Source: Candidatus Azambacteria bacterium GW2011_GWA2_42_9 (GTDB taxonomy: Bacteria > Patescibacteriota > Minisyncoccia > UBA10092). Taken from it: a DNA stretch of 35,511 nucleotides. Made by a program: the position numbers and the translations under genes. The stretch covers positions 1 to 35,511 of the forward strand of contig LCEQ01000006.1 of NCBI GenBank assembly GCA_000994805.1. The letters run 5' to 3'. Below, piece after piece: positions 1 through 35,511 of this stretch; positions within the stretch are counted from its first letter, which is position 1, and each line of letters starts with the position of its first letter. The notes beneath the pieces were generated by a model. It was not told the DNA's origin. It did no database searches and worked only from the letters and a program-made list of their open reading frames with translations.

Positions 1-571
1 GTATTTTTAACCATTTATATAAATAATAAAAGCTTATGAAAAACGCGGCCGCGGCGGCAACGTCGGTCGTTACCAGACGACTGTGGGCTAAGACCGTGGG
101 AGAAAAAGAATACATTGCTAAGGCAATAACAGCCGCCGATTCACCCCAAAGCTCACGGCTAAATTTCCAAATATAAAATCCCAAAAGAACGCCTATTAAA
201 ATTATTAACAAGCGCCCGTAGCGCATCATTTTCTGAGCGTCGTTTCCGGAATAATAAAGCAGGTCATTGCCAAAAGCGACATCGGTCTGCCAGCTCGGTG
301 TCCTATTGATGTCGGACGTGGATAGTGTGTTCCAACCGAAACTCTGATATGGAAATTTGATTTTTAAAAACAAAAGCGGCAAGGCAGATAAATCTTTCAC
401 AAGCGGCGGATGCTCCGGGTTAAGCCGCATGTCTTTGTGCGTCAGATAAGAATATCCGGCCGGCAAATGGATTCTTTCATCATAATTTGCGCTGTCATTC
501 CACATGCTGGTTATCGCCAGCACACCAAAAATCCCTAAAAGGAGAATTGCTAAATAGTTGACAGATTTCAT
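1..571 (-). CDS. GT39/PMT-like membrane glycosyltransferase, C-terminally truncated by window edge
   Basis: Own reverse translation from ATG at 571: MKSVNYLAILLLGIFGVLAITSMWNDSANYDERIHLPAGYSYLTHKDMRLNPEHPPLVKDL...; open to base 1. 'YDE..HLPAGY.Y...D.RLNPEHPPLVK' is typical of PMT/GT39-like proteins. Confidence 0.75.
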   Translation of the reverse strand, partial: MKSVNYLAILLLGIFGVLAITSMWNDSANYDERIHLPAGYSYLTHKDMRLNPEHPPLVKDLSALPLLFLKIKFPYQSFGWNTLSTSDINRTPSWQTDVAFGNDLLYYSGNDAQKMMRYGRLLIILIGVLLGFYIWKFSRELWGESAAVIALAMYSFSPTVLAHSRLVTTDVAAAAAFFISFYYLYKWLKI

Positions 572-625
572 ATATTATATTATACTTTAAATAATTTGCA
601 GTTCTATATATAAAAGGAGGAAAAA

Positions 626-769
626 ATGAAGATAGTATGGGCACTGATAAGCTCAACAACGATTGCTTTTGGGCTGGCGTTTTCCGGGGTTAATCCTCTT
701 GGAGCTGCCTTTCTTGGCATTTCAGTTGTATCTTTTTTGGCATCGATTGATTTAATAGTCAATTCATAA
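626..769 (+). CDS. Small hydrophobic protein, 47 aa (below the supplied ORF-length cutoff)
   Basis: AAAGGAGG just upstream of ATG 626; MKIVWALISSTTIAFGLAFSGVNPLGAAFLGISVVSFLASIDLIVNS, stop 767-769. Confidence 0.5.
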   Translation: MKIVWALISSTTIAFGLAFSGVNPLGAAFLGISVVSFLASIDLIVNS

Positions 770-782
770 ATAAGTAAAACCG

Positions 783-858
783 GGGCCCGTAGCTCAGAAG
801 ACAGAGCCGCCGGCTCATAACCGGATGGTCGGAGGTTAAAGTCCTCCCGGGCCCACCA
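783..858 (+). tRNA. tRNA-Met(CAT) or tRNA-Ile2(CAU), atypical D- and T-loops
   Basis: Acceptor GGGCCCG/CGGGCCC, D-stem GCTC/GAGC, anticodon loop CTCATAA, T-stem GGAGG/CCTCC, encoded CCA. T-loop is TTAAAGT and D-loop AGAAGACA lacks GG. Confidence 0.8.
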
Positions 859-868
859 CTTCTTCATT

Positions 869-955
869 CGCTGGGATGCGGAACTGGCAGACGAGGCGGA
901 CTTAAAATCCGCTGGACGCAAGTCCGTGAGGGTTCGAATCCTCCTGGGCCCGCCA
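869..955 (+). tRNA. tRNA-Leu(TAA)-like gene with defective 5' acceptor strand (possible tRNA pseudogene)
   Basis: Anticodon stem GCGGA/TCCGC with loop CTTAAAA, class II variable arm GGAC-gcaa-GTCC, TTCGAAT T-loop, encoded CCA. The 7 nt expected at the 5' end do not pair with TGGGCCC at the 3' end. Confidence 0.6.
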
Positions 956-977
956 CTCCTTCGGGGGTGTTTTTTTT
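953..977 (+). terminator. Rho-independent terminator after the tRNA pair
   Basis: CACTCC ttc GGGGGTG followed by TTTTTTTT. Confidence 0.6.
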
Positions 978-979
978 AT

Positions 980-2524
980 TTAAGGAACTATTACAGCGCC
1001 GACGTTTAATCCGATAATTTCAATCCGGCTTTTTGGATATTTTTTTTGCAAATTATGCAATAAATCGGTATTAAAATAAATCGGAGTGATAACCGTGCTG
1101 TTTTTTCCTAATTCAATTTTAGCAGTTTCATCGGCGCGTAAATAATTTATTTGCTCTTTACCGCGAGTTAAAAAATAAACCGTTTGCGCCGAAACAGGGA
1201 GGCCATTGTCAGTTGGCCGGTCGTCCGGATGCCAAAGAGCGTATTTTTTTACTTCCTCCGGCAAGCCGTTCAAGTAATTTGCCAATTCAACCTGATTGCC
1301 GGAAAAAGCATCAAAAACGCGCGGATTGGACGCCCAATGGTTAAAATATTTATTGAATTCAAAACCGGCAATAAAAACCAGAAAAACAATCAAAAGCCAG
1401 AATATTTCTTTCTTTACGCGCTTATGATCGACATAATTTTGAATTTTCCCGTAAAGCCATAATAATCCGATCCCGGAAAAAATCATTGCCGCGGGCATCG
1501 CTCCTAAAGCCCGCAAAGCGTGAGGATTGCCCTCGGTTGATAAAATATTCGGCAGAAGAAATATGCCCAGCCACGCCAGCATAAATTTTTCGCTAAACCC
1601 TAAGCGCTTAACGCTAATACCCAGCCCCAACAGAAACAAAATCCCGACCGGCCAGAAAAGTTCCGACGAGCCGGCATAATTATGCCGCCAATTGAAATCG
1701 CCAACAACGTTAAACATCCCAAGCGTTGAAGCAGTGCTTATAGCAACGGCCTTAAGCGGATTTTCTGCCGACCAAATTGCCACTTGTCCGCTTCTGCCGA
1801 AGAAATCGCCCGGATTATTTAAAAAATATAACCCGATGGGTAAGGCAATAATGAAACCGGTTATGGTAAACAATAAAAAACCGGTCCATAATTTTTTATT
1901 ACCGTATTTAATTAAATAGGGAATAAAAAACGCAGCAACCAAAACCGGCGCGAAACGGTAAGATATATAAGTGTAAAATCCGAGTCCGAATAAAATCCCA
2001 GCTAAAAATATCAAAATTATAGAAGTCGGACTTCGATAAAAATTATAGAAGTCGGACTTCGATAATTTAAATTCGCGGATTAAAAAATAAAATGACCAGA
2101 TTAAAAATAGCAGCATTAAACCGGCCCGAAATCCGATGCGGCTGAAATTTACCGCCCAAAAACTGACAGCCATAAAAAAACTTGAAGCCAACGCAACTTC
2201 AACGCTAAGAAGCTCTTTTGCTAAAAAATAAAGACCTAAAACCGCTAAAACGCCGGCTAAAGCTGGAAATAATCTTAAAGCCCACGGTTGGGTCCCAAGG
2301 GCCTTAATTGCCAACGCGTCAAGCCAGACAATCATTCCTTCCCGGCCGTTGTTGTTTTGATAAAAAACCGAAAAATTTCCTGTTTTTAAAGAAGACAAAG
2401 CATCGGCGCCGTTCATCGCTTCGTCCTGATAAAGACCGGGCGGAATTGAACCAAACTGCCAAAACCTAAAAAATATCGCAATGGCAATAATTAAAATAAG
2501 TATTACAGTAATTTTATTGGGCAT
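980..2524 (-). CDS. GT39-like/ArnT-type integral membrane glycosyltransferase
   Basis: 514 aa, many TM segments, N-terminal 'FRFWQFGSIPPGLYQDEAMNGADALS' and 'PWALRLFPALAGVLAVLGLYFLAKEL'. Confidence 0.75.
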   Translation of the reverse strand: MPNKITVILILIIAIAIFFRFWQFGSIPPGLYQDEAMNGADALSSLKTGNFSVFYQNNNGREGMIVWLDALAIKALGTQPWALRLFPALAGVLAVLGLYFLAKELLSVEVALASSFFMAVSFWAVNFSRIGFRAGLMLLFLIWSFYFLIREFKLSKSDFYNFYRSPTSIILIFLAGILFGLGFYTYISYRFAPVLVAAFFIPYLIKYGNKKLWTGFLLFTITGFIIALPIGLYFLNNPGDFFGRSGQVAIWSAENPLKAVAISTASTLGMFNVVGDFNWRHNYAGSSELFWPVGILFLLGLGISVKRLGFSEKFMLAWLGIFLLPNILSTEGNPHALRALGAMPAAMIFSGIGLLWLYGKIQNYVDHKRVKKEIFWLLIVFLVFIAGFEFNKYFNHWASNPRVFDAFSGNQVELANYLNGLPEEVKKYALWHPDDRPTDNGLPVSAQTVYFLTRGKEQINYLRADETAKIELGKNSTVITPIYFNTDLLHNLQKKYPKSRIEIIGLNVGAVIVP

Positions 2525-2568
2525 AACCCTATTCTACCAGAAAACAATATATGTTAAAATATATTCAT

Positions 2569-2766
2569 ATGCAAACAGAACAAGAAAAACAACACGCGCC
2601 GGAGATTGAGGCGCTGATACAAATCGCTTTTGAAAAGGGGATAGCGGTGGCAATTGAAGCGGCAAAAGCCAAAAACGACCCGCACCTTTTGGATGATTTT
2701 CACGATGCTTTAATTGACCGTTTTTACCAGAAACTGGTTGAAGCGGGGAAGATCATCAACGAATAA
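2569..2766 (+). CDS. Small hypothetical protein (65 aa from internal ATG; ORF track start 2551)
   Basis: MQTEQEKQHAPEIEALIQIAFEKGIAVAIEAAKAKNDPHLLDDFHDALIDRFYQKLVEAGKIINE; located directly upstream of the VirD4-like gene. Confidence 0.6.
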   Translation: MQTEQEKQHAPEIEALIQIAFEKGIAVAIEAAKAKNDPHLLDDFHDALIDRFYQKLVEAGKIINE

Positions 2767-2796
2767 CGAATTCAATACGAATAAACGAATCCGCCC

Positions 2797-5208
2797 ATGA
2801 TTTTTTACCTATTATTTATTTTAGTAATCACCATTGTTTTATGGTTTGTCTGGTTTTTATTTCATCGCGCCTGGCAAAAAGGAATAATTTTCAGTTCTTT
2901 GAATTTTGTTTTGCTTGAAATCCGTTTTCCAAAAATTTTAGAATCGGCCGATATCAATAAAGAAAAAGAAAAGCTTCTAATAATGGAGCAATTTTATAAT
3001 TCCTTAAATACCATCCTGCAAAAAGAAAAAGGTTTTTTTTCTCCCAAACCTTACATAATATTTGAAATTGCTGTACCGGAAGAAAGCGAGGAAATCGGAT
3101 TTTATCTGGCTCTTCCAAAAAAATTTCAAAATACAGTCCAAAGGCAGATTCAAGGGTTTTTTCCCGAAGCTCATCTCGAAGCCGTAAATGATTACAATAT
3201 TTTTAACAGAAGCGGCAAAAATGCCGGATCAGTGCTTAAATTGAAGCGTAATTACATCCTGCCATTCCAAACCTATAAAAAACTCGAAGCCAGCACCCTG
3301 GGTCTGATAACCAACGCTGTTTCATCACTTAAAGCCGCGGGCGAAGGAGTGTCGCTTCAAATTTTAGTCCGGCCGACAAAACATTCCTCAAAAAGCGATG
3401 CCGCAAAAATCATAAAACATCTGTATCAAGGCAAACATTTAGACGAGGCCTTAAACGAGATAGAAAATCCTCTGTCTTTCATTGACGCTTTCAGGGAATT
3501 TTTTAATATCAAAAAATCGGAAGATAAAAATAAACCCATTGAACCGCCCAAAACCCTAACACCGCTTTCTCAGGAACTCATTAACGCCGTTGATAATAAG
3601 GCCAAACAAAATTTGTTTGAAGTTAATATTAGAATTTTGGTGTCATCCGGTACAGGCGAAGAAGCGACTCAGATATTATCAAACGTTGAAAGCGCCTTCG
3701 CCCAGTTTGAGTTTCCAGATCTCAATTCTTTCTATAGTTTCAGGCCGCAAAAAAGAATTTTAAAAAAATTAATTTATAATTTTTCTTTCAGATTATTCAA
3801 TAAATCAGAAAGCATCTGGCTTTCCGGAGAAGAGTTGACCAGCGTTTTTCATTTTCCAATTATTAAAATGGAAACGCCAAAAGTGAGATTCGTTAAAGCC
3901 AAGGCGGCCGCGCCGCCGGCGATTTTGCCGGCATCCGGATCGGTTTTGGGCCGAAATCAATTTAGAAACCAAGAAACTGTTATAAAACTCAATCCGCTTG
4001 ATCGCCGGCGCCACATTTATATTATCGGTCAAACCGGCACCGGCAAGAGCTACCTACTGAGAAATCTTATAAAACAGGATATAGACAGCGGCGCCGGTGT
4101 CGGCGTTATTGACCCCCATGGCGATTTGGTTGAAGCGATTTTGGGACTTGTGCCCCGCCATCGTTTTAACGATGTAGTTTTATTTGATCCGGCCGACACC
4201 GAATGGCCCGCCGGATTAAACTTGCTTGAAGCGGCAACGCCCCAAGAAAAGGACTTCGCCATTCAGGAAATGATCGCCACTTTCCAAAAATTATTTTTAG
4301 CCGAGCATTTAGGGCCGATTTTTGAGCACAGCATGAGAAACGCCATACTTACTTTGATGGCCGATGAGACAAGTCCCGGGACTATTGTTGATATTCCAAG
4401 AGTATTTACCGATCCGGTTTTCATCCGCCAACTTTTGATAAAAGTTACCGATCCTTTAGTCCGCGATTTTTGGGAAAAAGAAATGCTCAAAATGACCGAA
4501 CAATACAAGTCGGAAATGACCGGTTATTTGGTCTCTAAAGTCGGCCGCTTTGTGGAAAATTCAATGATGAGAAACATCATCGGCCAAAGCCGTTCCAGCA
4601 TTGATTTTAACGATATTATGAACAATGGAAAAATTTTTCTTGTTAATCTTTCAAAAGGAAGAATCGGGGAGATAAACAGCGCTCTTTTGGGACTCATAAT
4701 CACTGCCAAACTCCAGATGGCGGCTTTTAAAAGAGCCGAAGAAAAAAATGAAGAATCAAGGCGCGATTTTTATCTTTATATGGACGAATTCCAAAATTTT
4801 ACCACCGATTCCATTGCCACAATTTTAGCCGAGGCCAGAAAATACCGGCTTAATCTTGTTTTAGCCCATCAATTTATCGGCCAGCTCACGGATAAAATCA
4901 GGGACTCGGTTTTTGGCAACGCCGGTTCAATAATTTCGTTTCGAGTCGGACCGGAAGACGCCAAATTTTTAGTTAAATATTTTGAGCCGGTTTTTAGCGA
5001 ACAGGATTTAATAAACATAGATAACCGTCACGCTTATGCCAAACTACTGATAAACGGCGCCACAACAACTCCTTTCAATATCGCAACGGAAACTTCGCCC
5101 GAAAGTAGTTTGGATGAAGCTGAAAAATTACGCGAGTTAAGCCGACAAAAATACGCCAAACCGCGAACGGAAGTTGAAGAAATTATAAATAAACGTTTCG
5201 GGCATTAA
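2797..5208 (+). CDS. Type IV secretion/conjugation-like coupling ATPase (VirD4/TraG/TraM-recognition family)
   Basis: N-terminal TM helix, Walker A IIGQTGTGKSYLL, 'GVIDPHGDLVEAIL', Walker B 'FYLYMDEFQNFTTDSIATILAEARKYRLNLVLAHQFIGQL'. Confidence 0.85.
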   Translation: MIFYLLFILVITIVLWFVWFLFHRAWQKGIIFSSLNFVLLEIRFPKILESADINKEKEKLLIMEQFYNSLNTILQKEKGFFSPKPYIIFEIAVPEESEEIGFYLALPKKFQNTVQRQIQGFFPEAHLEAVNDYNIFNRSGKNAGSVLKLKRNYILPFQTYKKLEASTLGLITNAVSSLKAAGEGVSLQILVRPTKHSSKSDAAKIIKHLYQGKHLDEALNEIENPLSFIDAFREFFNIKKSEDKNKPIEPPKTLTPLSQELINAVDNKAKQNLFEVNIRILVSSGTGEEATQILSNVESAFAQFEFPDLNSFYSFRPQKRILKKLIYNFSFRLFNKSESIWLSGEELTSVFHFPIIKMETPKVRFVKAKAAAPPAILPASGSVLGRNQFRNQETVIKLNPLDRRRHIYIIGQTGTGKSYLLRNLIKQDIDSGAGVGVIDPHGDLVEAILGLVPRHRFNDVVLFDPADTEWPAGLNLLEAATPQEKDFAIQEMIATFQKLFLAEHLGPIFEHSMRNAILTLMADETSPGTIVDIPRVFTDPVFIRQLLIKVTDPLVRDFWEKEMLKMTEQYKSEMTGYLVSKVGRFVENSMMRNIIGQSRSSIDFNDIMNNGKIFLVNLSKGRIGEINSALLGLIITAKLQMAAFKRAEEKNEESRRDFYLYMDEFQNFTTDSIATILAEARKYRLNLVLAHQFIGQLTDKIRDSVFGNAGSIISFRVGPEDAKFLVKYFEPVFSEQDLINIDNRHAYAKLLINGATTTPFNIATETSPESSLDEAEKLRELSRQKYAKPRTEVEEIINKRFGH

Positions 5209-5214
5209 TAATTT

Positions 5215-5856
5215 ATGGAAATATTATTTTCAAAAAAAGATTTTTGGCTGGCAGTGTTGGCCGGAGAAATTGTCGCTTGGCTTTCTTTGCCGACTTTAAA
5301 AAACCTCAAGATTTTAGACATTCTAACGGCGCGGGGAATTAATTTAACCAGCTTTGTTATTTTCTGGGCGATATTTATTCCGCTTGGCGCTATCGCCGGA
5401 CTCGGCGCGTTTTATTTTTTGGCAAAATATAAAAACCGTGTCGGATTTTTCCAACTGGGGAAATATGGTGTTATCGGCACTCTAAACACTCTTCTTTATG
5501 CCGGGATATACAATTTATTGATTTTTATCACCGATATTGCGACGGGCCTAACTATTGATTTATTTGCCGTTGTCGCTTTCATTATCACCGTAACTAATAG
5601 TTTTTTTTGTAATAAATATTGGGCATTTGAAGATAAAAAAACTGAAACTTTCAAAGAAGAAGCAATTAAATTTTTTATCGTTTCTTCGCTTGTAGCCATA
5701 ATCAACATCAGTATAATTCACATAACGGTTAATATCATTGGCGCTCCGGCCGGATTTGATTCCAAAATTTGGGCTAATGTCGCCTTGGTTTTTGCTATCA
5801 TTGTGGCCTTCCTCGGCAACTTTTTCGGGTACAAATATATTGTGTTTAACAAATAA
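5215..5856 (+). CDS. GtrA family membrane protein
   Basis: 'LGKYGVIGTLNTLLYAGIYNLL ... NSFFCNKYWAFED ... FLGNFFGYKYIVF' with four TM segments. Confidence 0.85.
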   Translation: MEILFSKKDFWLAVLAGEIVAWLSLPTLKNLKILDILTARGINLTSFVIFWAIFIPLGAIAGLGAFYFLAKYKNRVGFFQLGKYGVIGTLNTLLYAGIYNLLIFITDIATGLTIDLFAVVAFIITVTNSFFCNKYWAFEDKKTETFKEEAIKFFIVSSLVAIINISIIHITVNIIGAPAGFDSKIWANVALVFAIIVAFLGNFFGYKYIVFNK

Positions 5857-5890
5857 AAAACACGGTTCTAAAACTTGAATCGTGTTTTTA
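5855..5890. terminator. Bidirectional terminator between convergent genes
   Basis: AAAAACACG ... CGTGTTTTT stem with A/T tracts on both sides. Confidence 0.75.
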
Positions 5891-6670
5891 ATTTTTACAC
5901 CATTTGCCCTCCGGCGTATATTCCCACGCACAGCCGTTTTTGCTGTTTTTTTCCACGTCTTCGGGTTTGTCATGATAAGCCGGAAAAACCAGCGGCGACA
6001 TCCTGTCAAAATCATCAATAAATAATTTAATATCATACGCCGGAATTGCATAGGAAAAAAAACCATCAAAATCAACAGATTTATCCAATTTGTCGGAAGC
6101 GCTGTTAATCCCGATCACATACCCATTTTTATCAATTAACGGGCTGCCACTGAAATAAGTTAAAATTGTCGGGCTATAAATTATCGCGTTAAAATTATAT
6201 TCAGAAGACGCAGACCGGATTGTAAGATTATAACGCCAACCCTTAATGGTGCCTTTAATTACTTGCCAGAATCCGCCGCCATGACCAACGGCTGCCACTT
6301 CTTGTCCAATATATGAATTAGCTTCTTTTTCAAATTCAAGAAATGAAAAATGGGTAATTTTTTTATCGTTTTCATTACTTGGTTTTAGAAGAGCCAAATC
6401 ACCATTTTTCCATTCCCACAATCGTGTAAGCTTAATTCTTTTTCCATTAAATGACAGGGACCAAAGATATTGATTGTCAGAAATAACATGATAATTTGTT
6501 AAAATAGTCCCCGAAGAATCTATAAAAAATCCGCTACCTTTTAAAATATCTCCATCATAAATCGCCACAATGGAAGATTTGACTCTCTCTGTTATCTCAT
6601 TGGGAAATTCAGCAAAAGTAGTGGTAGAAACCATTAAAAAAACAACCGCCAGAATAACCGATTTCTTCAT
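5888..6670 (-). CDS. Secreted trypsin-like serine protease
   Basis: Signal peptide MKKSVILAVVFLMVSTTTFA; 'GSGFFIDSSGTILTNYHVI', 'GDLALLK', 'SGSPLIDKNGYVIGINSA' supply the His/Asp/Ser regions. Confidence 0.85.
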   Translation of the reverse strand: MKKSVILAVVFLMVSTTTFAEFPNEITERVKSSIVAIYDGDILKGSGFFIDSSGTILTNYHVISDNQYLWSLSFNGKRIKLTRLWEWKNGDLALLKPSNENDKKITHFSFLEFEKEANSYIGQEVAAVGHGGGFWQVIKGTIKGWRYNLTIRSASSEYNFNAIIYSPTILTYFSGSPLIDKNGYVIGINSASDKLDKSVDFDGFFSYAIPAYDIKLFIDDFDRMSPLVFPAYHDKPEDVEKNSKNGCAWEYTPEGKWCKN

Positions 6671-6743
6671 CTTTTCTCCTCAAATTAAAAAAATAAAGAA
6701 CTAAAATTATGTCTAAAATAGCACAAAATTTTTTTCTTGTCAA

Positions 6744-7364
6744 TCAAAATTGCGGTTTAATTTCCGATCGGAAATTTTTCGCCACAATATATGCTTCCTT
6801 ACTGTTTTTTACCGACGCTTCGGGTTTTATAAGATGGACTTCTTTAAATGATTCTTTTGCCATCTTTATGAGCTCCGGCGTGTCCGGGCCTTCAAAAACT
6901 TTAATGACGGCATTGCCGCCTTTTTTGAGTTCTTTTTTAACAACGTCTAAAATCCTTAAAGACAGCTCATGCGCCCGCGACTGGTCAATATCTTTTTGGC
7001 CGGTGGTGTTTGGCGCGGCATCCGATAAAACCGCGTTAAATTTGCGGGCGCTGGCCGCACGTTTGATAACCTCAAATAAATCCGCGTCGTAAATGTCTTT
7101 TTGGATAAAAATGAAGTTCGGTGTCTTTACAATTTTTGTGCTGACCGACTCTGTATCAATCCCTAAAATAAAACCATCGGAGCTAATTTTTTTCCGCGCC
7201 ACTTGAATCCAGCTTCCCGGCGCCGAACCAAAATCCAAAACCAAATCGCCTGGTTTCAAAATTTTAAACCGGCGGTCAATGTCTAATAATTTATAGGCCG
7301 ACCGCGCCAAATAACCTTCTTTTCTAGCGCGCTCCGCCCATTTGTCCTGTGGAATATATGCCAT
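6744..7364 (-). CDS. rlmE: 23S rRNA 2'-O-methyltransferase RlmE (FtsJ family)
   Basis: 'ARKEGYLARSAYKLLDIDRRFKILKPGDLVLDFGSAPGSWIQVA', 'VLSDAAPNTTG', 'GGNAVIKVFEG'. Confidence 0.9.
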   Translation of the reverse strand: MAYIPQDKWAERARKEGYLARSAYKLLDIDRRFKILKPGDLVLDFGSAPGSWIQVARKKISSDGFILGIDTESVSTKIVKTPNFIFIQKDIYDADLFEVIKRAASARKFNAVLSDAAPNTTGQKDIDQSRAHELSLRILDVVKKELKKGGNAVIKVFEGPDTPELIKMAKESFKEVHLIKPEASVKNSKEAYIVAKNFRSEIKPQF

Positions 7365-7434
7365 AATAGTTAAATCCTAACAGCCATTTTTAAAATTGGC
7401 AAAATCGGTAAAAGAAAAACCGCAAAAATCGCGG

Positions 7435-7830
7435 TTATTGTAAAAAGGATTTAATCAGAGAAATTTTTTCCAAGCGCGCTTTGATTTCCGCTCTCCTGTC
7501 TTCATACATTCTAATTTCTACAACACATAAATTGTCGGAAATGCGCAGATCTGCTTCTTCTGAAAGCTTAATATGACCTGCTAAAAATTCACCAAGTAAA
7601 TCTATAATTTTTTGAAATTCCTTAATTTCATCGGAAATTCTGCGCTCATCAGCCGCCATTTCGTTAGGGCATAGCTCACTGCCATATTCAGCCCAAGCCG
7701 CCAAATTAAATTCTTCCATCGATTTAAGATCACACCTTAGATCTGCTTGTTTCTTTTTTAAGTTCTCAATCGCGGCAATGATTTTTGCTTTATCGACGTC
7801 TGAAATATTTAGGCCTGGATGTAGCGGCAT
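7435..7830 (-). CDS. Hypothetical, coiled-coil-rich protein (131 aa)
   Basis: Start preceded by GAGGAGAAAA (minus strand); no recognised domain. Confidence 0.65.
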   Translation of the reverse strand: MPLHPGLNISDVDKAKIIAAIENLKKKQADLRCDLKSMEEFNLAAWAEYGSELCPNEMAADERRISDEIKEFQKIIDLLGEFLAGHIKLSEEADLRISDNLCVVEIRMYEDRRAEIKARLEKISLIKSFLQ

Positions 7831-7882
7831 ATTTTTCTCCTCATTTTTTAAAAAACAAATCTCCTAAGAGTGGGAAAATTTT

Positions 7883-7922
7883 AAAATAAAAACAAAACTT
7901 TGTAAAGTTTTGTTTTTATTTT
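7883..7922. terminator. Perfect 19-bp hairpin terminator
   Basis: AAAATAAAAACAAAACTTT-gt-AAAGTTTTGTTTTTATTTT; overlaps the stop codon of the upstream minus-strand gene. Confidence 0.8.
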
Positions 7923-8631
7923 ACCAAGCTATTTTATTATAAAACTCCAGGTTTAGTTTTGGCTTGGGTTTGAGATTTGAGTCAAAGCGGTAAGAAATCA
8001 TGGCGCAATTTTTAATCATATCTTTTTTATCAATCTCTAAAAGGGTTTCTTCGTCAAATTTTTCAAGCAATTTACGGAATGACATCATAACCGCCGAATG
8101 AGAAACAATCAAAATATTGGTTTTTGGATACTCTCTGACCAGCGTATTCAAAAACGACCAAATTCTTAAGTTAACATCTGTGAAGGCCTCGCCGCCGATG
8201 GGTCGATAATAATATTTTTTCTCTTTCTGTTTGCGCTCGTATTCGTATGGAAACAGCGTTTTTAATTCATCGGCAGTCAGTCCATCGGCAATTCCAAATT
8301 CCTTTTCGCGAATGCGTTCTTCAATGATAAATCTTGATTTTGGGAATTTTTTAGCGATAATCTTAGCGGTTTCAAGCGCGCGCTCAAAAGGCGAGGCGAA
8401 AATTATATCAAAATTTTTATAGTGATTTTTTAAAAATTCGGCCGTTTTTGCCGCCTGCTCTCTGCCTTTTTTAGAAAGGGGAATGTCCGCGTTTCGAACA
8501 TCTTTGATATTTTTAGTATAGGTTTTTAAAACACCGCGATTTATAAGTTCGCGTTCTTCGTTATATATTGATTGGCCGTGCCTTACAAGCACCAGATTAT
8601 CCGGCCATTTTTGAATTATTTTATGCGCCAT
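7921..8631 (-). CDS. Histidine phosphatase (phosphoglycerate mutase-like) superfamily protein
   Basis: 'LVLVRHGQSIYNEE' (RHG motif), 'IFASPFERALETAKII', 'IGGEAFTDVNLRIWSFL', 'ILIVSHSAVM'. ATG at 8631 (MAHKI) preferred over 8643. Confidence 0.88.
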   Translation of the reverse strand: MAHKIIQKWPDNLVLVRHGQSIYNEERELINRGVLKTYTKNIKDVRNADIPLSKKGREQAAKTAEFLKNHYKNFDIIFASPFERALETAKIIAKKFPKSRFIIEERIREKEFGIADGLTADELKTLFPYEYERKQKEKKYYYRPIGGEAFTDVNLRIWSFLNTLVREYPKTNILIVSHSAVMMSFRKLLEKFDEETLLEIDKKDMIKNCAMISYRFDSNLKPKPKLNLEFYNKIAW

Positions 8632-8632
8632 A

Positions 8633-8779
8633 TTATTTTCCAAAAAATTTCATTCGGCTGACATGCTTTTTCTCGCTTTTTACATTGCGTATGGCAATGT
8701 TTTTTCTTATGCGCCATTTGTCGCCGGTCCGAAAAGCCGTTTTATTGCCGCGAGCATTTTTTCTGGAATAATTTTTCAT
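8633..8779 (-). CDS. Small basic protein (48 aa), not in supplied ORF track
   Basis: MKNYSRKNARGNKTAFRTGDKWRIRKNIAIRNVKSEKKHVSRMKFFGK; fits exactly between the flanking minus-strand genes. Confidence 0.45.
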   Translation of the reverse strand: MKNYSRKNARGNKTAFRTGDKWRIRKNIAIRNVKSEKKHVSRMKFFGK

Positions 8780-8785
8780 GACTAA

Positions 8786-9931
8786 TTAGAAAAAGTTAAT
8801 TCCACCATCATTAATAATTTTTTGGCCTTTATTTTTTTTGTCAAAATCCTGTTCGCTTGTAAACATTTCAACCGTCAGACCGTTTCTGGGAATTACAAAA
8901 TCATAGTGGGAACTAGCGGTATGAAAACCCTCGGCGCCCTCGTCTCCGTGTTTTGCGTCGCCGAAAGCCAGATGTATGGTTCCAAATCTTTTTTCGGCCT
9001 CAACAACGGAAACGCCAGCGCGTCTGTAGGATTTATCCGGGTCGGCCACAACCCCTCTGGCCTTGCTGTTTGCCCCAAAGCCCATTTCGGCAATCCGGTA
9101 TGGAGCCCAAGGATCATTGTATTCTTTTTCGCTTTCTTTGGATTCTTTGGCTAACTGGTCTCTTAAAACTTCGGCTGACTTTCCTCCATCAATCGCGACA
9201 ATAACTCCGTCTTTTATCGTCAGTTTAACAAACTCATCAACCCCTTGATGAGTTTTTATCGTTGATTCCAGAACTGGCAACATTAGCGTGCCATTTGTTC
9301 TCGTTTCATCGGGAGTAGTATAAATTTCCCCGACGGGCAGATTGCCCCATTCACCGGGATTAAGCACCCCCGTTTCTTTAATCCATCGGCGTTCCCCTAA
9401 AGGACGGATGGGAATATTTAAATCGGTACCATAGACGGAAGTGATTTTAAAACCCCTTGCCCTGCTTAACAGAGCTTCCATTCTGTTTAAACGCTCAACC
9501 AATTCGGCCGGATTTTCCTCAAGAGCTCCGCCCGGCTTAAACGCTTCCTTATCAATATCCAAAAGCGCCAAAAACCGATTTTTTGTTTCTTTAATATCAT
9601 CATAAATATCGTCTGACGTGCCATAATCTCCGGCGCTTATGCTGATTATCGTTTCGTATTTTTGCAATAATTGCAGAATTTCTTCTTTCTTTGATTTTTT
9701 TGAAAGCATGAACTCTTTTCTTGAAGAGCCAATCGCGTCAATGGCCTTTTCCAAAATAACAGCCGTTTTTCCGTCGGTATCACGATCTTTGATTAATAAA
9801 ACCTTTTCCTCGGATTTTAATTGTAAATATCCTTTTAGTGCCCGTTCGGCCACTTGAACATATTCAGGAGAAACCTCCATTTCCTTTTTCTGTTCAATTT
9901 TTGATTTTGGCGCCTTTTCAACATTCATCAT
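8786..9931 (-). CDS. M29-type (thermophilic metalloprotease/aminopeptidase) family protein
   Basis: 'GEWGNLPVGEIYTTPDE', 'RIAEMGFGANSKAR', 'GTIHLAFGDAKHGD', 'HYDFV' match aminopeptidase M29 conserved blocks. Confidence 0.75.
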   Translation of the reverse strand: MMNVEKAPKSKIEQKKEMEVSPEYVQVAERALKGYLQLKSEEKVLLIKDRDTDGKTAVILEKAIDAIGSSRKEFMLSKKSKKEEILQLLQKYETIISISAGDYGTSDDIYDDIKETKNRFLALLDIDKEAFKPGGALEENPAELVERLNRMEALLSRARGFKITSVYGTDLNIPIRPLGERRWIKETGVLNPGEWGNLPVGEIYTTPDETRTNGTLMLPVLESTIKTHQGVDEFVKLTIKDGVIVAIDGGKSAEVLRDQLAKESKESEKEYNDPWAPYRIAEMGFGANSKARGVVADPDKSYRRAGVSVVEAEKRFGTIHLAFGDAKHGDEGAEGFHTASSHYDFVIPRNGLTVEMFTSEQDFDKKNKGQKIINDGGINFF

Positions 9932-9996
9932 ATTATTATATAATATTTTTTGTTTTACTTTATCATAAATTCGTGATAAAGTACAGGTAAAATTTT

Positions 9997-11058
9997 ATGT
10001 CTAATCTTGTTTTATATAGAAAATATCGGCCGCAAAGTTGGGACGAAGTTATCGGTCAGGAACATGTAGTGCGGACGCTGACTAACGCCATCAAACTTGG
10101 TCGTGTCAGCCACGCGTATTTATTTTCCGGCCCCCGAGGCACGGGCAAAACCACCATTGCCCGGCTTCTGGCGAAATCTCTCGGCTGTGCCGACTTGGAT
10201 TTGATTGAAATCGACGCCGCATCAAACCGCGGCATTGACGAAATAAGGCAACTGCGAGAGGGGATTAAATTTTCTCCGATGGCGGGAAAATACAAGGTCT
10301 TTATAATTGATGAAGTCCACCAACTCACTAAAGAAGCGTTTAACGCGCTTTTAAAAACATTAGAAGAGCCGCCGGCGCACGCCATATTCGTTTTGGCGAC
10401 AACAGAAGCGCATAAAGTTCCCGAAACGATTTTATCGCGCGTCCAGCATTTCAATTTCAAAAGATTGGCGGTTTCCGATATTATCAAAAAACTGGAAAGA
10501 ATCACGACGGCGGAAAAAATAAAAATTGATCCGGACGCCGTGCGTTTGGTGGCGAATTTTGCCGGAGGAAGCTACCGCGACGCCGAATCAATGCTTGAGC
10601 AATTGCGGGTCTGGAATGATAAAACTATAATCAAACAAGACATTGAAGAACTTTTGGGCGCGGTTGATTTTGAAAAGGTGAAAATAATGACCGACCATCT
10701 TTCGGGAGTTGAGGCAAAACAAGCGATTGATTATATTGGCAAACTCTGCGAAGAGGGAACAGACCTTCAGGAATTTTCCAAAGCCCTGATAAACCACTTG
10801 CGCAAAATAATGCTCATTAAAGTTGATGCTTCATTGGCGAATCTTATGGCGCAGGAGCTTACCCCAGACCAGATGGAAACGGTAAAAAAACAGGCGGAAG
10901 CGTTTTCACTTGATAACGCGGCGAAAGTTATAAGAATCTTTATGTCCGCTCAGCAAGACATTAAGCGTTCGCCAATTCCTTCTCTTCCGATAGAACTGGC
11001 CGTGGTGGAGGTGATTAGTAGCAAGGGACAAATAGAAAGTAATAAGCAAAATGTTTAA
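9997..11058 (+). CDS. dnaX: DNA polymerase III subunit gamma/tau (short gamma-like form)
   Basis: 'LYRKYRPQSWDEVIGQEHVVRTL', Walker A GPRGTGKTTIARLLAKSLGC, 'LIEIDAASNRGIDEIRQLREGIKFSP', 'VFIIDEVHQLTKEAFNALLKTLEEPPAH'. Confidence 0.95.
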   Translation: MSNLVLYRKYRPQSWDEVIGQEHVVRTLTNAIKLGRVSHAYLFSGPRGTGKTTIARLLAKSLGCADLDLIEIDAASNRGIDEIRQLREGIKFSPMAGKYKVFIIDEVHQLTKEAFNALLKTLEEPPAHAIFVLATTEAHKVPETILSRVQHFNFKRLAVSDIIKKLERITTAEKIKIDPDAVRLVANFAGGSYRDAESMLEQLRVWNDKTIIKQDIEELLGAVDFEKVKIMTDHLSGVEAKQAIDYIGKLCEEGTDLQEFSKALINHLRKIMLIKVDASLANLMAQELTPDQMETVKKQAEAFSLDNAAKVIRIFMSAQQDIKRSPIPSLPIELAVVEVISSKGQIESNKQNV

Positions 11059-11062
11059 AAAT

Positions 11063-11133
11063 TGCGGGGTCGTCTAACGGTAGGACACTTCCCTTTGAAG
11101 GAAGTTATTTTGGTCCGAATCCAAACCCCGCAG
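11063..11133 (+). tRNA. tRNA-Gln(TTG)
   Basis: Acceptor TGCGGGG/CCCCGCA, anticodon stem CTTCC/GGAAG with loop CTTTGAA, T-arm TTTGG-TCCGAAT-CCAAA; followed by CCG rather than CCA. Confidence 0.9.
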
Positions 11134-11193
11134 CCGTCATATGCTAAGTCAAATGATTGAGATACATATTAAGTAAATAATAAAAAAATAATT

Positions 11194-11562
11194 ATGAAAG
11201 GCCCAATTTACCAAAATATAATATCTGGAACTGAACCGTTATATCAAAAATATTTTGAAGAAATATTAGATAAAATCGATGTTCAAAATTTTACAAACCA
11301 GGCACTTGGCAGATCATATGATAAAGATAAGATTAAGAATGACTATAAAATTGTTGAACAAATAGTAAATATGGCTAAAGAAAAAAGCCATCTTTCGCCG
11401 TTGGCACTTCAAGTAATGTTAGAACAATATTTATGGGCAGATGTTTATATGCGGGAAATGGATAAAGATAAATGGATTTATCGAGTTATTAATCGGAAAG
11501 ATGAAGACTTTTTTCCAGATTCAATGGTTATTTATAAAAAGTTTTTTGAAGATAAACAATAA
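11194..11562 (+). CDS. Hypothetical soluble protein (first gene of AT-rich three-gene cassette)
   Basis: 122 aa ORF, no TM segment, no recognised family. Confidence 0.7.
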   Translation: MKGPIYQNIISGTEPLYQKYFEEILDKIDVQNFTNQALGRSYDKDKIKNDYKIVEQIVNMAKEKSHLSPLALQVMLEQYLWADVYMREMDKDKWIYRVINRKDEDFFPDSMVIYKKFFEDKQ

Positions 11563-11570
11563 ATAATAAT

Positions 11571-11846
11571 ATGAATGTTATAGCGGGGATATTAATTGGT
11601 ATTATTAACAATTCATGGCTTGCAATTATCGTAGCGCCATTACTTTGGGGTATTGTATGGTGCGTTTTGCAATTTATTTATAAAAATAAACTTAATAATT
11701 ATTTAGATCGTGCCAAAGAAAAAAACCTACCTCTGAAATGGAAAATGAGCCACACTCAAAGCTTTTACTTTATCGAATATTTAACAAGTAGCACAACTGC
11801 TTTAATTTTTTCTGTTTTAGTTAAATTAATAAAAGATCTAATTTAA
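11571..11846 (+). CDS. Hypothetical small membrane protein (second gene of cassette)
   Basis: Two hydrophobic segments; 8-bp gap from previous gene. Confidence 0.7.
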   Translation: MNVIAGILIGIINNSWLAIIVAPLLWGIVWCVLQFIYKNKLNNYLDRAKEKNLPLKWKMSHTQSFYFIEYLTSSTTALIFSVLVKLIKDLI

Positions 11847-11847
11847 T

Positions 11848-12426
11848 ATGGCCGAAGGGAGAATAAAATTAACAGAAAATGAACTTGAAGAATTTTATAC
11901 CAAGCTTGGTTCGCGACATTTTAAATTACAAGAAGAGATATTTAAAGAATATGGGTACAAAAAATTAGATATTTATTTCAAGTTGATTGAGTTTACTTAT
12001 CAGATTGTTACGGTAATAGGCGTTATTGCGGGCCTAGGATTTACCGCTCTTTCCTCCATTCAAAATCGTTACTCATTTGTCATGGGTGAAGCCTTTTTAT
12101 TTCTCGGAATTTTATTTGGTATTTATTTGGTGCATAAAATTTATTCGGGAGAGCTACTTAGTTTTCAACGAGCCCAGAATATTCACAAAAAGCATTTTGG
12201 GGAAAGAAACGAATTCTTTAAAAAGATATGGACCGAACTTAAAGCTGATGGTGCCAATATAGCAGATTGGGAAAAATTAAAACAGATAGATGATAAAACA
12301 ATTGAAATTTTCGATTCTAAAGATGAGGAATTAGACGATATTTATAGGCTAAAAGCGTACCAAAGAATTTTATTATATTTTTTGGCCGCAGGTTGTTTCA
12401 TGATTTTATTTTCTATTATTTTTTAA
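11848..12426 (+). CDS. Hypothetical membrane protein (third gene of cassette)
   Basis: Central paired TM region 'IVTVIGVIAGLGFTAL...FLFLGILFGIYLVHKI' and C-terminal TM 'ILLYFLAAGCFMILFSIIF'. Confidence 0.75.
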   Translation: MAEGRIKLTENELEEFYTKLGSRHFKLQEEIFKEYGYKKLDIYFKLIEFTYQIVTVIGVIAGLGFTALSSIQNRYSFVMGEAFLFLGILFGIYLVHKIYSGELLSFQRAQNIHKKHFGERNEFFKKIWTELKADGANIADWEKLKQIDDKTIEIFDSKDEELDDIYRLKAYQRILLYFLAAGCFMILFSIIF

Positions 12427-12549
12427 TTAAATAGATCCGACCGAGACGCCTCAATCTGATATACTGAATTAGCCCTAAAAAGCTCTCAACGGCCTTGCTG
12501 GGTGTGGTTCCAGACCAAGTTAGTCAGCCAATAAATTTTAATAAAAACA

Positions 12550-13119
12550 ATGAATAAAATAATATTTTTTGATGCCGACGGCGTACTTATAGTTCAGCGG
12601 GAAAAGTTTTTTAGCCAACGATTATTCGAGGACTAAGGAGTTTCCGTTGAACTCATCATGCCTCTTTTTAAAAACGAATTTTATAAATGCGTTCTTGGAG
12701 AAATGGACCTTAAAGAAGTGCTTAAATCCTATATTGAAAAATGGGGGTGGAAAGGTTCTATTGATGAACTGCTCAAATATTGGTGGGAAGGAGAGAATAA
12801 ACCAAATATTTTCGTATTAGAGGTGGTAGATCAACTACGCGCGCGAGGCGTGAAATGTTACCTTACCACAGACCAAGAAAAATATCGGGCGGATTATATT
12901 ATGAATGGAGTTGGTCTTAAAGAACATTTGGATGGAGCATTCTTCTCTTATGATTTGGGTGTAAGTAAAAGCAAACGAGAATACTGGGAAAAAGTTTTAC
13001 AGACACTCAATATTAAAAATCCTCAGGAAGTTCAATGTTGGGATGATGAACAAGAAAATATCGATGTAGCCCAAGAGGTGGGTATTGAAGCTCACTTGTA
13101 TCTTGTATACAGATATTAG
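12550..13119 (+). pseudogene. HAD-family hydrolase interrupted by one in-frame TAA
   Basis: MNKIIFFDADGVLIVQREKFFSQRLFED*GVSVELIMPLFKNEF... in one continuous frame; TAA at 12634-12636; downstream 'CYLTTDQEKYRADYIMN' and 'VQCWDDEQENIDVAQEVGIEAHLY' fit HAD motifs. Confidence 0.8.
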
Positions 13120-13149
13120 TGATTTGAAAATATTGATTTAAAAAGTTGA

Positions 13150-13206
13150 ATGCCCAAACCAAAATCAATTTGCGTATTCGGAGACAGCGTCACTTGCGGC
13201 GCGTGA
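13150..13206 (+). pseudogene. Truncated SGNH/GDSL hydrolase N-terminal fragment
   Basis: MPKPKSICVFGDSVTCGA*; first 38 nt identical to 13935-13972. Confidence 0.75.
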
Positions 13207-13305
13207 AGTTTGGAATTTGATTTTTAAACGTCCGGATGTTAAAAATAATTATTAGCGTTATTTTGAAGCCGGTCGCAGTTCTTTTATAAGAGGAGGTAGG
13301 AAACC

Positions 13306-13839
13306 ATGGCTGATTCCCTGAAAAACCAAGTACTTTGTTCGGTATTTGCCTGCCTGGCTGACCAGATAATGTCGAGAGGAAAAACTTCCGAATCCTTCGC
13401 GGCCATTATCATTCTTTTGAAAAACATGAAACCGGAACAGCCGGTTGTGGACTTCGTCGCCAAAAAATATCTGGAAATCTTTAGGAATAACCGGGACTTT
13501 CCCGCCCGCCACAATATTGATGCATTGGACGCGGCTACCAGAGTGATTGATTTCGCCGCTTCCGCCGCGGTCGTTGAAGAGGTAATCCGGGAAACCGCCA
13601 AAATGGGATGGTACGGCCGGATTGAAGATATGGCAAAGAGATTACTGAATCGGGGACTGACAGAGCAGGAAATGCGCTGGCTGGTTGACAGTTATTTGGA
13701 TCATAAGGGCACGCAAAGCAACTCGGCAGAAGAAACTCTCTGTGAACTTGCCCGGAAATACCTGAAACCGCAGGAAGCGCGCAATGTGGAAATCCGGCTT
13801 CAGAAGTTTAGGCGTGCATTTGAAAGCGACCCCCTTTAG
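13306..13839 (+). CDS. Hypothetical alpha-helical protein (177 aa)
   Basis: Strong SD (AGAGGAGGTAGGAAACC ATG) and downstream terminator; no recognised domain. Confidence 0.75.
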   Translation: MADSLKNQVLCSVFACLADQIMSRGKTSESFAAIIILLKNMKPEQPVVDFVAKKYLEIFRNNRDFPARHNIDALDAATRVIDFAASAAVVEEVIRETAKMGWYGRIEDMAKRLLNRGLTEQEMRWLVDSYLDHKGTQSNSAEETLCELARKYLKPQEARNVEIRLQKFRRAFESDPL

Positions 13840-13857
13840 GCGAAAGCGAATTTGAAA

Positions 13858-13886
13858 TGAAACCGCGGCTTGTCCGGCGGTTTTTT
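13858..13886 (+). terminator. Rho-independent terminator
   Basis: AACCGCGGCTTGTCCGGCGGTT hairpin followed by TTTTTGTTTT. Confidence 0.7.
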
Positions 13887-13934
13887 GTTTTCGCCGCTTC
13901 CGCTATTTAAGTTTTTAAGGTAAAATTTAGCCGT

Positions 13935-14542
13935 ATGCCCAAACCAAAATCAATTTGCGTATTCGGAGACAGTACGGCTTGGGGCGCGTGGGATTTGGAA
14001 AAAGGCGGCTGGGTAAATCGCCTCTGGTTTCATGTTGCCCAAAGAAATGGTGATTACTATGTTGAAATATACAATTGCAGCGTTTCCGGCGGCACAACCG
14101 AAACGATTTTAGAAAGGTTCGAAAATGAAGCGAAAATAAGAAATGCCGACGCTTTGATATTTCAAACTGGCGGGAATGACGCTTCTTATGAAAATAAACC
14201 GGGTAATTATCTGGTTGCGCCAGAAAAGTTTAAAGAAAACCTTAAAGAAATCATCAAGCGATCCAAGGAAATTACCGATAATATTATTTTTATGGATTTA
14301 AAGAATTGCGATGAATCCAAAACAATGCCAGTATCATGGATTGATATTTACTATACTAACGAAAATATAAAGAAATACAGTGAAATTATACAGGAAGTTT
14401 GTAATAAAATAATGTCCTATTTTTGGATTTGGAATTATTAGACAACAATGATTTTGATGATGGCCTTCATCCCAACGCTCAAGGCCACGAAAAGATTTTT
14501 AATCAGGTAAAGGATTTTTTGATTGAAAAGGGATGGATTTAG
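13935..14542 (+). pseudogene. SGNH/GDSL hydrolase split by a frameshift near the C-terminus
   Basis: ORF 13935-14441 has 'CVFGDSTAWG' and 'FQTGGNDA'. The missing block continues in another frame as ...VLFLDLELLDNNDFDDGLHPNAQGHEKIFNQVKDFLIEKGWI*. Confidence 0.8.
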
Positions 14543-14577
14543 TCCGCCCAAAACGCGTCAATATGAATTATAGTTGA

Positions 14578-15789
14578 TTAAAAACGCCTGTAATGGCGGC
14601 GGTGGCCAGCGGGAACCGCCGGTTTGGGCGCGATAATTGCCGGTTTTTTGGGAGCGTTTAAAGGCATTCTGGCGGGAGGCATTTGCGGCAACGCGGACAA
14701 AGGCAGTGTCGCGCGGATAAGGCGTTCAATGCTCCGCACGTCGTTTTTTTGGTCCGGAGTGGCAAAAGAAATGGCGTGGCCGATGCCGCCTATCCTTCCG
14801 GTCCGTCCGATACGATGAACGTAATTTTCCGGGTGTTGAGGGAGGTCATAGTTTAAAACAAGTTCAATCCCTTTCACATCTATGCCACGGGCGGCGATGT
14901 CGGTCGCGACGAGAATTCTGTATTTGCCGTTTCTGAATCCGTCCAGCGCTTCCCGGCGCTGGTTTAATGACTTGTTGGAATGAATCTCGGCCACGATATG
15001 GCCAAGTGTCCGGATGCCTTGCGTAATTTTTCTGGCGCCGTGCTTAGTCCGCGCGAATATCAGTATGGACCCGCGGTATTCGCCAAGAATTTTTTGGAGA
15101 AGCCGCGGTTTATCCTGTTTCTCCAAGAAAAAAAGCTCTTGAGTAACTTTGGCGGCCGGAGTGCCCGACGGGGCGACTTCAATGCGGACGGGAAGCTTCA
15201 TATATGTCTTCGCTATGTCAAAAATATCTTGAGGCATTGTCGCCGAGAAAAGAAGGGTTTGCCGATTGCGAGGCAGCGCCTGTAATATTCGTTTGAGTTG
15301 CGGCGCGAAACCCATGTCCAGCATGTGATCCGCCTCGTCCAATACCAAAACAGCGACTGCTCCAAGCGAAACGGTTTTCTGTTCCAGGTGGTCAATAATC
15401 CGTCCCGGAGTGCCGATTATGATTTGCGGACTTCCTCTAAGCGCCTGTACCTGGCGATTAATGGATTCGCCGCCGATTAAAACAGCCGTTCTCACACCGA
15501 GAGACGATCCGACTTTGCGAAAAACCTCATTAACTTGGAGCGCGAGCTCTCGCGTTGGCAACACGATAAGCCCCTTATTGCCGCGCAGCGCCGCCTGAAT
15601 CATCGGCACGGCGAAAGCCAGTGTTTTTCCCGTTCCTGTCTGGGCAATGCCTATCATGTCCTTGCCCTCTATTGCCAGAGGGATAGATTTTTCCTGAATA
15701 GGGGTAGGAATTTTGAAGTTTAATCTGTGGAGTATCTCCAATATATTGGGCGCGATACCGAGATTGTAGAAATCAGAAGATTGGTTCAT
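14578..15789 (-). CDS. DEAD-box RNA helicase (RhlE/CsdA-like)
   Basis: 'FKIPTPIQEKSIPLAIEGKDMIGIAQTGTGKTLAFAVP', 'PTRELALQV', 'VLDEADHMLDMGF', 'LFSATMP', 'ATDIAARGIDVKGIELVLNYDLPQHPENYVHRIGRTGRIG'. Confidence 0.95.
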   Translation of the reverse strand: MNQSSDFYNLGIAPNILEILHRLNFKIPTPIQEKSIPLAIEGKDMIGIAQTGTGKTLAFAVPMIQAALRGNKGLIVLPTRELALQVNEVFRKVGSSLGVRTAVLIGGESINRQVQALRGSPQIIIGTPGRIIDHLEQKTVSLGAVAVLVLDEADHMLDMGFAPQLKRILQALPRNRQTLLFSATMPQDIFDIAKTYMKLPVRIEVAPSGTPAAKVTQELFFLEKQDKPRLLQKILGEYRGSILIFARTKHGARKITQGIRTLGHIVAEIHSNKSLNQRREALDGFRNGKYRILVATDIAARGIDVKGIELVLNYDLPQHPENYVHRIGRTGRIGGIGHAISFATPDQKNDVRSIERLIRATLPLSALPQMPPARMPLNAPKKPAIIAPKPAVPAGHRRHYRRF

Positions 15790-15850
15790 TTTCAGTATTA
15801 TGGCATAAAATCACGAGAAACACAACCATTGCTTTATTTCATCGCTGGCA

Positions 15851-15877
15851 AAATCGCCTCAATTTGATATACTAAAT
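15851..15877 (+). promoter_or_regulatory. Putative extended -10 promoter
   Basis: CGCCTCAATTTGATATACTAAATAA; the near-identical CGCCTCAATCTGATATACTGAATTA lies at about 12447-12471 upstream of the HAD pseudogene. Confidence 0.5.
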
Positions 15878-15905
15878 AAAGATAACCCTTGGTAAAATAT
15901 AAATT

Positions 15906-16241
15906 ATGGAAGAAGTACCGTCGGTTGAAAAACAAGAAAACGCGGAGCAGCGCCTCGCCCGCTTACTCAAGGAAAAGGGTGCGGAAGATCCTGAAGCCAG
16001 AGATCTTTTAGACGCGTGGACGCGTGAACAAGAAGAGCGCGTTGAGGAAGGGAGCGACCCTGCCGCGAAAATCGAATTCAACCTCAAACGGGCGAGGTTG
16101 TATTTTGAGGCCGGCTATGTAGAGGAGGCGCTTGAAAACTTTGAAGCCGCCAGAATGCAGGCATGGAATGAAAACAGACAAGAACTTTATGAGGCAATCA
16201 TGGCCGAAATGGATACGCTGGAAAGCGGCTTAGAAAAATAA
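15906..16241 (+). CDS. Hypothetical helical (TPR-like) protein
   Basis: 111 aa; 'KIEFNLKRARLYFEAGYVEEALENFEAARMQA' resembles a TPR unit. Confidence 0.65.
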   Translation: MEEVPSVEKQENAEQRLARLLKEKGAEDPEARDLLDAWTREQEERVEEGSDPAAKIEFNLKRARLYFEAGYVEEALENFEAARMQAWNENRQELYEAIMAEMDTLESGLEK

Positions 16242-16257
16242 TACCTCAATTAAACAC

Positions 16258-16779
16258 ATGAAAACAATTCTTTACATGGGCATATCGGCTAACGGATATA
16301 TTGCCAAGACGGATGGCAATTCGGAATGGACTTCGGAAGAAGATTTGAAAGGCTTTTATGAACAAAGCAAAAAGGCCGGAAATATAATCATGGGCAAGAA
16401 CACCTATCTCGCAGCTTTGCAATACGGTTATTTCCCGTTTCCAGATTCATTGAATGTTGTAGTTTCTCACAAACAAATAGAAAATAAGTGGGGAGATAAT
16501 GTGATAATAATGGATAAGCCGCCGAAAGAAATTTTGGCGATGCTTGAGCAGAAAGGATTTACTGCGGCATTTTTAGCCGGCGGAGGGCAGTTAAACGCTT
16601 CTTTTGTTAAAGAAGGATTGATAGACGAAATATATTTGGATATTGAGCCGCTGATTTTGGGGCAAGGCATTAAAATCTTTGCTGATGCGGATTTTGAATT
16701 TTGGATGGAATTAATCGATTTTAAAAAATTAAATATCAATACCATCCAGCTACATTATAAAGTTATTAAAAACCAATAA
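16258..16779 (+). CDS. Dihydrofolate reductase/RibD C-terminal domain family protein
   Basis: 'MKTILYMGISANGYIAKTDGNSEWTSEEDL', 'GNIIMGKNTY', 'AAFLAGGGQLNASFVKEGLIDEIYLDIEPLILGQGIKIF'. Confidence 0.85.
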   Translation: MKTILYMGISANGYIAKTDGNSEWTSEEDLKGFYEQSKKAGNIIMGKNTYLAALQYGYFPFPDSLNVVVSHKQIENKWGDNVIIMDKPPKEILAMLEQKGFTAAFLAGGGQLNASFVKEGLIDEIYLDIEPLILGQGIKIFADADFEFWMELIDFKKLNINTIQLHYKVIKNQ

Positions 16780-16782
16780 AAT

Positions 16783-17127
16783 ATGAAAAATATAATAATT
16801 AAAAATGCTCTAGTTAACGCGTTGTTGACAGCGCTATATATCGTAATAATAGCTTCGTTTATGTTTTATGGGCAAAAATTTTTCGGAGGACCTAATCAGG
16901 CCGATATCGTACTTATGCCAATTATTATGCTTTCACTTCTAGTATTTTCTACGGCTGTTGTAGGTTCGCTAATATTCGGCCGGCCTATTATGTGGTATTT
17001 AGACGGCCAAAAGAAGGAGGCAATTTCACTATTAGTTTACACATTAGGAATTTTCCTGATTATCACAATTTTGGCGCTTGTTGCTTTATTTATATATCTT
17101 CGCCTAGCTGTTATAATGGGGGCATGA
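16783..17127 (+). CDS. Hypothetical membrane protein (3 TM)
   Basis: 114 aa with three hydrophobic segments; stop overlaps next start (ATGA). Confidence 0.65.
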   Translation: MKNIIIKNALVNALLTALYIVIIASFMFYGQKFFGGPNQADIVLMPIIMLSLLVFSTAVVGSLIFGRPIMWYLDGQKKEAISLLVYTLGIFLIITILALVALFIYLRLAVIMGA

Positions 17128-18143
17128 AGCCAACCATAATAACGGTTGCGATTCTGGCAATTGTTTTTCCATTTTTTAGTGCAAGCGCGGCGGACAATAC
17201 ATCTTATGACTATTTACGCGTTTTTTATTACAGAGAAGGCAAACTCGCTCGCGAATCGCTTTTCAGTTATTACAAATCAATAGATATTTTAGCGCCTCAG
17301 TCGTACTCCTTAAACGGCGATGGCAAACTTACCGGAAGCGTCAAGCCGGATATACTAGCATTTGTCGGGGCAAATAAAATAAAAATGATGCCGCTTGTAA
17401 CAAACGGCAATTTCGATAAATCCTATCAAACGCTTCTTAATGATTCCGCCAAACAAGAGGCAGCTATAAACGCCTTAATCGCCGAAGCGGCCAAAAACGG
17501 CTATTGGGGCTGGCAGATAGATTTTGAACAAATGGAATTTGCCTGGCGGGACAGATTTTCCGCTTTCGTTAAAAAAACGGCTGAATCTTTCAAGAAAAAT
17601 AATCTGGTGCTAAGCGTCGCCGTAATCGCCCAGGTTTCCGACAAGCCGGACGATTACCCGAACGACCTTTGGCGCAAAACTATCGGCGTTTACGATTATG
17701 CCGCTTTAGGCGCCGGCGCCGATTTTATAAGCGTTATGTCTTACGACGATCCGGGGTCCATCGGCCCGGTAGTCCAATACTCCTGGCTAAAACGCGTGCT
17801 TGAATACAGCTTAAAATACATACCAAATGAAAAGCTCTCAATGGGTATTCCTCTTTATTACTGGCAGTGGAACAGTACAACCGGCGCTCGCGTCGGAGCC
17901 GGCGGAAGAAAGGGGATTTATAATGTTTTCGCGAAACACAAGGTTTCCGTAAGCTACGACAAAAAAATGGAAGCGGCGTTTCTGACTTACTATAACCGCT
18001 CCAAGCCGTATATAATCTGGTACGAAAATGCCAAGAGCTTGGCAAAAAAGATAGAGCTGATGAAACAATACGAGCTCCACGGCTTTTCCGCCTGGGCGCT
18101 GGGCTTGGAGCTTCCCAGCATTTTCAACGTGATTAAAAAATAA
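17124..18143 (+). CDS. Secreted glycoside hydrolase family 18-like protein
   Basis: From ATG 17124 (not the track's 16992): signal peptide MKPTIITVAILAIVFPFFSASA; 'NGYWGWQIDFEQM' resembles the GH18 DxxDxDxE strand; 'ISVMSYDD', 'MGIPLYYWQW', 'HGFSAWALGLE'. Confidence 0.8.
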   Translation: MKPTIITVAILAIVFPFFSASAADNTSYDYLRVFYYREGKLARESLFSYYKSIDILAPQSYSLNGDGKLTGSVKPDILAFVGANKIKMMPLVTNGNFDKSYQTLLNDSAKQEAAINALIAEAAKNGYWGWQIDFEQMEFAWRDRFSAFVKKTAESFKKNNLVLSVAVIAQVSDKPDDYPNDLWRKTIGVYDYAALGAGADFISVMSYDDPGSIGPVVQYSWLKRVLEYSLKYIPNEKLSMGIPLYYWQWNSTTGARVGAGGRKGIYNVFAKHKVSVSYDKKMEAAFLTYYNRSKPYIIWYENAKSLAKKIELMKQYELHGFSAWALGLELPSIFNVIKK

Positions 18144-18193
18144 CCGGATTTTTGGTTGTCGTGGGAGTAAATTTGAGATAAAATTAAAACAAT

Positions 18194-18928
18194 ATGGCTG
18201 TAAAGAAAAAAATTGGGCTGGCGCTGGGGGGCGGGGGAGCGAAAGGACTTGCCCACATAGGAGTTATAAAAGCGCTTCTGGCCGCCGGGATTGACATTGA
18301 TTATATCGCCGGAACCAGCATGGGAGCTTTGGTAGGCGGGTACTATGCCGCGACTAAAGATATAAAAGCGCTGGAAAATATGGCCTATTCACTTAAAAGA
18401 AGCGATGTTTTCCCTATAACCGAAATACTGAAACGAAAAGATGGAGCACTTTTCCGGGGACAATCGGTGGTTAATATTCTTAAAAAAGAATTTGGTGATA
18501 TTAAAATAGAGAACTGTAAAATTCCTTTCGCCGCTATAGCAACCAATGCTAAAAACGGCGATGAAGCGCGTTTAGATAAAGATAGTTTAATTAATGCCGT
18601 CAAAGCCAGTATTGCCATTCCGGGAGTTTTTTCACCGGTGGAAATTGATGGAAAAATTTTAATGGATGGGGGGCTGGTAAATCCGGTACCGGCCGATGTC
18701 GCACGCCAGATGGGCGCCGAATATGTGATTGCCGTTGATGTTTCAAGTAAATGGTTCATGGCGCCGGAGAAATTGGCAAACACCAGTGATATTTATTCGG
18801 TAATGTCAAGCGCCTTGTCCATAATTGAATATCAAGTGGCAAAAATACCTTTAAAAAGCGCTGATATTGTTTTGCGGCCTCCGGTTTTAAATTATGATTG
18901 GTTGGATTTTAGTAAGGCCAAAGAATAA
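18194..18928 (+). CDS. Patatin-like phospholipase (RssA/NTE-like)
   Basis: 'IGLALGGGGAKGLAHIGVIKAL', 'GTSMGALVGGYYA', 'DGGLVNPVPADVAR'. Confidence 0.92.
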   Translation: MAVKKKIGLALGGGGAKGLAHIGVIKALLAAGIDIDYIAGTSMGALVGGYYAATKDIKALENMAYSLKRSDVFPITEILKRKDGALFRGQSVVNILKKEFGDIKIENCKIPFAAIATNAKNGDEARLDKDSLINAVKASIAIPGVFSPVEIDGKILMDGGLVNPVPADVARQMGAEYVIAVDVSSKWFMAPEKLANTSDIYSVMSSALSIIEYQVAKIPLKSADIVLRPPVLNYDWLDFSKAKE

Positions 18929-18948
18929 ACCGGATTAAAAAAGTGAAT

Positions 18949-18978
18949 CCCCGGGGCGCGCTGCTGCGCGCCCCGGGG
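18949..18978. terminator. Perfect 13-bp GC-only hairpin between convergent genes
   Basis: CCCCGGGGCGCGC-TGCT-GCGCGCCCCGGGG; on the minus strand it is followed by ATTCACTTTTTT. Confidence 0.65.
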
Positions 18979-18992
18979 TGTTTGTTCCCGAA

Positions 18993-19343
18993 CTACTCTG
19001 AGTCGAGAACGATGATCATTCTCGTTTTCTTTCGAGTTATCCGTGATTTTTCCGTAAGAGGAGCCAAGATCACCTTGGTAGCTGGCGTGTGAGCACTGTG
19101 AGTATTCCGACTTAACGCCAATTGCCTGGCTTCAACAATTGTTTCCGGCCAGTTTTTATGGCCGTGACCCTCTGGGCATCTGTACCAATTCATTACTGGA
19201 ATTCGATTAGTAAATTTTGGCCTAAGACTGCGGTATGTGGCTCCCAAATGCCGAAGTGGGCACAATACATCGGGACCACTAATTTGTACCAGTTCTAGCT
19301 TTTCTACACTTAAACCCGACAGATCGCATAAATCGAAAGTCAT
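18993..19343 (-). CDS. Hypothetical protein with putative CPxxH...CPxxH zinc-ribbon-like motif
   Basis: ATG at 19343 preceded by AAGGAGGAATTGATC (minus strand); 'CPLRHLGATYRSLRPKFTNRIPVMNWYRCPEGHGH'. Confidence 0.65.
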   Translation of the reverse strand: MTFDLCDLSGLSVEKLELVQISGPDVLCPLRHLGATYRSLRPKFTNRIPVMNWYRCPEGHGHKNWPETIVEARQLALSRNTHSAHTPATKVILAPLTEKSRITRKKTRMIIVLDSE

Positions 19344-19379
19344 GATCAATTCCTCCTTATGGAGAAAATTGATGGCATG

Positions 19380-19414
19380 CATACTAAAATTCAGCGCAAT
19401 GCTGATTTAGTATG
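19380..19414 (-). promoter_or_regulatory. Inverted repeat/5' leader hairpin upstream of 18993-19343 gene
   Basis: CATACTAAAaTTCAGC-gcaat-GCTGATTTAGTATG at about the predicted transcription start. Confidence 0.55.
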
Positions 19415-19421
19415 TGATTAT

Positions 19422-19450
19422 ATTATATTACAATAAATCAGTTCTGTCAA
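19422..19450 (-). promoter_or_regulatory. Consensus sigma70-type promoter, TTGACA-17 bp-TATAAT
   Basis: Minus strand TTGACA GAACTGATTTATTGTAA TATAAT, exact match to both hexamers with 17-bp spacing. Confidence 0.8.
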
Positions 19451-19561
19451 ATGTATGCATTCAACCGATCGGTTTAATACGTGCATTTTAATCAAAAAAA
19501 TTTTATTTTCATTAAAACTATTATATAATAAAATTAAGTTAAAATTAAATTTAATAAACTT

Positions 19562-20143
19562 ATGAAGTACGAACTGCCCAAATTGGAATACGGCTACGAC
19601 TCGCTTGAGCCGTATATTGACGCCAAGACAATGGAAATCCACCACACTAAGCATCATCAGGGTTATATTGATAAACTTGATGCCGTTTTGGAAAAATATC
19701 CCACAATAGCGGACAAGAGATTAGGGGATTTAATAAAAGAATTACCGACTCTCGCGATAGATGAGACCGACAAAACGGTTTTAAAAAACAACGGCGGTGG
19801 CCATTTGAACCATTCTCTATTTTGGCAGATTATGAGCCCGCAAAAGAATATTGACACAACTCTTGCTGAAGAAATAACAAAAACTTTCAACTCAACTGAT
19901 GAATTTAAAAAGCTTTTTAGCGACACCACAACAAAACATTTCGGAAGTGGCTGGGCGTGGTTGGTAAGAGATGAAGGCGGCGCATTAAAAGTTTACTCAT
20001 TGCCTAACCAAGATTCGCCCTTGGCTTTGGGTCACACTCCGATTTTCGGCTTGGACATTTGGGAACACGCCTATTATCTCAAATACCAGAACCGCCGCGC
20101 CGAATACGTTGATAACTGGTGGAACGTTTTGAAATTATTGTGA
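19562..20143 (+). CDS. Superoxide dismutase (Fe/Mn family)
   Basis: 'YELPKLEYGYDSLEPYIDAKTMEIHHTKHHQGYIDKLD', 'GGGHLNHSLFWQIMSP', 'GSGWAWLV', 'GLDIWEHAYYLKYQNRRAEYVDNWWNVL'. Confidence 0.95.
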   Translation: MKYELPKLEYGYDSLEPYIDAKTMEIHHTKHHQGYIDKLDAVLEKYPTIADKRLGDLIKELPTLAIDETDKTVLKNNGGGHLNHSLFWQIMSPQKNIDTTLAEEITKTFNSTDEFKKLFSDTTTKHFGSGWAWLVRDEGGALKVYSLPNQDSPLALGHTPIFGLDIWEHAYYLKYQNRRAEYVDNWWNVLKLL

Positions 20144-20455
20144 GGGGTTGACCCCGCCCTTGAGATTTCTATAAAGTAATAAGTATGTTTTATATGTATG
20201 TGCTCTTATTAGATAATGATCAGCTTTACATTGGTTTTACTAATGATCTTAAAAAACGTATTAAATTGCATAAAGAAGGGAAAGTATTCACAACTAAGAA
20301 ATTTCTTCCGGTAAAACTTGTATATTATGAGTGTTATCTTGATAAAGAAGATGCTGAACAAAGAGAATTTATGATAAAAAGATTCGGTAGTACTTACTCC
20401 CATCTAAAAAAGAGAATTACCAACAGTATAAAGAAATCTCAAGGGCGGGGTTGAC
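20144..20455 (+). mobile_element. Candidate small GIY-YIG mobile unit with inverted repeats and 9-bp direct repeat
   Basis: GGGGTTGAC at 20144-20152 and 20447-20455; 20-bp perfect inverted repeat ACCCCGCCCTTGAGATTTCT (20151-20170) versus its complement at 20432-20451. Confidence 0.6.
20185..20454 (+). CDS. GIY-YIG nuclease family protein (URI/COG2827-like)
   Basis: 'MYVLLLDNDQLYIGFTNDLKKRIKLHKEGKVFTTKKFLPVKLVYYE...DAEQREFMIK'. Confidence 0.88.
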   Translation: MFYMYVLLLDNDQLYIGFTNDLKKRIKLHKEGKVFTTKKFLPVKLVYYECYLDKEDAEQREFMIKRFGSTYSHLKKRITNSIKKSQGRG

Positions 20456-20478
20456 AGATTCTGTAGATTTGATATACT
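20451..20478 (+). promoter_or_regulatory. Putative promoter TTGACA-16 bp-TATACT
   Basis: TTGACA GATTCTGTAGATTTGA TATACT with extended -10 (TGATATACT); immediately precedes the GC-rich structured region. Confidence 0.7.
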
Positions 20479-20484
20479 CAAGGT

Positions 20485-20950
20485 AGGTTGGGTAGCGGGC
20501 TAGTAGTAGCCCGTGATTACAGCCCAATCCTGCGACTGACCAACGATGGTCAGTCGCAGGATTGACGGTTCTTTTCTTCTCAACAAAGCCAAAAAATCGG
20601 CGCGGCAGTCTTTGCCAAACACCATCAGACTGTCCGAATCTGCCAGAGACTAAACCCCTGCGGTTTGCTTCTGCCGCGCCAAACAAAAATACCGCCTTGC
20701 GCCTGATCATCAGCGGTCAGGGGCAAGGCGGGACGCCTTCCATGGGAGACGGATGGCTCTTACCGTGGCAAGGCCAGACGGCACAGGCCCACCACCCTCT
20801 ATCCAAGTCCAAGCCATCCTGGATAGAGGCGCACTTTTCCTAACGAATCCCGGCCGCATCTACCAAGCCGCGGCTCGGGTGGCCGCCCAAACCCGTCAAA
20901 AGCGGGCCGTGGGCATGGCAGTCACCAAACGGGAGAGCGGGAATTTCTTT
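20485..20950 (+). ncRNA. Candidate large structured noncoding RNA
   Basis: Promoter upstream, no SD-led ORF, GC-rich relative to flanks, nested perfect stems at 20496-20513, 20525-20564, 20599-20608/20671-20680, 20692-20700/20723-20731, 20796-20805/20820-20829, 20849-20879. Confidence 0.6.
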
Positions 20951-21906
20951 CATTCCAAAACACTCCCAATAAAATCTTTATGGCCGTTTAAAAATTCTTG
21001 CGCTGATAAAATCTTCCCGCCTTCAAGCTGTAATTTTTTTATTATTAAAACACCAGCTCCGCATTTCACTCCCAACAATACCCCAATATTTTCAAGTATG
21101 TTGGGGTGTTGTAATGTAAAGATTTCGCCGATTTGGTGATTATTTTTATCTTCTGAGATATTGGCTTCTATAATTTTAAGAATTTTATTTTTGATATTAG
21201 CGTAAGCGCCCGGCCATGGATAATACGCCCGAACCATTCTTTCAATTTCTTCCGCCGATTTTTGCCAATCAATTTTTCCGTCTTCTTTTTTTATTATTTT
21301 CGTATAAGTCGCTTTATTGTATTCTTGGGGAACCGGTTTTATTTTCCCCGAGATATAATCGGGAATTGTTTTTATCAAAAGTTCCGCCCCCAATTCAGCA
21401 ATTTTTTTAGAAAGTGTTTCATAAGTATCGCCATTAGCTATAAGCAATTTGCTATAAGCAATCACTGCTCCGTGATCCATTTCTTCATCAACTTCCATAA
21501 TCGTCACGCCCGTTTCTTTATCGCCGTTTAAAATGGCCGTTTGGATGGGCGAAGCACCGCGGTAATAAGGAAGAAGTGAGCCGTGGACATTTATAAAACC
21601 ATAAACCGGTATGTCTAAAATTTCTTTTGGTAAAATTTTTCCATAAGCGGCGATAATTGCCAGATCCGATTTTAAATTTTTAAATTGTTCTAAAAATTCC
21701 AAATTATCGCGCAATTTTTTAGGCTGGAAAACCGGAATGTCGTGTTTTTCCGCCAGCACTTTTGCTGGCGGGGGAGTGAAAATCTGTTTTCTGCCAACCG
21801 GCTCGTCGGGATTTGTGACAACCGCTGCCGGCGTATAGCCAACATCTATCAATTTTCCCAAAACTATCGCCGCGAATTCCGGCGTCCCGAAAAAAACGTA
21901 TTTCAT
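20950..21906 (-). CDS. fmt: Methionyl-tRNA formyltransferase
   Basis: 'VFFGTPEFAAIVLGKL', 'NVHGSLLPYYRGASPIQTAILNGDKETGVTIMEVDEEMDHGAVI'. Confidence 0.95.
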   Translation of the reverse strand: MKYVFFGTPEFAAIVLGKLIDVGYTPAAVVTNPDEPVGRKQIFTPPPAKVLAEKHDIPVFQPKKLRDNLEFLEQFKNLKSDLAIIAAYGKILPKEILDIPVYGFINVHGSLLPYYRGASPIQTAILNGDKETGVTIMEVDEEMDHGAVIAYSKLLIANGDTYETLSKKIAELGAELLIKTIPDYISGKIKPVPQEYNKATYTKIIKKEDGKIDWQKSAEEIERMVRAYYPWPGAYANIKNKILKIIEANISEDKNNHQIGEIFTLQHPNILENIGVLLGVKCGAGVLIIKKLQLEGGKILSAQEFLNGHKDFIGSVLE

Positions 21907-22379
21907 GATTTGTTTTCTTCAACTTTATATAATTTGTCCGCTTTATCAATAAAAAGAGTTCCGTTCAGGTGATCCATTTCATGCTGAACGACGCGCGCCA
22001 AAAGCCCTTTGGCCCGAATTTTAACCGGTTTGCCGTTTTCGTCCAGCGCCTTGATGGTTAGTTTTTTAGGACGCACTACTGGCCCCCAAGTTTTTTGAAC
22101 CGATAAACAACCCTCTTCAAAAGGAACTTTTTCAGAAGATATATCCTTAATTTCCGGATTTATAAAAACGTAAATTTTGCCTTCAATATTAACAGTAAAA
22201 AGCCGCAGAGAGCGCCCGATTTGAGGCGCGGCTAAACCGATGCCGTTAGCCGCTTTCATGGTTAAAATCATGTCCGCGACGAGCTTTTGTATTTCAGGCG
22301 CTTTTGGATCTTTTACCGGTTCGGACTTTTTTCTTAGCACCGGACCGCCTTCTTGTATTATTTTTAACACTTTTTCCAT
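21903..22379 (-). CDS. def: Peptide deformylase
   Basis: 'GIGLAAPQIG', 'EEGCLSV', 'QHEMDHLNG'. Confidence 0.95.
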   Translation of the reverse strand: MEKVLKIIQEGGPVLRKKSEPVKDPKAPEIQKLVADMILTMKAANGIGLAAPQIGRSLRLFTVNIEGKIYVFINPEIKDISSEKVPFEEGCLSVQKTWGPVVRPKKLTIKALDENGKPVKIRAKGLLARVVQHEMDHLNGTLFIDKADKLYKVEENKS

Positions 22380-22602
22380 AAAATTGAGTTTCCTTTTTTA
22401 AAATCCCCATAAAATATCTTCCTCTGTCGCCGGCTTTGATTTTTCCTTCGTTATGGGCAAGTTTTACCAAACTTAAAATTCTTCTTAAAAACGACTCGTC
22501 GTAAATTTTAGATAGACGAAAATATACTCCCTTGTGTTTTTCATCTCCCAGTCCTTCAACTAAATCCCACGCCAAAACTTGATGTTTAGTAGTCAATGCC
22601 AT
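22294..22602 (-). CDS. Hypothetical protein with basic tail, overlapping def by 86 bp
   Basis: 'MALTTKHQVLAWDLVEGLGDEKHKGVYFRLSKIYDESFLRRILSLVKLAHNEGKIKAGDRGRYFMGILKKE'; protein-like N-terminus upstream of def. Confidence 0.6.
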   Translation of the reverse strand: MALTTKHQVLAWDLVEGLGDEKHKGVYFRLSKIYDESFLRRILSLVKLAHNEGKIKAGDRGRYFMGILKKETQFYGKSVKNNTRRRSGAKKKVRTGKRSKSA

Positions 22603-22680
22603 TACTCTTAAAATATCACAAAAAGCTTTAAAAGAAAAATTTTACTTTTTTTAATAATTAGGATATACTGAAATAGTTTT

Positions 22681-23916
22681 ATGTCCACGGAAAACAGAAA
22701 ATACATATATTTGGCGGTTGTTGTTGTCCTTATTGCCGTATCTTTTGGCGCCGGTTTTTTTTATGGCGCAATAGAAAAATTACCCCACTCGGTGCAGGGG
22801 ATTATCAACCAGGAATTCGGCAAGCCGAAAGAATTTGATTTTTCGCTTTTTTGGGAAGCATGGGACAAGCTCAACGAAAAATACGTTGATCAAAACAAAT
22901 TAAAAGAAGATAAGCTTTTATACAGCGCTGTTTCCGGAATGATTAAGGGAGCGGGGGATCCTTACACTGTATTTTTCCCGCCCCAAGAATCAAAAAGTTT
23001 TAAGCAAGACGTTAGCGGCAGTTTTGGAGGCATCGGCGCTGAAATCGGTAAAAGAAACGGGTTTTTGGTGATTGTCGCCCCGCTTGAAGATACCCCCGCT
23101 CAGCGAGGCGGCTTTCTGGCGGGAGATAAAATTTTAAAAATAAACGGCGAACCGACGGATGACATAACGGTTGAAGAAGCGGTGACAAAAATTCGCGGCG
23201 AAGTCGGTACTAAAGTCACGCTTAATATTTTAAGAGGCAACGACGGCGCCAAAGCCAAAGATATTGTTATTGAACGCGCTATAATTAAAATACCGATTAC
23301 CAAACTCGAAACGCTCAAGAACAATAAAATAGCTCATTTATCATTTTACAGTTTTACTTCAACGGCGCCTTTTGAATTTCAGCAGGCGGCAGCAAAAATT
23401 CTAGCGACAACCGGATACAAAGGCATAATTCTGGATTTGAGAAATAATCCCGGCGGATACTTGGAAGTGGCCGTTGATATCGCCGGCTGGTTTTTTGACA
23501 CCGGAGATTTAATCGCCATAGAACAATTCGGCCAATCGGAACAAAACCAAAAAACCGAGTTTCGGGCCAGCGGCTTGGGCGCTTTAAAAAACTATCCAAT
23601 GGTAGTTTTGGTCAACCAAGGCACGGCTTCGGCCGCTGAAATTTTAGCCGGAGCTCTAAGGGATAACCGCAATATTAAATTAGTCGGAGACAAAACTTTC
23701 GGCAAGGGTTCAGTCCAAGAACTTATTAATTTTAAAGACGGTTCTTCTTTGAAAGTAACCGTTGCCAAATGGCTCACCCCTAAAGGGGTTTCTATTTCTG
23801 ACCATGGACTTGAACCGGATTATAAAATCGCGCCGACCGAAGAAGATATTGCCAAAAATAAAGATCTTCAATTGGATAAAGCGGTGGAAATATTGGAAAA
23901 AATGTTAAATAAATGA
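22681..23916 (+). CDS. S41 family C-terminal processing peptidase (CtpA-like)
   Basis: N-terminal TM, PDZ 'GIGAEIGKRNGFLVIVAPLEDTPAQRGGFLAGDKILKINGEPT', catalytic 'NQGTASAAEILAGAL', 'GDKTFGKGSVQ'. Confidence 0.95.
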   Translation: MSTENRKYIYLAVVVVLIAVSFGAGFFYGAIEKLPHSVQGIINQEFGKPKEFDFSLFWEAWDKLNEKYVDQNKLKEDKLLYSAVSGMIKGAGDPYTVFFPPQESKSFKQDVSGSFGGIGAEIGKRNGFLVIVAPLEDTPAQRGGFLAGDKILKINGEPTDDITVEEAVTKIRGEVGTKVTLNILRGNDGAKAKDIVIERAIIKIPITKLETLKNNKIAHLSFYSFTSTAPFEFQQAAAKILATTGYKGIILDLRNNPGGYLEVAVDIAGWFFDTGDLIAIEQFGQSEQNQKTEFRASGLGALKNYPMVVLVNQGTASAAEILAGALRDNRNIKLVGDKTFGKGSVQELINFKDGSSLKVTVAKWLTPKGVSISDHGLEPDYKIAPTEEDIAKNKDLQLDKAVEILEKMLNK

Positions 23917-24362
23917 AAATAGCCCTGCTTCAAAATGTCCCGAATTTGGGGGAAAAAGGCGAAATTAAGGACGTAAGCGACGGTTACGGCCGCAATTTTC
24001 TTATAAAAAGAAAATTGGCGGAAATTTTAACGCCAAAGCTTGAAAAACAATTGGCGCTTCAAAAAGAAATGAGAGAAAAATCTAAAATAGTCGTTGCAAA
24101 AAAATATTTAATTTTGAAAAAAAAGATTGAAGAATTAAAATTAACATTTAAAACAAAAATAGGGGAGACAGGTAAAGTTTTTGGCTCAATAACTCCGGTA
24201 AAAATAATTGCGGAATTAAAAAAACAGGGAGTCAACTTGGAAAAAGAACAGGTTTTATCAGAGCCAATAAAAACGCTTGGCGAGCATAAAATAAAAATAA
24301 AACTGCCCCAGGGAATTGAGACGGAATTGAAAATCGCGATTGAGCCAAGCGTTTCTAAATGA
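23913..24362 (+). CDS. rplI: 50S ribosomal protein L9
   Basis: '[40 protein letters not shown]'. Confidence 0.92.
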
Positions 24363-24627
24363 TGTTTATTATTTTGACAACCCTTCTTCTGCCGTCAAAT
24401 CTTTTTATCTTTTTGGTGGAAAATTTAACGAAACCGGACTTTAAAGCGTACAAAGTGTCGTCGGCGCCTCTTTTGACATTTCTGCCGGCAAGCCATTTGG
24501 TTCCTCTCTGGCGGACCAGAATGTTACCGATTTTAACGGTTTCGCCGTCAAAAAGCTTAACTCCCAAACGTTTAGATTGTGATTCGCGGCCCAATCTTGT
24601 TGAACCAGCCGCTTTAGTATGTGCCAT
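24355..24627 (-). CDS. rpmA: 50S ribosomal protein L27
   Basis: '[62 protein letters not shown]'. Confidence 0.95.
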
Positions 24628-24652
24628 ATTAGTTGGTATAATATAACAAATT

Positions 24653-25006
24653 ATGGATATAAAATCAAGATATCAAAATTATATTATTACCGGCTTAATT
24701 TTAGTATTCGGTTTTTTAATTGGATTTGGTTTTGATCGGCTTATTAATTCAAATCAAGCGACGCCGATTATTATTGATAAAAATGTTAAAATCGGCCTGC
24801 CCGTGCAGCAACCGGAATTTTCGGAAAATTCTACCAAATCATTCAATTTTACCGGAGGCAATTTTATCGCTTCAATTAACGGAAATAATTATTACCCCTC
24901 AGATTGCCCTTCGGCAAAAAGAATTAAGGAAGAAAATATGATTTGGTTTGAAAGCGCCCAAGAAGCGGAAACTCAAGGATATAAACCGGCGCAAAACTGT
25001 AGATAA
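24653..25006 (+). CDS. Membrane-anchored protein with Ada-like (metal-binding fold) C-terminal domain
   Basis: N-terminal TM; C-terminal '[38 protein letters not shown]' resembles Ada zinc-binding domain. Confidence 0.65.
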
Positions 25007-25048
25007 CCCCCATGGATTTACAAATTATATTTGATATATAATTGAAAC

Positions 25049-25714
25049 ATGAAATGGTTATCAGCTATTTTAGCGGCAATATCGGTTTTATTTAATAACG
25101 ACGCGCCGAAAGTTGAAACGCCGGCTGTTTTGAATTCAGCGATAATTGCCTACACCGACACTTATTATGTCCCGACGGTGGCTGATCCGGGCAATTTTCC
25201 TCGCGCCAAAACAATAAAACTAACCGTTTCCGTGCCGGCTCCGGTTCAGCAACCGACACCACCGCCGCCGACACCGCCAATATCTCCGCCTCCCGCTCCA
25301 CCACCTCCACCCTCGCCCCCTCCAGCTGGAGATCCGTATCTCGCACTTGTTGAACCGGTAACATCTTGGCTTAGGATGAACTTTACGCTGGCTGGAGATG
25401 GCTTTGAGACCCCGCAGCCGCGGGAATTTGGCGAAATTAAAATTGACCGCGAATATTGGAAAATTGAAGTCTTTTCTTATTGGGCTGTTGGTGTTACGCC
25501 GCTAAAGCCGCCTGTTGAAAATGATTACTTCAAGTTAGAGGTTTATGAAAAGGGGACAAACAAACTGATTTACACAATGAGATCCGGAAAAGAAGATTCT
25601 TTTCATAAATTCCAGGTTTTTAAAAAATCCGGAGAATATTATTTTAAAACTTATACCAAACCGATAATGACATATGAAATAAACCTGTTTGTTTCACCGA
25701 AAATCGCGCAATAA
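25049..25714 (+). CDS. Secreted/surface protein with Pro-rich linker
   Basis: N-terminal hydrophobic segment, 'PAPVQQPTPPPPTPPISPPPAPPPPPSPPPAG' linker, then a globular domain. Confidence 0.7.
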   Translation: MKWLSAILAAISVLFNNDAPKVETPAVLNSAIIAYTDTYYVPTVADPGNFPRAKTIKLTVSVPAPVQQPTPPPPTPPISPPPAPPPPPSPPPAGDPYLALVEPVTSWLRMNFTLAGDGFETPQPREFGEIKIDREYWKIEVFSYWAVGVTPLKPPVENDYFKLEVYEKGTNKLIYTMRSGKEDSFHKFQVFKKSGEYYFKTYTKPIMTYEINLFVSPKIAQ

Positions 25715-25793
25715 TTTTTGACGTGTAATAATGGGGGATAATAGATTTTAAGATTGATTATACGTCGGACAATATCCATTTTGCGACGTTATT

Positions 25794-26123
25794 TTATTTT
25801 ACGGGGCAAAGCACTTCGTTAATTTTATTTTCAATCGGCGTTTTAATAGAATCGGTTATTTTATTTAAAGCCTTGGCCGTTAAATCTCCGATGCTGATAT
25901 TATCTTTTATATTTTCGGCTAAATTTTTAATATTAACATTATTTAACAAGCCATTGTCCTGATTAATAAATTTTGGCAAGATATTTTCTAAAACGATTTT
26001 TGGGATATCGATACCGCCAGGAACTACTTCATTGCCCTTGATTGATATGGATTTTTCGGTATTAACAACAAAATACAGCGACAAAATCCCCAAAATTATT
26101 CCTAAAATTATAAGAGTTTTCAT
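25794..26123 (-). CDS. Hypothetical protein with N-terminal TM segment
   Basis: MKTLIILGIILGILSLYFVVN...; 109 aa. Confidence 0.65.
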   Translation of the reverse strand: MKTLIILGIILGILSLYFVVNTEKSISIKGNEVVPGGIDIPKIVLENILPKFINQDNGLLNNVNIKNLAENIKDNISIGDLTAKALNKITDSIKTPIENKINEVLCPVK

Positions 26124-26142
26124 TAATTTAGATTATATTTGT

Positions 26143-27360
26143 TTATAAAAGATAATCAAAGGGATTAATTGAGCCGCCGAGGGGTAAAGGACCAAACCAG
26201 CGGTTTTCAACGCGGAAAGTATTGGTAGAATAAACCGTAAAATGAAGATGAGGGCCGGTAACAAAACCGGTTGACCCCTCATAGCCAATAATCTGGCCTT
26301 GGCGCACTGATTGGCCTATGTTAACGGTTCTTTCCGAAAGATGGGTATAAAGCGTGGTTAAACCATTATTGTGCCTTACGGCCACCCATTTGCCATAAAC
26401 ATATTTGCCATTATCGCCCACCGCCGCCACAATTCCGTCAAGCGACGACATTATGGGAGCGCCGTAATAAGCGGCAATATCAACACCATTGTGAAACCTG
26501 TAAGCGTCGTTATAGAATCCGGTTACCGACGTCGGACCATAACCTTGGGTAATTCTGCCAAGTACCGGCCAAGCCAAAGCGCCGGGCCGCGGCTTTGGCA
26601 CTCCCCCAACCTCTCCTCTTAATTTATTTTCAAGTTCAAAAATATCTTTTTGAATTTCCGCTTGCCGAATTTGAATTTTTGATATTATTTTCTGATATTC
26701 AATCTCCTGATTCTTGGTTTCTTTAAGTAAATTATTTTTTTCTTGTTTTTGGTTTACCACCAGCCGGTTTTTAATTATCAGACTTCCCTTAAGTTCGCCA
26801 AGTTCGTTTTTTAAGCCATTTTCTTCTCTGACCAGCTCTTCGAGTTCGCCTTTAGCCTGAATCAATGATACGAGATTGTTGTAAAGTCCGCTTTGAAGAC
26901 CGATTAGATACTGATTCTCGCTTAAGAAGCTGGAAAATTTTTTACTTTTTAAAATCAGCGCCAACAGCCCCTCGTTATCGCTTCTTTCCAAAAATCTTAT
27001 AGTTTCGCCGATTGATGATTTGCGATTTTTTATTTCTTTCCCCTTTTCTTTTATCGCCCTTGAATGAAGATTGATATTTGATTCGGTTTTGGAAATTTTT
27101 GCCTGAGTAATTTTTAAATCGGTTTGAAGCCTTTTTATTTGATTGTCTATCGTGGCAATTTGATCTTTGAGGGTTTTTGCTTGATTTTGCTTACCGACAA
27201 GGGCTTCTTTATACTTAATTTCTTCCGCTTCTAATTTTTTTATTTCCTCTTCCTTCGCTTTTATTTGTTCGCGCAAAATATCATTTTCATCAGTTTGAGC
27301 GTAGAGGCTGCCAAATGGCAGCGCAAAAAATATAAAAATAATTAAAATTTTATATCGCAT
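26143..27360 (-). CDS. Murein hydrolase activator, coiled coil plus M23 peptidase domain (EnvC-like)
   Basis: Signal peptide, long coiled coil, 'FHNGVDIAAYYGAPIMSSLDGIVAAVG' and 'GPHLHFTVY'. Confidence 0.92.
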   Translation of the reverse strand: MRYKILIIFIFFALPFGSLYAQTDENDILREQIKAKEEEIKKLEAEEIKYKEALVGKQNQAKTLKDQIATIDNQIKRLQTDLKITQAKISKTESNINLHSRAIKEKGKEIKNRKSSIGETIRFLERSDNEGLLALILKSKKFSSFLSENQYLIGLQSGLYNNLVSLIQAKGELEELVREENGLKNELGELKGSLIIKNRLVVNQKQEKNNLLKETKNQEIEYQKIISKIQIRQAEIQKDIFELENKLRGEVGGVPKPRPGALAWPVLGRITQGYGPTSVTGFYNDAYRFHNGVDIAAYYGAPIMSSLDGIVAAVGDNGKYVYGKWVAVRHNNGLTTLYTHLSERTVNIGQSVRQGQIIGYEGSTGFVTGPHLHFTVYSTNTFRVENRWFGPLPLGGSINPFDYLL

Positions 27361-28852
27361 TTAATTTTTTTAAAGCGGCTTCTATTCTTTCAATTGTTCT
27401 TTTTTTTCCTAATATTTCCATGATTTCAAACGGGCCAGGAGACGCTTCAAGGCCGGTTAAAGCGGTTCTGAGGGGCCACAACAATCTTCCCTTATCTTTG
27501 TTTTTGGCTCTTTCGGCTTCTTTTAATAAAGAACTTTCTAAATTTTCGCGATTGAAATCCAATTCGTTGATTTTTAACAGGGACTCACGTGAAATTTTTA
27601 AAGAAGCAATAGCGTCTTTAAATAACATATCCCGCCAGATTAGAAGTTCGGGTTTATAACTTGGAATTTTGAAAAAATAAACCGTTCTCTCCCCCATTTC
27701 ACCCAGTTTTTTAAGGCGTGGCTGTTCCAGCGCTATTATTTTTTTTAAATATTCGATATCATCCCCCGCCCGTAAACCGTCTCTTTCAAGAAAGGGATTG
27801 ATTCTTTTTACTAATTCATCTAAAGAAAGGTTTCTTATATAATGACCGTTAAGCCAATCCAATTTTTCAATATTAAAAACGGCGCCGCTTTTTTGCACTT
27901 TGGTTAAATCAAACTTTTTTATTAATCCCTTTAAACTAAAAAATTCTTCATTGGCGCCGGCGTTCCATCCCAAAAGCGCTAAAAAATTAATGAGCGTCTC
28001 GGGAAGATACCCCATTTCGCGGTAATCCATGACTGAAGTGGCGCCATGACGCTTTGAAAGCTTTGACCTGTCCGGAGCCAAAATCAAAGGAAGGTGGGCA
28101 TATTCCGGCATTGGTAAATCCAGATTTTTTTGAATTAAAATTTGTTTGGGCGTGTTTGAAATATGTTCCTCCCCTCTTATGACATGGCTTATTTTCATTA
28201 AATAATCGTCAACAACCACCGCGAAGTTATAAAGCGGCAAAAAATTACCGGCCGAAGCCGCTTTGGCCAAACTGAAATCGCCGCCCAAAGTATTGGAATT
28301 AAAACAAACTTTGCCGCGGATTAAATCATCAAAGCAAATTTCCTCATCAAAAGGAATTTTAAAGCGGATAATGGCATTTTCCTGTCCGCTGTTAGAGACG
28401 GCTTTGTTAAGCCGTCTCTCGGCGTCTTTCCGAGGTAATTTTCTGAATTCGCAAATATGGGCCGGATTTTTTTTAGCAGCAACCTGCTCTTTATATTCCT
28501 TATCAAGGAATTCTTTGCTGTGAAAACAATAAAACGCCTTTCCGTCGTCAATAAGTTTGTTTAAATATCCGTTATACAAATTCAGCCGCTCGCTTTGACG
28601 GTAAAATTCATCCCAGTTTAAACCCAGCCATTTAATGCTTTCCAAAATATCTTTTTCGTATTCCGGCCTTGAACGCTCTAAATCCGTGTCTTCAATGCGT
28701 AAAATAAATTTTCCGCCGTTTACTTTGGCAAATAAAAAATTAAAAAGGGCCGTTCTGGCGCCGCCAATATGAAATAGGCCGGTGGGACTCGGCGCAAACC
28801 GGGTTCTGATTTCTTCTTGTTTTCCGCCAAAGAATGATTTTAGAAAACTCAT
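27350..28852 (-). CDS. gltX: Glutamate--tRNA ligase
   Basis: 'RTRFAPSPTGLFHIGGARTALFNFLFA', 'ILRIEDTDLERSRPEYEKDI', 'LSKRHGATSV'. Confidence 0.95.
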   Translation of the reverse strand: MSFLKSFFGGKQEEIRTRFAPSPTGLFHIGGARTALFNFLFAKVNGGKFILRIEDTDLERSRPEYEKDILESIKWLGLNWDEFYRQSERLNLYNGYLNKLIDDGKAFYCFHSKEFLDKEYKEQVAAKKNPAHICEFRKLPRKDAERRLNKAVSNSGQENAIIRFKIPFDEEICFDDLIRGKVCFNSNTLGGDFSLAKAASAGNFLPLYNFAVVVDDYLMKISHVIRGEEHISNTPKQILIQKNLDLPMPEYAHLPLILAPDRSKLSKRHGATSVMDYREMGYLPETLINFLALLGWNAGANEEFFSLKGLIKKFDLTKVQKSGAVFNIEKLDWLNGHYIRNLSLDELVKRINPFLERDGLRAGDDIEYLKKIIALEQPRLKKLGEMGERTVYFFKIPSYKPELLIWRDMLFKDAIASLKISRESLLKINELDFNRENLESSLLKEAERAKNKDKGRLLWPLRTALTGLEASPGPFEIMEILGKKRTIERIEAALKKLNAI

Positions 28853-28858
28853 ACGTTC

Positions 28859-29998
28859 TTACTTCGGAATTAAATTTAAAAGCGCTTGGGCAATAAGCTT
28901 TGCTGCTTCAGGCGTTGAAAATTTTTTTGCTTTTTCTTCCATGGATTTCTTTTTTTCCGGATTATTCAATATAGAATTAATCACTGACAATAATAAATTC
29001 GGAGTCAAATTGGCTTCTTCAATGACTTCGGCCCGGCCATTTTCCGCAAACACGTAAGCATTGCGGCGATTATGGTCAGCGGCTGAATCGGTGATGGGAA
29101 TTAAAATACTGGCCTTTCCGCTGGCCGCAATTTCAAAAATGGTTCCGGCTCCGCTTCTTGAAATAATTAAATCGGCGGAATGCATTGCGGCTACATATTC
29201 CGGTTCCACCAAAAAATTAACAGGGTGATAAGCCACAACCAATTCGCCCAATAAGCCTTTCAAAACCACCTTGGATTCATTAAAAACGGCATCATAATTT
29301 TCACTTCCGGTTTGATGGATAACCTCGGCTGATTCCAATATGCTCGGCAGAATATCTAAAATAATATCGTTTATTTTTAAGGCCCCTTGAGATCCTCCGA
29401 GGACAAAAATAACGGGCTTGTTGGTCTTTAATCCCAATATGGCGCGTTCTTTTTCTGAATCTGTCGGCCTAAAAAACGATTCTCTTACGGCTTCGCCGGA
29501 ATAATAGGTCTTGCTTTTGGGAAAATAATTTGCTGCTTCGTTAAATGACACAGCGACTAAAGTCGCGAAACGGGCCAACAATTTATTGGCCAAACCCGGA
29601 ACGCTGTCCGAGTCGTGGATTATAATAGGAATCCTATAAAGCCAGCCGGCGAAAACCGCGGCCGCGCTGCCGTAACCGCCTTTGCTAAAAATTACATCCG
29701 GCATTATGAGCCAAACTTCCCATAATGCCTGAAAAACGCCGATTAGTATTTTGAATAAGTCAATAAAATTTTTAAGAGATACGTAACGGCGCCATTTTCC
29801 GGTTACTAATATTTTGTAATGAAAATTAATTTCTTCCCGCTTAAAACTGCTCTCTAAAAACGGCACGGGACCGAGATAATAAATTTCCGGTTCGCCCAGA
29901 TTCTGGAGCTGGGAAAGTTCATTGATTTTTCTTGAAACCGCTATTAAGGGAAATAAATGCCCTCCCGTGCCGCCGCCAGTTAAAATAATTCTAATCAT
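28859..29998 (-). CDS. murG: UDP-GlcNAc transferase MurG
   Basis: 'ILTGGGTGGHLFPLIAVSRKI', 'VLGGSQGALKINDI', 'ISRSGAGTIFEIAASGKASILIPI'. Confidence 0.95.
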   Translation of the reverse strand: MIRIILTGGGTGGHLFPLIAVSRKINELSQLQNLGEPEIYYLGPVPFLESSFKREEINFHYKILVTGKWRRYVSLKNFIDLFKILIGVFQALWEVWLIMPDVIFSKGGYGSAAAVFAGWLYRIPIIIHDSDSVPGLANKLLARFATLVAVSFNEAANYFPKSKTYYSGEAVRESFFRPTDSEKERAILGLKTNKPVIFVLGGSQGALKINDIILDILPSILESAEVIHQTGSENYDAVFNESKVVLKGLLGELVVAYHPVNFLVEPEYVAAMHSADLIISRSGAGTIFEIAASGKASILIPITDSAADHNRRNAYVFAENGRAEVIEEANLTPNLLLSVINSILNNPEKKKSMEEKAKKFSTPEAAKLIAQALLNLIPK

Positions 29999-31098
29999 AC
30001 GTATTTTGATATATTAGCGATAATCCCGGCTCCCGCAAGGTTGATGACTAAGCCGGAACTGCCATAGCTCATAAAAGGCAAAGGAACGCCGGTTAAAGGA
30101 ATCAATCCGGAAATGGCCGCTATATTAATAAAACTTTGAATCAAAATCCAAGAGGTTATGCCGACGGCAAGAAATTTAGAAAAATTATCATGGCTTCTCA
30201 TGGCAATTCTATAACCCAGAATCGCAAATAATAAATATAAAAATAAAGAAAAACTTATACCAATAAGTCCCATTTTCTCGCCTAAAACGGCAAAAATTGA
30301 ATCGCCGATCGGTTCCGGAAGATAAGCCGAACTTAAGGTTTTATTTATTCCAATGCCGGCAAGCCCGCCGATGCCGATGGATGAAAGCGCTTGATTAATT
30401 TGATAGCCGGCGCCGGAAGGATCGCGCTCGGCATTAAGAAAAACATGGAATCGCTGCGCGGCGTAAGGCTTTAAAAAAATAAAAAAAGAAAACGTGACAA
30501 TGCCGATTAAAGCCACTAAAATCAAATGACTGATTCTACCGCCAGCTGTGAAATAAACGATGCTCCCCGAAAAAGCAATGATGGCAAATGTTCCCAAATT
30601 CGGCTGCATCAAAAGCAAAATGCCGATAACGCTGATAATAATAACAAAGGGCAGAAAACCGCTGTTCAGTTTTTTTAAGTCCTTTTGCCGCGATTCAAGC
30701 CATGAGGCCAGATAAATCAAAAATGATAATTTTAAAATTTCGCTCGGTTGAAAATTTAAAGGACCGATTTGCAGCCATCTGGCCGAACCGCTGTGGGATA
30801 AACCGAGCTGGGGCATAAAAACCAATGTCAAAAGACCTATAGAAAATACTAGGAAGAAAACGCTGTATTTTTTAAGAAGTCCTAACGGGAAACTCAAGGC
30901 TACAAAAAAACCCGCAATGCCGATTAAAACTCCTTTTAAAAATTGCTCCTTTAAATAATAAGCCGGATCGTTAAACTTCTTTTCTCCGGCTATAAACGAA
31001 GCTGAAGAGAGCACAAAAAGACCAAAAATTAAAAGCAGGCCGATAACCGCCAAAAACCATGAGTCCGCTTTTTTATTCTTCAGAATTTTTATTTTCAT
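29995..31098 (-). CDS. ftsW: Cell division protein FtsW (SEDS family)
   Basis: 'GSARWLQIGPLNFQPSEILKLSFLIYLA', 'AAQRFHVFLNAERDPSGAGYQINQALSSIGIGGLAGIG', 'PLTGVPLPFMSYGSSGLVINLAG'. Confidence 0.93.
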   Translation of the reverse strand: MKIKILKNKKADSWFLAVIGLLLIFGLFVLSSASFIAGEKKFNDPAYYLKEQFLKGVLIGIAGFFVALSFPLGLLKKYSVFFLVFSIGLLTLVFMPQLGLSHSGSARWLQIGPLNFQPSEILKLSFLIYLASWLESRQKDLKKLNSGFLPFVIIISVIGILLLMQPNLGTFAIIAFSGSIVYFTAGGRISHLILVALIGIVTFSFFIFLKPYAAQRFHVFLNAERDPSGAGYQINQALSSIGIGGLAGIGINKTLSSAYLPEPIGDSIFAVLGEKMGLIGISFSLFLYLLFAILGYRIAMRSHDNFSKFLAVGITSWILIQSFINIAAISGLIPLTGVPLPFMSYGSSGLVINLAGAGIIANISKYV

Positions 31099-32690
31099 AA
31101 TAATTCTCCCAAGCCATGATTCTGGATTTTACCTTCCGATAAGGCCAATTGGCCGTTAATAATAACCGAATGAATCCCCCGCGAATACTGAAAAGGATTG
31201 TCAAAAGTAGCCATATCCTTTACGGTCTCCGGATTAAATATGGCGATATCCGCGAAATAACCATCTTTAATAATCCCGCGATGTTTTAAGCCGATTTTCA
31301 AAGCCGGAAGAGCCGTCATTTTTTTGATTGCCTCTTCAAAGCTTAGGATATTTTTCTCGCGAACGTAATGGCTTAATATTCTGGTAAAACAGCCAAAAGA
31401 TCGCGGATGCGACAAATAACCGCTTTTAGAGTCTTCCAAATTAAAAGCGGCGCCATCGGAGGCAATAATGGAAAGGTTGCTTTTTAGCGCTTCGGTTAGA
31501 TTTTCTTCCGATAAAGAAGGCCAAAAAACAATAAGTTTGCCTTCGGCCGCGAGTAAAAGATTAATCATGGTTTCTAAAATGCCAGTTCCCTGATTTTTGG
31601 CGATAAATTCAAGGGTCTTGCCAATAAACGTCTTATCGATATCGCCCGAAGCGATAATAATATTCCTAAACTCGCCTTCCCTATCCCCCATTTCTTCAAC
31701 AACCCGTTTTTTTAATTCCGGGTTTTTCAAATTTTCCAAAAGTTTCATCCGGCCGCCGACCGCAACGAAGTCCGGCAATAAGGTGTAAAAAACCGTGGCC
31801 GTGGAAGTGTACGGATAAACGTCAAAATTTACATTAAGACCTTCGGCCGCCGCTTTATGAATTTCTTCCAGGCCTTTTTTAAATATAGGCCAATTATTTT
31901 GGCCGACGGCCTTAAAATGGGAAATCTCAAGATTGGCTTTGGTTTTTTTTGAAACCTCAATCGCCTCAACAACGCTTTCGTAAAGCTTGCTTCCCTCGTC
32001 TCTTAAATGGGCGCTGTAAATTTTTTCTTGTTTTCCGCCAAAGGCGGATCCGCCTTTGGCGGATAAAGTTGAAACAAGTGTTGCGATTTCTTCGGCCGAA
32101 GCCATTTTGGCATGGGAATAACCCAGGCCCGTTGAAAAACCCATCGCCCCCTGGCTTAAAGCGGTTTCAAGCAAATGCTTTGCCTGGCTTAATTCGCCAT
32201 CAGTTAAATCCCTGAATTCGTCTTTTACAATACTGCGGCGCAAGGTGGCATGCCCGATTAAAGTGCCAAAATTCAAAAGAAATTTCTTTTTCCTTACTTC
32301 ATCAAAAAATTCGGAAAGAGAAAGCCAGTTAACATTTATTTGTTTTATATCGGCCCATTTTTGGATTGCCGCGATAACGTTGCCGGTGGTAAGCGGCGCT
32401 AAAGATGAACCGCAATTGCCGCCAATAACGGTGGTTACTCCTTGATACAAGTAACTTTCTAAATCGGGATGGCTGAATAAAGTCCAATGCCTGTCGGAAG
32501 CGTTGTTAATATCAATAAATCCCGGTGCGACATGACAGCCGGCCGCGTCAATCACGGTCTCGGCCGAAGGATTGCCTAAAAAACCGATTCTTTCAATCTT
32601 CCCGTTTTTAACCGCCACATCGGCGTGAAAAGCGGGCGTTCCCACGCCATCAATAATTGTCCCGTTTTTGATAAGGATATCTAATGCCAT
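31095..32690 (-). CDS. D-aminoacylase/N-acyl-D-amino-acid deacylase-like amidohydrolase
   Basis: 'LIKNGTIIDGVGTPAFHADVAVKNGKIERIG', 'HVAPGFIDINNASD', 'GVTTVIGGNCGSSLAPL', 'YSAHLRDEG', 'EISHFKA', 'IIASDGAAF'. Confidence 0.88.
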   Translation of the reverse strand: MALDILIKNGTIIDGVGTPAFHADVAVKNGKIERIGFLGNPSAETVIDAAGCHVAPGFIDINNASDRHWTLFSHPDLESYLYQGVTTVIGGNCGSSLAPLTTGNVIAAIQKWADIKQINVNWLSLSEFFDEVRKKKFLLNFGTLIGHATLRRSIVKDEFRDLTDGELSQAKHLLETALSQGAMGFSTGLGYSHAKMASAEEIATLVSTLSAKGGSAFGGKQEKIYSAHLRDEGSKLYESVVEAIEVSKKTKANLEISHFKAVGQNNWPIFKKGLEEIHKAAAEGLNVNFDVYPYTSTATVFYTLLPDFVAVGGRMKLLENLKNPELKKRVVEEMGDREGEFRNIIIASGDIDKTFIGKTLEFIAKNQGTGILETMINLLLAAEGKLIVFWPSLSEENLTEALKSNLSIIASDGAAFNLEDSKSGYLSHPRSFGCFTRILSHYVREKNILSFEEAIKKMTALPALKIGLKHRGIIKDGYFADIAIFNPETVKDMATFDNPFQYSRGIHSVIINGQLALSEGKIQNHGLGELL

Positions 32691-32716
32691 TACTTATATT
32701 ATACAACGAAAGATAA

Positions 32717-32756
32717 AAACAAAAAAACAACTGCCCCGTTGGAAGGGGCAGGCCCT
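32717..32756 (-). terminator. Rho-independent terminator (minus strand)
   Basis: Minus strand CTGCCCC-TTCCAAC-GGGGCAG followed by TTGTTTTTTTGTTTTT. Confidence 0.75.
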
Positions 32757-32855
32757 TTGAATTGGGCGGAGTGTTAAATTGGTGTGCGCCAAAATGCGCA
32801 CGACCTGTAAGCTATTTTAATTATAGCTGATTTTAACCAGCATGTCAAATAAAAT

Positions 32856-33767
32856 TTATTTTCCCAAAAGGCCGATGATGAGGCCGATGGTTGCAGAAAC
32901 GGCGGAAATAATCCAAAAACGCATTGTGACTTTGGTTTCGGGCCAGCCAAGCGCTTCAAAATGATGATGGATGGGTGTTGAAAGAAATATCTTTTTGCCG
33001 CGGAATTTTTTTGACAGCGTCTGGACAATCACCGAACCGGATTCAAAAACCAAAATAAAAGCGATTAAAGGTAAAAGCAGCGCAGAAATAACGCTGGTAA
33101 AAGCCGTCAAATCATAATGTCCCTGAGTAAATGCTAAGGCCCCCAAAGCGGCAAAAGCGAATAAAAGCACCCCGCCGGCTAAACCGTCCAAGCCGTCCGT
33201 TTCATTAGTGGAAAAAGCCGTGGAAACAATTATAAAAATAAAAATAGGGATGTACCATAATCCAACGCTGAAACTGCCTAAAAAGGGAATATAAAATATA
33301 TCCCAGCCGAGTTTAAAATAAAACCAATAAGCGCCTATAGCCGCTACTATCGTATAAAGTAAAATTTTTTGTTTTACTGAAAGTCCCCCGCTCTTAGGGC
33401 CGATTTTAAAAACTCCAAGTAAATCATCGGCAAAACCCAAAATCGCGGAAAACACCAAAGCGCCTAAAGGTAAAAACGTTTGAGATCGGCTTAAAAAATT
33501 AAGCTGGCTGAAAACACCGTCAAAAAAAAGAGAGAGAAGCCAAAAGGCAACCGCCAATATAAGAGTTGTCCCCCAGATTAAAATACCGCCCATTGTCGGG
33601 GTGCCCTCCTTCACGCCATGAATCTTGGCAAAAATCGGAGCGCCTTCGGCTCTAATTTGTTTTCCCAATCGGTATTTGAAAAGAAAATGCGTCAAAAGAG
33701 GCGTTGCGGAGAATGCAACAATAAATGATATAGAAGTTAAAATTAAAAGACGTGCGACCTCTGACAT
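32856..33767 (-). CDS. mraY: Phospho-N-acetylmuramoyl-pentapeptide-transferase
   Basis: 'HGVKEGTPTMGGILIW', 'NETDGLDGLAGG', 'TPIHHHFEALGWPETKVTMRFWII'. Confidence 0.95.
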   Translation of the reverse strand: MSEVARLLILTSISFIVAFSATPLLTHFLFKYRLGKQIRAEGAPIFAKIHGVKEGTPTMGGILIWGTTLILAVAFWLLSLFFDGVFSQLNFLSRSQTFLPLGALVFSAILGFADDLLGVFKIGPKSGGLSVKQKILLYTIVAAIGAYWFYFKLGWDIFYIPFLGSFSVGLWYIPIFIFIIVSTAFSTNETDGLDGLAGGVLLFAFAALGALAFTQGHYDLTAFTSVISALLLPLIAFILVFESGSVIVQTLSKKFRGKKIFLSTPIHHHFEALGWPETKVTMRFWIISAVSATIGLIIGLLGK

Positions 33768-33768
33768 T

Positions 33769-34731
33769 TTAATTCCAAATATACGCTTCCTTGAGCCATT
33801 GAATTAATTTTTCTGATTCTAAAAACCGATCGGGCGACCCTAAAACAATAGTAATAATTTCATTTTTATCGCCAAAACTCATTCCGGAAATTAAAAGAGC
33901 TAAAGAACCTCCGGCCTCTCCGGTATATCCGGTTTTACCGGCCACCACTTCGCTTACTCTTCCGAGAAGTTCGTTGGTATTTTTAAGCCGGTGTTCAATA
34001 TTGCCGTCAGAAGAATAAACAATCATGTTTTTTGTTTTTAAAATTTCAAAAATTTCAGAATGAGTGTTTATAAGATAACTGAAAATTTTAAAAACATCAA
34101 GAGCCGAGGAATAATTATTTTCCTCATCAAGGCCGTCGGGATTAGTAAAATGCGTGTTTAAAAGCCCCAACTCTTTAGCTTTTTTATTCATAAGGGAAAT
34201 AAAATCGGGATTTTTATCCGCTAAAGCTACCGCGGCATCGTTTGAAGAATCTATAAGCATAATGCTAAAAAGAGAGCGGACGGTTATTTCCTCAGAGGGT
34301 CTCAAGTCCCCTTTTGAACCTTCGCGTTTTACGGCTGACAATGGGACCTTGATAACCATCGTAGGCTGATAGTTTTCCAAAACGACAATAGCGGTCATAA
34401 GCTTGGTAAGAGACGCCACCGGCCGCCTGATTTCCATATTTTTATTGTAATAAACTCTTCCGCCGTCGGCCCGCATAGCCAAAGCTGCTTCGGCCCCAAG
34501 TTCCAACGCCGGAGCCGACCAGTTGCGCCGCGGCAAAGTATTTTCGCTGTCGCCAAAAACAACAAAAGTCGGCGGCACAAAATTCATTAAAGCCGCCGGC
34601 CCGTCTTTTAATTTATAGTCGCTATTATTTTGAATTGGTAATCCGTTTTTAGCAGAACCAAAAATCCAAACAAAAAAAATAACGGTAAAAATCAAGGATA
34701 TTTTCAAATAAAATTTTTTATTCCCATCCAT
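33769..34731 (-). CDS. D-alanyl-D-alanine carboxypeptidase (S11/PBP5-like)
   Basis: SxxK 'VASLTKLMTA', SxN 'IDSSNDAAVALA', KTG 'VAGKTGYTGEAGGSLA'. Confidence 0.92.
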   Translation of the reverse strand: MDGNKKFYLKISLIFTVIFFVWIFGSAKNGLPIQNNSDYKLKDGPAALMNFVPPTFVVFGDSENTLPRRNWSAPALELGAEAALAMRADGGRVYYNKNMEIRRPVASLTKLMTAIVVLENYQPTMVIKVPLSAVKREGSKGDLRPSEEITVRSLFSIMLIDSSNDAAVALADKNPDFISLMNKKAKELGLLNTHFTNPDGLDEENNYSSALDVFKIFSYLINTHSEIFEILKTKNMIVYSSDGNIEHRLKNTNELLGRVSEVVAGKTGYTGEAGGSLALLISGMSFGDKNEIITIVLGSPDRFLESEKLIQWLKEAYIWN

Positions 34732-34745
34732 AATGGTTCTTATCT

Positions 34746-34841
34746 TGATGAAGCTAATACAAAATAAAATTCCTTAGCCCCATTCGCCTTCGGCGAACGG
34801 CTCGCCCCCACCTAGAATTTTATTTTGTATTAGCTTCATCA
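34746..34841. repeat. 27-bp inverted repeat with inner hairpin between scpB and the carboxypeptidase gene
   Basis: GATGAAGCTAATACAAAATAAAATTC (34747-34772) is the exact complement of 34815-34840, plus one more pair; spacer contains CCATTCGCC-ttc-GGCGAACGG. Confidence 0.85.
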
Positions 34842-35341
34842 CGCAAATTCATATAATTTGGTAAATCTTCTAATTTATTTAAACCCAGATGTTTTAAAAA
34901 ATCAAAGGTAATATTATAAATGTAAGATCGGCCATCTTCGGGATTATTATATTTCCCTATAAGCCCCCTGATTGCCAAACTCTGCAAAATGAAACTGCAG
35001 TTAACGCCGCGCAAATTTTCAATTTGCGCGCGGCTTATTGGCCCGCGATACGAGATAATTGCGAGTGTTTCCAAAGCTGCTGGCGATAAGTCCTCTTCAA
35101 AATCGCTTTTTATAAGTTTTTTTACCGGTTCAACCGAATAAGGCGAAGCAACCAGTTGGACTTTACCGTCAAAAAACACAAGGCGCAGTCCTCTTTCATT
35201 TTTTTCATAGTCGTCCACCAACTCCTTTAATGAGCCGTTGATTTCTATTTCGCCGGTTTCTAAGATCTCGGCCAGCTTTTTTACGGTAACGGGATGGCCG
35301 GCCGTAAATAATAAACTTTCTAAAAGCGATTTATAATTCAT
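34820..35341 (-). CDS. scpB: Segregation and condensation protein B
   Basis: 'LLESLLFTAGHPVTVKKLAEIL', 'LSPAALETLAIISYRGPISRAQIENLRGVNCSFILQSLAIRGLI'. Confidence 0.93.
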   Translation of the reverse strand: MNYKSLLESLLFTAGHPVTVKKLAEILETGEIEINGSLKELVDDYEKNERGLRLVFFDGKVQLVASPYSVEPVKKLIKSDFEEDLSPAALETLAIISYRGPISRAQIENLRGVNCSFILQSLAIRGLIGKYNNPEDGRSYIYNITFDFLKHLGLNKLEDLPNYMNLRDEANTK

Positions 35342-35511
35342 GTAAGTTTTTTAATCTTAATGTCTCCAAACAAATAATCTTGCGACGCTTCCAGAATCCG
35401 GCTCCTCATCAGCATCAGCATTGCCAAAAACGTCAGTATAACATCAATCTTTTCCTTCACCGAACCAGAAATCTCAGAAAATGACGCTTCAACCGCTATG
35501 CTTATCCTGTC
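35338..35511 (-). CDS. scpA: Segregation and condensation protein A (C-terminal part, truncated by window edge)
   Basis: Reverse translation: DRISIAVEASFSEISGSVKEKIDVILTFLAMLMLMRSRILEASQDYLFGDIKIKKLT*; ATGA overlap with scpB. Confidence 0.8.
   Translation of the reverse strand, partial: DRISIAVEASFSEISGSVKEKIDVILTFLAMLMLMRSRILEASQDYLFGDIKIKKLT

Follow-up and report, generated by a model that had tools for sequence, protein, structure and literature searches.

A single small GIY-YIG gene, enclosed by a long inverted repeat, lies between the superoxide dismutase gene sod and a putative RNA gene in a Candidatus Azambacteria genome, and the question that this locus raises is whether it is a mobile element in its own right and, if so, which protein moves it. 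We considered the locus within the window, i.e. the whole stretch of 35,511 bp that was analysed, and beside related loci of other genomes. The following features were annotated (window coordinates, with strand where one applies):

19562..20143, + strand: sod (Fe/Mn superoxide dismutase), left neighbour; Pfam Sod_Fe_N / Sod_Fe_C
20144..20147: GGGG just ahead of the left target duplication, either flanking sequence or left over from an earlier insertion
20148..20151: left target-site duplication TTGA, the same 4 bases as at 20451-20454
20152..20173: left arm (element end) CCCCGCCCTTGAGATTTCTATA, inverted repeat; the arm of L007 is homologous and compensatorily changed
20185..20454, + strand: GIY-YIG nuclease ORF, 89 aa; Pfam PF01541, E 1e-12
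20429..20450: right arm (element end) TAAAGAAATCTCAAGGGCGGGG, inverted repeat
20451..20454: right copy of the target-site duplication (TTGA), with which the -35-like TTGACA of the following transcription unit begins
20451..20940, + strand: region between sod and fmt with a promoter-like sequence and a putative non-coding RNA; in G003 it is conserved in part
20950..21906, - strand: fmt-like gene, right neighbour, from the ORF list, same order in G002 and G003; presumably methionyl-tRNA formyltransferase, as named from a sequence motif

The perfect 20-bp inverted repeat that the original prediction had placed around one GIY-YIG ORF (20151-20170 and 20432-20451) was recovered; its count includes an A/T pair from the TTGA copies, and it extends to 23 bp with one mismatch (20151-20173 and 20429-20451). 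No other perfect inverted repeat of at least 20 bp with copies 100-450 bp apart was present in the 35.5-kb window, and the longest inverted repeat in 30 block-shuffled windows was 14 bp. The sequence GGGGTTGAC does stand at both outer edges (20144-20152 and 20447-20455), as had been reported, but its interpretation as a 9-bp target duplication gave way to one of 4 bp (TTGA) once other copies were compared: the nonamer is composed of GGGG (arm end on the right, flank or target on the left), TTGA and a chance C. The element itself occupies 20152-20450 (299 bp, CCCC...GGGG) with TTGA on each side, and the layout after the sod stop codon (20143) reads GGGG-TTGA-(CCCC...GGGG, 299 bp)-TTGACAGATT, then the putative RNA gene. 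As had also been noticed, the right arm encodes the C-terminus of the ORF and the TGA stop falls within the right TTGA; part of the link between arm and protein is therefore positional. The left TTGACC, with TATAAA 16 bp further on, could be a putative promoter of the ORF, as read from the sequence. No second copy of the element was found in its own genome (548 kb, 31 contigs). Elsewhere in the window, a 30-bp palindrome, CCCCGGGGCGCGCTGCTGCGCGCCCCGGGG, lies at 18949-18978 with no flanking duplication.

The insertion target is the 5' edge of the putative RNA region (20451-20940), where TTGACAGATTNTGTAGATTTGATATA, at the right duplication and -35-like TTGACA, is conserved in the relative G003. 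The original prediction had suggested looking for sod-RNA loci without the insert: in two relatives of the same family, G002 and G003, the order sod, RNA, fmt is kept and the GIY-YIG element of the window is absent from the site, while in G004 fmt directly follows sod. The orthologous site of G003 (L149:1268-1385) holds two tandem 57-bp ORF-less palindromes, CCCCGTTAGAAG...CTTCTAACGGGG, with TTGA between them, followed by TTGACAGATTATGTAGATTTGATATAAT, which is exactly the target of the window. Three further observations concern this interval: each 57-bp palindrome can be read as a stem with two inner hairpins, the sod-RNA gap of G002 holds a different inverted-repeat insertion, AAAATCCTATCC..GGATAGGATTTT (L211, first ~165 nt past the sod stop), and an 18-bp hairpin lies at 20525-20564 within the putative non-coding RNA region of the window.

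A profile of 24 homologues searched against 188 genomes of the class retrieved GIY-YIG ORFs in 160 of them, with up to 16 per genome. We collected 131 loci and searched each ORF for a bracketing inverted repeat (score of at least 12 counted as a match), the control being left and right flanks drawn from different loci. Such repeats bracketed 68 % of the 131 loci vs 2.6 % of the swapped flank pairs; one arm mostly lies 10-50 nt 5' of the start codon and the other at or just past the stop codon, and about one third of the GIY-YIG ORFs have no clear arms. A set of 76 elements with clear CCC/GGG ends was retained for detailed analysis. Among genomes from the other classes of the phylum, 42 of 59 had the protein, and 4 of 30 loci had clear arms; a phylum-wide claim for armed elements was dropped owing to this rarity of arms outside the class. 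Two flavobacteria carried arms scoring at least 15 at 7 of 18 loci (control 99th percentile 12), a count in which one locus is entered under two ids, L038/L279; at one of these loci the repeat is perfect over 26 bp, and one copy sits between two genes reading as trpB and trpA. Long inverted repeats bracket the GIY-YIG ORFs of the flavobacterial loci L271, L276, L278, L279 and L284, several arms resembling CTGAGC..GTCGAAG repeats; dispersed repeats of this type gave 35 matches in the Dokdonia genome and 13 in the other flavobacterium, with no control hits.

Within the set of 76 elements, arm positions 4-12 pair with their own partner in 91-99 % of cases vs 27-41 % after swapping. In the CCCCCACAC arm family, pairing at positions 10-18 is ~0.9 with the own partner vs ~0.4 with swapped ones, and three kinds of base pair occur at single positions. 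The arms of L007, the nearest relative of the window element (protein 72 % identical), are homologous to those of the window and have inner bases altered on both sides. By these pairing counts, the arms conserve complementarity and the sequence itself drifts; they could persist through self-templated copying instead of structure recognition. The picture that would have spoken against the original prediction, in which all close relatives have the gene here, their arms diverged and not covarying, and no other copy has similar repeats, failed throughout, dozens of copies with covarying arms having been found. In a TATG-targeting group (L024, L061, L069, L075, L108, L116, L126, L127), arm mismatches occur at a fixed place, e.g. 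GTGA vs GTAG, as if an internal loop marked left from right.

Aligning the copies, as had been advised, defined the ends as YCCC...GGGR and the duplication as 4 bp, or 7 bp in a group at tRNA 5' ends (L008, L020, L044 and L054, with mismatches in L008 and L044). Exact 4-bp duplications flank 29 of the 76 elements vs 5.3 expected by swapping (at most 11 in 1000 shuffles), a figure that uses the boundary rule YCCC...GGGR, adopted after the data were seen; when boundaries were left unadjusted, 17 exact 4-mer duplications were counted vs 1.1 expected. The duplicated sequences (TGAA, TATG, TTGA, TGTG, TCAA, TAAG, TAAA) fit TNNR. In 13/76 elements GGG stands directly in front of the left duplication, compared with 3.3 % for random positions. 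The remaining 47 of the 76, with good arms, show no exact duplication, and a recurrent TTTA|TGAA or TTCA|TAAA arrangement looks like insertion without duplication. Copies from the same genome are alike from first to last base in unrelated flanks (L013/L089, 94.5 % over 307/307; L126/L144, 96.7 % over 299/299; L063/L071, 92.7 % over 303/303). Empty sites were also identified: in G073 (L063) the element splits ..TTAATATG|..|TATGCTAAC.. at the start codon of a gene that we take to be ruvB-like, and the sister species G029 has the empty site ..GTTAATATGCTAAC.. with a single TATG at the same start codon. Likewise, the occupied site ..CATGAT|..|ATGATAGAT.. of G147 (L095), at the start codon of a presumably frr-like gene, is empty as ..ATCATGATAGAT.. 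in G186 and as ..TTAATGATTGAT.. in G046. Judged by these comparisons, the element enters its target as one discrete piece bounded by YCCC...GGGR, often with a 4-bp duplication.

The start of an ORF abuts the right end in 37 of 76 elements, compared with 14.5 % for random positions, and the left end in 4 of 76. Many of these start codons are rebuilt from the last A or G of the element and the TG of the duplication, and five tRNA genes start within the terminal G run. From their positions, the elements land at 5' gene edges (start codons, tRNA and RNA genes), where the right end together with the duplication restores the gene start. L098 and L242, which belong to different classes, both lie at the apparent 5' end of RNase P RNA. 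One conserved non-coding site, AAACCTTTA|TGCTCAA..GTAGC, has been hit in different genomes by four arm types (CCCTG, CCCAG, CCCTCTCAC and CCCCATTAGAT; L031, L059, L073, L105, L141, L142). The interpretation of this AAACCTTTA|TGCT site as a coding hot-spot was rejected, as its translation yields no protein. In L013 and L019, of one arm family, the right flank TGTGGATAA resembles a DnaA box.

Several insertions at one conserved site, like the GIY-YIG domain and the intergenic position, would be expected of a free-standing homing endonuclease of the T4 seg type, which cuts the allele lacking its gene, whereupon homologous repair copies the gene into that allele; on this view the arms would be regulatory hairpins. 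Homing, being gene transfer between alleles of one site, leaves no target duplication, whereas the present elements have duplications, occur within one genome at unrelated sites with unrelated flanks, and can be stacked in tandem at one site. In spite of the precedent of seven seg genes in T4 (PMC2988022), we regard this explanation as highly improbable. Still less credit can be given to an element acting at the RNA level, i.e. arms forming a transcript hairpin (terminator, RNase III site or intron-like segment) with the signs of mobile DNA being secondary. The two arms do pair in the folded transcript (z -4.9), and GIY-YIG insertions are described in CPR rRNA genes (PMC11270868); against it stand the lack of a U-tract after the arm, the lack of any Rfam match for the element or the downstream putative RNA, the location of the elements at gene starts instead of inside coding regions, and the DNA target duplications.

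The only ORF of the element encodes 89 aa, to which Pfam assigns GIY-YIG and nothing else. In the alignment of the 24 homologues, Y5, Y15, G17, R25, H29, E61 and K65 are invariant; the catalytic Tyr, Tyr, Arg and Glu of the GIY-YIG superfamily are among them, which places the protein in that superfamily. By profile, UPF0213 proteins (1zg2/1ywl) are the closest solved structures, followed by SLX1, a structure-specific nuclease. Values of dN/dS of 0.03-0.2 between close copies (the pair L059/L073, misaligned and of unequal length, being excluded) indicate strong purifying selection. When traits were mapped on a tree built from 89 element proteins, arm type required 7 changes and host family 64. 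The tree rests on 82 columns and has many open forks, arm types were assigned by hand and elements of uncertain type were left out of the count; the difference is nevertheless large. As judged from sequence comparison, the elements move between unrelated hosts.

The same ends also occur without the ORF. The pattern CCCGTTAGA-N10-40-TCTAACGGG gave hits in 38 of the 188 genomes and none in the controls, and reached 45 copies in G014; the same ends 240-270 bp apart were found in 29/188 genomes with zero control hits, and most of these, among the matches listed, are GIY-YIG elements. Long and short CCCGTTAGA elements co-occur, 15 genomes having both (Fisher p 3e-5, in a test that ignores host phylogeny), and some genomes have short palindromes without a matching long element. 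Two CCC/GGG-ended palindromes hold a complete tRNA gene and no nuclease ORF (L131:275-380 and L046:1929-2040; Pro TGG and Met CAT), each beside or within fragments of another tRNA. A tRNA intron was considered for these two and rejected, since the joined flanks give no intact interrupted tRNA.

The abundance of ORF-less palindromes, the two with tRNA genes as content and the genomes in which short palindromes lack a long counterpart would all suit a passive role of the nuclease, the ends being a MITE/REP-like repeat moved by another host or phage enzyme and GIY-YIG one cargo among several. Such a cargo would not be expected to show an arm type that tracks the nuclease tree or ORFs under strong purifying selection, nor would full-length matches to a pattern made of ends only be mostly GIY-YIG ORFs, again among the matches listed; we consider this alternative unlikely. 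The arm type tracking the tree, the purifying selection, the invariant catalytic residues and the likeness to SLX1 make a nuclease that reads the pairing of the arms, and not their sequence, the simplest account. We therefore favour, with a probability of roughly 0.7, autonomous mobile elements in which the GIY-YIG nuclease would recognise the paired arms and drive insertion, the ORF-less palindromes being their non-autonomous partners. Of the self-spreading unit initially proposed, the mobile element is borne out by comparison of duplications, empty sites and same-genome copies, and its mobilisation by the nuclease is what we infer.

In the proposed mechanism, the nuclease, as a UPF0213/SLX1 relative, would bind the hairpin or cruciform of its own arms and nick at its foot. 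It would cut TNNR targets, frequently ones preceded by GGG, with a 4-nt stagger; host repair would then copy or join the element in, and gap filling would yield the duplication. The same nuclease would probably also act in trans on short ORF-less palindromes whose ends match and mobilise them, much as REP-associated transposases are thought to mobilise REP sequences.

In the broad sense, the family would qualify as a bacterial transposable element with the nuclease as its putative transposase. Whether it forms a DNA transposon class of its own, with a GIY-YIG nuclease of ~90 residues as the only mobilising protein, ends read as base-paired structure and not as sequence, and dispersed palindromes mobilised in trans, appears to us evenly balanced; such a class could include the abundant flavobacterial palindromes of the CTGAGC..GTCGAAG type. 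The known bacterial DNA transposons rely, to our knowledge, on DDE, HUH, serine, tyrosine or Cas1-type enzymes, and a GIY-YIG enzyme as sole mobiliser would add a class, probably the smallest of the autonomous ones. It would also explain the abundance of small GIY-YIG genes in reduced CPR genomes, provide CPR palindromic repeats with a mobiliser and illustrate how an element strikes start codons and tRNA genes yet restores them. The covarying, drifting arms make structure-based end recognition directly testable, and related bracketed copies in the cultured flavobacterium Dokdonia sinensis open the way to bench work.

The family is large, is widespread in the class of ultra-small CPR bacteria (Patescibacteria) sampled here and is apparently undescribed, no paper on its arms, duplications or members having been found in the openly accessible literature searched. 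Group I and II introns differ in their catalytic RNA fold, for which the element gives no Rfam match, and rRNA intervening sequences lie in rRNA, whereas the window element lies between sod and a putative RNA gene without Rfam match. GIY-YIG-encoding, non-intron insertions in CPR rRNA genes were described in a 2024 survey, whose authors placed them outside homing (PMC11270868); hosts, coding content and non-intron nature are shared with our elements, but the survey covered rRNA genes only, and the text searched mentions neither inverted repeats nor duplications nor a wider family. Among known free-standing GIY-YIG elements, the nearest are the seven genes segA-G of T4, likewise intron-free and intergenic between conserved genes, for which the text searched reports neither arms nor target duplications (PMC2988022). 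Moreover, seg genes spread by homologous repair at allelic sites, whereas our copies are near-identical at unrelated sites of one genome. Penelope-like elements are also mobile and use a GIY-YIG nuclease, but need a reverse transcriptase, for which 299 bp with one 89-aa ORF leave no room. As for the structural relatives of the nuclease, UPF0213/YhbQ-like proteins are chromosomal single genes and SLX1 is part of a structure-specific resolvase; we know of no mobile member of either. DDE insertion sequences and MITEs share terminal inverted repeats and target duplications with the family, and MITEs, which derive from DDE transposons, are also short and multicopy, which the ORF-less palindromes fit; however, a DDE transposase is absent here, only the GIY-YIG ORF fits, and the arms vary in sequence. 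REP/RAYT systems, relatives of IS200/IS605, combine a small nuclease gene between palindromic ends with many matching ORF-less palindromes and a tetranucleotide at the hairpin foot, and our family resembles them in its hairpin ends, adjoining tetranucleotide (TNNR next to CCC/GGG) and ORF-less palindromes. The IS200/IS605 and REP/RAYT enzyme is, however, of the HUH/Y1 type instead of GIY-YIG, and insertion occurs there without duplication, whereas duplications here exceed expectation, though a subset looks duplication-free; in contrast with REP/RAYT, the whole ORF sits in the loop of one long stem. Every named element class compared has at least one defining trait that the family lacks.
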